From the NCBI GenBank assembly GCA_039640495.1, contig CP046864.1, positions 620,001 through 684,000 on the forward strand: a DNA stretch of 64,000 nt. The letters run 5' to 3'. The notes under the pieces were generated by a model. It saw nothing but the letters and a program-made list of their open reading frames with translations, was not told where the DNA came from and ran no database searches. A program made the position numbers and the translations under genes. The DNA comes from Rhodobacteraceae bacterium IMCC1335 (GTDB lineage Bacteria; Pseudomonadota; Alphaproteobacteria; Rhodobacterales; Rhodobacteraceae). Every line of letters starts with the position of its first letter. Positions within the stretch are counted from its first letter, which is position 1. Below are positions 1 to 64,000 of this stretch, one piece after another.

Positions 1-44
1 TGGCAAGGGCTTGATTGCTTTTCTTTCTGTGCGAGGCAGTGACG

Positions 45-1463
45 ATGGATCAACTGGTTTCTGATTTGGGGCAGATCGTTGGGCCAAGCCATGTTTTGAC
101 CGGCACAGATATGGCGCGCTATAGCAGCGATTGGCTTCATCAATATAAATGGCAACCCCGGGCGATCATTCGCCCAGCAACCGCAGAGCAGGTGTCAGAG
201 GTGGTGAAACTGGCCAATCGGATGAAGATTCCACTTGTCCCGATGGGGGGGAATACGGGCCTTGCCGGGGGCACCTGCGGCGAGGCGGCGCTTGTTCTAT
301 CGCTAGAGCGGATGGCCGCTATTCGTGAAATTCGGCCCAAATCCAAAGTGGCAATCGTTGAGGCGGGTGTGATTTTATCGAACCTTCACGCCGCAGCAGA
401 TGCCGAAGACCTTTTATTTCCGCTGACTTTCGGGGCGCGCGGGTCAGCAACGCTTGGAGGGGTTCTTAGCACCAACGCGGGTGGATCAAACGTTTTGCGC
501 TATGGCAACACGCGCGATCTGTGCCTTGGCCTAGAGGTTGTGCTGCCCAATGGTGAAATTATGAACCTGATGTCAGAGCTGCATAAAGACAATTCTGGCT
601 ATAATTTGAAACATTTGATGATCGGTGCTGAGGGCACGCTTGGGATTATCACCGCTGCGGTGATGAAATTGCAGGCAAAGCCCAAAGTATATGCAACCGC
701 AATGATCGCTACTACATCGCTTGGATCCGCGCTGACGCTGCTAAATGATCTGCAGCACGCGACGGGCGGCGCGGTTGAGGCGTTTGAATATATGCCACGG
801 TTTTATATGGAGCAGCACCAAAAGCTGTTTCCAAATGCCCGCCAGCCTTTTGCACAGGTTCATGATACCAATATTTTGATTGAGCTTGCCAGCACCAGCG
901 CGGATTTGGCAGCGCAGGATGCGGCGGGCCAGTCCAAATTGATGCAACAATTTGAGGCGCTGCTGGCAGCGCATCTTGAAGCGGGTGCGATTCTTGATGC
1001 GGTGGTGGCGCAGAATCAAGCCCAGCGCGTTGCATTTTGGGAGCGCCGCGAGCAGGCGGCAGAAGTAACGGCCAGCCATCCAAGATTGGTTAATAATGAT
1101 ATCGCGCTTCCGCTCGAGTCTGTTGCGGCGTTTTTAGACCTGATGAAAACACGTCTGGCAGCGATAGATCCGCAGGCTGAAGCTTTGGTGGTCTCGCATT
1201 TGGGCGATGGTAATGTGCATTATGCGGTTTGGCCCGCAAGCCACGACAAAGCCGTGCACGATGATATCATCGAAGCGGTTGAAGATGTCACGCTCAGCAT
1301 GGGGGGCAGCTTTTCGGCCGAACATGGCATTGGCTTAACAAAATTACCGTCGATGCGGCGCCGTAAAAATAAAGCGGCTTTGCAGGCAATGCGGGCGATT
1401 AAACACAGCCTTGATCCTAATAATATCATGAACCCAGGCAAAGTGGTGCCCGCGGCGAATTAA
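45..1463 (+). CDS. FAD-binding oxidase (GlcD / D-2-hydroxyacid dehydrogenase type)
   Basis: A 472-residue flavoprotein of the FAD-linked oxidase (PCMH-type, GlcD/D-lactate dehydrogenase) family. The N-terminal half has the FAD-binding motif PMGGNTGLAGG near residue 65 and the glycine-rich stretch GARGSATLGGVLSTNAGG near 130. The C-terminal cap carries the family signature VSHLGDGNVHY and ends in the usual SAEHGIG and LDPNNIMNPGK motifs. Such enzymes oxidise a 2-hydroxyacid to a 2-oxoacid and pass electrons to a quinone or cytochrome; the substrate cannot be read from sequence. The ATG at 45 was preferred over an in-frame start at 15 because family members begin near MDQLV. It converges on hemC with only six bases between the stop codons. 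Confidence 0.85.
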   Translation: MDQLVSDLGQIVGPSHVLTGTDMARYSSDWLHQYKWQPRAIIRPATAEQVSEVVKLANRMKIPLVPMGGNTGLAGGTCGEAALVLSLERMAAIREIRPKSKVAIVEAGVILSNLHAAADAEDLLFPLTFGARGSATLGGVLSTNAGGSNVLRYGNTRDLCLGLEVVLPNGEIMNLMSELHKDNSGYNLKHLMIGAEGTLGIITAAVMKLQAKPKVYATAMIATTSLGSALTLLNDLQHATGGAVEAFEYMPRFYMEQHQKLFPNARQPFAQVHDTNILIELASTSADLAAQDAAGQSKLMQQFEALLAAHLEAGAILDAVVAQNQAQRVAFWERREQAAEVTASHPRLVNNDIALPLESVAAFLDLMKTRLAAIDPQAEALVVSHLGDGNVHYAVWPASHDKAVHDDIIEAVEDVTLSMGGSFSAEHGIGLTKLPSMRRRKNKAALQAMRAIKHSLDPNNIMNPGKVVPAAN

Positions 1464-1469
1464 ATCCGA

Positions 1470-2420
1470 TTATGCGTGGCGCCAGTCAAAAAAACCGGGG
1501 CCGGCCCGCTCTAGCAACCTATTGGCCATTTCTGTCCCAAGCAAAGCACCATCTTCGATGGGCGCACTCATCGCCTCATCCAAGGTTTCTGACCCGTCTG
1601 GGCGCAAGACTTCGCCGCGTAGATGCACCTGTCCATCCTTTAGCTCGGCCAGACCCGCGATCGGGGTTTCGCAAGATCCATCCAAACCTGCCAGAAATGC
1701 CCGCTCGGCGGCCAAACGTTGCCCTGTTGGCCCGTGATGAATTGCTTCTAACATCGCAGCGGCCCGCATATCATCCGCGCGCCGTTCTATACCAATCGCC
1801 CCCTGTGCAACCGCCGGCAGCATGTCAGAGACGTCAAGCGCTGATTTTGCCAGATGTGATAGGTTCAAGCGGTTTAAACCTGCCATTGCCAAAAACGTAC
1901 AGCTTGCCACGCCGGCTTCAAGTTTTTTCAAACGGGTTTGCACATTGCCGCGAAATTCCACCACTTCAAGATCAGGCCGCCGATGGGTGAGTTGGGCTTT
2001 GCGGCGCAATGATGAACTGCCGACCAAAGCGCCCGCGGGCAGGCTGGCCAGATCGTCATGATGCAGCGATACAAAGGCATCGCGCACGTCTTCCCGCGGC
2101 AAATAGGTTTCCAAAACCAAACCAGCGGGCTGCAAAACCGGCATGTCCTTCATTGAATGCACTGCAATGTCAATTTTTCCTGACAGCATGTCGTCTTCGA
2201 TTTCACGCGTGAACAAGCCCTTGCCACCGATTTCTTTGAGTGGTCGGTCGAGCACTTTATCACCCGTGGTTTTGATCACAACGATCTCAAACGCCTCTTC
2301 TGCAATGTCAAACGCCTGAGAGAGGCGTGTTCTGGTTTCGTAGGCTTGGGCAAGCGCCAGAGGGGATCCTCTCGTGCCTATGCGCAGCGGTGAAGCGGGG
2401 GTGGGGTATTGCTGAGTCAT
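1470..2420 (-). CDS. hemC: Hydroxymethylbilane synthase (porphobilinogen deaminase)
   Basis: A 316-residue cytoplasmic enzyme that polymerises four porphobilinogens into hydroxymethylbilane in haem and bacteriochlorophyll synthesis. Visible are the N-terminal RIGTRGSPLALAQ motif (residues 13-25), the IAVHSMKD segment (85-92), and LAGLDGSCETPIAG, whose Cys250 carries the dipyrromethane cofactor. The length is normal for the family. The start is the ATG at 2418-2420 (MTQQYP); a longer reading frame extends 12 codons upstream but lacks family similarity. It is divergent from hemE, which performs a later step of the same pathway, with 96 bp between their start codons. That pairing is common in Rhodobacteraceae and suggests shared control. 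Confidence 0.96.
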   Translation of the reverse strand: MTQQYPTPASPLRIGTRGSPLALAQAYETRTRLSQAFDIAEEAFEIVVIKTTGDKVLDRPLKEIGGKGLFTREIEDDMLSGKIDIAVHSMKDMPVLQPAGLVLETYLPREDVRDAFVSLHHDDLASLPAGALVGSSSLRRKAQLTHRRPDLEVVEFRGNVQTRLKKLEAGVASCTFLAMAGLNRLNLSHLAKSALDVSDMLPAVAQGAIGIERRADDMRAAAMLEAIHHGPTGQRLAAERAFLAGLDGSCETPIAGLAELKDGQVHLRGEVLRPDGSETLDEAMSAPIEDGALLGTEMANRLLERAGPGFFDWRHA

Positions 2421-2466
2421 AATTATCGTTTTAATAGTGTAAACTACACATGACAAGAACCGATGC

Positions 2467-2495
2467 TTGACATTAATGTTGGAAGTGGTGAGCTA
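2467..2495 (+). promoter_or_regulatory. Candidate sigma70-type promoter of hemE
   Basis: A perfect -35 hexamer TTGACA lies at 2467-2472 in the hemC-hemE divergent region. The -10 position 17 bp downstream (2490-2495, GAGCTA) is a poor match, so the promoter may depend on an activator. A good Shine-Dalgarno sequence AAGGA (2506-2510) sits six bases before the hemE ATG. Confidence 0.4.
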
Positions 2496-2516
2496 GGCAC
2501 GAAAGAAGGATAATTT

Positions 2517-3560
2517 ATGGCTGAGAATAAAAAAATACTGCGTGCATTGGCTGGTGAAGTGTTGGAAACACCACCGATTTGGATGATGCGGCAAGCGGGC
2601 CGGTATCTTCCTGAGTATAGAGCTACGCGGGCTGAGGCGGGCGATTTCCTCTCACTTTGTTATAACAGTGAGCTAGCCGCAGAGGTGACGTTGCAACCTA
2701 TTCGCCGTTATGGGTTTGATGCGGCGATTCTCTTTGCCGATATTTTACTGCTGCCACAAGCTTTGGGGGCTGATCTGTGGTTTGTCACCGGAGAAGGACC
2801 ACGCTTGTCCACCTTAACCAAAAGCGCTGAATTTGATGCGCTGAAGCCGGTTTCGGCAATTCATAAAACCTTGGATCCGGTTTATGAGACGGTGAGAATT
2901 CTGTCAAAAGAGCTTCCTGCTGAAACAACGCTGATTGGATTTGCTGGGGCGCCTTGGACCGTTGCGACCTATATGATTGCGGGGCGGGGCACCCCAGATC
3001 AGGCGCCTGCACATGCGCTGAAGCGCCAAGACCGAGAATTGTTTGAACGCTTAATTGACCTGCTCACCAATGCGACGATCGAGTATTTAAGTGCCCAGAT
3101 CGACGCAGGGGCCGAAGTTGTGAAGCTTTTTGACAGTTGGGCGGGATCCTTGCGCGGAGATGATTTTAAACATTATGCTTTGGCGCCGGCGCGCCGCATA
3201 ACGCAAGCTCTAAAGCAACGTCACCCGCAGGTGCCGGTGATCGCCTTTCCCCGCGAGGCTGGTGATAATTATATCGGTTTTGCAAAGGCAACCGGCGCGG
3301 ATTGCGTGGCGATTGACAATTCGGTTACACCGGAATGGGCTGCCAGCCATGTGCAAGTTGATGGCTGTGTGCAGGGCAATTTGAAATCCTCGCATATGGT
3401 GACGGGGGGGCAAGAGCTTATTGATGACACGAGGCGAATCGTAAAAGCGCTGGGCAAGGGGCCTCATATTTTCAATTTAGGGCATGGGATCACACCGGAC
3501 GCAGATCCAGAAAATGTGAAGTTGATGATCGAGACCGTGCGCGAAGGGGCGTCTGGTTAA
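2517..3560 (+). CDS. hemE: Uroporphyrinogen decarboxylase
   Basis: A 347-residue cytoplasmic enzyme that removes the four acetate carboxyls of uroporphyrinogen III to give coproporphyrinogen III. The two family signatures are present: [16 protein letters not shown] near residue 20, with its substrate-binding arginines, and the [14 protein letters not shown] segment near 75 containing the catalytic aspartate. [15 protein letters not shown] segment lies near 140. Length is normal. The start at 2517 is fixed by AAGGA six bases upstream. It is divergent from hemC. The next gene begins 138 bp downstream after a gap with no clear terminator. Confidence 0.97.
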
Positions 3561-3698
3561 GCCTGTTCCGTCAGGGGCAAAATGGTTGAGGTTAGGGCGG
3601 TTATTTTGCACAGCCGTGTTTGTAATTTCTGCGTTCTGGATTAGATCTGACTCCAAAGCCGGCATCGGGCCGTAGCTTGATGACATGAAAAGAGATGA

Positions 3699-4625
3699 AT
3701 GTCGGATATTTTGCAAATCAGCGGCCTGTCGAAATTTTACGCGAACGGGTTTCACGCGCTCAAAAATATAAATTTGAACGTTCACGAGGCAGAGATTTTG
3801 GCGCTTCTTGGGCCGAATGGGGCGGGTAAAACCACTTTAATCTCAACAATTTGTGGCATCTCGCGGTTCAGCGCGGGTTCGGTAAAAATGGCCGGTTATG
3901 ATATCGTGCAGCAATATCGCGCTGCGCGCAGTTTGATCGGTTTGGTGCCGCAAGAACTGGCCTTGGAGCCTTTTGAAACGGTGGAAAATACGCTGCGCTT
4001 TTCGCGTGGTTTGTTCGGTAAAGCACCAGATGAGGGGTATCTGTCTTCATTGCTAGAGGCGTTGTCATTATCTGATAAAAAAACGGCCCAAATCCGAACC
4101 TTATCGGGGGGGATGAAACGCCGGTTGAGCATTGCCAAGGCCTTGAGCCACCAACCGCGCCTGTTGTTTTTAGATGAACCGACAGCCGGTGTGGATGTTG
4201 AATTGCGCAAAGATATGTGGGCGCTGGTTGAGCGGCTGCGCGCCAGCGGCGTAACGATCATTCTTACCACGCACTATATCGAAGAGGCCGAAGCCATCGC
4301 AGATAGGATAGGGATTATCGATCAAGGTGCGTTGCAACTGGTCGAGGCAAAAGACTCGTTGATGCAGCGGCTGGGTAAAAAACAGTTGCAGATCGATTTG
4401 TTGCGCCCATTACCAATACTGCCGCCGCCGCTTTTGGCTTTGGGTGTGACCTTGGCTGCGGATGGTCTGTCGTTGATTTACCAATATGATTTGACGGGGG
4501 CTGGACCGGAGATCGAAAAGCTGTTTTCGGAAATTTTGGCCTTGGGGCTCAAAGTCAAAGATCTTAAAACAGGCGAATCATCTTTGGAAGAAATCTTCCT
4601 ACAGCTGGTCAGCGAGGCGGCATGA
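3699..4625 (+). CDS. ABC-2 type transporter, ATP-binding subunit (YadG-like)
   Basis: A 308-residue ATPase subunit of an ABC-2 type exporter. It shows Walker A LGPNGAGKTT near residue 35, the signature LSGGMKRRLSIAKAL near 135, Walker B LLFLDEPTAGVD near 155, and the H-loop TTHYIEEAE near 185. The C-terminal ~90 residues are the usual linker domain of YadG/NodI-like ATPases. It overlaps the permease start by 4 bp, so the two are translationally coupled and form one export system. The cargo is unknown; relatives have been proposed to export polysaccharide, lipids or drugs. Confidence 0.9.
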   Translation: MSDILQISGLSKFYANGFHALKNINLNVHEAEILALLGPNGAGKTTLISTICGISRFSAGSVKMAGYDIVQQYRAARSLIGLVPQELALEPFETVENTLRFSRGLFGKAPDEGYLSSLLEALSLSDKKTAQIRTLSGGMKRRLSIAKALSHQPRLLFLDEPTAGVDVELRKDMWALVERLRASGVTIILTTHYIEEAEAIADRIGIIDQGALQLVEAKDSLMQRLGKKQLQIDLLRPLPILPPPLLALGVTLAADGLSLIYQYDLTGAGPEIEKLFSEILALGLKVKDLKTGESSLEEIFLQLVSEAA

Positions 4626-5383
4626 ATTTTCACTCGGTAAAAGCCATTTATAAATTTGAAATGCAGCGGTTTTTTCGTACAATTCTGCAGAGCTTTGTCT
4701 CGCCGGTTTTATCCGCTTCGCTCTACTTTATCGTGTTTGGCGCCGCCATGGGCAGCCGGATTTCGCAGGTTGAGGGTATTGCCTATGGCAGCTTTATTGT
4801 GCCGGGTTTGATCATGTTAACGGTGATTACACAGGCCATTTCAAATGGTGCTTTTGGAATATATTTTCCAAAATTCATTGGCAGTATCTATGAGGTGCTG
4901 TCAGCGCCGATCAGCGCTGCGGAAATCGTGGTGGGATATGTTGGCGCTGCGGCCACCAAGGCGATCTTTACCGGTCTGGTTATTCTGTTGACCTCATTAT
5001 TATTTGTTGACCTGACGATCATACATCCTTTGGCCATGCTGTTTTTCCTTGTGATGACCAGCATCGCCTTCGCTTTATTGGGCTTTATTGTCGGCATCTG
5101 GGCGGGTAATTTTGAACAATTGCAAATGGTACCGATGCTGATCATCACCCCTTTGGTGTTTTTGGGCGGAACGTTTTATTCGATTTCCATGCTGCCCCCG
5201 TTTTGGCAGACGATCTCCTTGTTTAATCCCGTGGTCTATTTGGTATCTGCGTTTAGGTGGTGCTTTTTTGGAACCGCGGACGTGCCCATCATGGTCAGCT
5301 TGCTAGCAGTTTTTGGCTTCATTTTATTGTGTTTTGCCGCGATTATGTGGATTTTTAGAACGGGTTGGCGGGTGCGCAGCTAA
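4622..5383 (+). CDS. ABC-2 type transporter permease (YadH-like)
   Basis: A 253-residue integral membrane protein with about six hydrophobic segments (roughly residues 22-45, 55-80, 100-127, 135-158, 166-188 and 222-245), typical of ABC-2 permeases. The ABC-2 signature region appears as MVPMLIITPLVFLGGTFY before the last helices. Its start overlaps the ATPase stop by 4 bp. The pair probably works as a homodimer of each half; no periplasmic or outer-membrane partner lies nearby. Confidence 0.9.
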   Translation: MNFHSVKAIYKFEMQRFFRTILQSFVSPVLSASLYFIVFGAAMGSRISQVEGIAYGSFIVPGLIMLTVITQAISNGAFGIYFPKFIGSIYEVLSAPISAAEIVVGYVGAAATKAIFTGLVILLTSLLFVDLTIIHPLAMLFFLVMTSIAFALLGFIVGIWAGNFEQLQMVPMLIITPLVFLGGTFYSISMLPPFWQTISLFNPVVYLVSAFRWCFFGTADVPIMVSLLAVFGFILLCFAAIMWIFRTGWRVRS

Positions 5384-5464
5384 AAAGCCATCTTTGCAGG
5401 GATTTTGCAACCTTCCTGCGCGGCGCGTCTTGTGCCCGTGCGGCAAGGGCCCTACATAGAGGGT

Positions 5465-6262
5465 ATGAAGTTTAAACTACCTTTTGTGAAAGCCAAAAAA
5501 TCCGTTGCTGTGGTGCATCTCTCTGGGGTGATTTCGGGTGGATCACGCGGCCAGTTGAATGATAAGGCGCTGGCGCCTGTTTTGGAAAAAGCGTTCAGCA
5601 AAGGCAAACCGGATGCGGTGGCGCTGGTGATCAACTCGCCCGGCGGTTCGCCGGTACAATCGTCTTTAATCGGTGCGCGGATCCGCCGGTTGGCGGCTGA
5701 AAACAGCCTTCCAGTGTTTGCTTTTGTGGAAGATGTAGCAGCCTCAGGTGGCTATTGGTTGGCCGTCACCGCCGATGAAATCTACGTAGATGACAGTTCA
5801 ATTTTGGGCTCAATCGGCGTTATTTCGGCTGGCTTTGGAGCGCATGATCTCTTGCAGCGCTATGGGATTGAACGGCGCGTTTATACCGCAGGCGCTTCAA
5901 AATCGACATTGGATCCTTTTAAGCCGGAAAAACCCGAAGATGTTGATCGGTTGAAAAAACTACTTGAGCAGATACACGGCGTTTTTATCGCGCATGTCAC
6001 CAAGCAGCGTGGCGCTAAATTGAGCGATGATAAAGATTTGTTTACGGGTGAAATTTGGGTGGGTGAAGAAGCTGTATCCGTCGGCCTAGCGGATGGGCTT
6101 GGCCATCTGGTGCCGGTGATGAAACAGCGTTTTGGCGAAAACGTGAAATTTCGAACATACGGGCAGAAAAAAGGCGTCTTGCAAAGGTTTTCATCCTCGC
6201 TTGTCCAATCTGCGGATCTGTATTTTGAAGAAAGGGCGGCGTTTGGCCGCTTTGGTTTGTGA
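5465..6262 (+). CDS. S49 family serine protease (SppA/SohB-like)
   Basis: A 265-residue member of peptidase family S49 (signal-peptide peptidase A / SohB group). The Ser-Lys dyad is visible: Ser94 in the VAASGGYWLA motif and Lys146 in TAGASKSTLDPF, with the LGSIGVI strand between. It has the short single-domain length, unlike the ~600-residue double-domain SppA. There is no strong N-terminal membrane helix, so association with the membrane is uncertain. The ATG at 5465 was preferred over an upstream in-frame start at 5405, because MKFKLPFVKAKK matches the family N-terminus. The next small gene starts 2 bp after its stop. Confidence 0.88.
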   Translation: MKFKLPFVKAKKSVAVVHLSGVISGGSRGQLNDKALAPVLEKAFSKGKPDAVALVINSPGGSPVQSSLIGARIRRLAAENSLPVFAFVEDVAASGGYWLAVTADEIYVDDSSILGSIGVISAGFGAHDLLQRYGIERRVYTAGASKSTLDPFKPEKPEDVDRLKKLLEQIHGVFIAHVTKQRGAKLSDDKDLFTGEIWVGEEAVSVGLADGLGHLVPVMKQRFGENVKFRTYGQKKGVLQRFSSSLVQSADLYFEERAAFGRFGL

Positions 6263-6263
6263 T

Positions 6264-6425
6264 ATGATCGTAAAAATCGTTTTCCTATTTTTGATTGGGA
6301 TTGCCGTTTTGGCGATGTTTGGACGGATCAAACTGCCCGGACAGAGCAAATTAGAAGCGATGAGATGCAATGCGTGTGGCCGCTTTCGATTGGGCGCATC
6401 CGGCTGCTCTTGCGGATCCAAATAG
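6264..6425 (+). CDS. Small membrane protein with a C-terminal cysteine cluster
   Basis: A 53-residue protein of unknown function. Residues 1-19 form one hydrophobic helix (IVKIVFLFLIGIAVLAMFG). The tail holds four cysteines arranged CNAC...CSC, which could bind a metal as a minimal zinc ribbon. It starts 2 bp after the S49 protease stop and ends 10 bp before the antiporter gene, so it is very likely translated within that operon. The tight spacing and ordered composition argue for a real gene, but no named family is recognised with certainty. Confidence 0.6.
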   Translation: MIVKIVFLFLIGIAVLAMFGRIKLPGQSKLEAMRCNACGRFRLGASGCSCGSK

Positions 6426-6434
6426 ACAGGCCTG

Positions 6435-7385
6435 ATGACCTGGCTGCTCTCTGCATTGGCGCTGATCATCTTGGTGATGTCTGGAGATTTTCTGGTTAAA
6501 GGCGCCGTTGCGCTCAGCGATCGGCTTGGGATTCCGGCATTTATCGTTGGATTGACCATTGTGGCTTTTGGAACATCAGCGCCCGAGCTTTTGATTTCTA
6601 TTCAAGCGGTGCTGTCTGGGGTGCCAGGAATTGCCATCGGGAATGTGGTGGGATCAAATACAGCAAATATTCTGATGGTTTTGGGGTTGCCTGCATTGAT
6701 GTTTGGGCTTGATGCGGCACAGACAGATTTAAGAAAAAACTACGCGCTCATGATCGGTGGCAGCCTCTTGTTTATTTATTTGGCGTCGCTTGGGGTGTTT
6801 TCCTATGGCAGCGGGATGATTTTGCTGACGGCGCTGGCAGTCGTGCTGGGGTTGGCTTTACGCGATGCGCTGCAGGAGCCAATGCGTGCAGAGGCGGCTG
6901 AAATCGGCCTTGAGGGCGGCGGCGCGCAAGATGTAGTGCTGCCGGCTTGGAAAATAACAGGGTTGATCGGCATCGGGTTGCTTGGGTTGCCCTATGGAGC
7001 AAATCTTTTGGTGAATAATGCCACTGAAATTGCCCGCAGCTATCAAATCAGCGAAACCACCATCGGGTTGACCTTGGTTGCCTTGGGAACGTCGCTGCCT
7101 GAATTGGCAACTACTTTGGCTAGCGCGATACGCAGGCAAGCGGATGTGGCGCTTGGCAATGTGATCGGATCCAACGTTTTTAACCTGTTGGCAATTATGG
7201 GCGTTACCGCTTTTGTGGGCCCGATTCCGGTTTCCCCGCAGCTTTTATCGGTTGATCTTTGGGTGATGCTGGCTGCCTCTTTGAGCCTTGCCCCCTTTGT
7301 GGTTTACCGATTGCGGATCAACCGCTTGGTGGGCGCGCTCTTGACTGCCGCATATCTGGTCTATGTTTGGTTGGTGGTTATGTAA
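6435..7385 (+). CDS. Calcium/sodium antiporter (CaCA family, YrbG-like)
   Basis: A 316-residue inner-membrane cation exchanger made of two inverted halves of about five helices each. Both alpha-repeat motifs are visible: GLTIVAFGTSAPELLIS near residue 40 with GNVVGSNTANI near 73, and GLTLVALGTSLPELATT near 210 with GNVIGSNVFNL near 240. These paired GTS(A/L)PEL and GN(V)xGSN motifs form the ion-binding site. By family it exchanges Ca2+ against Na+ or H+. It begins 10 bp after the small cysteine-cluster gene and ends 16 bp before the SDR gene, so co-transcription is likely. Confidence 0.92.
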   Translation: MTWLLSALALIILVMSGDFLVKGAVALSDRLGIPAFIVGLTIVAFGTSAPELLISIQAVLSGVPGIAIGNVVGSNTANILMVLGLPALMFGLDAAQTDLRKNYALMIGGSLLFIYLASLGVFSYGSGMILLTALAVVLGLALRDALQEPMRAEAAEIGLEGGGAQDVVLPAWKITGLIGIGLLGLPYGANLLVNNATEIARSYQISETTIGLTLVALGTSLPELATTLASAIRRQADVALGNVIGSNVFNLLAIMGVTAFVGPIPVSPQLLSVDLWVMLAASLSLAPFVVYRLRINRLVGALLTAAYLVYVWLVVM

Positions 7386-7400
7386 CGCAAAGGGATTTGA

Positions 7401-8180
7401 ATGATGCGGGCTTTGGTAACGGGTGCAGGAAAACGGCTTGGGCGCGCAATGGCGCTCTATCTTGCAGATCGTGGCTATGACGTGGCTGTGCATTTTGCCA
7501 GCTCTGAAATAGCCGCAAAGAGCCTTGTGCATGAGATTATCGCCAAAGGCCGGCAATCCATCGCGTTACAGGCCGATTTGCTACAAGAAGATCAAGTTGA
7601 AACTCTGATTGATCGGGCGGTACACGGCCTTGGGGGCAATTTAACCTGCCTGATCAATAATGCCTCTATTTTTGAATATGACACGCTGGCAAGCGCCACG
7701 CGGCGCAGTTGGGATCGCCATATTGAAAGCAATTTACGGGCACCATTTGTATTAACGCAATGTTTTGCGCGACAGGCCCCCCGCGCCGTTCAGGATGACC
7801 AAGGAGAGCCTTTGGCGCAGGCTTTGGTGATCAATATGTTGGACCAACGCGTGCGCAAATTGACGCCCGAATTTTCCAGCTATTCCATCGCTAAAATGGG
7901 TCTTTGGGCTTTAACGCAAACGGCCGCGCAGGGTTTGGCCCCTGATATTCGGGTGAATGCGATTGGGCCCGGGCCGACTTTGCAGGGCGCGCGCCAATCG
8001 GCGGATCATTTTCAAGAACAGCGGAAACACACGGTTCTGGGGCGCGGCGCAAATGCGTCTGATATCACCGCCGCTTTGGGGTATTTTTTGGATGCTTCCG
8101 CGGTTACGGGGCAGTTGATTTGCGCAGATGGGGGCCAACATTTGGCTTGGAAAACGCCAGATGTGCTTGGGGTTGAGTAA
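7401..8180 (+). CDS. SDR family oxidoreductase, FolM/pteridine-reductase type
   Basis: A 259-residue short-chain dehydrogenase. The N-terminus reads ALVTGAGKRLGRAMA: the GxRLG-type cofactor motif, with an arginine in place of the usual second-glycine-region residue, marks NADPH-dependent pteridine reductases and dihydromonapterin reductase (FolM). The catalytic Tyr-Lys pair is in YSIAKMGLWALT near residue 158, and LINNASIFEYD near 85 is the family NNA motif. It may reduce dihydropterins or dihydrofolate; the exact substrate is inferred from the motif. The start could be either of two adjacent ATGs (7401, 7404). It is the last gene before a 314-bp AT-rich gap. Confidence 0.8.
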   Translation: MMRALVTGAGKRLGRAMALYLADRGYDVAVHFASSEIAAKSLVHEIIAKGRQSIALQADLLQEDQVETLIDRAVHGLGGNLTCLINNASIFEYDTLASATRRSWDRHIESNLRAPFVLTQCFARQAPRAVQDDQGEPLAQALVINMLDQRVRKLTPEFSSYSIAKMGLWALTQTAAQGLAPDIRVNAIGPGPTLQGARQSADHFQEQRKHTVLGRGANASDITAALGYFLDASAVTGQLICADGGQHLAWKTPDVLGVE

Positions 8181-8494
8181 GCCACGGGGCCAAAGTTGTA
8201 CACGTGGGTTCATAAATGTGACAGCGTTTTAACAAAAATGGTTTATTTTCAGTCATTTGCATGTAATTTAATTAAAATATCAAATGATAACAATGCTTTA
8301 GAAAAATGCCTATTTTTTAGGCAAATAGGGGAAGTTACGAAAAAGCAAAGGAAAATTTCCAATAATCCAGAGTTAACCCCAATGTTATCCACAGGATCAG
8401 TGGACAGCTTTTTCCTTGAAACCGACGCCAGATCATTGCAGGACAAACAGAATCATGGCCAGATCGGTAGCCAGACCAGACGAAGGCGATAAAA
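8181..8494. other. AT-rich intergenic region before uvrC
   Basis: A 314-bp gap with no convincing gene. Bases 8221-8340 are strikingly AT-rich (including TAATTTAATTAAAATATC), followed by a GTTAACC sequence at 8372-8378 and a perfect DnaA box at 8385-8393. GATC sites occur at about 8395, 8431 and 8462. A possible 98-codon frame starting at a TTG crosses it, but its composition and lack of a ribosome site make it unlikely to be real. It probably holds the uvrC promoter, which I could not place, and may have a replication-linked role. Confidence 0.5.
8385..8393 (+). promoter_or_regulatory. Perfect DnaA box (TTATCCACA)
   Basis: Exact match to the consensus DnaA-binding nonamer, 102 bp before the uvrC start, on the plus strand and next to an AT-rich stretch. 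Only weak second sites are visible nearby (TTGTACACG near 8195 is two mismatches off). A single box could serve transcriptional control or DnaA titration rather than initiation. Confidence 0.5.
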
Positions 8495-10342
8495 ATGGCA
8501 TATACAGGCTACGCGCTGATACAAAAGTATATAAAATCGCTGGAAACCTCGCCGGGCGTCTATCGGATGCTCGATGATCAATCGCGCGTGCTTTATGTGG
8601 GCAAAGCACGCAACCTTAGGGCACGCGTGTCCAGTTATGCGCGCCCAACCGGACATTCGGCGCGCATTGCGCGTATGATCTCTGAAACAACGCAGATGAT
8701 GTTTTTAACCACGCAGACCGAGACCGAAGCATTGCTGCTTGAGCAAAATTTAATCAAGCAGTTAAAACCGCGTTATAATGTTTTGCTGCGCGATGATAAA
8801 TCTTTTCCCAACATCCTTGTGACCACAGAGCATGATTTTCCCCAAATTAAAAAGCACCGCGGCGCAAAAAGTGAAAAGGGGGCGTATTATGGCCCTTTTG
8901 CCGGGGCAGGGGCGGTCAATCGTACACTCGCTCAGTTACAACGGGTGTTCTTGTTGAGAAACTGTTCAGATGCGATGTTTGAAAGCCGCACCCGCCCCTG
9001 TCTGCAATATCAAATCAAACGCTGCAGCGGCCCCTGCGTGGAGCGCGTGTCCAAGCAAGAATATGGTGCCGCCGTGCAGGATGCCCAAAAATTCTTATCG
9101 GGCAAATCAACGCAAATTCAGGAAACGCTCGCCACTAGCATGGCGCAGGCCTCTGAGGCAATGGAGTTTGAACGAGCGGCCGCGCTGCGCGACCGCATTC
9201 GCGCCTTAACGCAGGTGCAGACCACGCAGGGCATCAACCCGCGCAGCGTCAGCGAAGCCGATATAATCGCCTTGCATCTTGAGGGGGGGCAGGCCTGCGT
9301 GCAGGTGTTTTTCATTCGCGCCAATCAAAATTGGGGAAACCGTGATTTTTACCCGCGCATCAGCGCCGATATGGGCCATGATGAAGTTCTAGAGGCGTTT
9401 TTGGGCCAATTTTATGCCAGCAAAGAGCCGCCGCGGCAGATTCTGCTTTCGCATGGGTTTGACGATATGGATCTGATGACTGAACTGCTCAGCGATAAAC
9501 GCGGCCGGCGGGTGGAAATTTTGGTACCCCAGCGCGGTGAAAAGCAAGAGCTGATTTCTGGCGCGTTGCGCAATGCAAAAGAAAGTTTGGCGCGCAAACT
9601 CGCCGAGACAGCGATGCAAACCAAATTGTTGCGTGGTGTTGCAGAACTGTTTGAGCTTGAGTCCCCGCCAAAACGGATCGAAGTGTATGATAACTCGCAT
9701 ATTCAAGGCAGTTCTGCGGTTGGGGCGATGATTGTTGCAGGCCCGGATGGGTTTTCCAAAAACAATTATCGTAAATTCAATATACGCGGCGATGATCTGA
9801 CGCCGGGGGATGATTTTGGGATGATGAAAGAAGTGCTGACGCGGCGGTTTAAGCGCTTGGTCAAAGAAGACCCGGCGCGGCAAAGCGGGGATTGGCCTGA
9901 TTTACTGGTGATTGATGGTGGTGCGGGGCAAGTCTCGGCCGTGGCGCAGATCATGGCCGAGTTTGGCGTGCAAGATATTCCGATGGTCGGCGTTGCAAAA
10001 GGCGTTGATCGCAATTTGGGTAAGGAAGAGTTTTACCGCATTGGCAAGCCAGTCTTTGGTTTGCCGCGCAATGATCCGGTTTTATACTTCATTCAACGCA
10101 TGCGCGATGAGGCTCATCGCTTTGCCATTGGCAGCCATCGCGCCAAACGCAGCAAAGCCATTGGGGCCTCGCCTTTGGATGAAATTGCCGGTGTCGGTGG
10201 CGCACGCAAGCGGGCGCTTTTGGCGCATTTTGGATCGGCAAAAGCCGTGGGGCGTGCCAATTTGGCCGATCTGAAAGCGGTTGAGGGTGTATCGGCCTCT
10301 TTAGCGCAGAAGATCTATGATTTTTTCCACGAAAAAGGCTGA
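8495..10342 (+). CDS. uvrC: UvrABC excinuclease subunit C
   Basis: A 615-residue nucleotide-excision repair endonuclease that makes the 3' and 5' incisions around lesions handed over by UvrA/UvrB. In order: the GIY-YIG nuclease domain (SPGVYRML ... VLYVGKARNLRARV, residues 19-60); the cysteine cluster CLQYQIKRCSGPC near 170; the UvrB-interacting UVR motif near 210-240 (AMEFERAAALRDRI); the RNase H-like nuclease domain with VYDNSHIQG near 395 and DLLVIDGGAGQ near 470; and C-terminal helix-hairpin-helix motifs from 560. Length is normal. No SOS (GTTC-N7-GTTC) box is seen upstream. Its stop abuts that of the convergent P1 peptidase gene with no gap. pgsA, often downstream of uvrC, is not present. 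Confidence 0.97.
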   Translation: MAYTGYALIQKYIKSLETSPGVYRMLDDQSRVLYVGKARNLRARVSSYARPTGHSARIARMISETTQMMFLTTQTETEALLLEQNLIKQLKPRYNVLLRDDKSFPNILVTTEHDFPQIKKHRGAKSEKGAYYGPFAGAGAVNRTLAQLQRVFLLRNCSDAMFESRTRPCLQYQIKRCSGPCVERVSKQEYGAAVQDAQKFLSGKSTQIQETLATSMAQASEAMEFERAAALRDRIRALTQVQTTQGINPRSVSEADIIALHLEGGQACVQVFFIRANQNWGNRDFYPRISADMGHDEVLEAFLGQFYASKEPPRQILLSHGFDDMDLMTELLSDKRGRRVEILVPQRGEKQELISGALRNAKESLARKLAETAMQTKLLRGVAELFELESPPKRIEVYDNSHIQGSSAVGAMIVAGPDGFSKNNYRKFNIRGDDLTPGDDFGMMKEVLTRRFKRLVKEDPARQSGDWPDLLVIDGGAGQVSAVAQIMAEFGVQDIPMVGVAKGVDRNLGKEEFYRIGKPVFGLPRNDPVLYFIQRMRDEAHRFAIGSHRAKRSKAIGASPLDEIAGVGGARKRALLAHFGSAKAVGRANLADLKAVEGVSASLAQKIYDFFHEKG

Positions 10343-11344
10343 TTAACGATTGCAGTCTTGCCATGTTGGCAAACGGTCATTGGGCGCTTTTTCAGCATGA
10401 TATATGGCCCGCGCGATGGCGCGCGCAACGCAAAGACTGGCGCCATGACACAGCTCGGCCATGTCGGTTGGACTCAATTGCCTCTGCGCTGATCCCGTTG
10501 CCGCTGCAAAGATCAAATCGCCATCTTGGGGCATATGCGAAGGAATGAGCGCGCGCGCCACACCATCATGGGCGCTGATGGCAAGGCGTTTGGCTGCTGC
10601 TTTGCTGAGGCTAGCATCCGTGGCGACTATTCCGATTGTGGTATTTTCTCCCTCAACCAAGGGGCCAAGGTTCTTCAGCTTAAAATTATGCGCCTGTGGC
10701 TCGGCTTGTGGCCCGCCCAATCCGCCAAATTCACCATTTGCCTCGAAAGGCCCCGCCCAGAAATGCCGTAAATCTTCGCCTGTTGCATTGCCGACGGCGT
10801 TGACCGCCATGATTGCGCCCACATGAATTCCATTTGACAGAATGAACGAGGCTGAGCCAAGGCCGCCTTTTAGGCGCCCTGTGGTGGCACCGCATCCCGC
10901 GCCCACGCTGCCCAGTTGGAATTCCGCGCTCAAATTGTCAAAAGCCTGACGCCCTAACGCGGGATAGGGCGATAGCGCCCATTCTTTTTCGCCGCCATTG
11001 TTGAGATCAAACAGAATCGCTGCTGGAACAATTGGAACCTGCGTGCCAGTAACCGCAAACCCCGCCTGCTGGGCGCGCAAACGCTCGACCACACCGCTGG
11101 CCGCATCCAGACCATAGACAGAGCCACCCGACAGCACCAAAGCATCAATCTGTTGCAAAGATTTATCCGGTTCCAGCAGATCCGTCTCGCGCGTGCCCGG
11201 CGCACCGCCCATCACCGCATAAGCGGCGGTAAAGCGCTGCGCGGCGCGCAGCACCGTGACGCCGGATTTCAGCCGCTGGTCTTCGGCATTGCCCACCATT
11301 ATGCCCGCGATATCTGTGATCAGGTTTTTGGGTCCTGGTGTCAT
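10343..11344 (-). CDS. P1 family (S58/DmpA-NylC type) self-cleaving aminopeptidase/amidase
   Basis: A 333-residue N-terminal-nucleophile hydrolase of the DmpA/NylC superfamily. The autoprocessing site is read as Asn234-Thr235 in GENTTIGIVATDA; Thr235 would become the nucleophile of the beta chain. This Asn-Thr junction is like NylC (6-aminohexanoate oligomer hydrolase), while DmpA cleaves Gly-Ser. SVGAGCGATTGRLKGGLGS (residues 146-164) is the other family hallmark. Such enzymes cleave small peptides, beta-peptides, amides or oligoamides. The ATG at 11342-11344 was chosen over a longer frame; it lies 2 bp after the SDR stop. It is the last gene of the importer operon, so it probably hydrolyses the imported compound. 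Confidence 0.88.
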   Translation of the reverse strand: MTPGPKNLITDIAGIMVGNAEDQRLKSGVTVLRAAQRFTAAYAVMGGAPGTRETDLLEPDKSLQQIDALVLSGGSVYGLDAASGVVERLRAQQAGFAVTGTQVPIVPAAILFDLNNGGEKEWALSPYPALGRQAFDNLSAEFQLGSVGAGCGATTGRLKGGLGSASFILSNGIHVGAIMAVNAVGNATGEDLRHFWAGPFEANGEFGGLGGPQAEPQAHNFKLKNLGPLVEGENTTIGIVATDASLSKAAAKRLAISAHDGVARALIPSHMPQDGDLIFAAATGSAQRQLSPTDMAELCHGASLCVARAIARAIYHAEKAPNDRLPTWQDCNR

Positions 11345-11346
11345 GG

Positions 11347-12093
11347 TTAAATACAGCGCCCGCCATCTACCTGCATGCAGACCCCGGTTACCATGCTGGC
11401 TTCCTCCGAGCATAAATAACAGGCGGCATTGCCCATATCCTCTGCGGTCGAAAACCGCCCAAGTGGAATGGTAGAAAGGAACTTTGCGCGCATCTCGGGC
11501 GTGTCTTCGCCCATGAATGAGGTAAGAAGCGGTGTTTCCCCGGCCACCGGGTTCAGCGCATTCACCCGCACCCCAAAGGGTGCCAGCTCAACCGCCATCG
11601 TGCGGGTGGCGGTGTTTACCCAGCCTTTTGAGCTATTATACCAATTCAAATTTGGCCGCGGAGAGATACCGGCGGTTGAGGCGATGTTCAAAATCACGCC
11701 GCTGCGGCGGGTCTTCAGTGCTGGAACGAACGCGCGCGAAATCAGATAGATAGATTTGCAATTCACCGCAAAGACGCGATCAAAATCTTTTTCGCTGATG
11801 TCTTCCAACGGGCTGGGTAGATGCGTAACGCCCGCATTGTTGACGATGATATCAACCGCGCCAAGCGCTGTCTGCGCCACATCATGCATCTGCGCAATTG
11901 ACGCGGAACTTGCCACATCTGCGTGTATTGGAATCGCCAATTGTCCCAAGCGCGAGGCCTGGTCGGCCACGGCTTCGCCATTGATATCGGCCATTAGGAC
12001 CTTGGCGCCCTCGGCCAAGAACTTTTCGGCAATGCCCAAGCCAAAGCCCGAGGCTGCGCCCGTTACGATGGCTGTTTTTCCTGCAAGTCGCAT
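11347..12093 (-). CDS. SDR family oxidoreductase (3-oxoacyl-reductase-like)
   Basis: A 248-residue short-chain dehydrogenase with the classical NAD(P) motif TGAASGFGLG near residue 13, DIIVNNAGVTH near 85, and the Tyr-Lys pair in NWYNSSKGWVN near 153. The C-terminus VTGVCMQVDGGRCI is typical of FabG-like enzymes. The start at 12091-12093 follows GGGAG by eight bases; an upstream TTG frame start is less likely. It lies between the aldehyde dehydrogenase and the P1 peptidase in a minus-strand operon. The likely role is alcohol/ketone interconversion on a product of the imported substrate. Confidence 0.88.
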   Translation of the reverse strand: MRLAGKTAIVTGAASGFGLGIAEKFLAEGAKVLMADINGEAVADQASRLGQLAIPIHADVASSASIAQMHDVAQTALGAVDIIVNNAGVTHLPSPLEDISEKDFDRVFAVNCKSIYLISRAFVPALKTRRSGVILNIASTAGISPRPNLNWYNSSKGWVNTATRTMAVELAPFGVRVNALNPVAGETPLLTSFMGEDTPEMRAKFLSTIPLGRFSTAEDMGNAACYLCSEEASMVTGVCMQVDGGRCI

Positions 12094-12117
12094 ATTGGCC
12101 GCTCCCTTTTTCTTCAA

Positions 12118-13572
12118 CTATCCGTGATAGCTTGCCACAGTTTTTAAAGATGAAAACCCATAAAGCGCTTCAAAGCCTTTTTCGCGCCCATGGCCGGACA
12201 GGCCGCGGCCTCCAAAGGGCAATTCGACACCGCCGCCAGCTCCGTAATTATTGATAAAGACCTGCCCTGATTTAAGCGTTTTGGCCAAGCGCATTTGGCG
12301 CGCCCCGTTTTGTGTCCAAAGGCTGGCGACCAATCCATAATCAGTGCCATTGGCGATCTCTAGCGCGTCCTCGTCACTGTCAAACGGAATGATAACCTGT
12401 ACCGGTCCGAAAATCTCTTGTTGGGCAAGCGTATGGCTCGGGGCGACATCGCAAAACAGGTGCGGTTTGACATAGGCCCCCGCGGCAGGGGCTGAGTCTG
12501 AAATTTGACCTGTCGCCGCCAAAGTTAGGTCATGGCCCTGACTTAGGAAGTTTTCGACAATCGCTTTTTGCCGCTGCGAAATCAGCGGCCCCAAATCGCC
12601 ATCTTCTATCGCCGGCTTTGCAACCAGCGCCTGATAGCGGGCGGCCATTGCCTCAACAATCGCGTCATAAAGGCCGCGTTGTACAAGAATCCGGCTGCTG
12701 GCCGAGCAGGTTTGCCCGGCATTTTGAATGCCCGCATTGATCAAAAAGGGCAGCGCTGCAGCGATATCTGCATCTTCAAACAGGATTTGCGGAGATTTCC
12801 CCCCCAGCTCCAAGGTCACCGGTACAACATTTTGCGCCGCTGCTGCCTGTACCAGCCGCCCGGTGGCCACCGAGCCGGTGAAACTAAGATGATTGATGCC
12901 GCCATGCGCCGCAAGCGCGGCGCCAGCTTGCGCGCCCAGCCCCGGCACCACGTTCAGAACCCCGCTGGGTAGGCCGGCCTGCCGCGCTAATTCGGCGAAC
13001 ATCAGCGCGCTAAGACAGGCTTCCTCTGCCGGTTTGAGAACGCAACAATTGCCCATCGCCAAGGCGGCCCCCACCGAACGCCCAATGATTTGCATGGGAT
13101 AATTCCAAGGCACGATATGCCCGGTCACGCCATGCGCCTCGCGCAATGTATAAACCGTATACCCCTCAAGATATGGTAGGGTTTCGCCGTGGATCTTATC
13201 GGCGGCGCCGCCGTAAAACTCCATATAACGCGCCATGGCAACAGCATCCGCGCGCGCTTGCTTAAGCGGTTTGCCCACATCCAATGCTTCAATCTGCGCC
13301 AACAGCTCGACATGTTCTAAGATCAAAGCGCCAAGCCGCGAGAGCAGCCGGCCGCGCTCCAGCGCGCTGCTGCGCCCCCATTCGCCCCGCGCCGCCCGCT
13401 GCGCCGCTACCACAGCCAAATCGATATCTTCAGCTCTGCCATCGGCAATCGCAGATAAGGCCTGCCCGTTTGAAGGGTTGATCAATGCGAGCGTTTGAGC
13501 GGTGCTGCTTGGTTGCCACTGGCCATCAATAAAGCAAAAAGCAGGGTTAAAGGGCAAGTTTGGAAGCGGCAT
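12118..13572 (-). CDS. NAD(P)-dependent aldehyde dehydrogenase
   Basis: A 484-residue class 3-fold ALDH superfamily member. The cofactor-binding and catalytic motifs are intact: HIVPWNYPMQ near 150, LSFTGSVATG near 228, the general-base glutamate in VTLELGGKSP near 255, and the nucleophilic cysteine in NAGQTCSASSR near 288. It would oxidise an aldehyde, possibly an amino- or betaine-type aldehyde, to the acid; the substrate is not readable. It starts 3 bp after the ABC ATPase stop in the same operon and is followed by the SDR gene, so the pair could carry out alcohol to aldehyde to acid steps. Confidence 0.92.
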   Translation of the reverse strand: MPLPNLPFNPAFCFIDGQWQPSSTAQTLALINPSNGQALSAIADGRAEDIDLAVVAAQRAARGEWGRSSALERGRLLSRLGALILEHVELLAQIEALDVGKPLKQARADAVAMARYMEFYGGAADKIHGETLPYLEGYTVYTLREAHGVTGHIVPWNYPMQIIGRSVGAALAMGNCCVLKPAEEACLSALMFAELARQAGLPSGVLNVVPGLGAQAGAALAAHGGINHLSFTGSVATGRLVQAAAAQNVVPVTLELGGKSPQILFEDADIAAALPFLINAGIQNAGQTCSASSRILVQRGLYDAIVEAMAARYQALVAKPAIEDGDLGPLISQRQKAIVENFLSQGHDLTLAATGQISDSAPAAGAYVKPHLFCDVAPSHTLAQQEIFGPVQVIIPFDSDEDALEIANGTDYGLVASLWTQNGARQMRLAKTLKSGQVFINNYGAGGGVELPFGGRGLSGHGREKGFEALYGFSSLKTVASYHG

Positions 13573-13575
13573 GGC

Positions 13576-15165
13576 TTAAGCTCCTATCGAGATTTTGGGC
13601 AGTTTTGGCGCTGCGCTGAGCAGCTGCTGGGTGTAAGGATGGGTGGGGGTGTTCAGGATAAAGGCGGTTGGCCCCTGTTCAACAATCTCTCCCTCCTTCA
13701 TAACCATACAGGTATCGGTGATGCTGCGCACAACCGAAAGATCATGGCTGATAAACAGATAGCTGAGGCCGTATTGCTCGGCCAAATCTGCGATAAGATC
13801 AAGAATTTGCGCCCGCACCGAGACGTCAAGCGCCGAAACCGCCTCATCAAAAATCACCAGTTTCGGGCGTGTTATCAAGGCACGGGCGATTGCGATGCGC
13901 TGGCGTTGGCCACCTGAAAATTCGTGGATATAGCGGCCACGATCATCCGGGTTTAGGCCAACCGCACGCATGACATCGCAGGTGCGTTGCTCTTGATCTT
14001 CACGCAGCGGTGGACGCTCATAGAGATGAAAAGCCTCTTGAATAAGCTTGGCCACTTTATGGCGCGGATTGAAAGAGCCGTAGGGGTCTTGAAAGACCAC
14101 TTGCAGATCCCGCCTGATGGCGGATGAAGCGCCCCAAACTGGCTTTCCATTCAGGGTGATTGTGCCCTTCTCGACCGGATCTAATCCCAATATTGCCCGC
14201 GTTAACGAAGATTTTCCGCAGCCTGATTCCCCCACCAACCCCATCCGATCGCCTGTCTGAAGCGAAAAGCTCACATTCTTGACGGCAATATTGCGGGGCG
14301 GTTTTATCCAGGGCCATGGCCGCTTGGCCGGATAACTGCGCTGGACATTTGCCACCTCTAGCAACGGCTTACGGCTGTGTTCGGCGCCCGGTTGCCGCGC
14401 CATATGGCTGGCTGCTTGCAGCAGCTTTTGCGTGTAAGGATGCGTGCTTGCCATTAGAATTTTGCTTGTAGCGGCCTGTTCCACAATTTCACCCCGATGC
14501 ATCACTGCGATGCGATCCGCCATATCGGCCACCACAGCCAAATCATGAGTGATCATGATCAGCCCCATATCATCCTCGCGCACCAAGCGTTTGAGCAGCG
14601 CCAGAATCTGCGCTTGCGTGGTGACATCAAGCGCGGTTGTCGGCTCATCCGCGATCAGTAATTTTGGCTGTCGCGCAATCGCCAGGGCGATCACCACGCG
14701 CTGCCTTTGACCACCTGATAATTCATGCGGATAGCGGCTTGGGGGCACGTGTTCGGGCGCCAGTCCAACCCGGCCCAGGATCGCGCCGGCGCGGTTTTGG
14801 GCCGCTGCCGCACTTGTCTTTGGATCCAGTCGAAGCGCCTCAGCGACTTGCGCTCCAATGGTTTGTACGGGGTTTAACGCGCTCATCGGCTCTTGAAACA
14901 CCATCCCCATTCTGCCGCCGCGTTGGGCACAAAGCTGCGGCTCGGTGAGGCGCAACAGGTTTGTACCATCCAGGGTAATGTTTCCGCTCAACCCTGCGGC
15001 ATCGGGCAGTAATTGCAACAGGCTAAGCGCAGTCATCGATTTTCCCGAGCCGCTTTCACCTGTAAGCGCCAGAATTTCGCCGGGCTCTAAGGTGAAATTA
15101 AGCTGTTTTAAAATTGGGGCCCCGTAAAGCGTTAGGGTCAAATCCTGTACGTTAAGAAGGCTCAT
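13576..15165 (-). CDS. Dipeptide/oligopeptide ABC importer, fused double ATPase (DppDF-like)
   Basis: A 529-residue protein containing two complete nucleotide-binding domains in one chain, equivalent to DppD plus DppF. The first has Walker [13 protein letters not shown] near 36, signature [12 protein letters not shown] near 155 and Walker [13 protein letters not shown] near 176. The second has [12 protein letters not shown] near 312, [15 protein letters not shown] near 423 and [12 protein letters not shown] near 445. Note Glu-Ala in the second Walker B region, a common DppF variant. Each half ends with the peptide-transporter motif HPYTQ. The start overlaps the upstream permease stop by 4 bp. 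It powers uptake through the two adjacent permeases. Confidence 0.95.
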
Positions 15166-15983
15166 CGGGAGGCCTCGCGCAGTTTTGGATCCAGCAAGTC
15201 GCGCAAACCGTCACCCATCAGATTAAGCCCTATCACGCTAAGGATGATCGCGCTTCCGGGCACCAGCGCCAGATGCGGGGCGAAGCTGACCATGGTTTGC
15301 GCATCTGCCAGCATCCGCCCCCAACTGGGCGTGGGCGGTTGGGCGCCCAAACCCACATAGCTCAAGCCGGCTTCTGCCAAAATGCCAAGGCTGAATTGGA
15401 TCGTGCCCTGCACGATCAGCAAATTGTTCAAATTGGGCAGAATATGCTCGATCGCGATGCGACCGGGCGATTTTCCGCAGACCCGTGCGGCCAGAATGAA
15501 CTCGCGCTGCCAAAGGCTGAGCGCGCCACCGCGCGTCACGCGGGCGAAGACCGGGATATTAAAGATCCCAATCGCGATGATTGCATTCACCGCGCTTGCG
15601 CCAAAAAGCGCGGTGATCAATATCGCAATCACCAAAGAAGGAAAGGCAAAGATCAAATCATTGCTCCGCATGATGACCTCGTCCAGCCAGCCGCCTTGCC
15701 TTGCGCTGGCTGCCAGCCCGAGGGGCACGCCAAGCCCAATGCCAATGCCCACGGCCACCAATGCCACTGCCAGTGAGGTGCGGGCCCCGACCATGATCAT
15801 TGACAGCAAATCGCGCCCGAAATGATCGGTGCCCAACCAATGGGCTTGTGATGCGCCCTGCAGTTTTTCGCCGATGGAGAGCACGGTCACATCATAAGGC
15901 ACCCAAATAAAAGAAAGCAGCGCGGTGCTGGCAATAGCTGCGCTGAGCAGTAGGCCGATGAGAAATGAGCCCCCCAGTTTCAT
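15162..15983 (-). CDS. Dipeptide-type ABC importer permease (DppC-like)
   Basis: A 273-residue inner-membrane permease with about six helices. The N-terminal segment SFLIGLLLSAAIASTALLSFIW is followed by the OppC/DppC feature HWLGTDHFGRDLLSMIMVGARTS (LGTD..GRD) near residues 48-65. The EAA loop that contacts the ATPase lies near 165-195 (AARVCGKSPGRIAIEHILPN). It overlaps the DppB-like gene by 4 bp upstream and the ATPase by 4 bp downstream, a fully coupled operon. Confidence 0.94.
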   Translation of the reverse strand: MKLGGSFLIGLLLSAAIASTALLSFIWVPYDVTVLSIGEKLQGASQAHWLGTDHFGRDLLSMIMVGARTSLAVALVAVGIGIGLGVPLGLAASARQGGWLDEVIMRSNDLIFAFPSLVIAILITALFGASAVNAIIAIGIFNIPVFARVTRGGALSLWQREFILAARVCGKSPGRIAIEHILPNLNNLLIVQGTIQFSLGILAEAGLSYVGLGAQPPTPSWGRMLADAQTMVSFAPHLALVPGSAIILSVIGLNLMGDGLRDLLDPKLREASR

Positions 15984-16927
15984 GCTTGGCTCCGCAAGCG
16001 CGGATCAACCGCCGCATAGGCCAGATCGACCAGAAAGTTGACCATGATCACTGCAAAGACCAGAAGCATAACCACGCTTTCGACCACGATCAGATCGCGC
16101 TGTGTGATCGCCTGAAACACCAAACGGCCCAACCCGGGCAGAAAGAACACTTGCTCGATAATAATGGCGCCAGCCATCAGAAAGGAAAATTGCAATCCAA
16201 TAATCGTTAAAACCGGGATTAAGGCGTTGCGCAGGGCGTGGTGCCACAGCGTGGCGCGTTTGCTCAAGCCCTTGGCGCGTGCGGTTCGAATATAATCTTC
16301 GCCTAAGGTTTCGATCAACGCGCTGCGCATCACGCGCGACAGGATAGCCGCTTGCGGCAGGGCCAATGCGATCGCCGGCAAGGTCAGCGATTTTAACCCG
16401 CTGAACAGACCATCATCCCATCCGGCGAAGCCACCGGCTGAAAACCAGCGCAGCTTAATTGCAAAAATCACCACAAGGATCATCGCAAACCAAAAATTCG
16501 GGATAGCAATCCCCAATTGCGTGGCGCCCATGACCATAGCATCGCCGCGTTTGCCGCGCTGCGCTGCTGCATAAAGCCCAGTTGGAAAAGCGATGAGAAT
16601 GCTTAATCCAAGCGCATAAAGCGCCAATGGCAACGACACCCAGAGACGTTCCCCCACCATATCGGCGATTGGGCTGCGATAGGTATAAGAGAGGCCAAAA
16701 TCACCGCTCAGCATCCCGCCGATCCAAGCAAGATAACGCGCAAATTTACCCTGATCCAATCCCAGCTCTTTGCGCAGCGCCAAAATGGTATCGTCTTGGG
16801 CGTTGATTCCAAGCATGAAGGCGGCCGGATCTCCGGGCGCCACTTCGACCACCGTAAAAATCACGATAGAGGCCAGGCATAGGCTGATCAGTAAGGATAA
16901 TAACCGCTTGAAAATATAGGGTATCAT
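15980..16927 (-). CDS. Dipeptide-type ABC importer permease (DppB-like)
   Basis: A 315-residue inner-membrane permease of the DppB/OppB type. It opens with YIFKRLLSLLISLCLASIVIF, has the typical VAEVAPGDPA-like sequence (VVEVAPGDPAAFMLG, residues 27-41) and the EAA loop EDYIRTARAKGLSKRATLW near 215-235. It pairs with the DppC-like permease. It lies 89 bp downstream of the substrate-binding protein gene, across a strong intercistronic hairpin (16971-16994), which should lower permease expression relative to the binding protein. Confidence 0.94.
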   Translation of the reverse strand: MIPYIFKRLLSLLISLCLASIVIFTVVEVAPGDPAAFMLGINAQDDTILALRKELGLDQGKFARYLAWIGGMLSGDFGLSYTYRSPIADMVGERLWVSLPLALYALGLSILIAFPTGLYAAAQRGKRGDAMVMGATQLGIAIPNFWFAMILVVIFAIKLRWFSAGGFAGWDDGLFSGLKSLTLPAIALALPQAAILSRVMRSALIETLGEDYIRTARAKGLSKRATLWHHALRNALIPVLTIIGLQFSFLMAGAIIIEQVFFLPGLGRLVFQAITQRDLIVVESVVMLLVFAVIMVNFLVDLAYAAVDPRLRSQA

Positions 16928-16970
16928 TGGCTCAGATTAGGCACAGGCGATGCGCGGGTCCAGCGAAATA

Positions 16971-16994
16971 AAAGGGGGCCGTAAAGCCCCCTTT
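16971..16994 (-). terminator. Intercistronic hairpin after the substrate-binding protein gene
   Basis: A perfect 9-bp GC-rich inverted repeat, AAAGGGGGC / GCCCCCTTT, with a 6-nt loop, placed 23 bp past the binding-protein stop and 44 bp before the DppB-like start. On the transcribed strand it is followed by only a short weak U-stretch (UAUUU), so it probably gives partial termination or 3'-end protection, raising binding protein over membrane components. Confidence 0.7.
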
Positions 16995-17016
16995 GGCGCC
17001 TTGTTTTCGCGCCGGT

Positions 17017-18504
17017 TTAATTCGACCAGCTGACCCCTGTCAGATCTGTGGCTTGCGTAGGGGCATTTTCCCATAGACCGCGGATTTTGGCATTGGCAAC
17101 GGTTGGTACGGCCAGTTCGAACAAAAATCCATTCACATAATCTTCGGAAATGATCGTTTGGGCTTTTTGCAACATTGCGCTGCGGGTCGCCGGATCGCTT
17201 TGTGATCTGAGATCGGTCATCAAAGTTTGAAAGGCCGGATTGTCATATTGGAAGTAATAATCCGGACGCGCATAAATTCCGATATCCATCGGTTCGGTAT
17301 GGCTGACGATTGTGAGCCCATAATCCTTGCCGCGGAACACTTGCTCGAGCCATTGCGCCCATTCCAAATTACTGATTTGGGTTTGAATCCCCACCGCGCG
17401 CAACTGCGCTGCAATGATTTCGCCGCCGCGGCGTGCATAAGAGGGCGGCGGCAGTTTCAATGTGGTTTCAAAGCCATTCTCAAACCCGGCTTCTGCCAAA
17501 AGCTGTTTGGCCAAATCAGGATCATAAGCCGAATTTGCCGTCAGATCGAGATAGTCTGGATGGTGCGGCGCGAAATGCGTGCCAATCGGAGTGCCAACGC
17601 CAAACATTGCCCCGTCAATGATCGCTTGGCGATCAATCGCATGCGCGATGGCTTTGCGCACTTTTACATTATCTAAAGGCGGCATTTTGTTATTGGTAGA
17701 AAGAATAGTTTCGCCTTCTGTGGAGCCGACAATCACTTGAAAGCGCGGATCCGCCTCAAATTGCGGTAGGTTTTCAGGGGCTGGAAAATTCACGAACGCA
17801 TCCACATCTTCGGCCATCATCGCTGCAAATCCCGCTGTGGGATCGGAGATGAATTTAAACGTTGCGCTTTCTAGGGCCGCAGGGGTTCCCCAGTAATCAG
17901 CGTTGCGGGTCAGCTCAATACGATCACCCTGCACCCAATTGCTGAATTGAAACGCTCCGGTTCCCACTGGGTTCGTTTTGATATTTTCGATCGTTTCAGG
18001 GGCAACAATCACCGCATCGCCCCAAGCCATGTTGAATAAGAAGCTGCCATTGGCGGCCTCCAAACTGACTTTGACGGTCAGCGGATCAACAACGCTTACA
18101 TCCGTAATGCCAGCAAACAGCGCCTTTTGGGCATTGGCACTGTCTTCCCCGCGCGCCCGATCTAATGAGAATTTGACGTCTTCGGCATCCATGCTGGTGC
18201 CATCATGAAAGGTGACGCCGGCGTTTAAATAAAATGTATAGCTGGTGCCATCTTCGGAAATCTCCCATGATTTTGCGAGGCCGGGAATGATAGATCCGTC
18301 AGAGGCAAAGCGGGTAAGCCCCTCAAACACATTTGAATAAAGCACGCTGTCAATTGCGCCAGCGGCAGCGCTGGTGGGGTCTAAATGCGGGGGCTCGAGT
18401 TGCAGGGCAACGGTGAGATCGCTTTGCGCGGCGGCAGCGGCGCCGCTCGTCAAAGCCAAAGCTGCGGCGCTGATTCTTAGAAGTTTTCCAGTCTTGATTG
18501 GCAT
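17017..18504 (-). CDS. Periplasmic solute-binding protein of a dipeptide-type ABC importer
   Basis: A 495-residue family 5 extracellular solute-binding protein (DppA/OppA type). The Sec signal peptide is clear: basic MPIKTGKLLR, hydrophobic ISAAALALTSGAAAA, cleavage near AAA-QSD at about residue 26. Mature features include LEPPHLDPTSAAAGAID, SNVFEGLTRFASDGSIIPGLAKSWEISEDG and VTFHDGTSMDAEDVKFSL, all standard for the family. It captures the substrate for the DppBC-like permeases. It is the first gene of the operon, and its 5' leader contains two hairpins (18524-18536, 18544-18565). Ligand could be a peptide or another amide. Confidence 0.94.
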   Translation of the reverse strand: MPIKTGKLLRISAAALALTSGAAAAAQSDLTVALQLEPPHLDPTSAAAGAIDSVLYSNVFEGLTRFASDGSIIPGLAKSWEISEDGTSYTFYLNAGVTFHDGTSMDAEDVKFSLDRARGEDSANAQKALFAGITDVSVVDPLTVKVSLEAANGSFLFNMAWGDAVIVAPETIENIKTNPVGTGAFQFSNWVQGDRIELTRNADYWGTPAALESATFKFISDPTAGFAAMMAEDVDAFVNFPAPENLPQFEADPRFQVIVGSTEGETILSTNNKMPPLDNVKVRKAIAHAIDRQAIIDGAMFGVGTPIGTHFAPHHPDYLDLTANSAYDPDLAKQLLAEAGFENGFETTLKLPPPSYARRGGEIIAAQLRAVGIQTQISNLEWAQWLEQVFRGKDYGLTIVSHTEPMDIGIYARPDYYFQYDNPAFQTLMTDLRSQSDPATRSAMLQKAQTIISEDYVNGFLFELAVPTVANAKIRGLWENAPTQATDLTGVSWSN

Positions 18505-18523
18505 GTTACTCTCCCTATTAAAT

Positions 18524-18565
18524 CGGCCCTATGGGCCTGAGATGCTGCGGCTTGACCGGCGCAGC
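18524..18565 (-). promoter_or_regulatory. Two leader hairpins upstream of the importer operon
   Basis: In the leader of the binding-protein mRNA there are two successive inverted repeats: GGCCC-TAT-GGGCC at 18524-18536 and GCTGCG / CGCAGC around a 10-nt loop at 18544-18565. The proximal one ends about 20 bases before the start codon. They may stabilise the message or modulate initiation. Further upstream, ATAG....CTAT (18579-18596) forms an imperfect dyad that could be an operator. Confidence 0.35.
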
Positions 18566-18633
18566 TTATGCTAAACTATAGGAATAAAATTCTATCTTAG
18601 GCTAGAAAATAAATCTGTTTGGCGCCAAAAGTT

Positions 18634-19452
18634 TCAGCTGCCCAAATCAAATTTTAAAGAAATATCGGCCACTTGATCGCCCAAAAGGGCTTTTAAGGGC
18701 AACATTAGCGCGGTTAGAACGGCCCAGCCGCTGTTTAGGTTTGCCACTTTAATGCCAAGCCAGCCTTGGGGCGGCATGTCCCCATAAAAATTGACCATAC
18801 CATCAGAAATAAGCGTTTTCCCATTCATTTTTATAATAATATTTTGGGCTGATAGCGTGGTCTTATTGTCGCGCATATCCGGCAGGTCGGCGAAAAGCTC
18901 TAGCGTCATCTCTACGTTGGGGCTGAGCGGTTGCGCGGTGGTTCCCTTAGCGTAAACGCGTGTTTTCTCCAAGCGTTGTTCGATCGAAATTTGTACGTTT
19001 TCAATGGGTAAACTTAAGCCTAAACTGGCGGTAAAGGTTAAATTTTCGGCGGTTGCCGTTGCGCGCCATTGCGCGCCCTCGCTCTGGGTTACCGAGGCGC
19101 GCAAAGTTTGACTGTTGAGGCGCACGGGCTGACCTGCAATCGTTAAATCATGCATGTCGGGCCAAATAATAAGCCAATGGGTCGGGGTGTAGGTCAGGCG
19201 CATGATTTGCAAAAACGCTGCTTGCCAATCGAATGTACCCGCAGCATTGCCGATTTGCGGGTTACGCAAGGTGACATCATAGCGATTTGGAAATCCCATT
19301 TGGCTGATCTGGTCAAACTGAACTTGCCATCCGCTCTTTTCAGCCCCCGCGACCAGGGCCGCAATAGCGGCCTTGTTGCGTTCCGCCCCCCAGAACCAAA
19401 ACCCGGACCAAAGGATCGCGATACCCAATACGAGAATAATCAAACGTTGCAT
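18634..19452 (-). CDS. DUF2125 domain protein
   Basis: A 272-residue protein matching the alphaproteobacterial DUF2125 pattern: an N-terminal membrane anchor (LIILVLGIAILWSGFWFWG, residues 4-22), then an exported domain starting with GWQVQFDQISQMGFPNRYDVTLRNP and rich in beta-strand-like segments. The function is not known; topology suggests a periplasmic protein tethered to the inner membrane. It is transcribed on its own, divergent from the ChaC-like gene (65 bp apart) and downstream of the importer promoter region on the other side. Confidence 0.8.
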   Translation of the reverse strand: MQRLIILVLGIAILWSGFWFWGAERNKAAIAALVAGAEKSGWQVQFDQISQMGFPNRYDVTLRNPQIGNAAGTFDWQAAFLQIMRLTYTPTHWLIIWPDMHDLTIAGQPVRLNSQTLRASVTQSEGAQWRATATAENLTFTASLGLSLPIENVQISIEQRLEKTRVYAKGTTAQPLSPNVEMTLELFADLPDMRDNKTTLSAQNIIIKMNGKTLISDGMVNFYGDMPPQGWLGIKVANLNSGWAVLTALMLPLKALLGDQVADISLKFDLGS

Positions 19453-19517
19453 TCTTGGCCCCTTTCCGATCGCGGCAAATTAGTATTTACAGACACTAAC
19501 TTGGAAGGGCCAGACAA

Positions 19518-20087
19518 ATGCAGATGTGGGTTTTTGGCTATGGGTCGTTATTGTGGAACCCGGGCTTTGACTATGTGGAAAAGCGGTTGGCGCGGTTGAG
19601 TGGCTATCGCCGTAATTTTTGCATGCGGTCGATCCATCATCGCGGCACGCCTGCTATGCCCGGTTTGGTGTTGGCATTAGACGCTGCCAACGCGGCGATT
19701 TGTGATGGTTTGGCCTTTCGCATCGCGCCCGAAGATGAAACACAAGTTCTTGCCTATTTGAGAGACCGCGAGCTGGTCTCATCCGCGTATTACGAAAAAA
19801 CCGTGCGTTTAGATTTGCCAGAGGGCGGGCAGCTTGAGGCTTTGGCCTATGTGATCGATCAAACCAATGATCAATACTGCCAAGGCTTGTCATTGGAGGA
19901 GCAAGCTCGCATTATTGCAACGGCGCGCGGTGGGCGTGGCGATAATAGTGAATATCTGTTTAAAACGGTTGAACAAATGGAGAAGTTGTCGATCCAGGAT
20001 GCTGATCTTCAATGGCTTGCACAAAATGTCCGTGCAAGGCTTGCCGAAAAGGGTCGGGGGGCCTCCCCCGGTGTCAGCCATGGATAG
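19518..20087 (+). CDS. Gamma-glutamylcyclotransferase (ChaC-like)
   Basis: A 189-residue cytosolic protein of the ChaC/GGCT family. The N-terminal WVFGYGSLLWNPGF carries the YGSL motif (residues 8-11), and Glu85 in LRDRE is in the position of the catalytic glutamate. Family members release 5-oxoproline from gamma-glutamyl compounds; ChaC types act on glutathione to give 5-oxoproline and Cys-Gly. It lies 29 bp before the ExbB-like gene, in the same direction, but any functional link with that membrane pair is unproven. Confidence 0.88.
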   Translation: MQMWVFGYGSLLWNPGFDYVEKRLARLSGYRRNFCMRSIHHRGTPAMPGLVLALDAANAAICDGLAFRIAPEDETQVLAYLRDRELVSSAYYEKTVRLDLPEGGQLEALAYVIDQTNDQYCQGLSLEEQARIIATARGGRGDNSEYLFKTVEQMEKLSIQDADLQWLAQNVRARLAEKGRGASPGVSHG

Positions 20088-20116
20088 GCTCTGTTTCCCA
20101 ATCAAGGTAAAACATC

Positions 20117-21325
20117 ATGCATAAAGCTGATCTAGAGCTCAAACTTCAGTTCTCGCGACCCATACGCCAAGGTATGCTGATGTTGCTTGTGGTTGGCTTA
20201 ACCGGTTTTGGCGCGGTCATTGCCGCGCCGCGCATCATGCCGGTGGTGCAATCCAACCTTTGGCTGAACGGCTTTATCTGTTTGGTGTTTTGTATCGGGG
20301 TGATCAGTTGCTTTGTGCAGGTGTTTCAGTTGGCCTCATCGGTGCGCTGGATCGAAAGCTTTGTGCGCAATCAAGGTATTTCCGGGTCAAAGGCCCCGCA
20401 GCTGCTGGCACCGCTGGCAACTTTGTTGCGTGATCGCGGCGCGCGGATGCAAATTGCTGCCTCTTCAACACGCTCGATCCTAGACTCGGTTGGAACGCGG
20501 ATCGAAGAAGCGCGGGAGATCACCCGCTATATTGTTAATCTACTGATCTTTCTGGGGCTTTTGGGCACGTTTTACGGGTTGGCAACCACGGTGCCTGCCT
20601 TGGTTGATACCATCCGATCTTTGGCCCCTAAAGCGGGCGAGTCGGGTTTTGCCGTTTTCAGCCGGTTGATGAACGGGCTGGAAAGCCAGCTTGGCGGTAT
20701 GGGAATTGCTTTTGCATCCTCGTTGCTGGGATTGGCTGGATCCTTGGTGGTGGGACTTTTAGAGCTGTTTGCCAGCCACGGCCAAAACCGCTTTTACCGG
20801 GAATTGGAGGAATGGCTTTCATCGATCACGCGTTTGGGATTTTCGTCCGGTGACGGGGATGGCGAAGCCAGCCATGAACAAAATATTCTGGGCACCGTGC
20901 TGGATCAAATGAACGAGAATATGGAAGCCATGCAAATGATGTTTACGCAAGCGGATGCGGGGCGGGCCATGGTGGATGATGGGTTGCGGGGCTTGTCGGA
21001 AAGCCTGAACCAGTTGACCGCTCGGATCGAGGCCAACGCACCCAGCAATGAGGCGTTATTGCGGGTGGCGGGCGGCCAAGAAAAGCTGCTTGAAGTCTTG
21101 CGCAATATTGAAAATAGCGAGGCGGCGGATGCTGAAAGCCGCATGCGTTTGCGCTCGATTGATGTTCAGCTTTTGCACCTGACCGAAGAAATGGCCGCGG
21201 GCCGCCAGGAAAGCACCGTGGCGTTGCGCGCAGAAATAAACGCTTTGAGCGCTGCAATTTTGCATGCCAGCGCCAGCCGGCCATCGGGTGACGGCGCATC
21301 AACCAGCTCTGATGATAAGGGCTGA
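20117..21325 (+). CDS. MotA/TolQ/ExbB-type proton channel subunit
   Basis: A 402-residue inner-membrane protein. Hydrophobic segments lie at about 19-43, 50-74, 137-160 and 190-215. The third and fourth belong to a MotA/TolQ/ExbB domain (IVNLLIFLGLLGTFYGLATTV ... LGGMGIAFASSLLGLAGSL). After the last helix, about 185 residues form a charged helical cytoplasmic tail, longer than in ExbB. In this superfamily a pentamer surrounds two copies of a MotB/ExbD-like partner and converts proton flow into rotation. The partner is the next gene, 2 bp downstream. The layout recalls ZorA of Zorya defence, but no helicase or nuclease genes follow. Confidence 0.82.
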   Translation: MHKADLELKLQFSRPIRQGMLMLLVVGLTGFGAVIAAPRIMPVVQSNLWLNGFICLVFCIGVISCFVQVFQLASSVRWIESFVRNQGISGSKAPQLLAPLATLLRDRGARMQIAASSTRSILDSVGTRIEEAREITRYIVNLLIFLGLLGTFYGLATTVPALVDTIRSLAPKAGESGFAVFSRLMNGLESQLGGMGIAFASSLLGLAGSLVVGLLELFASHGQNRFYRELEEWLSSITRLGFSSGDGDGEASHEQNILGTVLDQMNENMEAMQMMFTQADAGRAMVDDGLRGLSESLNQLTARIEANAPSNEALLRVAGGQEKLLEVLRNIENSEAADAESRMRLRSIDVQLLHLTEEMAAGRQESTVALRAEINALSAAILHASASRPSGDGASTSSDDKG

Positions 21326-21327
21326 TT

Positions 21328-23676
21328 ATGGCACTTTCCCGCCGAACTGGTCATCGATTTCAAGCCTCAATCTGGCCGGGTTTTGTGGATGCGATGACCG
21401 GCCTGCTTTTGGTGCTGATGTTTGTTTTAACCATTTTTATGGTTGTTCAATTCGTTTTGCGTGAAACCATCACAGGGCAAGAAAATGAACTTAACCTGCT
21501 AAGTGCCGAGATCGCTGCGATTGCAGAAGCGCTTGGCCTTGAGCAAGAAAAAGTGAGCGCTTTAAATGGCGAAGTGGGCGCCTTGACCTCTACGTTAAGC
21601 GATACCCAAGCCGAATTGATGGCGCAGGCTAATTTGATCGATCAACTGACTTTTCAGCGCGATTCAACGCAGCAACAATTGGTCAGTGCGCAGGCGAAAA
21701 TTACCTCTTTTGAGGCGCAGGTTGCCGGCCTTTTAAAAAGCCAAAGCGAGAAAACCGCGCAGATTGTCGATTTGGAAGGCGAAAAATCTCTTTTGATGTC
21801 TCAGCAAGAGGCGTTGAATTTGGCCCTTGCAACGGCGCGCTCAGAAATTGACAAATCGGTGGAAGAAGCGCGCCGCAAAGCGGCAGAGCGCGATGCGCTT
21901 GAAGCCTTGATTGCTTCGCTGAAAACCGAAAATAGCGATCAAAAAAGTTTTTTAAACCAGCAATCTGCGGATCTGCAAGCGCTCCAGCAGCGCTTAAGCG
22001 CCGAGGAGGAAGCCCGTCTTTTGGAAGCTGCGACGGCGCAGGCGCTGCGCAAAAAGCTTGAAAATGCCGATGCGGAATTAACAGCGATGAGCTTGGCTTT
22101 GGAAGAACAGCGCCGCGCAGCGGAAGAAACGCTTACCATGTTGGCGGCGGCCGGAGCCGCGCAGGAACTCGTTGCGGCGCGTCTGCAAGACAGCGTGTTG
22201 GCGTTAAATGCAGCGCAGCTGCAACTGGCCGATCGCGATCAAGATATTCAGCGCCTGCAATCGAAGGTTACCGATAGCGCTGCAGAGCTGGATCAAACCG
22301 AAGTGGCTTTGGCCGCAGCGCTTGCGCGGCAAGTATTGTTGGAAGATCAAATCGCCGCCTTGCAGCGCCAAAGGGCGCAGTTGGAAATACAAGAACGCAC
22401 TTTATCGCAAACCCAGGCCCAGCAAGCGGATGCGATCAAACGTTTGCAAACTGCGCTGTCCAACAGCGAAAAAAGTCGAACGGAAAGCCAAGATAATCAA
22501 TCCAGCGCGCTTGAGTTGGCAAAAGCCTTACAGGCGCAGCTCAGCGCAGCTTTGGCTGCCGTTGCGCAGGCAGAAGATGCGCGCGCGCTTCTGCAAGCGA
22601 AGGTCGATGAGACGACAAAACAGCTTGACGCGACGACGAGCCAGGCGGCAAATCAAGCCGCCGCGCAGGCCGCTCAAATCGCGCAGGCTGAAACGGCAAA
22701 AGCCAGCTTGGAAGAAAACCTAGCGGCGGCGCTTGCCGCGAAATTGGCCGCCGAAACCGATATGAACAAAGTGGCCGCGCAATTAAAGGCTGCCTTGGCG
22801 GCGAAACTCGCAGCCGATCAGGATCTTGCCGCGCAGCTTGATGCGCGCGAACAGCAGAAAATTTTGCTACAGCAAGCCCAGCAGACCTTGCTGGACACGT
22901 CGCAAGAGTTGCAACAAAGCGACGCGCAGCTTTTGAAGGCAGAGCGCCAAGCTGCCGCGTTGAACCAGCAGGTTACCGCATTGCGGCAGCAATTGGCGAA
23001 AGTGAGTGATTTATTGGAGATTTCCGAAGAGAAAGATATCGAAAGTCAGGCGCAGCTGCAAAACCTTGGTAACCGGCTCAATGCGGCTTTGGCGCGGGCC
23101 GCTTCCGAGCAGCGGCGCCGTTTAAAACTGGAAGAGGCCGAGCGACAAAGGCTCGAGGCGGAAAAGCTTAAACTAGAGGCCGAGCGCGATCTTTTGGCCA
23201 GCCAGGCCGAAGATCTGGCCAAATATAAATCAGAATTTTTTGGAAGCTTGCGCATATTGCTCGCGGATCAAGTTGGGGTACGCATTGTCGGCGATCGGTT
23301 TGTGTTTTCTTCAGAGGTGTTATTTGCCCCCGGCGCGGCCGAGCTTTCGCAGCTTGGCCAGAGCGAAATCGTAAAAGTGGGCAGCATATTGAATAAGATT
23401 ATGTCGGAAATTCCGCAGAATATAGATTGGATTATCCGCGTTGATGGGCATACGGATGACCAACCGCTGAGCGGCACGGGAGAATTCAAAGACAATTGGG
23501 AGCTGAGCCAGGCGCGCGCTTTATCCGTTGTCAAATTCATGATTTCGCAGCTTAATATACCGGCTGACCGTTTGGCGGCGAATGGCTTTGCTGAATTCCA
23601 ACCCGTCAATACGGCAAACACCGCACAGGCCCGCAGCCAAAACCGGCGCATTGAGCTGAAATTAACCGAACGCTAA
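21328..23676 (+). CDS. Coiled-coil OmpA/MotB-like peptidoglycan-binding protein
   Basis: A 782-residue partner of the ExbB-like protein. A single N-terminal helix (about 19-45) begins WPGFVDAMTGLLLVLMFVL; Asp21 in FVDAMT matches the proton-carrying aspartate of MotB/ZorB. Residues about 48-640 are almost unbroken Ala/Gln/Leu/Glu-rich coiled coil, which would lie in the periplasm. Residues about 645-780 form an OmpA C-terminal domain (RVDGHTDDQPL ... NWELSQARAL ... RSQNRRIEL), which binds peptidoglycan. Such a ~600-residue coil could be tens of nanometres long, far longer than in MotB. Its exact job is unknown; the rotary-motor assignment is inference from family and operon. Confidence 0.82.
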   Translation: MALSRRTGHRFQASIWPGFVDAMTGLLLVLMFVLTIFMVVQFVLRETITGQENELNLLSAEIAAIAEALGLEQEKVSALNGEVGALTSTLSDTQAELMAQANLIDQLTFQRDSTQQQLVSAQAKITSFEAQVAGLLKSQSEKTAQIVDLEGEKSLLMSQQEALNLALATARSEIDKSVEEARRKAAERDALEALIASLKTENSDQKSFLNQQSADLQALQQRLSAEEEARLLEAATAQALRKKLENADAELTAMSLALEEQRRAAEETLTMLAAAGAAQELVAARLQDSVLALNAAQLQLADRDQDIQRLQSKVTDSAAELDQTEVALAAALARQVLLEDQIAALQRQRAQLEIQERTLSQTQAQQADAIKRLQTALSNSEKSRTESQDNQSSALELAKALQAQLSAALAAVAQAEDARALLQAKVDETTKQLDATTSQAANQAAAQAAQIAQAETAKASLEENLAAALAAKLAAETDMNKVAAQLKAALAAKLAADQDLAAQLDAREQQKILLQQAQQTLLDTSQELQQSDAQLLKAERQAAALNQQVTALRQQLAKVSDLLEISEEKDIESQAQLQNLGNRLNAALARAASEQRRRLKLEEAERQRLEAEKLKLEAERDLLASQAEDLAKYKSEFFGSLRILLADQVGVRIVGDRFVFSSEVLFAPGAAELSQLGQSEIVKVGSILNKIMSEIPQNIDWIIRVDGHTDDQPLSGTGEFKDNWELSQARALSVVKFMISQLNIPADRLAANGFAEFQPVNTANTAQARSQNRRIELKLTER

Positions 23677-23703
23677 AGAGACAGAACGCGGCCTAGTTTG
23701 CTA

Positions 23704-23719
23704 GCCCAAGCCCTTGGGC
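23704..23719. terminator. Hairpin between convergent ompA-like and clpA genes
   Basis: The inverted repeat GCCCAA / TTGGGC with a 4-nt loop lies 28 bp after the OmpA-like stop and 54 bp after the clpA stop on the other strand. The following CTTT is a weak U-tract. A second arm pair ACCGGC / GCCGGT follows at about 23732-23756. Together they could act as a two-way terminator. Confidence 0.4.
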
Positions 23720-23772
23720 CTTTGGCAGCATAACCGGCCGCTTTTGAACCCGCCGGTCAGATGCGCGCTGTT

Positions 23773-26103
23773 TTAATCTGCGGTCAGCAAAGGCGGCTTA
23801 TTATTTGTCAGGCGCGGATTTTGCGGCCCTTCCAATTTAAGATGCAATTCGCCTTTGCGCACGCCAACCTTCACCAAGCCGCCCTTGGCCAGCTTTCCAA
23901 AGAGCAATTCTTCGGCCAGAGGCTTTTTGATATGCTCTTGGATCACCCGGGCCAATGGGCGGGCACCCATCTTTTCATCATAGCCTTTATCTGCAAGCCA
24001 TTCGGCGGCGGCTTCAGTGATTTCGATTGAGACATGCCGGTCCATCAATTGCGCTTCAAGTTGCAGAACAAACTTTTCAACAATCTGCATGGTGACGGGT
24101 TTCGGCAATGGTGCAAAGCTTATCACAGCATCCAACCGGTTGCGAAATTCGGGCGTAAACTGCCGTTCAATCGCGGCAGTGTCTTCGCCTTCGCGGCGGT
24201 CGCGGTTAAATCCGATCGCCGATTTCGCCTGTTCAGCCGCACCGGCATTCGAGGTCATAATCAAAATCACGTTGCGAAAATCAACCGAGCGGCCATTATG
24301 GTCTGTGAGAGTGCCGTGATCCATCACTTGCAACAGCACATTATATACGTCCGGATGGGCTTTTTCGATCTCATCCAACAGCAAAACGCAATGTGGATGT
24401 TGGTCAATCCCGTCCGTCAATTGCCCGCCCTGATCAAACCCAACATAACCCGGAGGCGCGCCGATCAACCGGCTGACCGCGTGTTTTTCCATATATTCGG
24501 ACATGTCAAAGCGCAGCATCTCGACGCCAAGGCTATCGGCCAGTTGTTTGGCAACTTCTGTTTTCCCAACACCGGTAGGCCCGGCGAATAAATAGCTGCC
24601 TATGGGTTTTTCCGGCTCTCTCAATCCGGCCCGCGCAAGTTTTATTGCTGAGGCCAGCGCGTCAATCGCCGGATCCTGCCCGAAGACCACCCGTTTCAAG
24701 CTGGTTTCAAGATCTTTCAGCACCAGAGCATCGTCTTTGCTGACATTTTTGGGTGGAATACGCGCAATTTTCGCCACCACCGCTTCGATTTCTTTGATCC
24801 CTATGGTTTTGCGCCGCTTGCTTTCTGCAACCAAATGCTGCGCGGCGCCGGCTTCATCAATCACGTCAATGGCTTTGTCTGGTAGCTTGCGATCATTGAT
24901 ATAGCGCGCTGACAGCTCAACCGCTGATTTGATCGCATCACCGGTATATTTGATGCTATGATGCTCTTCAAAATAGCCTTTGATACCTTGTAAAATTTTC
25001 ACCGCATCATCGACACTGGGTTCATTTACATCAATTTTTTGGAAGCGGCGGCTGAGCGCACGATCCTTTTCAAAATGTTGGCGGTATTCTTTGTAAGTGG
25101 TCGAACCCATTGTGCGCAATTTTCCACCTTGCAGCGCGGGCTTCAACAGGTTTGAGGCATCCATAGCGCCACCCGAGGTGGCACCTGCGCCAATCACGGT
25201 GTGGATTTCATCAATGAACAAGACCGCATCCGGATGGCTTTCCAATTCATTCATCACCGCTTTGAGGCGTTCTTCAAAATCGCCACGATAGCGGGTTCCG
25301 GCCAGTAAGGCGCCCATATCAAGCGAAAAGATCGTGGTGTTGGCCAAAACTTGCGGGGTTTCCCCGGAAACCACTTTGCGGGCCAGGCCTTCGGCGATGG
25401 CCGTTTTGCCCACGCCGGGATCGCCGACCAAAAGCGGGTTGTTTTTGCGCCGACGGCACAGAACCTGCACGCAGCGCTCAACCTCATGGCTGCGGCCAAT
25501 CAGCGGGTCAATATCGCCCTCTCCTGCTTTGGCGTTCAAATCAACGCAATATTTGGCCAGCGCCGATTCTTTCTTTTCTTCTTCTTTTACGTTTTCAGGC
25601 GCATTGGTTTCCTCTTCGAATTCGGGTGAGCCAGAGACGGGCCGCGCCTCGCCAAAATTGGGGTCTTTGGCCACGCCATGCGCGATGAAATTAACCGCAT
25701 CATAGCGCGTCATTTCCTGATCTTGCAGAAAATAGGCGGCGTTGGATTCGCGTTCAGCAAAGATCGCAACCAAGACGTTTGCGCCGGTCACTTCGGTGCG
25801 GCCCGACGATTGTACATGGATCGCAGCGCGTTGGATTACCCGCTGGAATGCAGCAGTGGGCACCGCCTCTGATCCTTCCACTTCGGTCACCAAAGATGCC
25901 AGATCGGTCTCGATGAATTCAACCAAGGTTTCACGCAACTCTTCTGTATCCACGTCGCAGGCGCGCAACACCCGCGCTGCGTCTTGCTCATCCATCAACG
26001 CCAAGAGCAAATGCTCAAGCGTTGCAAATTCATGCGATCGCTTATTTGCTAAGCCAAGAGCTGCGTGGATTGCCTGTTCGAGCGTGGTTGAAAATGAAGG
26101 CAC
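23773..26103 (-). CDS. clpA: ClpA, ATP-dependent Clp protease ATP-binding subunit
   Basis: A 776-residue AAA+ unfoldase that feeds substrates to ClpP. The N-domain (1-145) has the two Clp repeats. NBD1 has Walker A GDPGVGKTAIAEG near 220 and VLFIDEIHTVIGAG near 290. NBD2 has Walker A GPTGVGKTEVAKQ near 507 and LLLDEIEKAHPDV near 580. The ClpP-docking loop is present as KSAIGFNRDR (IGF tripeptide). The start is a GTG at 26101-26103, nine bases after AGGAG. No clpS adaptor gene is adjacent, although clpS and clpA are often neighbours. Upstream, CTTGAAGCCG (26192 to 26183) resembles a heat-shock -35 element. Confidence 0.96.
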   Translation of the reverse strand: MPSFSTTLEQAIHAALGLANKRSHEFATLEHLLLALMDEQDAARVLRACDVDTEELRETLVEFIETDLASLVTEVEGSEAVPTAAFQRVIQRAAIHVQSSGRTEVTGANVLVAIFAERESNAAYFLQDQEMTRYDAVNFIAHGVAKDPNFGEARPVSGSPEFEEETNAPENVKEEEKKESALAKYCVDLNAKAGEGDIDPLIGRSHEVERCVQVLCRRRKNNPLLVGDPGVGKTAIAEGLARKVVSGETPQVLANTTIFSLDMGALLAGTRYRGDFEERLKAVMNELESHPDAVLFIDEIHTVIGAGATSGGAMDASNLLKPALQGGKLRTMGSTTYKEYRQHFEKDRALSRRFQKIDVNEPSVDDAVKILQGIKGYFEEHHSIKYTGDAIKSAVELSARYINDRKLPDKAIDVIDEAGAAQHLVAESKRRKTIGIKEIEAVVAKIARIPPKNVSKDDALVLKDLETSLKRVVFGQDPAIDALASAIKLARAGLREPEKPIGSYLFAGPTGVGKTEVAKQLADSLGVEMLRFDMSEYMEKHAVSRLIGAPPGYVGFDQGGQLTDGIDQHPHCVLLLDEIEKAHPDVYNVLLQVMDHGTLTDHNGRSVDFRNVILIMTSNAGAAEQAKSAIGFNRDRREGEDTAAIERQFTPEFRNRLDAVISFAPLPKPVTMQIVEKFVLQLEAQLMDRHVSIEITEAAAEWLADKGYDEKMGARPLARVIQEHIKKPLAEELLFGKLAKGGLVKVGVRKGELHLKLEGPQNPRLTNNKPPLLTAD

Positions 26104-26255
26104 GTTGGGTGCTCCTGTTAAGTTGCGTCGAGGGTCGACCCCAACATGATTGCTTTATCTTAAAGTGTGGTCGTTATTTTTGCGGCTTCAAGTCTTTTTT
26201 TGCGAAAACTGTGCCAGTTTGTTCATTTTTCCCGTTTTCATAGCGAATTTAATAA

Positions 26256-27023
26256 CTAAAACTTATCTTTTAGACGCCGGATCTCGGCAAAAACCTTCGC
26301 ATTGCTGGCGCCGGGCATTTGCAACCGCTCTCGGATCTCGGGGCTTTCAGGCCTTAAGAATGGATTGGTGGCGCGCTCTAGGGATAGACGCGAAGGAACC
26401 GTTGGCTTGCCCTGTTGATTGGCCGCGATCGTATCTGCATGGCGTTTGATCAAATCCGTATTTTGCGGTTCTATAGTGATTGCAAATTTCGCGTTGGCCA
26501 GCGTGTATTCATGCCCCGAGCATACCAGCGTGTCTGCCGGCAGGTTGCGCATCGCATCCAAGCTTTGCCACATTTGCTCTGCCGTCCCTTCAAATAAGCG
26601 GCCGCAACCCAGTGCCATCAGACTGTCAGCAGAGAAGAGTAACTTGGCCGCTTCGAAATAAACCGCGATATGCCCCACCGTGTGCCCGGGCACATCCATC
26701 ACGCGCCCCCTTTGCGATCCGATAGCAAGCGTATCCCCCGCGACAACCGCTCGGTTCAAGCTGGGCAATCTATGTTGATCCGCGGCGGCTCCGATCACTT
26801 GCGCCGGATGCGCAGCCAAAACATCTGCCAAGCCCGCAACATGATCATCGTGATGGTGCGTTAATAGAATATGCGTGAGAGACCACGCTTTTTCTGTCAA
26901 GGTTGCAAGGATTGGGGCTGCGGCGGGCACATCAACCAGAAGCGTTTCACCACTGGCGTGATCGCGCAAAAGGAACGCGTAATTATCCGATCGGCAGGGG
27001 ATGGTTATCAGCTCATATGGCAT
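26256..27023 (-). CDS. gloB: Hydroxyacylglutathione hydrolase (glyoxalase II)
   Basis: A 255-residue cytosolic metallo-beta-lactamase-fold enzyme that hydrolyses S-D-lactoylglutathione to D-lactate and glutathione. The dinuclear metal site is visible in LTHHHDDHVAG near residue 52, VPGHTVGHIAVYF near 108 and the SGHEYTLANAKF region near 165. The C-terminal glutathione-binding domain includes NPFLRPESPEIRERL. The ATG at 27021-27023 was chosen because AAGGA lies just upstream; a GTG six codons earlier is less likely. It is divergent from the methyltransferase gene, with 62 bp between. Confidence 0.94.
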   Translation of the reverse strand: MPYELITIPCRSDNYAFLLRDHASGETLLVDVPAAAPILATLTEKAWSLTHILLTHHHDDHVAGLADVLAAHPAQVIGAAADQHRLPSLNRAVVAGDTLAIGSQRGRVMDVPGHTVGHIAVYFEAAKLLFSADSLMALGCGRLFEGTAEQMWQSLDAMRNLPADTLVCSGHEYTLANAKFAITIEPQNTDLIKRHADTIAANQQGKPTVPSRLSLERATNPFLRPESPEIRERLQMPGASNAKVFAEIRRLKDKF

Positions 27024-27085
27024 AGGCAATCCTTCTTTCACTTGCTACACTGATCTAAGTTTGGCGTATCCGAGAGGTCGGTGCA

Positions 27086-27853
27086 ATGCATCTTGATGTA
27101 CAAGATCTTCGAAACTTTTATTATCGTGAGCCGCTTGGCCGCGCCGCGCAGCGCGCATTGCGCAATAAAGTTTTGCAGTTTTGGCCAGATCTGAGCGGCC
27201 AAACCATTGCCGGCTTTGGGTTCGCAACCCCTTTATTACGGCCCTTTTTGCCCCAGGCGCGCCGCGTGATTGCCTTAATGCCAGGCCCTCAGGGGGTGCT
27301 GGCTTGGCCCAACCCGTCACAGAACGTATCGGTTCTGACCGACGAGCGGTTTTGGCCGCTTGAAACGGGGCATGTGGATCGGTTGATCGTTTTACACGGA
27401 TTAGAAACCAGCGAGGATGCCAATACCGTGTTACAAGAAGCTTACCGTGTTTTGGGGCCGGGTGGGCGGGCGCTTTTTATCGTGCCCAACCGGGCCGGAT
27501 TGTGGTCGCGCAGTGACAAAACGCCAATGGGGTTTGGCAGGCCTTACAGCACCAGCCAGCTGGAAACACAGTTGCGGCTTCACGGGTTTTTGCCGCAAAA
27601 AGCCTCGGCTGCTCTGTTTCAGATCCCCTCCAATCGGCGCAGTTGGCAAAAAATGGGACCGTTTCTTGAACGTATTGGCAATCGCCTGCCGCGGCTTGCC
27701 GGCGGCGTATTGATGCTGGAAGTTTCAACGCGCACGCCGCCACTGCCGGGGCTGAAAACCCCCGCCTTGCGCGCCCGACCCTTGCGCGTTCTAGAAGGGT
27801 TGCGTGCCGCTGATCCGAAACCGGCCTTAGAACGGGCGAAAGAAGGCTGCTGA
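27086..27853 (+). CDS. Class I SAM-dependent methyltransferase
   Basis: A 255-residue protein with a Rossmann-type methyltransferase core: the glycine region [18 protein letters not shown] (about 39-56), [15 protein letters not shown] near 98 and the late motif [19 protein letters not shown] near 120-138. It belongs to the UbiE/MenG-like class 11 family, but the motif I glycines are degenerate (GFGFAT), so activity is not certain. Homologues often sit near gloB and clpS/clpA in Rhodobacteraceae, as here with gloB. The substrate is unknown. Confidence 0.8.
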
Positions 27854-27881
27854 GTTTGGCTGAGGAATCGTGTTTTTCGAT

Positions 27882-27900
27882 ATCACGGTGTGATTTTTTT
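27882..27900 (+). terminator. Candidate terminator after the methyltransferase gene
   Basis: A short hairpin ATCAC-GGT-GTGAT followed directly by a run of seven T, 29 bp past the methyltransferase stop. The stem is only 5 bp, so it is weak. A second near-palindrome GTGTTTTT/AAAAACAC lies at about 27924-27940. Confidence 0.4.
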
Positions 27901-27950
27901 GGCTTAAAAATAGGCAATAGCTTGTGTTTTTAAAAAACACTTTGTTTTTA

Positions 27951-27979
27951 TTGAATTTTTTGACCTTGGGAAATGTAAT
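27951..27979 (+). promoter_or_regulatory. Candidate promoter of the atpHAGDC operon
   Basis: TTGAAT at 27951-27956, a 17-bp spacer, and TGTAAT at 27974-27979 (five of six to TATAAT). It lies in the AT-rich part of the 262-bp gap before atpH, giving a leader of roughly 130 nt. This is a pattern call only. Confidence 0.45.
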
Positions 27980-28115
27980 AAGGGAGGTTGCTAGGCGCTG
28001 AAGGCTCTGCTAAACGTGCCCCGATTTTATTGATTTGCTTTGCGCAGATCTTCTAACGCTTAGTGATGATCGCGTGATGCGAGGTCTGATCTGGCCTGAC
28101 AGTGGAAGGATAACA

Positions 28116-28676
28116 GTGTCCGAACCAGCTTCTTTTACGTCCAGCATCGCTGCCCGTTATGCGTTGGCAGTTTTCGAAATCGCTCAAGAGGCGGATCAAG
28201 TCGCTGAGCTTGAAAAAAACATTGATGTTTTATCCGAGGCGCTTGATGTGAGCGCGGATTTGAACGCGATGCTCAAATCGCCCTTGTTGAGCCGTGGGGC
28301 GCAGGGTCAGGCGATAGGGGCTGTGGCCGCGAAATTGGGGCTGTCGGAGGATCTGTCAAACACCTTGGCTTTGATGGCCAGCAAGCGGCGTTTGTTTGTT
28401 GTGCCGGCCTTGATTGGCCAGTTGCGCGCGCTGATTGCTGAGCAAAAGGGCGAAGAAACGGCGGATGTGACATCCGCCAAAGCGCTTACCAAAACGCAAA
28501 CCGACAAGTTGACTGCCGCGATAAAAGCGCAGATTGGCAAGGATGTGAAAATTAATGCTGCTGTCGATAAAGATCTTATCGGCGGTTTAATTGTTAAGGT
28601 GGGATCTAAGATGATCGATACGTCGATCAGGTCCAAACTTAACGCCCTTCAGAACGTAATGAAAGAGGTCGGATAA
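28116..28676 (+). CDS. atpH: F1F0 ATP synthase subunit delta
   Basis: A 186-residue peripheral-stalk subunit joining the F1 head to the F0 b subunits. The N-terminal SSIAARYALAVFEIAQE and C-terminal KDLIGGLIVKVGSKMIDTSIRSKLNALQ (in pieces: DKDLIGG...VGSKMID) are family hallmarks. The start is a GTG at 28116-28118, six bases after GGAAGGA; the longer frame beginning at 28035 would add 27 residues that fit no homologue. The next gene, atpA, starts at the base after its stop. It is the first gene of the F1-only operon. Confidence 0.95.
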   Translation: MSEPASFTSSIAARYALAVFEIAQEADQVAELEKNIDVLSEALDVSADLNAMLKSPLLSRGAQGQAIGAVAAKLGLSEDLSNTLALMASKRRLFVVPALIGQLRALIAEQKGEETADVTSAKALTKTQTDKLTAAIKAQIGKDVKINAAVDKDLIGGLIVKVGSKMIDTSIRSKLNALQNVMKEVG

Positions 28677-30215
28677 ATGGGTATCCAAGCAGCCGAGATA
28701 TCTGCAATTCTCAAAGAGCAGATTAAAAACTTTGGTCAAGAGGCCGAAGTGGCAGAAGTGGGGCGCGTGCTCTCTGTTGGAGATGGCATCGCACGGGTTC
28801 ATGGTCTTGATAATGTGCAAGCGGGCGAAATGGTTGAATTTCCCGGCGGCATCCAAGGCATGGCATTAAACTTAGAAGCCGATAATGTGGGCGTGGTTAT
28901 TTTCGGATCTGACCGCGATATTGTTGAAGGCGATACCGTCAAGCGCACCAAATCAATCGTGGATGTTCCCGTTGGTGACGCGCTTTTGGGCCGCGTGGTT
29001 GACGGTCTCGGCAACCCGTTGGATGGCAAAGGGCCGATCGCAACCAAAACGCGGGGCGTTGCGGATGTGAAGGCGCCGGGTATTATCCCGCGTAAATCGG
29101 TGCATGAGCCGATGGCCACGGGTCTGAAATCTGTTGACGCGATGATCCCGATTGGCCGCGGCCAGCGTGAGTTGATCATTGGCGATCGCCAAACCGGTAA
29201 AACGGCGATTGCGCTGGACACGATCTTGAACCAGAAATCCTATAATGAAGCGGCTGGCGACGACGAAAGCAAGAAATTGTATTGCGTCTATGTGGCCGTG
29301 GGTCAAAAGCGTTCAACGGTTGCCCAATTGGTGAAGAAACTGGAAGAAGCCGGTGCGATGGCCTATTCAATCGTGGTTGCGGCGACCGCGTCGGACCCGG
29401 CACCTTTGCAATTTTTGGCGCCTTATTCAGCCACAGCTATGGCCGAGCATTTTCGCGATAATGGCCGCCATGCGCTGATCATTTATGATGATTTGTCCAA
29501 ACAGGCTGTGGCCTATCGCCAAATGTCATTGCTGCTGCGCCGTCCACCCGGACGTGAAGCCTATCCGGGCGATGTTTTCTATTTGCATTCACGTCTGCTC
29601 GAGCGCTCTGCAAAGCTGAACGAAGACAATGGTGCGGGGTCTTTGACGGCGCTGCCGGTAATTGAAACGCAAGGCGGCGACGTGTCAGCCTTTATTCCAA
29701 CCAACGTGATTTCGATCACGGATGGCCAGATCTTTTTGGAAACCGAACTGTTTTATCAGGGCATCCGCCCCGCGGTGAACACGGGTCTATCGGTGTCACG
29801 CGTTGGATCTTCGGCGCAAACCTCAGCGATGAAAACAGTCGCCGGCCCAGTCAAGCTGGAATTGGCGCAATATCGCGAAATGGCAGCCTTTGCCCAGTTT
29901 GGCTCGGATCTTGACGTGGCCACGCAGCAATTGCTGAACCGTGGCGCGCGCCTGACAGAGCTGATGAAGCAGCCCCAATATGCACCCTTGACCAATGCCG
30001 AGATTGTCTGCGTGATTTTCGCGGGAACTAATGGCTATTTAGATGGGATCAGCGTGGGCGATGTTAGTCGCTTTGAAAAAGGGCTTTTGGCGCATTTGCG
30101 CGGCAAGCATGCAGATCTATTGGCCTTCATCACCGATGAGGATCCAAAGATCAAAGGCGAAGCCCAAGATAGAATCAAAGCTGCTCTTGATGAGTTCGCC
30201 GCCGATTTCGCGTAG
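28677..30215 (+). CDS. atpA: F1F0 ATP synthase subunit alpha
   Basis: A 512-residue non-catalytic nucleotide-binding F1 subunit. The P-loop [13 protein letters not shown] begins at residue 169, and the family signature [17 protein letters not shown] is near 365. The N-terminal beta-barrel region includes [23 protein letters not shown]. Length and motifs are normal. It begins directly after atpH and ends 12 bp before atpG, so expression is coupled. Confidence 0.98.
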
Positions 30216-30227
30216 GAGATCTGCTAG

Positions 30228-32542
<2,315 letters not shown>

Positions 32543-32553
32543 AGGAGCCTCTT

Positions 32554-32979
32554 ATGGCGAATACGATGCAATTTGATCTGGTAAGTCCAGAAAAGCTATT
32601 ATCGTCTCAGCAAGTGGAAGCGGTTTTGATTCCAGGCTCGGATGGGGATATGATGGCGATGCCGGGTCATGCGCCGGTGATCACGTCTTTGCGCCCCGGT
32701 ATTTTGCGGGTTCAAACCGCAGCCGGTAGCGAGGAATATGTTGTCACGGGCGGCTTTGCTGAAATCGGCGAAAGCGTGTCGGTTCTGGCCGAAAAAGCGG
32801 TGCTTAGTGCTGAGCTGACTCAAGAGGGCTTTGAGGCCTTGGTTGAAGAGGCCAAATCTGCCTATGGGAAGGCGCAGGAAGCGTTTGTAAACGAGCCCGG
32901 CCCTGTTGATGATGCCGCTAAAATGCTGTCGGATATGGTGGCTGTTGGTGATCAAATGGGATTATCAGGCACCCGCTAA
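32554..32979 (+). CDS. atpC: F1F0 ATP synthase subunit epsilon
   Basis: A 141-residue central-stalk subunit and natural inhibitor of ATP hydrolysis. The N-terminal beta-sandwich is clear ([12 protein letters not shown] ... [26 protein letters not shown]). The C-terminal helical part is present. It is the last gene of the operon and is followed by a strong terminator. No F0 genes (atpI, B, E, F) are present in the window, as expected for alphaproteobacteria, where F0 is encoded separately. Confidence 0.95.
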
Positions 32980-33002
32980 GTTTTCGATATCGTATAAGTG
33001 TT

Positions 33003-33030
33003 AAGGGCTCGCTTTTGGCGGGCCTTTTTA
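33003..33030 (+). terminator. Rho-independent terminator of the atp operon
   Basis: Stem GGCTCGC / GCGGGCC (one G-T pair) with a 5-nt loop, flanked by A and T runs and ending in TTTTT. It begins 24 bp after the atpC stop. The holA stop codon (minus strand) lies inside its T-tract at 33028-33030, so the element may also act on the holA transcript. Confidence 0.85.
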
Positions 33031-34053
33031 TTTTTGGACTGCCATGGCCAGCCGGATGAGGCTGCGCTCAACAAGCTCTAAAGCGGGCGCGTGTTGATTG
33101 GCCGAGCGCAATTGCAGATCAAGGTCGGTTAAAGTTTGAAGCGCCATTTTGGATTTAGACAGGGTCCAGCGCGCCGCGTTGCGTTGAAAGCGGTCTCGCC
33201 GTGGGCCGAAGATAGGTGGCCGAAGCTTTGAAATGCCCGCGCTGGCACCCGCAGGATCGCTGGCGATGCTGAATAGAATTTTGAAATGCCGCACCGCGCT
33301 TATGCATAAGGTTACGGGCTGCAATCCCTGTGATTTTAAGCGCTGCATTAAGGGCCCGATCGCCTCTGCGCGCCCCTCGCTGACCACCCATAAAATATCA
33401 TCTAGCGCAGCTTCTTGGGAATTTGGCGCACAGTTTTGGATATCTTCAAGCCCAAGAGGCGTTGCATCATGCAGTTTGTAAAGCGCAAGCTTTTCAAGCG
33501 TTTGCCGAAAATCGCCTGGCTCTAATTCGCGCGCCAAAGCGCTAAGCGCTTTCAGGCCGATATCCCCCAGATTTTGTAGCCCGGCCTTTTGCAATTCAGC
33601 GGCTATTTCAGCTTGGCTGGGCGGATCATCATAAATTGCAATCGCATAGGTATTGGGATGCGTTTCAAAGGTTTTTCTTAAGTTTGAAGAGGCCCGCAAT
33701 TGCCCTGCGGTCACGATAATTTGGGCGTCGCCTTGCTGCCAATCCTGCAAAGCGGCTGCGATGGTTTTGGTCAACCCATCGGCCGCGTCTTCCAAAAATA
33801 CCCCCCGTTGACCCGGGAAAAACCCCTGCGCTTTCACCGCGTCAATCAGGGCGGCCGGGTCTTTGCGCAAGTCTGCGCCAGAGAGGCGTGTGAGGCGCAT
33901 TTCTTCGCTGCCGTGGGGGCCTAACAGCGCCAAGATCATGCTTTGCCGGCGCATCGCTACGCGCATCGCATCGGCGCCATAGATCAAAACCCCTGCCCGA
34001 TTGGGGTCGGGTTTGGCGCAATATGTGGCAATATCGCGCGCGGGCAATTTCAT
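33028..34053 (-). CDS. holA: DNA polymerase III subunit delta
   Basis: A 341-residue clamp-loader subunit that opens the sliding clamp. It follows the HolA layout: N-terminal AAA-like part (VLIYGADAMRVAMRRQSMI near residue 22), a middle with VTAGQLRASSNLRKTFE near 115, and a C-terminal collar domain. The start overlaps the lptE stop by 4 bp. The leuS-lptE-holA order is standard in Rhodobacteraceae, where parB/parA often follow. Here the next gene is the convergent atpC instead. Confidence 0.9.
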   Translation of the reverse strand: MKLPARDIATYCAKPDPNRAGVLIYGADAMRVAMRRQSMILALLGPHGSEEMRLTRLSGADLRKDPAALIDAVKAQGFFPGQRGVFLEDAADGLTKTIAAALQDWQQGDAQIIVTAGQLRASSNLRKTFETHPNTYAIAIYDDPPSQAEIAAELQKAGLQNLGDIGLKALSALARELEPGDFRQTLEKLALYKLHDATPLGLEDIQNCAPNSQEAALDDILWVVSEGRAEAIGPLMQRLKSQGLQPVTLCISAVRHFKILFSIASDPAGASAGISKLRPPIFGPRRDRFQRNAARWTLSKSKMALQTLTDLDLQLRSANQHAPALELVERSLIRLAMAVQK

Positions 34054-34556
34054 GGCTGGGCCTGGACCTGGGCCTGGATCAAGATCAGGGCATCCAATAT
34101 TTTATCGGCCAGCTGGATCATCAGCCGGTCATAGGCATCATTGCTCGCGGCGAGAATTGCCACATTAGAGGCGCTTTGTGCATAGCCGGTAAACGCTTTT
34201 ACGCTGCCCGATTGCACTTCTTTTCCATCGGTTATTTGAACAATGCTATAATCAGCAAAGCCGGTTACAATCTTGCGTTGCGCTCGCCCATCTGCAGCGA
34301 TGCCCGCTCTGGCTTCGCTTTTGCGCGGCGTAATGCTCAGTAGATATCGGGTTCCTTGCCCGCCATCTAGCCGCTCTGCAAGGCGGTTATAGAGCACGTA
34401 GCTGTCACGATCTTTGGGCGCATCAAGCTTGATATTTTGTAGAAAATCTGCGGTTTCTGATCCCGATTTATAGAGCGGCTCGAGCGTACATCCAGCAAGC
34501 GCCAGCCCTATCAAAAGGCTTGCGCTGTAAAGGATATTGCGGCTAAACCACCACAT
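34050..34556 (-). CDS. lptE: LPS assembly lipoprotein LptE
   Basis: A 168-residue outer-membrane lipoprotein that plugs the LptD barrel during lipopolysaccharide export. It has a lipoprotein signal peptide with lipobox LALAGC, so the mature protein starts at Cys22 ([11 protein letters not shown]). The body is short and variable, as usual for the family. It overlaps leuS by 14 bp and holA by 4 bp. The assignment rests on lipobox, length and the conserved leuS-lptE-holA context. Confidence 0.88.
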
Positions 34557-37089
34557 TCACAATACGCCCCGGCACCACAATAATTTTCTTTGGAGCAGTC
34601 CCGTTTAAGGCGCGCTGAACCGCTTCTTCGGCCAAAGCCAGGGCCTCGATCTTGTCTTTTGCGAGATCCTTCGCAACGGTTATTTCGGCCCGCCGCTTGC
34701 CGTTTATCTGTATCGGCAGCGTGAGCGTGGTTTCAACCAGCATGGCCTCATCCGCCTGCGGCCATGCGGCGTTTACAACCAAGCCGTCGCCGCCTTGCCG
34801 GGCCCAGATATCCTCTGCCAGATGCGGGGTCATGGGCGCCATGAGCTGCGCCAATATCCGCATCGCCTCGCGTTGCGCCCGCCCGCCCGCCTGTGATTTG
34901 GCCAGCGTGTTGGTAAAGCCGTATAGCTTTGCAATCGCCGCGTTAAAGCCAAATGATTCCACACCCAGCGTGACATCGCGGATGGCTTTATGCATCTCGC
35001 GTAGCAGGTCCTCATCGCCCTTTCCGGCCTCTGCCATATCCATTTGCGCGATCTTTTCACTCAGCGACCAAACGCGGCTAAGATGGCGATGCGCGGCCTC
35101 TGCGCCGCTGGCGGTCCATTCCACATCGCGTTCCGGCGGGCTGTCAGAGAGCACGAACCAGCGGGCGGTATCCGCGCCATACGCTGAAATAATATGCACC
35201 GGGTCCACCACGTTTTTCTTTGACTTTGACATTTTTGCTGAGGGAATAATTTCTACAGCGGTTCCATCTGCCAATTTTCCATCGCGCACATCTTCGGGCA
35301 GATGATAGACGGGGCGGCCCTTGCCATCACGGGTCTGATAGATTTCATGCGTGACCATGCCTTGCGTGAACAACGCATTAAACGGCTCAACATTTGCGCG
35401 GCTTGGCAAATGCCCGGTAAGCTGCATTGCCCGTGAAAAGAAACGGGAATAGAGCAAATGCAAAATCGCGTGTTCAATGCCACCAATATATTGATCCACA
35501 TTCATCCAATAGGCGATATCTTCGGCCGTGGTGGGCTGCGCGGCATGCGGCGCGGTAAAGCGGGCAAAATACCAAGACGAGTCAACGAATGTATCCATCG
35601 TGTCGGTTTCACGCAAAGCCGGTTTTCCGCAGGCGGGGCAGGCACAATTGCGCCATGTTGGGTGGCGATCCAGCGGATTTCCGGGTTTGTCAAAGCTGAC
35701 ATCATCGGGCAGGATCACCGGCAGGTTTTCTTTCTTCTCGGGCACCACGCCGCAGGCATCGCAATGCACAACGGGGATCGGGCAGCCCCAATACCGCTGG
35801 CGAGACAAGCCCCAATCGCGCAGGCGGTAATTGGTAACGCCCTTGCCCCAGCCTTGCGCTTCGGCAAAGGCAATCGTGGCATCCACAGCCTCTTGCCCGG
35901 TGGCTATATCCAGCCCAGCAAAATGATTTGCCCATTTCACTTTTTCAGATTTGGGGGGCACAAAGGCCTGATCTGTAACCGGCCTATCGTCATCCAGCGC
36001 AAAGAATGTATCGATTACGGGCAGGTCATATTTGCGGGCGAAATCCAAATCGCGTTGATCATGCGCGGGGCAGGCGAAAATCGCTCCGGTGCCGTAATCC
36101 ATCAAGATGAAATTCGCGATCCAAACGGGCAATGTCCAGTCAGGGTTGAGAGGGTGGCGCACGCGCAGCCCCGTATCAAGGCCGTTTTTATCGGCTTTTT
36201 CCATATCGGCTTCGGAAGTGCTCATCTGCCGGCATTCCTTGTTGAAGGCCGCAATCTGGGGATTTGAGGCCTCGAGCTGCCGGGCCAGCGGGTGATCGGC
36301 CGAAATCCCGACAAAAGATGCGCCAAGCAATGTATCCGGGCGCGTGGTGTAAACGGCAATTTGCGCATGATCGGTCGGCCCGTCAATCACATCAAAGGCA
36401 AATTCCAACCCCCGCGATTGCCCGATCCAATTGGATTGCATCAGCTTGACCTTGGCCGGCCAATCATCCAGCCCATCGATCGCTTGCAAAAGGTCTTCGG
36501 CATGCTCGGATATTTTGAAAAACCACTGCGTGAGCTCGCGCCGCTCGACCAACGCGCCCGAGCGCCACCCGCGGCCGTTTTCCACCTGTTCATTGGCCAA
36601 AACGGTCATATCCACCGGATCCCAATTGACCACGGCGTTTTTCCGATAAACAAGATCTTCCTTCAAAAAATCGAGAAACAGCGCTTGTTGTTGCCCATAA
36701 TATTCCGGATCGCAGGTGGCAAATTCGCGCGACCAGTCGATCGACAGGCCAAGCGGTTTCATTTGCGCGCGCATATCGGCAATGTTGCTGTAAGTCCAAT
36801 CTTTAGGATGGCCGCCTATTGCCATCGCCGCGTTTTCAGCCGGCATACCAAACGCATCCCAGCCCATCGGGTGCAACACATTATGCCCGGTGCTGATTTT
36901 ATGGCGGGCAATCACATCGCCCATCGTGTAATTGCGCACATGTCCCATATGGATCCGCCCCGAAGGATAGGGAAACATTTCAAGCACGTAATATTTCGGT
37001 TTGCTTTGATCGCGCGTGGCGGTAAAGACGCCGGCCTCTTCCCAGCTTTGTTGCCATTTCGCTTCTATTTCAACCGCCTCATAGCGCAT
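34543..37089 (-). CDS. leuS: Leucyl-tRNA synthetase
   Basis: An 848-residue class I aminoacyl-tRNA synthetase that charges tRNA-Leu. The HIGH-type motif appears as [13 protein letters not shown] near residue 45, the CP1 editing domain is in the middle (about 220-420), the zinc-like cysteine pairs CDACG and CPACG lie near 455 and 500, and the KMSKS motif is in [10 protein letters not shown] near 615. The ATG at 37087-37089 ([13 protein letters not shown]) matches homologues and has AAGGA upstream; an in-frame start 30 codons earlier is less likely. First gene of leuS-lptE-holA. Confidence 0.96.
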
Positions 37090-37427
37090 CTTTTTGGAAT
37101 TCCTTGCAAGCATTTCGGTTGTTATGGTGATAGTGGTTTCGGCGCGCAGCGTCCAGAGCTGCGCTGGGCTTTCTTGCAAGGGCTTGATCGGGTATCTACT
37201 GGCTTTGCGCCTCAGGCCGTGGTTCCTTGCAAAGGCACGCAGAATCGCGACATGCAGCGCTGGGCCGGTTTGGCAAACTGTGGCATTCCTGCATCATATT
37301 GAAGCCGCTCTTGCCCGCTGCGCATGGCAAAGCTTGCAAAACACCCCCGAAACACGACATGAGGAATATATACGCTGCGCCGGCTATTGGCGTGGCTATG
37401 TAAGTTTTAACTTCGAGGAAAAAAAAG
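37090..37427. other. Intergenic region between leuS and the porin gene
   Basis: A 338-bp divergent gap holding the promoters of leuS and the porin. No tRNA, gene or clear -35/-10 pair could be supported; a TATATA at 37367-37372 is a possible porin -10. The porin ribosome site GAGG lies about 10 bases before its ATG. The DUF3576 gene that often neighbours leuS in this family is not visible here. Frames crossing the gap look non-coding. Confidence 0.4.
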
Positions 37428-38474
37428 ATGAAAAACATTCTTCTCGCGACTACAGCGATTGCGTTGACTGCAGGTTATGCAGCAGCGGAAATGTCAATCT
37501 CAGCTTCAGCTAAACTTGCCTATGGCAATTTTGGTGAAGAGTGGAAGGCAGGTAGTGCAAATAAATTAGGTGCAAACAAATCTGACCACACGCAAACCGG
37601 GGCGGGCGCTTCTGGTAAAGCGGGTGCTGGTTTTGCATGGTCTGAAACATTCGACGTAGTTGTTTCTGGTTCCGGCGAAGCTGGTGGAATCGCTTACACA
37701 GCTAGCATGACAATTGACGAAGATGCTGATTCAAATACTGTAGGCACAATGTCAATGTCTACTGGCGGATTCACCTTTGCCTATGGCGATGATGACTTCG
37801 ACGATCTGGTTGCTGATAACTCAAACGGTTTGGAAGAGGGCGCTGGCGACTATAAACTTTCATATTCTGCCAACGGTTTGTCAGCAAGTTATGAGGGCGA
37901 TCAAGCGTCAACTAACCCTTACTACGTGCGTGCAGGCTACACTGGCGCGGGCTTAACAGTCGGGTTGGAAACAGCCGACACAGACGGTAGTGGAGCAGGC
38001 TCAACAGTAAATACAGTGTCTGTTGGTTATACAATGGGCGCGATGTCAATTTCATACGACTCAGATGACAAAGCAACCACTGCTAACAATCCAGTGGGTA
38101 ACCACTACGATGCAAAAATCACCTATACAATGGGCGATACTGTTCTGTCAGCAGGTACAGACGAAGTAGAGTCACATTATGTTGGTTTGACAACGTCAGT
38201 AGCTGGCCTGTCTTTGACTTTGCGTAGTGAGCAAGACGGTAAGAAAAAAGCCGACGGTGTTACTCCGTATGCTACTGCCGAAAATGAGATTTCGGTGTCG
38301 TACACAATGGGCGCTTTGACCGTTGCTTATGCGAAAGACACTGGCGATGTAGGCAAATTCGGTGATGAAGCCGAAACGCTGACAACATTGACTTATGACT
38401 TGGGTGGCGTAACGCTGGTTGCCAAAGGCAACGACCAAGACGAAACAGAAGTTTCAGCAGCATTCTCATTCTAA
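37428..38474 (+). CDS. Outer-membrane porin (expressed copy)
   Basis: A 348-residue roseobacter-type porin. The Sec signal peptide KNILLATTAIALTAGYAAA ends at about residue 20. The mature part is a chain of alternating polar/aromatic beta strands with glycine-, serine- and acid-rich loops, and it ends VSAAFSF with the C-terminal Phe required for BAM insertion. Motifs such as SVGYTMGAMSISYDSD and SLTLRSEQDG fit the family. Likely an abundant general diffusion channel and potential phage receptor. Codon use is biased (ACA, TCA, GGC, GCT), typical of very highly expressed genes. A terminator follows. A second, defective copy lies 570 bp downstream with blocks of complete identity. Confidence 0.92.
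   Translation: MKNILLATTAIALTAGYAAAEMSISASAKLAYGNFGEEWKAGSANKLGANKSDHTQTGAGASGKAGAGFAWSETFDVVVSGSGEAGGIAYTASMTIDEDADSNTVGTMSMSTGGFTFAYGDDDFDDLVADNSNGLEEGAGDYKLSYSANGLSASYEGDQASTNPYYVRAGYTGAGLTVGLETADTDGSGAGSTVNTVSVGYTMGAMSISYDSDDKATTANNPVGNHYDAKITYTMGDTVLSAGTDEVESHYVGLTTSVAGLSLTLRSEQDGKKKADGVTPYATAENEISVSYTMGALTVAYAKDTGDVGKFGDEAETLTTLTYDLGGVTLVAKGNDQDETEVSAAFSF
37439..37489 (+). repeat. 5' identity block of the porin pair (expressed copy)
   Basis: 51 bases identical to 39044-39094, covering the signal-peptide codons from the end of codon 4 to the signal cleavage region. Identity stops abruptly at both ends. Confidence 0.9.
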
Positions 38475-38486
38475 GTTAAACAACTT
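38415..38486 (+). repeat. 3' identity block of the porin pair (expressed copy)
   Basis: 72 bases identical to 39951-40022, covering the last 19-20 codons, the stop codon and the start of the 3' untranslated region. After one mismatch the match resumes into the terminator stem. Confidence 0.9.
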
Positions 38487-38694
38487 AGTTTGGATGGAAA
38501 GAGCAGCCTTTGGGCTGCTCTTTTTTTGTTTGTGCAGACGCATTAGTGGCATCAAGTTCTACACAGAGCTTTGCTATACGCAGCTCACAGCCAGTAAGTT
38601 GTTTGTGCATAGCTCGCTGCTTTATAAGCCACTGTGCGTGCGCATATTCGCTGCGTAGCTGCTTGCGTAAAGCATGCAGTGAGAGTTTACGCAT
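38485..38694 (-). CDS. Small unknown protein coupled to the recombinase fragment
   Basis: A possible 69-residue basic protein (RKLSLHALRKQLRSEYAHAQWL...). Its ATG overlaps the stop of the recombinase fragment in the sequence TAATG, suggesting translational coupling. The last ~13 residues are read through the porin terminator, so the original 3' end was probably lost when the segment joined the porin 3' region. No family recognised. It may be only a relic. Confidence 0.3.
   Translation of the reverse strand: MRKLSLHALRKQLRSEYAHAQWLIKQRAMHKQLTGCELRIAKLCVELDATNASAQTKKEQPKGCSFHPN
38498..38527 (+). terminator. Terminator of the expressed porin gene
   Basis: Perfect 11-bp stem AAAGAGCAGCC / GGCTGCTCTTT with loop TTTG and a T-run. 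The same stem follows the second porin copy, where the loop reads CAAA, the exact reverse complement. Confidence 0.92.
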
Positions 38695-39043
38695 TAGACA
38701 AGCTCTACTGCTTGAGCTAACTGAGTATCATTAACATCAATATAGCGTTGAGTGACGGCTATACTGCTATCTCCTGCAAGCTCTGCAAGTACACGTACGC
38801 CTATGCCTTTGTCGGCAAGGCTTGTAATAAATGTACGCCAGAACTGATTAAGTGTGAGCTTCTCGCGCAATCGATTATGCTTTGAATTAGTAGGCTGCGT
38901 ACGCTTTATAAAGGACAACATCTCTTACTCCTGCATAGAATACGCAAGCAGTACTGTCATATGAACAGCTGGGCGACCGATAATACAGATATGCGGTCAT
39001 TGATGAGCATTGTTGCATAGTCTCTGACGTGAAAGATATATCA
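38524..39043. mobile_element. Foreign segment between the two porin copies (integrative-element remnant)
   Basis: About 520 bp lying exactly between the terminator of the first porin and the first base of identity of the second. It carries a degenerate tyrosine-recombinase C-terminus and a coupled small frame on the minus strand. Composition and codon use differ from the porins on either side (many GCTT, TACG and GCAT words). No clear terminal repeats were found. It may be a remnant of a phage or integrative element. Confidence 0.45.
38694..38921 (-). pseudogene. Tyrosine recombinase C-terminal fragment, catalytically degenerate
   Basis: 75 residues matching the end of a phage-type integrase: QFWRTFITSLADKGIGVRVL, ELAGDSSIAVTQRYIDVND. 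The nucleophilic tyrosine remains (RYIDV), but the HxxR motif reads NQFW, so both His and Arg are lost, and the second His (normally GHSS) is Asp (GDSS). The N-terminal and core-binding parts are missing. Yet an AGGAG ribosome site lies six bases before its ATG, so a short protein could still be made, perhaps DNA-binding only. More simply it is a decaying remnant of an integrative element. Confidence 0.65.
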
Positions 39044-39094
39044 TCTTCTCGCGACTACAGCGATTGCGTTGACTGCAGGTTATGCAGCAGCGGA
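39044..39094 (+). repeat. 5' identity block of the porin pair (silent copy)
   Basis: 51 bases identical to 37439-37489. The homology begins in the middle of the signal-peptide codons, so the start codon, ribosome site and promoter are absent from this copy. Confidence 0.9.
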
Positions 39095-40010
39095 CGTATC
39101 TTACAGCGCTTCAGCAAAATTGTCATATGGCAACTTTGGTGAGCAAAACACAGCAGGCGCTGCCTACGGCTACAGTGACACATTCGATTTCGTTGTAACT
39201 GGTTCAGGTGAAGCTGGCGGTGTTTCTTACTCAGCAAGCATGACAATTGACGAAAACACTGCAAGCTCAAGCGACGCAGGCGCAGCCAACGGCGGCGGAA
39301 GCAACTCTTTGGGCGCGTTCTCAATGAGCTCAAACGGCTTGTCATACACTTATGACGCGAATGACCTCGGTGGCTTGGAAACAGCCAACGGCAATGGTCT
39401 TGATGAAGCAGCGGGTGATTAGAAAATCGCTTATGCAGGAAATGGCTTCTCAGCAGGTTACGAAGTAGACGAAGATGTTGAAGGCCGCTATTTGACCACT
39501 TTGGGTTATAGCGCAAACGGAATTTCACTTGGTCTTGAAGTGAGTGATGACGACGGAGAGGACCCAACATTAGGTACTGTAAACACCGTTTCTCTTGGCT
39601 ATACAATGGGTGCAATCGGTATATCATATGATGTAGATGACCAAGACGATCAAGATTATGACGCCGAAGTGACCTATACAATAGGTGACACGGTATTGTC
39701 TGCTGGTACAGATGAATCCGAAAGCCACTATGCAGGCATCTCAACGTCCTTTGGCGGTCTGTCTTTGACAGCGCGTTCAGAAGCCGACGGATCTACTGCA
39801 TCAGGTGTGACAGGTGAAAACGAGCTTTCAGTGTCATACACAATGGGTGCTTTGACTGTTGCCTATGCGAAAGACACAGGTGACAACGGGTTGTTTGGTG
39901 ATGAAGCCGAAACGCTGACAACAATCACTTATGACTTGGGCGGTATCACACTGGTTGCCAAAGGCAACGACCAAGACGAAACAGAAGTTTCAGCAGCATT
40001 CTCATTCTAA
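39045..40010 (+). pseudogene. Second porin copy, without start codon and with an internal stop
   Basis: A porin reading frame running from the fifth codon of the signal peptide to the C-terminal VSAAFSF. It has no ATG, GTG or TTG in frame before the homology, no ribosome site, and the frame is closed upstream by TGA at 39030-39032. It also has one TAG at 39420-39422 where the expressed copy has a Tyr codon (GD-Y-K becomes GD-stop-K). Otherwise the frame is intact for 321 codons, with the strand-loop pattern of a working porin and loops that differ strongly from the first copy. It could be a decayed duplicate, or a silent cassette donating variable loops by gene conversion. Confidence 0.85.
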
Positions 40011-40022
40011 GTTAAACAACTT
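39951..40022 (+). repeat. 3' identity block of the porin pair (silent copy)
   Basis: 72 bases identical to 38415-38486, covering the end of the reading frame and the first bases after the stop codon. Confidence 0.9.
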
Positions 40023-40033
40023 GGTTTGGATGG

Positions 40034-40061
40034 AAAGAGCAGCCCAAAGGCTGCTCTTTTT
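40034..40061 (+). terminator. Terminator after the silent porin copy, loop inverted
   Basis: Stem AAAGAGCAGCC / GGCTGCTCTTT identical to that of the first porin, loop CAAA instead of TTTG, then a T-run. Beyond the T-run the two copies no longer match. Confidence 0.9.
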
Positions 40062-40315
40062 TGTATGGAGGCCCTACTTTTCAGTTTTTGGTGCAATTGA
40101 ATGTGCGGGCTGGTTCTACCCGGGGTGATGCGCGGCAGGGCGCCTGTGTAACGCCGCGATGCGCCGTTTGATTGCATGTGGCTCTTGAGCTTGGCTCGGC
40201 ATGTTATACGGGCTATCTTGCGCGCGCCTTTAGGTTTTAAAACAGCGTTGCAGGTTGAAATCACCCGTAAAACCCTATCCTATTAAGGATGAACCACGAG
40301 CGAAGAGAAAAGCGC

Positions 40316-40999
40316 ATGAGCCTGGATCAGATTAAACAACGGATCACACGCGCGGTTGAGGCGGTTGCGCCGCCCGTGGCGGGCATCCAAACCCCTCCTG
40401 AATTGATCGCCGTGTCAAAAGTGCAACCCGAGGAGCGCGTGCGCGCGGTGCTGGCGCAGGGGCATCGGTGTTTTGGCGAGAATAGAGTGCAAGAGGCAGC
40501 GCAAAAATGGCCGAATTTCCGCGCTGAGTTCCCCGGCATAGATCTGCACCTCTTGGGGCCATTGCAAAGCAATAAAGCCCGCCAAGCGATGCAGCTATTT
40601 GACGTGATACATTCGCTTGATCGACCAAAACTGGCAGCCGCCTTGGTCCGATTGGCGCAGGAACTCGGGCAATGTCCAAAGCTGTTTATTCAGGTTAATA
40701 CGGGTTCAGAGCCGCAAAAAGCGGGGATTTTAAACGCCGATTGCGATACGTTTATCGCCGATTGTCGCGCGCTTGATTTGCCGATTATCGGTCTGATGTG
40801 TATTCCGCCGGTTGAAGAAGAGGCCGGCCCCCATTTTCAGCTTTTGGCCGATATGGCGGCGCGCAACGGTTTGTCAGGCTTGTCGATGGGTATGTCGGCA
40901 GATTTTGAACTGGCCATTGCCCATGGCGCCACGCATATCCGCGTCGGATCAGCTATTTTTGGCAGCCGGGTGCCAGCGGCTACGCAATCACCAGCTTAG
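40316..40999 (+). CDS. YggS/PROSC family PLP-binding protein
   Basis: A 227-residue PLP-binding protein of the YggS (PLPBP) family, involved in vitamin B6 and amino-acid homeostasis. The PLP lysine is in ELIAVSKVQPEE near residue 35, followed by CFGENRVQEAAQKW near 56 and HLLGPLQSNKARQAM near 80. SMGMSADFELAIAHGATHIRVGSAIFG near the end binds the phosphate. The ATG at 40316 was chosen; an earlier ATG at 40289 has its AAGG too close. Its end overlaps the convergent L,D-transpeptidase gene by 20 bp. Confidence 0.93.
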   Translation: MSLDQIKQRITRAVEAVAPPVAGIQTPPELIAVSKVQPEERVRAVLAQGHRCFGENRVQEAAQKWPNFRAEFPGIDLHLLGPLQSNKARQAMQLFDVIHSLDRPKLAAALVRLAQELGQCPKLFIQVNTGSEPQKAGILNADCDTFIADCRALDLPIIGLMCIPPVEEEAGPHFQLLADMAARNGLSGLSMGMSADFELAIAHGATHIRVGSAIFGSRVPAATQSPA

Positions 41000-41480
41000 T
41001 GCCTAATCTAAGGCCTTTGGCGATGCGGCGCAGATTCGCGCGCGACAGGCCGATACAGCCTTCGGTCGGATAATGCGGACGCCGCCATTGGTGCAAAAAG
41101 ATCGCTGAACCGCGGCCTTTTACAGCATAGGGCCAGTTCCAATTGGTGAGGATTATCAGATCATAAAGCGGATCCGCCCGCATCAACTTTTCATGGCCGC
41201 CTGAATAGGGCGCCCGCACCATCATATTATAGTCTTGATCGGTTGGATCATCCGACCAAAGATCGCTTGGGCCAATCGGGCGCGCCCAGTCGGTTGGTGG
41301 TGCCAACCTATCAGGGCGATAGAGCAGGCCAATGATTTCATGGCGGCCAGACGGGGTTGCCCCATCGCCTTCGCGTTTGCGATCGCTGACGCCGCTGCGC
41401 CCAATGCTGCAAGGGTAATAGTGCCCCTGAAACCGCAGGCCGCGTTTGGTGAGCACCATATCTGTTGGCCGCACCCTCAT
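40980..41480 (-). CDS. L,D-transpeptidase catalytic domain protein
   Basis: A 166-residue YkuD-domain protein. The catalytic region reads AIFLHQWRRPHYPTEGCIGLS near residues 125-145, with the conserved His and the nucleophilic Cys in TEGC (family SHGC/TxGC). These enzymes form 3-3 peptidoglycan cross-links or attach proteins. No signal peptide is evident, which is odd for a periplasmic enzyme; many roseobacter homologues also lack one. Its start overlaps the ribA stop by 4 bp (ATGA). Confidence 0.85.
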   Translation of the reverse strand: MRVRPTDMVLTKRGLRFQGHYYPCSIGRSGVSDRKREGDGATPSGRHEIIGLLYRPDRLAPPTDWARPIGPSDLWSDDPTDQDYNMMVRAPYSGGHEKLMRADPLYDLIILTNWNWPYAVKGRGSAIFLHQWRRPHYPTEGCIGLSRANLRRIAKGLRLGTKLVIA

Positions 41481-42568
41481 AAAAGATGCCCCGATTTATG
41501 CGCCTTTGTCGACAGATAGCTTGCGTTGAACGGGTTTTCGCCCCGCTTTAAGGGCACGCGCTCTGCGACGGTGATGCCCTGTTGCTCCATCATCGCCACT
41601 TTTGCCGGATTATTGGTGAGCAAGCGGATTTGCGAAATGCCCAATTTTCGCAGGATTGAAGCGCCGAGGCGAAAATCACGCTCATCATCTTCAAACCCCA
41701 AGCGGTGATTGGCTTCCACCGTATCAAAGCCCTGATCTTGCAACGCATAGGCGCGCAATTTGTTTGTCAGGCCGATGCCGCGCCCCTCTTGATTGAGATA
41801 GAGCAAAGTGCCCGCGCCCTCTTGCCCCATTTGCTGCAGCGCCCCTTGCAATTGGGGGCCGCAATCGCATTTTAAACTGCCCAGAACATCGCCGGTAAAA
41901 CACGCCGAATGCAAACGCACCAAGACGGGTTGCGCACGGTCAAGAAGACCGATTTCCAGCCCGTAATGTTCTTCACCCCCGTCATCAGGTCGAAACACAT
42001 GCAAGCGGGTGTTTGCTGCAGGGGCGGTAGGGATGTGCGCCGCTGCAACCGAAGATAACACGCTTTGCGCCTCTAAAAACGGTTTGGCTTGCTGGGCGTT
42101 CAAGCGCGTCAGCATCGCAAGATCCGGCCCGCTTATTGATCCGGGAAGGCTGGCCATCAGCGCAGCCGGCAAAAGATGCGCCGATTTTACCAAAGCCAGC
42201 GCAATTCGATCCAGTTGAACCTCTCCCCCGCGCAGAGTTTGAAACGGGCCTTTCAACGGAACACTGAGGTCATCGACCGGGTTCGCAAGGCTTCGAAGCC
42301 AGGCCAAATTGCGATCTGCAGGCAACGCAAGCCGCGCCAGATCGCCGTCATAGGCGGCAATTTTTAGCGTTTCTGCGCGCTGCTTGGTCAGCACCATATG
42401 CAGGGGATGTTTGGACGCGATCATCTGATCTAGCCGTGCTTGGCTCAGCGTTTCGATGGGCACCAGCAAGGTTTGCGCAGGCCCTGCGCTTAAGATCACG
42501 GGCACGCCCATGCGCAAATCAGTGCGCGCACGCGCTATTTGTTCTATGATTGTTAACGCGACCCTCAT
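41477..42568 (-). CDS. ribA: GTP cyclohydrolase II
   Basis: A 363-residue riboflavin-pathway enzyme converting GTP to 2,5-diamino-6-ribosylamino-pyrimidinone phosphate. The C-terminal catalytic domain (about 160-355) has the zinc cysteines in CFTGDVLGSLKCDCGPQL and the active-site region LYLNQEGRGIGLTNKLRAYALQ. The N-terminal ~155 residues look like a degraded DHBP-synthase-like (RibB) domain without obvious catalytic residues, as in many alphaproteobacterial RibA proteins. It is coupled to the L,D-transpeptidase gene by a 4-bp overlap. Confidence 0.92.
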   Translation of the reverse strand: MRVALTIIEQIARARTDLRMGVPVILSAGPAQTLLVPIETLSQARLDQMIASKHPLHMVLTKQRAETLKIAAYDGDLARLALPADRNLAWLRSLANPVDDLSVPLKGPFQTLRGGEVQLDRIALALVKSAHLLPAALMASLPGSISGPDLAMLTRLNAQQAKPFLEAQSVLSSVAAAHIPTAPAANTRLHVFRPDDGGEEHYGLEIGLLDRAQPVLVRLHSACFTGDVLGSLKCDCGPQLQGALQQMGQEGAGTLLYLNQEGRGIGLTNKLRAYALQDQGFDTVEANHRLGFEDDERDFRLGASILRKLGISQIRLLTNNPAKVAMMEQQGITVAERVPLKRGENPFNASYLSTKAHKSGHLL

Positions 42569-42764
42569 TTTGCGCCTGCAAACCCCTTACATTGCTTCGT
42601 TTGGGTTGTGCTGGAAACGCAGAAGCGGGTCAATGTTTCATTTTTGGGTGATTTGGCGGCAAAACCCTCACAATCCCACACGTCCGCGTGAACAACCCGA
42701 GAGAAGTCTTGCATAAAGATTTAAAGTTTCCCATGTCTAAAGGGCCAGAAGAAGGATGGTTTGA

Positions 42765-43451
42765 ATGACGCAGGTGAGTTCGGTTTTATTGGTTGAGGAT
42801 GAGGATGACCTGAGAGATGCCCTTTCAGATCAACTGCTCGTCACGCAGGAATTCATGGTGGCGCAGGCTGCAAACGGGCAAGAGGCGCTGCAGCATATCG
42901 CGCAAAAAAGCTTTGATCTGATTATCCTGGATGTTGGGTTGCCAGATACGGATGGTCGCGAGCTGTGCAAGGTGATGCGAAAGCAGAATGTGAAATGCCC
43001 GATCGTGATGTTAACCGGCCATGATGGTGATGCGGATACGATCCTTGGTTTGGATTCAGGGGCCAATGATTACATTACAAAGCCTTTCAAAATGGCTGTG
43101 CTTTTGGCCCGTTTGCGCGCTCAATTGCGCCAACATGCGTTGTCAGAGGATGCAAGTTTTACGCTGGGGCCCTACGCGTTCCAACCCTCCCATAAGATCT
43201 TGACCGCTGCGGATGGCCAAAAAGTCAGACTGACTGAAAAGGAAACCAATATATTAAAATTCCTGCTGCGCGCCGGCGCTGTGATCGTGCCACGAGAAAA
43301 ATTATTGCATGAGGTGTGGGGTTATAATGCGGCCGTCACAACCCATACGCTGGAAACGCATATTTACCGTCTGCGGCAAAAGATTGAAGTGGATCCATCG
43401 CAGGCCTGTCTGTTGGTGACAGCGGCGGGCGGATATAAGCTGGTGGCCTGA
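42765..43451 (+). CDS. OmpR-family response regulator (orphan)
   Basis: A 228-residue two-component regulator. The receiver (residues 1-122) has the acidic pair in LLVEDEDDLRDAL, phospho-acceptor Asp in LIILDVGLPDTDG near 53, Thr in VMLTGHDGDAD and the Lys in YITKPF near 105. A winged-helix DNA-binding domain follows (about 135-225; KVRLTEKETNILKFLL ... THTLETHIYRLRQKIE). No histidine kinase is adjacent, so the partner must lie elsewhere. A ribosome site AAGGA precedes the ATG. Target genes are unknown. Confidence 0.93.
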   Translation: MTQVSSVLLVEDEDDLRDALSDQLLVTQEFMVAQAANGQEALQHIAQKSFDLIILDVGLPDTDGRELCKVMRKQNVKCPIVMLTGHDGDADTILGLDSGANDYITKPFKMAVLLARLRAQLRQHALSEDASFTLGPYAFQPSHKILTAADGQKVRLTEKETNILKFLLRAGAVIVPREKLLHEVWGYNAAVTTHTLETHIYRLRQKIEVDPSQACLLVTAAGGYKLVA

Positions 43452-43479
43452 TCTATTCGGCCGAGCGGTTTGGTGGGTT

Positions 43480-43944
43480 TTAACCCGAATCGGATGCCGG
43501 TAGTGGCGCGGCCTGCATTGCAAGCCGCATTGGACCGGCCCCTTTATTGGCCAGATGATCCTGTGCATTGAGCAAATGGCAGGCGTTCATCGAAAGGCAA
43601 CCGCAGCCAATGCAGCTTTCCAATTGATCCCGTAAGTTGGTGGCTTGCTGGATTTTTTTATTCAATGTGGCCCGCATGGCCTGCGAGACCAAGGCCCATT
43701 CAGCGGCGGTTGGAGATCGGTTTTGTGGCAAAGCTGCAAGCAACTCTTTGATGTCGCGCAGACGGAAACCACATTTTTGGGCTATGATTACAATTGAAAC
43801 GCGCCGGATATCCGAGCGGGGATAGCGCCGTTGACCGGCGCGGTTGCGCTGCGGCTTTAACAGGCCGCGCGTTTCATAATAGCGCAATGCCGAGGCAGAA
43901 ATGCCCGTGCGCCTTGCCAAAAAGCGGATAGAAATTTCCTGCAT
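43480..43944 (-). CDS. soxR: Redox-sensitive MerR-family activator SoxR
   Basis: A 154-residue MerR-type regulator. The winged helix is at residues 4-70 (ISIRFLARRTGISASALRYYETRGLL), followed by a dimerisation helix, then the SoxR [2Fe-2S] cluster motif C-x2-C-x-C-x5-C as CIGCGCLSMNAC near 114-125. Oxidation of the cluster by redox-cycling compounds or superoxide activates transcription. It is divergent from a VOC-family gene; the 79 bp between hold a MerR-type promoter with a palindrome. Confidence 0.95.
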   Translation of the reverse strand: MQEISIRFLARRTGISASALRYYETRGLLKPQRNRAGQRRYPRSDIRRVSIVIIAQKCGFRLRDIKELLAALPQNRSPTAAEWALVSQAMRATLNKKIQQATNLRDQLESCIGCGCLSMNACHLLNAQDHLANKGAGPMRLAMQAAPLPASDSG

Positions 43945-43958
43945 CTTTCAAAAACCAT

Positions 43959-43989
43959 TTGTCTTAAACCATGGTTGAACCGCTATCCG
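43959..43989 (+). promoter_or_regulatory. MerR-type promoter with SoxR operator candidate before the VOC gene
   Basis: TTGTCT at 43959-43964 and TATCCG at 43984-43989 are separated by 19 bp, the long spacer typical of MerR-family targets. Across it lies the palindrome TTAAACCATGGTTGAA (43964-43979), with one mismatched pair. It lies in the soxR/VOC divergent region and points towards the VOC gene. Confidence 0.6.
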
Positions 43990-44023
43990 AGGAATCAGGT
44001 ATTTTTATGGCGCGAGGTATAAG

Positions 44024-44413
44024 GTGGAACATATTAGTTTAGAGCATACGAATATTACGGTTTCTGACCCTGAAAAAACCGCGGCTTGGATGCAAGCAGT
44101 TTTTGGCTGGCGGATACGCTGGCAGGGCCCGGCGCTAAATACTGGGTATACGGTTCACGTTGGAACAGACGCTCAGTATCTGGCGCTGTATTGTCCTGCA
44201 GATTGGCAGAAAACACCGTCTGATCCATATGGTTTTTTGGGCGGATTGAATCATATTGGAATCTGCGTGCGCGATCTTGTGGCCTGCGAATCCCGCGCGA
44301 AAAAAGCGGGGTTTACACCCCGTGACCATGCAGAATATGAACCAGGGTCGCGGTTTTATTTTCATGATTTTGATGGCATTGAGTATGAAGTGGTCAGCTA
44401 TTCCTTTGAATAA
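44024..44413 (+). CDS. VOC family (glyoxalase/bleomycin-resistance fold) protein
   Basis: A 129-residue single VOC domain protein. It starts EHISLEHTNITVSDPEKTAAW and ends FYFHDFDGIEYEVVSY, with His and Glu residues at the typical metal positions. The start is a GTG at 44024, six bases after GAGG. Reaction unknown: the fold covers glyoxalase I, dioxygenases and fosfomycin/bleomycin resistance. The divergent soxR and the 19-bp-spacer promoter suggest induction by redox-active compounds. Confidence 0.82.
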   Translation: MEHISLEHTNITVSDPEKTAAWMQAVFGWRIRWQGPALNTGYTVHVGTDAQYLALYCPADWQKTPSDPYGFLGGLNHIGICVRDLVACESRAKKAGFTPRDHAEYEPGSRFYFHDFDGIEYEVVSYSFE

Positions 44414-44475
44414 CGCTGTTGCATCAACAGGCCCTGTGCTAGAGGCCTTCTAGCACATTTGAAAGGAGCCTTGTG

Positions 44476-45264
44476 ATGTCTTTTACGCTTGCCACTTGGA
44501 ATATTAATTCTGTTCGCCTGCGCGTTGATCTGGTGGCACGCCTGCTGCAAGAAGAGGCGCCGGATGTGCTGTGTTTGCAAGAATGTAAATCGCCGGTTGA
44601 GAAAATTCCGGCCGAGGTTTTTGCCAAAATTGGTTATCCTTACATGGTTGCACGGGGCCAGAAGGGATATAATGGCGTTGCAATTTTGTCCAAACGACCG
44701 ATGGAAGAAGCTGCTGGGGAAGATTTCGCAGGATTGGGCCATGCCCGTCATATTGCTGGGCGTTTGGAAAACGGGGTGACGATTCATAATGTCTATGTGC
44801 CGGCAGGCGGCGATGTTGCAGATCGGATTGTGAATGAAAAATTTGGCCAGAAACTGGATTATCTGGCGGATTTGCGTGATTATTTCGGCGCTGCCAAGCC
44901 GCAAAAATCAATACTTGTGGGGGATTTAAACATCGCGCCACGCGAAGATGATGTTTGGAGCCATAAGCAATTGCTGAAAGTGGTCAGCCACACGCCGATA
45001 GAAGTGGCTGCTCTGGCTGAAACTCAAGCTGCGGGTGATTGGGTGGATGTCACCCGCCAAGATATCCCGGAGGGGCTTTTATATAGCTGGTGGTCGTATC
45101 GCGCCAAGGATTGGAACGCAGCGGATAAGGGCCGCAGATTGGATCATATCTGGGCCAGCAAAGATATTGCGCCGCTTGCACATTCGTCAAAAATTCTGCG
45201 CGACGTGCGCGGATGGCAGCAACCCAGTGATCATGCGCCGGTTTTTGCCAGCTTTGACCTTTGA
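44476..45264 (+). CDS. xth: Exodeoxyribonuclease III
   Basis: A 262-residue AP endonuclease/3'-exonuclease of base-excision repair. The family motifs are present: TWNINSVRLRV near residue 7, LCLQECKSP with the metal-binding Glu near 35, YNGVAILSK near 70, LVGDLNIAPREDDVW near 150, RLDHIWASKD near 225 and the catalytic His in QPSDHAPVFA at the end. The ATG at 44476 follows GGAGC; a GTG one codon earlier is an alternative. Normal length. Confidence 0.95.
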   Translation: MSFTLATWNINSVRLRVDLVARLLQEEAPDVLCLQECKSPVEKIPAEVFAKIGYPYMVARGQKGYNGVAILSKRPMEEAAGEDFAGLGHARHIAGRLENGVTIHNVYVPAGGDVADRIVNEKFGQKLDYLADLRDYFGAAKPQKSILVGDLNIAPREDDVWSHKQLLKVVSHTPIEVAALAETQAAGDWVDVTRQDIPEGLLYSWWSYRAKDWNAADKGRRLDHIWASKDIAPLAHSSKILRDVRGWQQPSDHAPVFASFDL

Positions 45265-45317
45265 ATTTCGCGCTATAATCGCCATATAAACGTTTAAGAC
45301 AATTAAAGAGGTAGCAA

Positions 45318-46232
45318 ATGCTTGAATTAGGACAACCCAGCGCGCCGGCAGCGGCTGATGTGATTGCTGATGTTAGCGAAAGCGAGTTCATGACCGCGGT
45401 CGTCGAGGCCAGCAATACAATTCCTGTGATTGTTGATTTTTGGGCACCATGGTGCGGGCCTTGCAAAACATTGGGTCCACAATTGGAAGAGGCGGTGAAA
45501 GCCGCCAATGGCGCGGTAAAAATGGCAAAAGTCAATGTTGACGAAAATCCGATGGTGTCTGAGCAGCTGCGGGTGCAATCAATTCCGACGGTCTATGCGT
45601 TTTGGAAAGGCCAGCCGATTGATGGTTTCCAAGGCGCGGTTCCCGCCTCGGAGGTGAAAGCATTTGTAGAGCGCGTGGTGGCGGCTGGCGATGGGGCGCC
45701 GGGGGGCGGTTTGGCCGATGCGATCGAGGCGGCGGAAGAGATGCTGGCTGATGGTTCTGCCGAGGACGCGGCCCAAACTTTTGCCGCCGTTCTGGAGGAA
45801 GAGCCAAATAATCCAGCTGCCTATGGCGGTTTGGTGCGTGCTCATATTGCCTTGGGCGATCTGGACCAGGCAGAAGCTGTGTTGAACGGAGCCCCTGCTG
45901 AAATTGCGCAGAGCCCTGAATTGGAAGCCGCCTTTGCCCAGCTTGAGTTGGCCAAGCAGGGTCAAAATGCCGGCCCACTTGAGGATTTGCGATCCGCTGT
46001 TGCGGCAAATCCGGATGATCATCAGGCGCGGTTAGATTTTGCGCAGGCGCTCTATGCAGCTGGTGAGGCTGAACCGGCTGTGAGCGAGCTTTTAGAGCTG
46101 TTTCGCCGCGATTCTGAGTGGAATGAGGGCGCCGCCCGTGCGCAGCTTTTCACCATATTTGATGCATTAAAGCCAAATGATCCGATCGTTTTGGCGGGCC
46201 GACGCAAATTAAGCTCGATGATATTTGCCTGA
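45318..46232 (+). CDS. Thioredoxin-TPR co-chaperone (CnoX/YbbN-like)
   Basis: A 304-residue protein with an N-terminal thioredoxin domain (about 20-125) holding an active WCGPCK motif, and a C-terminal TPR-like helical region (about 140-300). This is the layout of YbbN/CnoX, which protects substrates under oxidative or heat stress and delivers them to chaperones. E. coli CnoX has lost CGPC; this copy keeps it, so it may be redox active, as reported for the Caulobacter protein. It is followed by the Lon-domain gene after about 26 bp, in one probable operon. Confidence 0.9.
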   Translation: MLELGQPSAPAAADVIADVSESEFMTAVVEASNTIPVIVDFWAPWCGPCKTLGPQLEEAVKAANGAVKMAKVNVDENPMVSEQLRVQSIPTVYAFWKGQPIDGFQGAVPASEVKAFVERVVAAGDGAPGGGLADAIEAAEEMLADGSAEDAAQTFAAVLEEEPNNPAAYGGLVRAHIALGDLDQAEAVLNGAPAEIAQSPELEAAFAQLELAKQGQNAGPLEDLRSAVAANPDDHQARLDFAQALYAAGEAEPAVSELLELFRRDSEWNEGAARAQLFTIFDALKPNDPIVLAGRRKLSSMIFA

Positions 46233-46258
46233 GCGGTATCGGGCGCTACTGTTTGCTT

Positions 46259-46897
46259 ATGACAAAAACTTCTGATCTTCCCGATATTATACCTGTATTC
46301 CCTCTGCCCGGGGCGCTTTTGCTGCCTCGATCGCGTTTGCCTTTGCATATTTTTGAGCCACGCTATCTTGCGATGATCGAAGATGTTTTGAAAACGCCGC
46401 ATCGCTTGATTGGTATGATACAGCCCCGCGGAAAAAAAGCCTCGGATCGCATGCAAGCGATTGGATGTGCCGGCCGCGTGACCCAATTTTCGGAAACTGA
46501 AGATGGCCGTTATATGGTGACCCTCAGCGGGGTATCGCGCTATCGCATCGGCGCAGAAGTAGACGGGTTTACCCCTTATCGACGCTTTGAAACCTCTTGG
46601 GCGGGCTTTGAAGGTGATCTTGCCAAATCTGAAAAAGACCCAGGGTTTAAACGGCAAACGTTTTTCAAGCTGTTGAAGCGTTACTTTGAAAATCGCGGTT
46701 TATCGACGGATTGGGAAACCTTGAAAGACGCTGATGATGAATTGTTGATCAATTCTTTGTCGATGCTGCTTGAGTTTGAAAGCGAAGATAAGCAAGCCTT
46801 GCTCGAAGCCCCCTCATTGATGACGCGCCGGGAAACGCTGATCACCTTGATTGAATACAGTATGCGCGGTGGCAATTCTGATGAGATGTTGCAATGA
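46259..46897 (+). CDS. Lon substrate-binding domain protein
   Basis: A 212-residue protein consisting of the Lon N-terminal (PUA-like, substrate-binding) domain alone: [25 protein letters not shown] and the core through [25 protein letters not shown]. No AAA+ or protease domain follows, so it is not Lon itself. Such stand-alone proteins are widespread in alphaproteobacteria; the role is unknown. The ATG at 46259 was used. It overlaps the Trm112-like gene by 4 bp. Confidence 0.88.
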
Positions 46898-47079
46898 CTG
46901 ATGCGGCAGCGCAGGCAGATCGGCGGATGCTCGAAGCCTTGGTTTGCCCGCAAACGCATACAAGGCTTGAATATTTGCCCGATCGTCAAGAATTGGTGTC
47001 AAAAGCTGCGGGCGTGGCCTATCCAATTCGCGATGGTATTCCGGTCTTGCTGCTTGATGAAGCGCGGCCTTTGGCGTGA
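46894..47079 (+). CDS. Trm112-family zinc-ribbon-like protein
   Basis: A 61-residue protein of the Trm112/YcaR family: [15 protein letters not shown] at the start and [24 protein letters not shown] at the end. Only one Cys of the usual four is left, so zinc binding is probably lost, as in many bacterial members. Eukaryotic Trm112 activates methyltransferases; the bacterial role is unknown. Its ATG overlaps the Lon-domain gene (4 bp). Confidence 0.85.
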
Positions 47080-47234
47080 GGTTTTTGCCGCGCGGCGCGC
47101 CGAGATTATGCATCTGGTTCGGCGCGGAAATCGAAGCGCCGGTAAAATGAGAACAAGCCTATCTGGCGGCAAGACAAGCGCGTGCAACCGCTAGGTTGCT
47201 CTCAAAGTAAGCCTGCACGGGATCTGTCCAAAGC

Positions 47235-49691
47235 TCAGGGGCCAACGCGTATATGCGCGGGTGGTTTCTGTTCAGCCCAGCGCTGATACGCGGCACGATA
47301 GCCCGTTTCCAAATGGTTGGTAAGCAGCGCTGCATCAAATAACGGGCTGGTTCTGCGGTTTTGCGCAAGCTTTTTTGTAACCGCCTGAAGCTGCTGGGGC
47401 GAGCGTGCCAGATCAAGAATGAGCGCCTCATAGGCCGCCTCGGTTTCTACGATTAGCTCGGGCAAACCGATGGCGGTTAACAGGCTGGCGGCAACCCGCG
47501 CTGCAAAACCTTTACCGGCTTTTGTGACCAGCGGAAGGCCGGCCCAAAGCGCATCGCTGGCCGTGGTATGGGCGTTCACATTGAACGTATCTATGAAAAG
47601 ATCCGCGCAGCTATGGCGGGCCAAATGTTCGTCATGGGCAAGCTTTGGCGCAAAGATCAAACGGCTTGGATCAATCCCGCGGGCTTGGGCGGCGCTGCGC
47701 AAATTCTGCGAGACCCATTTATTTGCCTCCAGCAGCCAGAGCACGCTGCCCTCGATTTGCGATAGCACGCGCATCCAAATGTCAAATTCACGCGGGGTTA
47801 TTTTATACGAATTGTTGAAACAGCAGAGCACAAAAGCGTCTTCAGGCAAGCCAAGCTGGGATCGGCTATACACGGTGTTTGCGATTGGGCGCATATCATC
47901 ATTGGCCTGATAGCTATGCGGTAAAAAGATAATTTTCTCAGCATAAGCGCTTTCATATGCGCGAGGGATAACGACCGGATCGGCAATAATATAGTCGATG
48001 AAAGGCGCTCCAAGGCTGCCCGGATACCCGATATAACTGATCTGTATAGGGGCTGCTTTGAAGGCGAAAATGCCAAGTCTGGTATTTTGCGTATAGCCCT
48101 TTAGGTCGACCGCTATATCAATTTCATGGTCGCGCGCCAAAGCGGCGATGTCAAAATCGCTCAACTGGCGCACATTGTGAAATTTATCCACGGCGGCTGT
48201 AAGCCTTTTGCGCATGCAATCATTGGTGTTTGGCCCATAAGAATAGGCGTATATTTCAAAGTCTGATTTGCTATGCTTTTCAAAAACGCCCGCCATCAAA
48301 TACATGGTTGCATGATCATGAAAATCTGCCGAGAAATATCCGATACGTACTGGTTTAGCGCGCGGTGCAGGGCGCGCGGTTTCGGCAAGGGGTTGTCGAT
48401 TATATTTTTTTTCAGCGAAAAGTTTTGAACGCTGCAAGTGGCGCATTGGATGATCTTCAAACCCCAACATATTCCAAGGCGTAACATCGGGTGTGTTCAC
48501 GCCCAGCGTTGCAATCATCGCTCGGTCTTGCTGCAACGCGCTCCAATCGCATAAGCTGGCTTGCTGGAACATTTTTTGACCATATGCCACGAGATGGTTC
48601 GGGTTTATCGCTATGGCTTTTTGATAACTTTCAATCGCGCGCGTCACTGCGCCCAATTCTTGATGGGCAACACCCATATTGTTATGGGCATCGGCGTAAT
48701 TTGGATTTAGATCCACAGCCTTTTGATAGCTTTTAAGCGCGTTTTCCAATTTGCCTTGGCCATAAAGCGTTAAGCCAAGATCGTTATGCGCCTCAGAAAA
48801 GTCCGGTTGCATCGAAATCACTTTGCTAAAGGCGTCAAAGGCAGCTTGGAAATCACCGTTTTCTTTATAGGCGCGGCCAAGGTTTAAAAAGGTGATATAA
48901 TTTCCCGGTTGCAATTTCAGGGTTTTCAAAAATGCGTTAATTGCACTTTCAAACGCGCCTTGAGCCATCATTGCAGTGCCCAAATTACCCTGCGCTGGAA
49001 CAAATTTGGGGTCAATTTCAAGCGCTGCTTGATACTGGCGGATGGCTTGCGCGATCTCGCCGCTTGCCTGTAATGAGAGCCCTAAATTGCAATGCGCGGG
49101 GGCATGGTTCGGTTCCAAAGCAAGCGTTTTTTTATAATGCAGAATCGCTTTTTCAAATTTGGAACTTGCCCGAAAGGCATTGGCTAATTTGAAATGCGCC
49201 GCGCTGTTATTTGGCGCAAGCTCGACGACTTTTTGAAAGCAGGCAATCGCGTTTTCCAGATCCTGATTTTTTTGGTGGGCGATGCCCAGATTGAATCGGG
49301 CGTCGATAAAAAACTTATCCAAGCGCAAAGCGCCACTCAGCAATGTGATGGCCGCTTGAGCTTGGTTCAATTGGTTGAAAACAGAGCCAAGCAAGTTGAG
49401 CAAAGCTTTGTCTTTTGGAAAAGCATTCGCCAGCCCCTGTGCCTGATTTGCCAAGTCAAGGAAATTTCCTTTTTGATACCGTTCTTTGAGCGCATTGAAC
49501 TCTGCCAGGGGCATTTGCCCTGGCCTTGCAGGGGCTGATACGGCTTTAAGCTGAGCAAGGGCATTCAATGCGCGCGGGTTTTTGGGGAATTTTGTTAACA
49601 CCGCTTGATACAGTTTTACAGCCTCAGCGATGCGGCCGGCTTTGTGCAATGCGGCCGCATCGCGCAATGTTTTGTCCACAGATTGGGTCAT
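47235..49691 (-). CDS. TPR protein with SPINDLY/O-GlcNAc transferase domain (GT41)
   Basis: An 818-residue protein. Residues about 10-390 are a run of some ten TPR motifs (for example NNSAAHFKLANAFRASSKFE and EAHNDLGLTLYGQGKLENAL). Residues about 410-800 match glycosyltransferase family 41: GYFSADFHDHATMYLMAGV, PIQISYIGYPGSLGAPFIDY, CCFNNSYKITPREFDIW (with the donor-binding Lys) and CADLFIDTFNVNAHTTASDALWAGLP. By family it would transfer GlcNAc or another sugar to Ser/Thr of proteins. The ATG at 49689-49691 was chosen. It is isolated; no flagellin or adhesin is adjacent, so the acceptor is unknown. Confidence 0.9.
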   Translation of the reverse strand: MTQSVDKTLRDAAALHKAGRIAEAVKLYQAVLTKFPKNPRALNALAQLKAVSAPARPGQMPLAEFNALKERYQKGNFLDLANQAQGLANAFPKDKALLNLLGSVFNQLNQAQAAITLLSGALRLDKFFIDARFNLGIAHQKNQDLENAIACFQKVVELAPNNSAAHFKLANAFRASSKFEKAILHYKKTLALEPNHAPAHCNLGLSLQASGEIAQAIRQYQAALEIDPKFVPAQGNLGTAMMAQGAFESAINAFLKTLKLQPGNYITFLNLGRAYKENGDFQAAFDAFSKVISMQPDFSEAHNDLGLTLYGQGKLENALKSYQKAVDLNPNYADAHNNMGVAHQELGAVTRAIESYQKAIAINPNHLVAYGQKMFQQASLCDWSALQQDRAMIATLGVNTPDVTPWNMLGFEDHPMRHLQRSKLFAEKKYNRQPLAETARPAPRAKPVRIGYFSADFHDHATMYLMAGVFEKHSKSDFEIYAYSYGPNTNDCMRKRLTAAVDKFHNVRQLSDFDIAALARDHEIDIAVDLKGYTQNTRLGIFAFKAAPIQISYIGYPGSLGAPFIDYIIADPVVIPRAYESAYAEKIIFLPHSYQANDDMRPIANTVYSRSQLGLPEDAFVLCCFNNSYKITPREFDIWMRVLSQIEGSVLWLLEANKWVSQNLRSAAQARGIDPSRLIFAPKLAHDEHLARHSCADLFIDTFNVNAHTTASDALWAGLPLVTKAGKGFAARVAASLLTAIGLPELIVETEAAYEALILDLARSPQQLQAVTKKLAQNRRTSPLFDAALLTNHLETGYRAAYQRWAEQKPPAHIRVGP

Positions 49692-49818
49692 AAGAAACAC
49701 GCTGTTTGGTTGCTGGGCTATGGCAGTTATAAATTATTTTAATCAAGCCACAATCTTAGAGTTAAGCTTGATCTATGCTTGCCTCAAGGCTCAAGCTGCA
49801 GTGATTATGGCTGTGGGG

Positions 49819-49848
49819 CGCCTTTGAAAAATGTTTTTCAAACAGGCG
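49819..49848 (-). terminator. Long hairpin after the UbiH-type gene
   Basis: An inverted repeat of CGCC + TTTGAAAA / TTTTCAAA + GGCG with a 4-nt loop and a 2-nt bulge, 16 bp past the hydroxylase stop (minus strand). No U-tract follows, so it may protect the 3' end rather than terminate. Confidence 0.4.
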
Positions 49849-49863
49849 TTTCAGGATGCTCTG

Positions 49864-51078
49864 TCAGCGCATCAAATCGGGCAATGTGCCTGTCAAACCT
49901 GCGGCTTCGCGGATGAAGCTGCGGCGGGCTTTAGGCACCGCGTTGATCATGGCCATCCCTATGTCACGCCCCAATCTTAACAGGCTATTATCATTTGAGA
50001 ATAGACGGTTGAATGTATCGGTTGCCAAAGCCAGGCTGGTCGCGTCAAAGCGCCTCCATTCTTGATAGCGCATCAAGGTAGCGCTGGCCCCAATATCTTC
50101 GCCGCGCAATTTTGCTTCTTTCAGAACTTGCACAAGCGCCGCGATATCGCGCAGGCCCGCATTCAGACCTTGGCCCGCAATGGGATGCACGCCATGCGCG
50201 GCATCACCGATCAAAGCCAACCTTGGCGCAATAAAACTTTGGGCCAAAGTCAGATCAAGCGGGTAGCTGTAGCGCTTACCGACCATGCTTATTTTGCCAA
50301 GGTAATCGCCAATGCGTGGCTGTAATATCGACAGATAATCGGCCTCGTTCAGCGCCATGATCTGTTTGGCGTTTTGCGCGGTTTCGCTCCATACGATGGA
50401 TGCGCGGTTTTCTGTCAAAGGCAAGATCGCCAAGGGGCCGGCCGGTAAAAAATATTGCCACGCCACCCCATCATGCGGGATCTCGTGCTCTATTGCGCAA
50501 ACAAGCGCTGTTTGCCCATAGTCCCAGCCGATGCGTTTGATTCCGGCGCGGCCTGCAGAGGGGCTTTTGCGCCCATCTGCCCCGATCAAAAGGCTGGTTG
50601 AAATTTGGCAACCATCTGACAGGGTCAGCTGCATTTCACTACCCGATATTGATTGCTCGATCAACGCGGTGCCAGCGATATATTCGATGGTCTCATAGCG
50701 TGCCATCGTCTTTTGAAGCAGGGGCCGCAAGAAACGGTCCTCTACCATATGCCCCATCGGGCCTTCTTCAATTTCGGCATGATCAAATTGCATAAACAAA
50801 GGCGAGGGGCCTGTGCTAGGGCTGCCATCGGCAACTTTGATTTTCAAAATAGGCTGCGCCGTTTCTGCAAGATCCGCCCAAAGCCCCAAGGCCTTAAGCA
50901 AACGCACAGAGGTAAGAGCCATCGCGTAAGAGCGCCCGTCAAAGCCTTGCTCGATTTGCTTTTGTGCCGCAAGCTGATCAACAACAACCACCCGAAACCC
51001 GGCTTGCGCAGCGGCTAAGGCCGTGGCGGCGCCGGTTAAACTGCCGCCTACAATTGCGATATCTGCGTTCTTCTTCAT
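49864..51078 (-). CDS. UbiH/UbiF/Coq6-type FAD monooxygenase
   Basis: A 404-residue flavoprotein hydroxylase of the ubiquinone pathway family. Motifs: N-terminal dinucleotide site DIAIVGGSLTGAATALAAAQAG; the middle LLIGADGRKSPSAGRAGI (GADG motif, near residue 168); and the C-terminal LALIGDAAHGVHPIAGQGLNAGLRDIAAL (near 285). Which ring position (C1, C5 or C6) it hydroxylates cannot be decided. It is divergent from the amidase gene. Confidence 0.88.
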   Translation of the reverse strand: MKKNADIAIVGGSLTGAATALAAAQAGFRVVVVDQLAAQKQIEQGFDGRSYAMALTSVRLLKALGLWADLAETAQPILKIKVADGSPSTGPSPLFMQFDHAEIEEGPMGHMVEDRFLRPLLQKTMARYETIEYIAGTALIEQSISGSEMQLTLSDGCQISTSLLIGADGRKSPSAGRAGIKRIGWDYGQTALVCAIEHEIPHDGVAWQYFLPAGPLAILPLTENRASIVWSETAQNAKQIMALNEADYLSILQPRIGDYLGKISMVGKRYSYPLDLTLAQSFIAPRLALIGDAAHGVHPIAGQGLNAGLRDIAALVQVLKEAKLRGEDIGASATLMRYQEWRRFDATSLALATDTFNRLFSNDNSLLRLGRDIGMAMINAVPKARRSFIREAAGLTGTLPDLMR

Positions 51079-51163
51079 GCGATGTAATATGGGCTTTTTC
51101 TACGCATTGTCCATGTGCGGTGATGACGCTAATCTAGGGCTAACATATGATGGGGATAAAAAA

Positions 51164-52495
51164 ATGAGCGCAGTTTTAAAGATGAGTGCTGCAGAGCAAG
51201 GCAGAGCGATTGCCGCAGGCCGTCTGGATCCGGTTGAGCTCACCGAGGCCTATCTTGAGCAGATGGACGCGCATGCAGATACAAGCCGCATTTATGCTTG
51301 CAAAACGCCCAAGCGCGCGCGCGCTGAGGCTGAAGCGGCACAAAAGCGGGCGAAAACCGGCGGATTGAGATCGCCATTGGATGGTGTGCCGATCAGTTGG
51401 AAAGATCTATTTGACAGCGCAGAATATCCAACCGAGGCGGGCTCGGCCCTCTTGGCAGGGCGGGTTCCGGCGGATGATGCCGAGGTTTTGGCAAATGCAA
51501 CGGCGCAAGGTTTGGTCTGCCTAGGCAAAACGCATATGTCAGAGCTGGCTTTCAGTGGTTTGGGTTTGAATCCAGTCACCGCGACACCAGCCTGTATTAA
51601 TGATGCAGCGGCGGTGGCGGGTGGATCTTCTTCAGGGGCAGCGGCGTCTATCGCCTGTGATTTGGCCGCCGGAGCGATCGGATCGGATACGGGCGGTTCC
51701 GTGCGCATTCCGGCGGCCTGGAATGATTTGGTGGGCTTGAAAACCACAGCGGGTCGGGTCTCGGTTCATGGGGTGGTGCCGCTATGTGCTACGTTTGACA
51801 CGGTTGGCCCGCTCAGCAAAACGGTTGAAGATGCCGGGTTGCTATTCGCGGCTTTGGAAGGCCGGAGCCCAGCGGATTTAACCGCAAGCAGTTTGCGTGG
51901 CAAACGCCTTGGCATATTGCAAACGGTTGCGTTTGATGAGCTGCGAGAGGCCCCAGCTATAGGGTTTGAAACGGCTTTGGCAAAGGTGACCAAAGCGGGT
52001 GCAATTGTTGAGGATATTGAAATTGAAGCGGTTGCCAAGGCGATGCCGCTAAGCCCGATATTGTTCGCTGCAGAGGCCTATGGCACGTGGAAAACGGTGA
52101 TTGAAGCGCAACCCGAGGTGATGTTTGAAGAAATTTTAAATCGTTTTCGGGGGGGGGCTGATTTTGCCGCGTGTGATTATATCGCTGCCGCGCAAATGCT
52201 TGCGGCGTTGCGGCAGGACTATCTTGCGCTTACGGCTGGATATGATGCCATTTTATGCCCAACAGCGCCGATTTTACCGCCTAATGCCGCACGGTTGATG
52301 GAAGATGCCGACTATTATGTGAGTGAAAACCTGTTGGCGCTGCGCAATACACGGATTGGCAATCTTATGGGATTATGCGCGATCACCTTACCAAGTGGCA
52401 TACCAAGTTGTGGGCTGATGCTGATGGGCCGGCCGGGCGCAGAAGAGGGTCTTTTGCGCCTTGCACAGGCTGCTGAGGCGGCAATTTTGGCTTAA
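51164..52495 (+). CDS. Amidase (amidase signature family)
   Basis: A 443-residue amidase-signature hydrolase. The Ser-cisSer-Lys triad is intact: Lys in VPISWKDLFD near 75, the cis-Ser in AGGSSSGAAAS near 148, and the nucleophilic Ser in GSDTGGSVRIPA near 172. The ATG at 51164 was chosen; an in-frame extension back to 51023 crosses the divergent gene's start and is unlikely. Family members hydrolyse many amides, and this may be a general amidase; it is not GatA, whose gatB/C partners are absent. Confidence 0.9.
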   Translation: MSAVLKMSAAEQGRAIAAGRLDPVELTEAYLEQMDAHADTSRIYACKTPKRARAEAEAAQKRAKTGGLRSPLDGVPISWKDLFDSAEYPTEAGSALLAGRVPADDAEVLANATAQGLVCLGKTHMSELAFSGLGLNPVTATPACINDAAAVAGGSSSGAAASIACDLAAGAIGSDTGGSVRIPAAWNDLVGLKTTAGRVSVHGVVPLCATFDTVGPLSKTVEDAGLLFAALEGRSPADLTASSLRGKRLGILQTVAFDELREAPAIGFETALAKVTKAGAIVEDIEIEAVAKAMPLSPILFAAEAYGTWKTVIEAQPEVMFEEILNRFRGGADFAACDYIAAAQMLAALRQDYLALTAGYDAILCPTAPILPPNAARLMEDADYYVSENLLALRNTRIGNLMGLCAITLPSGIPSCGLMLMGRPGAEEGLLRLAQAAEAAILA

Positions 52496-52632
52496 AACAG
52501 CGCGCCCTAGGCGGAAAAAATGTTTTTTTGCCCTATTTGTTGATTTTTATTGGCTTTGTGTAGACGAAAGCGCTTTGCTTCGGTAGTCTGCCAGATAACG
52601 GGGCAAAATGATCCCGATTGATTGAGGCATAT

Positions 52633-53814
52633 ATGGCGTTTCCTGAGCGGTTTTCGAACCTTCCCGCTTATGCATTTCCGCGCCTGCGCGCGCTGTTAGA
52701 CTCGCATCCGGCAGGTGGCGAGCCCATCGCCATGTCAATTGGTGAGCCCAAACATGCTTTTCCTGCGTGGATTCAAGACATCTTGGTCGCGCATATGTCT
52801 GAATTCAACGCCTATCCGCCCAATGATGGCAGTCCCGAATTGCTTAGCAATATCGCGGCATGGATTGCGCGGCGATATGGCGTTTGCGTCAATCCGCTGA
52901 CGGATATTTTATCTTTGAACGGCACCCGCGAGGGGCTTTACAACGCCGCGATGGCGCTATGCCCAGAAGCCAAAGCTGGGCAACCGCCATTGGTTTTGCT
53001 GCCCAATCCCTTTTATCAGGTCTATCTTGCGGCGACCTTTTCGGTCGCGGCGCATCCGCATTTAGTGACCGCGCGTGCTGCAAACGGTTTTTTACCCGAT
53101 TATGCTGGTTTAAGCCCTGACGTTCTTAATCGAACTGCCATTGCCTATATTTGCTCGCCCTCTAATCCGCAGGGGGCGGTGGCCCCGCCCGCCTATCTGA
53201 AATCTCTAATTGAATTGGCGGAAACCTACGATTTTAAAATTTTCGCGGATGAGTGTTATTCGGAGATTTATCGCAACGGCGCGCCGTCAGGGGCGTTGCA
53301 GATTGCAAAGCAGATTGGGGCTGACCCCGAACGGGTGGTGGTTTTCCATTCGCTGTCAAAGCGCTCAAACCTGCCTGGGCTGCGCTCGGGCTTTGCCGCT
53401 TCGGGGCCACAAACAATCGCGCGAATGAAACATTTGCGGGCCTATTCGGGGGCGCCTTTGCCATTGCCATTGCAGCGGGTGGCAGAAGCGGTCTGGGCAG
53501 ATGAGCAACATGTGATCGAAAATCGCGGCTTATACCAAGAAAAATTCGATATAGCGGATGCGCTTTTCGGATCTGTGCCCGGTTATATCAGCCCAGAGGC
53601 TGGATTTTTTCTTTGGCTGCCTGTTGAGGATGGAGAACAGGCTGCGCTTAAATTATGGCGTGAAACCGGCATTCGCATTCTTCCGGGGGCCTATTTGGCG
53701 CGCGACACGGCCGATGGAAATCCCGGGCATGGTTTCATTCGGGTTGCCTTGGTGGCCCCAAAATCAATCACCGAGCAGGCGCTGACGCGGCTGCATGCAT
53801 GTCTTTACACCTAA
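52633..53814 (+). CDS. Class I/II aminotransferase (DapC-like)
   Basis: A 393-residue PLP-dependent aminotransferase. The PLP lysine is in SLSKRSNLPGLRSGF near residue 242, with YICSPSNPQGAVA near 173, FADECYSEIYRNG near 205 and the C-terminal arginine in GFIRVALV near 377. The pattern resembles succinyldiaminopimelate aminotransferase (DapC) of lysine/peptidoglycan synthesis, though specificity is inferred. The ATG at 52633 has GAGG upstream; a TTG start 5 codons earlier is possible. ftsK begins 9 bp after its stop, so the two are probably co-transcribed. Confidence 0.88.
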   Translation: MAFPERFSNLPAYAFPRLRALLDSHPAGGEPIAMSIGEPKHAFPAWIQDILVAHMSEFNAYPPNDGSPELLSNIAAWIARRYGVCVNPLTDILSLNGTREGLYNAAMALCPEAKAGQPPLVLLPNPFYQVYLAATFSVAAHPHLVTARAANGFLPDYAGLSPDVLNRTAIAYICSPSNPQGAVAPPAYLKSLIELAETYDFKIFADECYSEIYRNGAPSGALQIAKQIGADPERVVVFHSLSKRSNLPGLRSGFAASGPQTIARMKHLRAYSGAPLPLPLQRVAEAVWADEQHVIENRGLYQEKFDIADALFGSVPGYISPEAGFFLWLPVEDGEQAALKLWRETGIRILPGAYLARDTADGNPGHGFIRVALVAPKSITEQALTRLHACLYT

Positions 53815-53823
53815 GAGGCCCCA

Positions 53824-56697
53824 ATGGCATATCCTTCTGCACGAGTAAGACCCCCCATTTTTGACAGCGCGTTGCAGGCCGCTCTGGAACGGCGCGCGGT
53901 AGAGGTTTTGGGCCTAGGGCTTTTGGTTCTAAGCGGGCTGACCGCCATGATGTTCACCAGCTATGCACCTGAAGATCCCAGTTGGCTTTCCGCCTCTGAC
54001 GCACCGGTACAAAATATCTTGGGTTCGCTTGGGGCGATGATTGCGGCTCCGATCATGCTGATTTTCGGTCTGTCCGCTTGGTCGCTGGTTGCGCTACAGG
54101 CCGTCTGGGGTCTGCGCTGCCTGTTGCATTGCGGCGCGCATCGGGCGTTGGGGCGGTTGATTTTTGCGCCTTTCGGCGTTGCGGTTTTTGCGATTTACGC
54201 CGCAGGGCTTGTGCCACCTGCCAGCTGGGGTAATAATTTTGGCCTTGGTGGTTTGTTTGGCGATATGGTTTTGAAAACGCTTTTGCGGCTGTCACCTTTG
54301 CCAGCGCAACCCACCTTAACCTATACATCTTTGGCAACGGGGATCACCTTAGTATTGATCGGGCTGTATTGTCTGGGCGCCTCGAAGCGCGAGCTTGGCC
54401 ATGCGCTGGGGTTCCTGCGCGGGGGGGTGTTGCAAACCGGACGCGCAGTCGCAAGGGGTCTTGGCCGAGGAGGTTTGCGCGTGCTTGCAGCCCGTGACCA
54501 AAGGGGTGAGGCCTCTGCACCCTCGGATATTATCCGCCGAGGCGGAGATTCCGCTACATTCGTGCCCAAGGCCCCATCTGAGTTTTCCCAAGATTTGGCC
54601 GTGCCCCTCACTGAGGTAAAGCGGGGTTTATTTTCCAGATTGCCTGGATTTATCAAGCGCGAAGAAGAAGCCTCGCCCTTAGAACCACCGCTTAACAGCC
54701 ATGCGCCAAGCTCTGCGCCGGCTGGCCCGGAAGACCGTTTGCAGGCGCGGATCAGTGATGCTGTGAAATCGCGATTACGGGTTGAACCCGCCTTTGAGGA
54801 TGCCGCATCTGAGGCTCAGTCGCACGTGTTTCAGCCTCAAGACGCTTCGCCAGAAGGCGCCGTTGGAATGCCCTCGCAATTTGCACTGGGCGAGCCGCTT
54901 TTAACCGGATTGCGCCGGGAGCCGCAGCTTTCGGCGGATCGATCTTCGCAAGTCTTTCAGACTGAAGGGCAAGCTTTGGCCTCAAGTGCTGGAGATGAAG
55001 ATGCGCCACCGCTTTATCCAGAGCCCGAATATGGCGAGCAGGATGTTAATCTTTCTTTGCGCTCTGCGATCCCCCGCCCCGAGGCGCGCACAATCGTTCA
55101 CCCGCCACTAAAAGTGTCTCAAGCCCAATCGCTACGCGCACAGCAAGAAGCGCAGCCCAGCTTGAAATTTGAAGATCCCAAAACCGATTTTGAATTGCCG
55201 CCTTTGGGCCTTTTGGCTAGCCCGATCAACGTGGCGCGGCATCAATTGTCTGATGAATCGCTGGAAGAAAATGCGCGGTTGCTCGAATCTGTATTGGATG
55301 ATTATGGGGTGAAGGGGGATATTGTCAGCGTGCGGCCTGGGCCGGTGGTCACGATGTATGAATTAGAGCCGGCACCGGGTTTAAAAGCCAGCCGTGTGAT
55401 CGGCTTATCCGATGATATCGCGCGCTCAATGTCGGCCTTATCAGCCCGTGTCTCAACGGTACCGGGCCGGTCTATCATCGGGATAGAATTGCCCAATGAC
55501 ATACGCGAAAAAGTGGTTTTGCGCGAAATTCTTTCGGCCAAAGCCTTTGGCGATAGCAGCCACCGCCTGCCATTGGCGCTGGGAAAGGATATCAGCGGCG
55601 AGCCGATGGTGACCAATCTTGCAAAAATGCCGCATCTGCTGATAGCGGGCACCACCGGATCCGGTAAATCTGTCGCGATCAATACGATGATTCTGTCTCT
55701 GCTCTATAAGCTTACGCCCGATGAGTGCCGGATGATTATGATCGATCCGAAAATGCTGGAGCTCAGTGTCTATGATGGCATTCCGCATTTGCTCAGCCCA
55801 GTTGTGACCGACCCTAAGAAAGCTGTTGTGGCATTGAAATGGGTGGTTGGCGAAATGGAAGAGCGCTATCGGAAAATGTCAAAAATGGGCGTGCGCAATA
55901 TTGATGGGTATAATGGGCGCGTGGCGGAGGCCTTAGGCAAAAACGAAATGTTCAGCCGAACCATCCAAACCGGATTTGATGATGCGACCGGCGAGCCAAT
56001 TTTTGAAACCGAAGAATTTCTGCCCGAAAAAATGCCATATATCGTGGTGATTGTGGATGAGATGGCGGATTTGATGATGGTGGCCGGTAAAGAAATTGAA
56101 GCCTGCATTCAGCGCCTTGCTCAGATGGCGCGTGCGTCGGGTATTCACTTGATTATGGCCACGCAGCGCCCATCAGTTGATGTGATTACGGGAACAATTA
56201 AAGCCAACTTTCCCACCCGGATTTCGTTTCAAGTCACCAGTAAAATCGACAGCCGCACGATCCTGGGTGAAATGGGCGCCGAGCAGCTGCTTGGTATGGG
56301 GGATATGCTCTACATGGCGGGCGGTTCAAAGATCACCCGCTGCCATGGGCCTTTTGTGAGCGACACTGAAGTTGAAGAAGTGGTCAGCCATTTAAAATCT
56401 TTTGGTCCGCCCGATTACAAGAGCGGTGTTGTTGAAGGGCCAGACGACGATAAATCTGAGTCAATTGACCTTGTGCTGGGGTTAACCGGGGTATCTGAGG
56501 GCGAGGATGTGCTCTATGATCAAGCCGTGGCCATCGTTTTGCAGGATCGCAAATGCTCGACCAGCTACATCCAAAGAAAGCTTGCCATAGGGTATAATAA
56601 GGCGGCCCGCTTGGTTGAGCAAATGGAAGAGGAAGGCCTTGTTAGCCCTGCAAACCACGTTGGAAAGCGTGATATTTTGGTGCCAGAACAACCGTAA
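53824..56697 (+). CDS. ftsK: DNA translocase FtsK
   Basis: A 957-residue septal DNA pump that clears chromosome dimers and coordinates segregation with division. The N-terminal ~195 residues hold four to five membrane helices. A proline-, serine- and acid-rich linker spans about 200-470. The motor follows: alpha/beta parts from about 480, Walker [14 protein letters not shown] near 609, Walker B-type [13 protein letters not shown] near 740, and [11 protein letters not shown] near 825. The C-terminal gamma winged helix (about 890-957; [20 protein letters not shown]) reads KOPS sites. Full length. Confidence 0.97.
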
Positions 56698-56766
56698 TTC
56701 CGCGCGGGCGGTCACAAAATCGCGACTTTCGCTGGCGGTGGCCTCTGGGATGACTAGACTGCATAT

Positions 56767-57369
56767 ATGACACGTATATTTTCAATTTCCTTTGGTATTT
56801 TTTTGGGGTTAGCGGGCGTTGGTCACGCAGAAAAAGCCTCTTTGGCAGCTATTTCTGCGCACCTAAATAGTTTGCGCAGCATTCAGGCGACGTTTGTTCA
56901 AATTGGCGCTGACGGATCCTCTGCGCAGGGACAGTTTTTTATGAAGCGTCCAGGGCGCTTGCGCTTTGAATATCAAACCCCATCGGAAGTATTGGTGCTG
57001 GTCTCTGCCGGACAAATGGCGATTTTTGATCCTAAAGGTGATGGCGAGCCAACCAGTTTCACAACATCTGGAACGCCGCTTTCCCTGATTTTGCAGGATA
57101 GGATTGATCTTCAAAAATCTGCTTTGATTACGGATCATCGTTATGACGGGAAGCGAACAACTCTGTCTTTGCAACATCCCCAACATCCCGAGCGCGGGCA
57201 AATCACGCTTGTGTTGCGCCATAACCCATTAGAGTTGGCGCAATGGATTATTGAAACGCCTGAAGGTGATCAAACGTTACTTGCGCTTGAGGATTTACAG
57301 AAAGGTGTCTCGCTTAAAGATTCTATATTCAACATTTTTCTCAACATTGAAAAGCGCAAGCTGCGTTAA
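56767..57369 (+). CDS. lolA: Outer-membrane lipoprotein carrier LolA
   Basis: A 200-residue periplasmic chaperone that carries lipoproteins from LolCDE to the outer membrane. It has a signal peptide (RIFSISFGIFLGLAGVGHA, cleavage near residue 21) and the LolA core: LNSLRSIQATFVQIGADGS, GQFFMKRPGRLRFEYQTP and the GTPLSLIL segment. It follows ftsK by 69 bp, a conserved neighbourhood. No LolB was seen, as expected in alphaproteobacteria. Its end overlaps the SLT lipoprotein gene by 4 bp, convergent. Confidence 0.92.
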   Translation: MTRIFSISFGIFLGLAGVGHAEKASLAAISAHLNSLRSIQATFVQIGADGSSAQGQFFMKRPGRLRFEYQTPSEVLVLVSAGQMAIFDPKGDGEPTSFTTSGTPLSLILQDRIDLQKSALITDHRYDGKRTTLSLQHPQHPERGQITLVLRHNPLELAQWIIETPEGDQTLLALEDLQKGVSLKDSIFNIFLNIEKRKLR

Positions 57370-57959
57370 AGCCGCCCGCAGCGTGACAATTGCCGCTTAT
57401 ACATATCCGAGCGATTGGCCACTTTGTCCGCGATATTGATCAACCATTTTTTGCGCTTATAGCTGCCACGGGCAAATCCGGTTTGCCCCTCATGATAGGC
57501 TAGATATTGATTGCGTGCATCGGCCAGAGAGATCCCATTTCGCCGCTTTGTTTTGGTCATATACCAGCCCATAAAATCAGACGCGTCACGAATATTGCTG
57601 CGGCGGGCTAAGATCCGGCCTGTATCATCTTTATATTCGCTCCAAGTGCCATCTAGGGCTTGCGCATAGCCATATGCCGAACTTTGGCGGCCATTTGGAA
57701 TGAAGCCCAGAATATATTTTCGCGGCGTTTTTGCTTTGCTTTTGAAACGGCTTTCTTGATGGATGATTGCCATTTGAACGTTGACGGGTATGCCCCAACG
57801 GCGCTTAGTTGCTTTGAAGGCGCGGGCAAATTGCGGTTTTTGATCTAAAATAGAGCAGGCATTGTCAAGATTGCCCGTTACATCGCCGGTGCTGAATATG
57901 CTGCAGGATCCCAGCGAAAAAACCAGGCATATGGCGATGATCGTTCTGCTCATGGTCAT
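57366..57959 (-). CDS. Lytic transglycosylase SLT-domain lipoprotein
   Basis: A 197-residue predicted lipoprotein. The signal peptide IIAICLVFSLGSC ends in a lipobox-like LGSC. The SLT-like domain includes VQMAIIHQESRFKSKAKTP, with the catalytic Glu in QES, then SSAYGYAQALDGTW and the C-terminal YLAYHEGQTGFARGSY. These motifs match the roseobacter transglycosylase-like family. It would cleave peptidoglycan glycan strands. Start uncertain between 57959 and 57953. Confidence 0.88.
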   Translation of the reverse strand: MTMSRTIIAICLVFSLGSCSIFSTGDVTGNLDNACSILDQKPQFARAFKATKRRWGIPVNVQMAIIHQESRFKSKAKTPRKYILGFIPNGRQSSAYGYAQALDGTWSEYKDDTGRILARRSNIRDASDFMGWYMTKTKRRNGISLADARNQYLAYHEGQTGFARGSYKRKKWLINIADKVANRSDMYKRQLSRCGRL

Positions 57960-58199
57960 CTCAACTTTGTTTTTTTGCACGTTATCAAATTTCGGGTGGT
58001 TTCAAAAGGTCAAACCAGTGGCGCCAGCGCATTATTATGCCTCTATTTGGCACATTTAAACAGCGTCATATTTTGCAGCGCGGCCCTAAAAAAGATTTTC
58101 GCGCTTTGGCAATCGTGAAAACCGCTTGGATCGAAGCGCGGGCAAATTTACTGCTGGGCACTTGAAGCCGGAACGCGCAACGCGTAGAGTGAACGCCTG

Positions 58200-58526
58200 A
58201 TGTATTTGAAAAATGCTAAATATCGCCTCGGGCAAGTTGTTTGCCATAAAAAACACCCTTTTAGAGGGGTGATTTTTGATGTTGATCCAGAATTCAGCAA
58301 TACGGATGAATGGTATGAGTCGATTCCAGAGGATCATCGTCCGGTCAAAGAGCAGCCCTATTATCATTTGCTGGCAGAAAACGAACACAGTTTCTACGTG
58401 GCCTATGTGTCAGAACAAAATCTTGTGGAAGACCCTTCCGGCGAACCGGTCGATCACCCCGATATTCCCGATCTTTTCGGCCCCTTCGAAAATGGCCAAT
58501 ACCCGCTGCATTTTCAACTGAATTGA
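58200..58526 (+). CDS. hspQ: Heat shock protein HspQ
   Basis: A 108-residue HspQ/YccV family protein: AKYRLGQVVCHKKHPFRGVIFDVDPEF at the start, then EQPYYHLLAENE and AYVSEQNLV. In enterobacteria HspQ binds DNA, influences DnaA stability and acts as a Lon specificity factor. Normal length. Thirty bases upstream of its ATG is CTTGAAGCCG, identical to a decamer upstream of clpA, which may be a heat-shock -35 element. It converges on the gamma-glutamyltransferase gene. Confidence 0.92.
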   Translation: MYLKNAKYRLGQVVCHKKHPFRGVIFDVDPEFSNTDEWYESIPEDHRPVKEQPYYHLLAENEHSFYVAYVSEQNLVEDPSGEPVDHPDIPDLFGPFENGQYPLHFQLN

Positions 58527-58578
58527 TTCGTTGCGAGAGCGCCGGGTCAGTGACGCCTTCGCGTGATAAAACGCGGGC

Positions 58579-60156
58579 TTAATACCCCAGCGCGCAGCCA
58601 TCTTTTCGGGGGTCCGAGGCGCCTTCTAGCACGCCGTTTTCATGCATCATAATCGCCTGAGCGCCGCCGATTGGTTCAATATCTTGTTCGATTTTATGGC
58701 CAATATCTGCTAATTTTTGCACCTCTTTTGGGTCATAGCTGCGCTCAACTTTCAAATGGCCCAATTCAGCAAAGCTGCGCGGCGCGTCCAATGCCGCCTG
58801 CGGCGCCATGCCGTAATCGAGCATATTCGTTAAAACGCGCGCATGTCCATTCGCTTGATATTGCCCCCCCATGACGCCAAAGGGCATCACAGGCTTTCCA
58901 TCCTTGCACAGCATGCCGGGGATGATGGTATGCATCGGGCGGTGCCCGCCCCGCAATTCGTTGGGATGCCCGGGAATAAGGTTGAAACCTGCTCCGCGAT
59001 TATGCATCAAAATCCCGAATTTATCGCTCGAGATGCCAGAGCCAAATGTGTTGAATATTGAGTAGATCAACGAAACCGACATGCGGTCTTTATCCACAAC
59101 CGTAATGTAGACGGTATCTTTATGAACCGTCTCGCTGATCGCTGTCACATCCTGAATTACGGCATTTGGATTGATTAAAGCCGCCAGCTTTTCTGCGGTT
59201 TCTGGCGCAAGTAAATGCGCGCTGGCATCGCTCATCCGCGCATCCGCGATAAAGCGGTTGCGCGCATCATAGGCCAATTTGGTGGCCTCAGCTTCGATAT
59301 GCGTGCGCTCAGCGCTGAAGGGGGGCAGAGCGGCAAGATCAAAATGCGATAATATGTTTAACAGCAAAATGGCTGTAGCGCCCTGACCATTGGGCGGATG
59401 CTCAACCAAATCCATTCCTTGATAATGGCCCGAAATCGGATCCGTGTAAAACGCGATTTGATCGCTGAAATCTTCCTGGGAATGTAGCCCACCAAGCGCT
59501 GTCAACGTGGCTAAGATATCCTCTGCAACGGCGCCGTCGTAAAAGCCGCTTCGGCCATTTTTTGCGATGGCGCGCAAAACTTCAGCTTGTTTTGGAAAGG
59601 CAATTTTTTGCCCTGCCTGAGGCGCTTTTCCCGATAGTAAGTAATCTGCTTTAGCGCTGCCTTGCAGCACATCCACGCTGCCGGCCCAATCATAGGCAAC
59701 CCGCGGGGCGACGGGAATGCCCGCTTCGGCATAGTGAATGCTTGGCGCCAGCAGCGCATCAAGGCCAAGCTTACCCCAATCATCACTCAACTTACAGAAT
59801 GCATCCACGGCGCCGGGAATGGTTATCGCCTCCACGCCGCGCTGCGGGATCACCTTATAACCTTGGTCGCGCAGCAATTGGGCTTGCAGCGCCTGCGGTG
59901 ATTTTCCCGATCCGTTCATGGCGCGAATGTCATCGCTGCCCGCGGGTGAAAAGAGAACAAAACAATCTCCGCCAAGCCCGGTCATCTGCGGCTCGCAAAG
60001 CCCCAGCAAGACGGCCCCTGCAATCGCCGCATCCATGGCATTGCCGCCACGCTGCAATATCTCGAGCGCGGTTTTTGCAGCCAAAGGATGTGATGTCGCA
60101 CACATGCCGTTTTCTGCGTAAACTGCGGAACGACCGGGAAAATGGAAATCGCGCAT
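58579..60156 (-). CDS. Gamma-glutamyltransferase family protein
   Basis: A 525-residue N-terminal-nucleophile hydrolase of the GGT family. The autoprocessing point is seen at HKDTVYITVVDKDRMSVSLI near residue 345, where Thr after Asp should become the nucleophile of the small subunit. The conserved NTFGSGI and PNELRGGHRPMHTI segments follow. Unlike secreted GGT it has no clear signal peptide, so it may act in the cytosol on gamma-glutamyl compounds or cephalosporin-acylase-like substrates. Full length; both subunits intact. Confidence 0.9.
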   Translation of the reverse strand: MRDFHFPGRSAVYAENGMCATSHPLAAKTALEILQRGGNAMDAAIAGAVLLGLCEPQMTGLGGDCFVLFSPAGSDDIRAMNGSGKSPQALQAQLLRDQGYKVIPQRGVEAITIPGAVDAFCKLSDDWGKLGLDALLAPSIHYAEAGIPVAPRVAYDWAGSVDVLQGSAKADYLLSGKAPQAGQKIAFPKQAEVLRAIAKNGRSGFYDGAVAEDILATLTALGGLHSQEDFSDQIAFYTDPISGHYQGMDLVEHPPNGQGATAILLLNILSHFDLAALPPFSAERTHIEAEATKLAYDARNRFIADARMSDASAHLLAPETAEKLAALINPNAVIQDVTAISETVHKDTVYITVVDKDRMSVSLIYSIFNTFGSGISSDKFGILMHNRGAGFNLIPGHPNELRGGHRPMHTIIPGMLCKDGKPVMPFGVMGGQYQANGHARVLTNMLDYGMAPQAALDAPRSFAELGHLKVERSYDPKEVQKLADIGHKIEQDIEPIGGAQAIMMHENGVLEGASDPRKDGCALGY

Positions 60157-60265
60157 GAGGTCACCTTTTTATCACACCGTAACTCTATGTAACGTGGTCG
60201 GCTTTTAAAACAACATGAAACCGCGCTATTTGGGTGCCGCGATGTCGCAGGAAGGGCTTTTGCGC

Positions 60266-60685
60266 TCAAGGCGCGTTGATGGGCAGGCAGAGTCGCAAAA
60301 GATTTCGCCCGCTTTTATGGCGATACTGGATCCTTGTACAAAGCTGGAAGAGGATCATCCATCCATATCCGCTTTCAGAGGGGTTCAGCGGGTCTGTGCC
60401 CGAGGGCATTTTGGGGGGGTGATACGCGCAACCTGTATCGATCAGCGTGATTTCAATGCAGTTTTGGCAGCTGAGATGCCGTACCCTAAGTTGACCGGCG
60501 CTTTTAAAAGTCATCCCATGCTGAATGCTGTTGTTTAAAATCTCTGCGACAACCAATGATATCGGGAAAAATGCAAATGCAGCGCCTTGCGTTTCGTTCA
60601 CCTTTTCGGCCATTCGTTCTAATATACCCCGGACCGGCCAAAACCCTTGCCTTTGATCAAAGGAAAAATTGATGCGGATATTCAA
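60266..60685 (-). CDS. Anti-sigma regulatory factor (RsbW/SpoIIAB-like kinase)
   Basis: A 139-residue HATPase_c protein. The N-box is EILNNSIQHG near residue 50 and IDTGCAYHPPKM near 83 is the G1 (D-x-G) box; a later SGYGWMILFQLC is the G2-like region. Such kinases phosphorylate a STAS partner and sequester a sigma or other factor. Its start overlaps the STAS gene stop by 4 bp. No sigma factor or PP2C phosphatase is next to the pair. Confidence 0.85.
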   Translation of the reverse strand: MNIRINFSFDQRQGFWPVRGILERMAEKVNETQGAAFAFFPISLVVAEILNNSIQHGMTFKSAGQLRVRHLSCQNCIEITLIDTGCAYHPPKMPSGTDPLNPSESGYGWMILFQLCTRIQYRHKSGRNLLRLCLPINAP

Positions 60686-61059
60686 TCCTCATCTGCCTTG
60701 AAAGCGGGCGATGCGCTGGCCGCTTTCAGCGCGGCTTCAGCAGTGGCATAAATATCAAAAACTTCGTCCATACGAGTCAGTTTGAAGACTTTGGCCACCT
60801 GTGGATGCAGGCTACAAATGGCAAGGTTGGGCGCGTTTTGCTGTGCGTTTTGCTGGGTCTTTTGCAAACTGATAAGCGCGCCAAGCCCCGTAGAATCAAT
60901 AAAATTCACCTGCTCTAAATCGATGATCTTTCGCTGCAGGCTTGGCTTTAGTGCGCGGCGCACCAAATCCTTAAATTGAATCGCGGCGGCGGCATCAATC
61001 CGCTCTGCCTGAACTTTCAGATAAAGGCATCCGGGCTGATCAATAATTTTAAGTTGCAT
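60682..61059 (-). CDS. STAS domain anti-anti-sigma factor
   Basis: A 125-residue STAS-domain protein of the SpoIIAA/RsbV type. The phosphorylatable serine lies in NFIDSTGLGALISLQ near residue 53. The ATG at 61057-61059 was chosen; a longer frame adds 11 unlikely residues. It is the first gene of a two-gene operon with the HATPase kinase, forming the core of a partner-switching module. Confidence 0.87.
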   Translation of the reverse strand: MQLKIIDQPGCLYLKVQAERIDAAAAIQFKDLVRRALKPSLQRKIIDLEQVNFIDSTGLGALISLQKTQQNAQQNAPNLAICSLHPQVAKVFKLTRMDEVFDIYATAEAALKAASASPAFKADED

Positions 61060-61144
61060 CGCTGACTTCTGTGTTATGCGCTGCGGCAACACTAGACGGC
61101 AAAGGTTACTTTTTTGTATGCCTATGCAAAAAGCGAGAGAGTTG

Positions 61145-62317
61145 ATGGAAAACGTGGTGATATGCGGCGCGGCCAGAACGCCGATTGGTGGGTTTCAAGG
61201 TGCGTTTGATGCTGTGCCCGCAGCAAGGCTGGGGGGCGCGGCGATAGAGGCGGCTTTGCTGCAAACTTCTCTGAGTTCGGTGGATGAGGTTTTGATGGGC
61301 AATGTGCTTGGCGCAGGGCAGGGGCAAGCGCCGGCGCGACAAGCCAGTTTTCACGCCGGCCTTGGCACGCAGGTGCCTGCAACAACGTTGAACAAAATGT
61401 GCGGTTCGGGGATGAAGGCAACGATGATCGGCTTTGACCAGATCGCGCTTGGCCAAACACAGGTGATGGCGGTTGGCGGGATGGAGAGCATGTCAAACGC
61501 CCCCTATCTATTGCCCAAGATGCGCGGCGGGGCCCGTTTGGGGCATAGCCAAGTGGCAGATCATATGTTTTTAGATGGGCTAGAGGACGCGTATGAGAAA
61601 GGCCGCTTGATGGGCAGTTTTGCTGAAGATTGCGCTGAAAAATACCAATTCACGCGAGAAGCTCAGGATGATTATGCGTTGCGCTCGCTGATGCGGGCGC
61701 GTGAGGCTCAAAGCTCAGGGGCCTTTGAGAATGAAATCACCCCACTCAAGCTGGCGCGTAAAAAAGGCGATTATGCTGTGATGCAGGATGAACAGCCTTT
61801 AAACGCAAAGCCTGAAAAAATTCCGCATCTGAAACCCGCCTTTCGGGCAGATGGCAGCGTGACCGCGGCGAACGCATCTTCTATCTCTGATGGGGCCGCA
61901 GCCCTGATCTTATCAAGCCAGACGCATATGCAGCAGGCGGGTTTGCCTTGCCGCGCGCGTATTTTGGGCCATGCCAGCCACGCGCAAGAGCCTGCATGGT
62001 TCTCAACCGCGCCAATTTTTGCAACGCGTAAATTGTTAGATCGTTTGAACTGGCGGGTGGAAGATGTCGATTTATGGGAGGTCAATGAAGCCTTTGCGGT
62101 TGTTCCAATGGCCTTCATGAAAGAGCTGGATATTTCCGGAGATATCATCAACGTTCATGGTGGAGCCTGCGCGCTTGGACACCCAATTGGGGCTTCAGGC
62201 GCACGGATTATCGTGACGTTGCTGCATGCTATGGAGCGGCGCGATGTGAAGCGGGGTATTGCTGCTGTGTGTATCGGGGGCGGCGAGGGCACTGCGATTG
62301 CACTTGAGCGGCCATAA
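61145..62317 (+). CDS. Acetyl-CoA acetyltransferase (thiolase)
   Basis: A 390-residue thiolase. The acyl-enzyme cysteine is in NKMCGSGMKATM near residue 89, the NEAFA motif with VNVHGGACALGHPIGASGARI-type sequence near 315-345 (INVHGGACALGHPIGASG), and the second catalytic Cys in AVCIGGGEGTA near 378. It condenses or cleaves acetoacetyl-CoA (or longer 3-ketoacyl-CoA). The ATG at 61145 was chosen; a frame start at 61076 crosses the divergent STAS gene. phaB is not adjacent. Confidence 0.93.
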   Translation: MENVVICGAARTPIGGFQGAFDAVPAARLGGAAIEAALLQTSLSSVDEVLMGNVLGAGQGQAPARQASFHAGLGTQVPATTLNKMCGSGMKATMIGFDQIALGQTQVMAVGGMESMSNAPYLLPKMRGGARLGHSQVADHMFLDGLEDAYEKGRLMGSFAEDCAEKYQFTREAQDDYALRSLMRAREAQSSGAFENEITPLKLARKKGDYAVMQDEQPLNAKPEKIPHLKPAFRADGSVTAANASSISDGAAALILSSQTHMQQAGLPCRARILGHASHAQEPAWFSTAPIFATRKLLDRLNWRVEDVDLWEVNEAFAVVPMAFMKELDISGDIINVHGGACALGHPIGASGARIIVTLLHAMERRDVKRGIAAVCIGGGEGTAIALERP

Positions 62318-62374
62318 TCTTCCAGGGCTGTGCTCATGGGCTGTTCACAGGCAGTCGCCTTTTTAAAGGGCTCT

Positions 62375-63232
62375 TTATGAAGGTCGCTCGCTGCGGTCGG
62401 CGCTGTCTTGGCGGGCGGCTTCATAGGCCAGAAGCGCGCGTTTGACTGGCAAACCCCAATGATACCCGCCCAAAGCACCCGTTTTGCGCAGCGCCCGATG
62501 GCAGGGGATCAACCAGCTTATCGGGTTGCGGCCGACCGCTGTGCCAACGGCCCGAACGGCTTTGGGAGCTTGGATCGCGCGCGCAATATCGGAATAAGTT
62601 GAAACATGCCCCGAGGGGATCTGCAGCAATGCCTGCCACACTTTGATTTGAAACGGGGCCCCGATTAAGTGCAGCTTGGCGCTGCTTTTGGGTTTGAACA
62701 GATCCTCAATTACGCTTGAAAGACCCGTTTGATCTGCTCTTAGAGCAGCCATTGGCCAGCGCGTGGCCATATCCTGAAATGCAGCCTCTCGACCAATATC
62801 AGTGGCAAATGCAAGGCCGCAGATCCCCCGATTTGTGCGCATCACCAACGTATCGCCAAACGGAGACGCAGCCCAACCATACGTAATCTCCAAAGCGGCG
62901 CCGGCTGCAGCAAATTCGCCCGGGGTCATGGCTTCCCAGCGGATAAAAAGATCGTGCAGTCGGCTGGTGCCGGATAAGCCCGTTATGAGGCTGGTTTCCA
63001 GCAGATTGTGGCGCGTTGCCAGCAAGTGCTTGGAATGTTCCAGCGTTAGATATTCTTGATACTTTTTGGGCGAAACGCCCACCCATTCTGAAAATAATCG
63101 CTGAAAATGCGCCGGGCTTAATTGCAGCCGCCGCGCCAATTCTGTCAGGTTCAACGGGTGATCCGCCGCGTCTATTTCGGTTAACGCCCGTTCTATCACG
63201 CGATATGAATAGGCTGTAGAATTTTTGCTCAT
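62375..63232 (-). CDS. Ada-like AraC/O6-alkylguanine-DNA methyltransferase
   Basis: A 285-residue fusion of an AraC-type helix-turn-helix (about 15-105; LNLTELARRLQLSPAHFQRLF) and an O6-methylguanine-DNA methyltransferase domain (about 120-275) with the active-site PCHR in SWLIPCHRALRKTGALGG. The N-terminal zinc/methylphosphotriester domain of E. coli Ada, which senses damage, is absent, so it may not use that switch to induce its regulon. The ATG at 63230-63232 was chosen. It converges on the thiolase gene. Confidence 0.92.
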   Translation of the reverse strand: MSKNSTAYSYRVIERALTEIDAADHPLNLTELARRLQLSPAHFQRLFSEWVGVSPKKYQEYLTLEHSKHLLATRHNLLETSLITGLSGTSRLHDLFIRWEAMTPGEFAAAGAALEITYGWAASPFGDTLVMRTNRGICGLAFATDIGREAAFQDMATRWPMAALRADQTGLSSVIEDLFKPKSSAKLHLIGAPFQIKVWQALLQIPSGHVSTYSDIARAIQAPKAVRAVGTAVGRNPISWLIPCHRALRKTGALGGYHWGLPVKRALLAYEAARQDSADRSERPS

Positions 63233-63355
63233 GCGGTACCTTGTCACTATATGCGCTCAGAGTAGAAACCTTCGGGCCGAAAGGCGACCCGTTTCTTGCC
63301 TAAAATGTTGCAAAGCTCTTGTGAGTCGGGCGATTAAACGGCATATGCCTTCGAT

Positions 63356-64000
63356 ATGGTAAAGCAGCTTGATTATAAAACCATTCGGGAAATTTTTCAG
63401 CGGTTTCAAGCGGCTGATGCCGCGCCTGTGGGCGAGCTTGATCATGTGAATGTCTACACGCTTGTCGTCGCCGTGGCGCTGAGCGCGCAATCCACCGATG
63501 CGGGGGTCAACAAAGCCACGCGGGCATTGTTTAAAAGCGCTGACACGCCGCAGAAAATGCTGGAATTGGGCGAGGCGGGGCTGATTGAGCATATCAAAAC
63601 AATTGGCCTCTATCGCAATAAGGCCAAGAACGTGATCAAACTGAGCCGGATATTGGTTGAGGAGTATGACGGCCAGGTGCCCAATTCACGCGCGGCCCTG
63701 CAATCTTTGCCCGGCGTGGGGCGTAAAACGGCGAATGTGGTTTTAAACATGTGGTGGCGGCATCCGGCGCAGGCCGTTGACACGCATATATTTCGCGTTG
63801 GAAATCGAACAAAAATTGCGCCTGGTAAAACCGTGGAGGATGTCGAGCGGGCAGTGGAGGATCATATTCCCGCTGATTTTCAATTGCACGCGCATCATTG
63901 GATGATTTTACACGGCCGGTATCATTGCAAAGCGCGTAAACCCTTATGCGCAACCTGTTTGATCCGCGACCTATGCGCCTATGAAGAAAAAGATCTATAA
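63356..64000 (+). CDS. nth: Endonuclease III
   Basis: A 214-residue DNA glycosylase/AP lyase for oxidised pyrimidines. The HhH motif and catalytic Lys are in LPGVGRKTANVVLN near residue 120, and the catalytic Asp in AVDTHIFRV near 140. The [4Fe-4S] loop reads C-x6-C-x2-C-x5-C (CKARKPLCATCLIRDLC) near 190. The gene is complete: its TAA is the last codon of the window. Confidence 0.95.
   Translation: MVKQLDYKTIREIFQRFQAADAAPVGELDHVNVYTLVVAVALSAQSTDAGVNKATRALFKSADTPQKMLELGEAGLIEHIKTIGLYRNKAKNVIKLSRILVEEYDGQVPNSRAALQSLPGVGRKTANVVLNMWWRHPAQAVDTHIFRVGNRTKIAPGKTVEDVERAVEDHIPADFQLHAHHWMILHGRYHCKARKPLCATCLIRDLCAYEEKDL

Follow-up and report, generated by a model that had tools for sequence, protein, structure and literature searches.

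A two-slot porin locus with a start-less second copy in a CHAB-I-5 roseobacter: a probable site of porin allele exchange between strains

The window, the whole 64-kb stretch of DNA analysed here (64,000 nt), comes from the single-contig genome (3,735,584 nt) of a CHAB-I-5 roseobacter, and contains two porin copies arranged in tandem on the plus strand. This locus is flanked by what we take to be leuS, on the minus strand, and by a gene encoding a YggS-like protein; the region upstream of the first copy is read here as the leuS–porin interval. The two porin positions are referred to as slot 1 and slot 2, and their alleles as types A and B. The features of the locus are as follows.

37100–37427 (+): upstream region of slot 1, from the sequence; GAGG precedes the ATG, and a promoter is presumed
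37428–38474 (+): slot 1, intact porin of 348 aa, allele type A (open reading frame, Porin_4 match, homologue in FZCC0083)
37439–37489 (+): 5' shared block of 51 nt, signal-peptide codons (alignment)
38415–38486 (+): 3' shared block of 72 nt, end of the porin gene (alignment)
38496–38525 (+): terminator-like hairpin behind slot 1 (terminator scan), which would insulate slot 2
38488–38694 (-): small ORF of 69 aa, its start overlapping the stop of the recombinase fragment
38697–38924 (-): truncated C-terminal fragment of a tyrosine recombinase (PF00589, below the cut-off; alignment)
39032–39044 (+): silent junction, where foreign sequence is joined to the 5' block (30-nt pattern)
39044–40010 (+): slot 2, allele type B, a porin copy that lacks its start and contains an in-frame TAG
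39951–40022 (+): 3' shared block of slot 2 (alignment)
40034–40059 (+): hairpin behind slot 2, with the stem of the slot 1 hairpin and an inverted loop

The two copies are joined by two perfect repeats. The 5' block of slot 1 recurs at 39044–39094 and its 3' block at the end of slot 2, and the slot 2 block starts 570 nt past the stop codon of slot 1. Between the blocks the bodies are 65.3% identical, with 153 gap columns. The 51-nt perfect repeat is not due to chance. In these respects the initial annotation, which had described an intact porin, a second copy 570 bp downstream that begins at signal-peptide codon 5, and a divergent middle between perfect blocks of 51 and 72 nt, agrees with the alignment, coordinates included. 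Both blocks are common to other strains, whole or in part. Amongst the matches listed, the isolate FZCC0083 encodes a protein 92% identical to the slot 1 porin, and many of the porin homologues bear PF13609 (Porin_4). Copy 1 matches this profile with an E value of 1.6e-5 and 25.3 bits, against a cut-off of 27, and the C-terminal part of copy 2 reaches 27.9 bits. The porin had no match in NCBIfam, and a profile search of solved structures found no relative.

Copy 2 lacks a start codon, as had been proposed. Its first in-frame codon is codon 5 of the signal peptide; 5' of the copy the reading frame is closed by a TGA, no ATG occurs from that TGA to the 5' block, and the earliest possible start is a TTG at 39069, within the signal peptide. 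The proposal that copy 2 also lacks a promoter is less certain. Promoter-like matches in the region do not exceed chance (five, against a chance mean of 3.1, sd 1.9), but one weak match lies in the spacer at 38912–38941 (+). Terminator-like sites in the region number eight, where 3.6 are expected, and the longest stem is that of the hairpin behind copy 1; the terminator scan did not list the hairpin behind slot 2. In addition, the frame of copy 2 is not open. A single in-frame TAG (39420–39422), overlooked in the initial annotation, would be predicted from the sequence to shorten the product.

This stop aside, copy 2 breaks none of the 120 columns whose conservation amongst the porins with a normal start is 97% or more, although this clean score is weaker than it looks because copy 2-like alleles are abundant in the set that supplied the columns. 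Copy 1 breaks one such column, other start-less sequences 0 to 2 and the SB2 porin 13. The dN/dS ratio amongst the porin alleles is 0.20 to 0.30, and copy 2 is not set apart. A start-less copy with conserved ends and a variable body has the predicted build of a silent donor. In this one genome the end blocks are the longest exact tracts common to copy 1 and copy 2 and the next is 27 nt, which argues against recent conversion in the window genome. A search of the same genome at E 0.001 found no further silent porin copies.

On its minus strand the spacer encodes the last 75–76 codons of a tyrosine recombinase, which had also escaped the initial annotation. The fragment matches PF00589 with an E value of 3.3e-5 and 24.2 bits, against a Pfam cut-off of 27.1, and alignment with four longer copies of the genus (188–194 aa) shows that the N-terminal part is missing. 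The 75-aa fragment recurs at 93% identity in another metagenome (P0168), where three clustered sequences lie on contigs no longer than 2,974 nt. This suggests that the spacer is probably common to other strains; since the fragment is truncated in the same way, the arrangement seems not to be brand new. Elsewhere in the four genomes available for the genus, matches to the spacer are confined to the recombinase tail (71–75%), and plasmid records yield three weak matches to the recombinase fragment (39–49% identity). The 69-aa ORF has a non-self match in the window genome only, amongst 394 genomes searched; a distant relative of this ORF adjoins another small recombinase elsewhere in the window genome.

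A phage- or plasmid-borne porin was also considered. A tblastn search with copy 1 (E 1e-3) gave no match amongst phage records (50,697) or plasmid records (72,556). In IMG/VR viral contigs, none of 18 candidate stretches was confirmed as a porin relative, and a 49-nt part of the block had no perfect counterpart.

The four genomes of the genus compared were the window genome, SB2, US3C007 and a Black Sea MAG. SB2 and US3C007, for which the excerpted text of one report gives an average nucleotide identity of 98.7% (PMC12075776), were each found to have one porin locus, in the same place as that of the window. Their 1200-nt flanks are 98.9% and 98.6% identical, and their porin bodies 69.1%, with 180 gap columns. 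Judged by these alignments, replacement has evidently affected the whole porin body, as one block, and left the ends conserved. As no second copy was found in either of these two single-slot strains, such replacement needs no silent copy. Wherever the 5' block could be aligned, its sequence is identical across the genus (four genomes), and a 36-nt stretch of it is present in all four. Between species, comparison of US3C007 with the window reveals identities of 100% in the 5' block and 98% in the bin of the 3' block, while the five adjoining 50-nt bins on each outer side are 68–92% identical. A 15-row porin profile found matches at E 1e-15 in five of 394 genomes, which are part of a larger group and do not list SB2 or US3C007; amongst these 394, only the window genome has a two-slot locus.

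The Black Sea MAG (contig JADHOV010000019.1) is listed as the same species as the window genome, and the two are 99.0% identical in the upstream flank, over 1200 nt up to the block, and 97.6% in the downstream flank. The silent-slot contig of the MAG opens with the same 12 nt of the silent junction, followed by the block. The 30-nt pattern of this junction occurs once in the window genome and once in the MAG, and is absent from SB2 and US3C007. The slot 2 body of the MAG, which has no stop such as the TAG in copy 2 of the window, shows 91.4% identity with window copy 1, against 64.2% with window copy 2. The allele type in the silent slot differs between these two strains of one species. On the promoter side of the MAG, contig C76 reads through the upstream region and ends 43 nt into the block, so that no reciprocal arrangement is seen and the MAG comparison concerns slot 2. 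The silent-slot contig includes just 12 nt ahead of the block, and searches of the MAG did not recover the remainder of the spacer. Assemblies break at the 5' block, as in MAG contigs C43 and C76. According to an extract of its description, the MAG assembler was run with k of 50–140 (PMC8067304), which makes a false join across a 51-nt block unlikely, though possible.

Metagenome porins were drawn from the best 120 of 300 and the best 120 of 341 matches, which together gave 167 different proteins. With five sequences read from DNA, 172 were classed, 145 of them with a normal start, 17 start-less (two from DNA; 15 of the 167 listed proteins) and 10 unclear. After removal of the unclear sequences and of one more without the trimming motif, 161 were kept. 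Because contigs break at the block, start-less proteins were not counted as slots and may be genes cut at contig ends; on the body tree their 14 rows are dispersed (14 changes, 13.35 in shuffles).

Codon 4 marks the upstream lineage, being Val in all 75 sequences with one flank type and Ile in all 7 with the other. On the body tree, thinned to 99 bodies (43 Val and 26 Ile marker rows), this marker changes 10 times, where clean sorting would need one change and 200 shuffles gave a mean of 21.1 and a minimum of 16. This suggests that bodies cross between lineages, though not freely. The tree and the mosaics below come from metagenome protein predictions that are partly redundant. Mosaic pairs, defined by an identical run of at least 90 residues beside a 60-residue stretch of less than 65% identity, account for 34 of 12,880 protein pairs, six of them with a start-less member, although some of this signal could also come from loops and strands evolving at different rates. 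Sites that neighbour each other prove more compatible than in shuffled order: an equally extreme value arose in 30 of 2000 shuffles with the 67 promoter-linked proteins, in 72 of 2000 with 136 proteins and in 86 of 2000 with 153, which lends moderate support to putative recombination inside the porin gene.

The mosaic alleles that the initial annotation had asked for do occur amongst homologues, but copy 1 of the window carries no long tract of copy 2 beyond the end blocks. Relatives with two intact tandem porins and no mosaics would, on the same account, have reduced copy 2 to a decaying duplicate; neither SB2 nor US3C007 has such a pair, and mosaics occur.

The locus is probably (at about 0.6) a hotspot of porin allele exchange that has become two-slot by insertion of a unit of block, porin, terminator and spacer, with slot 2 acting as an occasional store of alleles and not as a programmed donor bank. 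The route that we infer is general homologous recombination, by which strains would swap porin bodies, anchored in the signal-peptide block and the conserved 3' end. The species of the window would then have gained an additional unit, some 1.6 kb long and made up of block, porin, terminator and a spacer with recombinase remnant, by a crossover in the block. The result would be two direct-repeat slots, promoter-[block-A-terminator-spacer]-[block-B-terminator], of which slot 1 would keep the start and the native upstream region, while slot 2 would have neither and would sit behind a terminator. A crossover in the 5' block would leave the newcomer expressed and the old allele silent, which fits the arrangement in the window; a crossover in the 3' end would have the reverse outcome and could silence allele A, in keeping with the MAG. 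The locus would return to a single slot if the segment between the direct repeats were looped out. Phage attack may be what selects for porin variation. As to the origin of the pair, a tandem duplication with a later insertion could have given the same layout.

The antigenic-variation locus first suggested for this region survives in part, as a recombining two-slot porin locus with block exchange and mosaic alleles; no conversion from slot 2 into slot 1 was seen in the genome, and programmed antigenic variation is unproven. It is rather doubtful that the start-less slot works as a reversible allele switch, in which recombination between the 51- and 72-nt repeats, or conversion between the slots, would change the set of surface loops and evade phages. 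That slot 2 is a true silent donor, with regular non-reciprocal gene conversion into slot 1 changing the surface loops in the manner of Anaplasma msp2/p44 or Brucella omp2, seems quite unlikely. The start-less architecture with common ends and a divergent middle would suit such a donor, as would the variation of slot 2 content by strain, the lack of decay at conserved positions and the scatter of start-less alleles over the body tree. However, those scattered rows may be contig-edge artefacts, the window genome has no conversion tract, single-slot strains also replace their bodies, and there is one copy only, with a stop codon in it. The same stop codon, the TTG within the signal peptide as earliest start, the chance level of promoter-like matches and the recombinase remnant adjoining copy 2 could all be expected of an ordinary duplicate, tandem or integrated, that has lost its start region and is decaying. 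This plainer account, already raised in the initial annotation, fits poorly with the intact conserved columns and with the single-slot relatives, and is unlikely: SB2 and US3C007 have a single porin, so that no old tandem pair is seen, the silent slot holds different allele types, and the same truncated recombinase fragment recurs in another metagenome.

The exact direct repeats that bound the added unit, with a recombinase remnant inside it, would also be consistent with site-specific integration, in which the signal-peptide block would be the attachment site, the 51-nt repeats attL and attR, and integration would swap the expressed porin. This is very improbable, given that the recombinase fragment lacks its N-terminal part, that no porin was found in the stretches holding the other small recombinases of the window genome, and that copy 1 is unmatched by tblastn in phage and plasmid records. 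Moreover, the block is identical in insertion-free strains, so any incoming porin copy would bring the block with it. The breaks at the block in C43 and C76 might raise the suspicion of an assembly artefact in the window genome, but this is scarcely credible for a genome in one contig whose silent junction is found again in an independent MAG.

Surface switching from silent copies is known mainly from pathogens under immune attack. In Neisseria pilE/pilS, silent cassettes forming a multi-copy donor bank accompany one expression site, and both this system and Treponema TprK have special cis elements and machinery. TprK resembles the window in having silent cassettes and one expression site but has 53 donor cassettes, in the excerpted account (PMC10063172). 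On the portions of the literature cited here, the nearest precedent appears to be Brucella omp2a/omp2b and the nearest design, by analogy, the functional pseudogenes of Anaplasma msp2/p44. The latter, like slot 2, are incomplete silent copies in which a variable middle lies between conserved 5' and 3' ends, and extracts of the paper place their break points in the conserved ends (PMC11946796). The same extracts give about 100 silent copies in Anaplasma (7–8 in A. marginale) and variation during single infections (PMC11946796), whereas the window has one copy, in a free-living organism.

The Brucella pair is described, in the part of the source available, as linked porin copies about 830 bp apart, of which one is shown to be expressed, with gene conversion between them and differences in surface loops (PMC7050475). 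The window likewise has two linked alphaproteobacterial porin copies, one of them predicted to be expressed. According to the same partial text, the omp2 copies lie in opposite directions and are 82–100% alike (PMC7050475); those of the window are tandem, both on the plus strand, and 65% alike. Further differences from omp2 are that copy 2 of the window is start-less and that a recombinase remnant lies in the spacer; any conversion between copies in the window would belong to a rival reading. In Klebsiella, OmpK36 has divergent porin backbones, as does the window, attributed in part to recombination, and its loop differences alter phage infection; a silent second slot is not described in the excerpt of that paper (PMC12421954). 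Selection on the loops of porins as phage receptors is thus documented for Klebsiella in that excerpt (PMC12421954), and by analogy may extend to CHAB-I-5.

Amongst the open-licence matches listed, no publication described a comparable locus from a free-living marine bacterium, and the word 'porin' has no occurrence in the two CHAB-I-5 publications checked for it. If the reading is correct, the presence of two porin slots in a marine lineage that is both abundant and free-living would suggest that phage attack is a sufficient cause. The locus would also offer a single target at which the turnover of alleles between strains more than 98% identical could be tracked, in metagenomes and in culture. 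Phages have already been isolated on the CHAB-I-5 lineage, and could be used with the porin locus as a target.

Between the two porin copies, the truncated tyrosine recombinase fragment (38697–38924, minus strand) is bracketed by an imperfect inverted repeat (38659–38679 and 38931–38951; 21 nt, 81 %). On the same strand, in the 38488–38924 region, a sequence resembling a ribosome-binding site precedes the ATG of the fragment, and the start of the small ORF that follows lies within the fragment's stop codon. As read from the sequence, translation of the recombinase fragment may persist. Outside the window, three stretches of the same genome (L013, L014 and L050, near 2.68 and 2.75 Mb) encode large and small tyrosine recombinases, together with putative toxin–antitoxin components, judged by eye, and unknown genes. 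A distant relative of the small spacer ORF is present in one of the three.

Each porin copy is followed by a hairpin, at 38498–38523 after the intact gene and at 40034–40059 after the start-less copy. The stems are identical, while the loops, TTTG and CAAA respectively, are reverse complements of each other. In relatives, the loop is TTTG in SB2 (a CHAB-I-5 relative with a single porin slot) and in the conspecific Black Sea MAG, and TATG in US3C007, a second single-slot relative.

Within the porin, residues 38 to 66, approximately, are hypervariable, and related alleles carry insertions there that can reach about 100 residues. Annotation of the intact porin extends approximately 100 aa too far upstream, through the 37100–37430 region, in many metagenome records, generating 413-aa proteins. 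The over-long N-terminal extension runs antisense to a gene start that we take to be the beginning of leuS.
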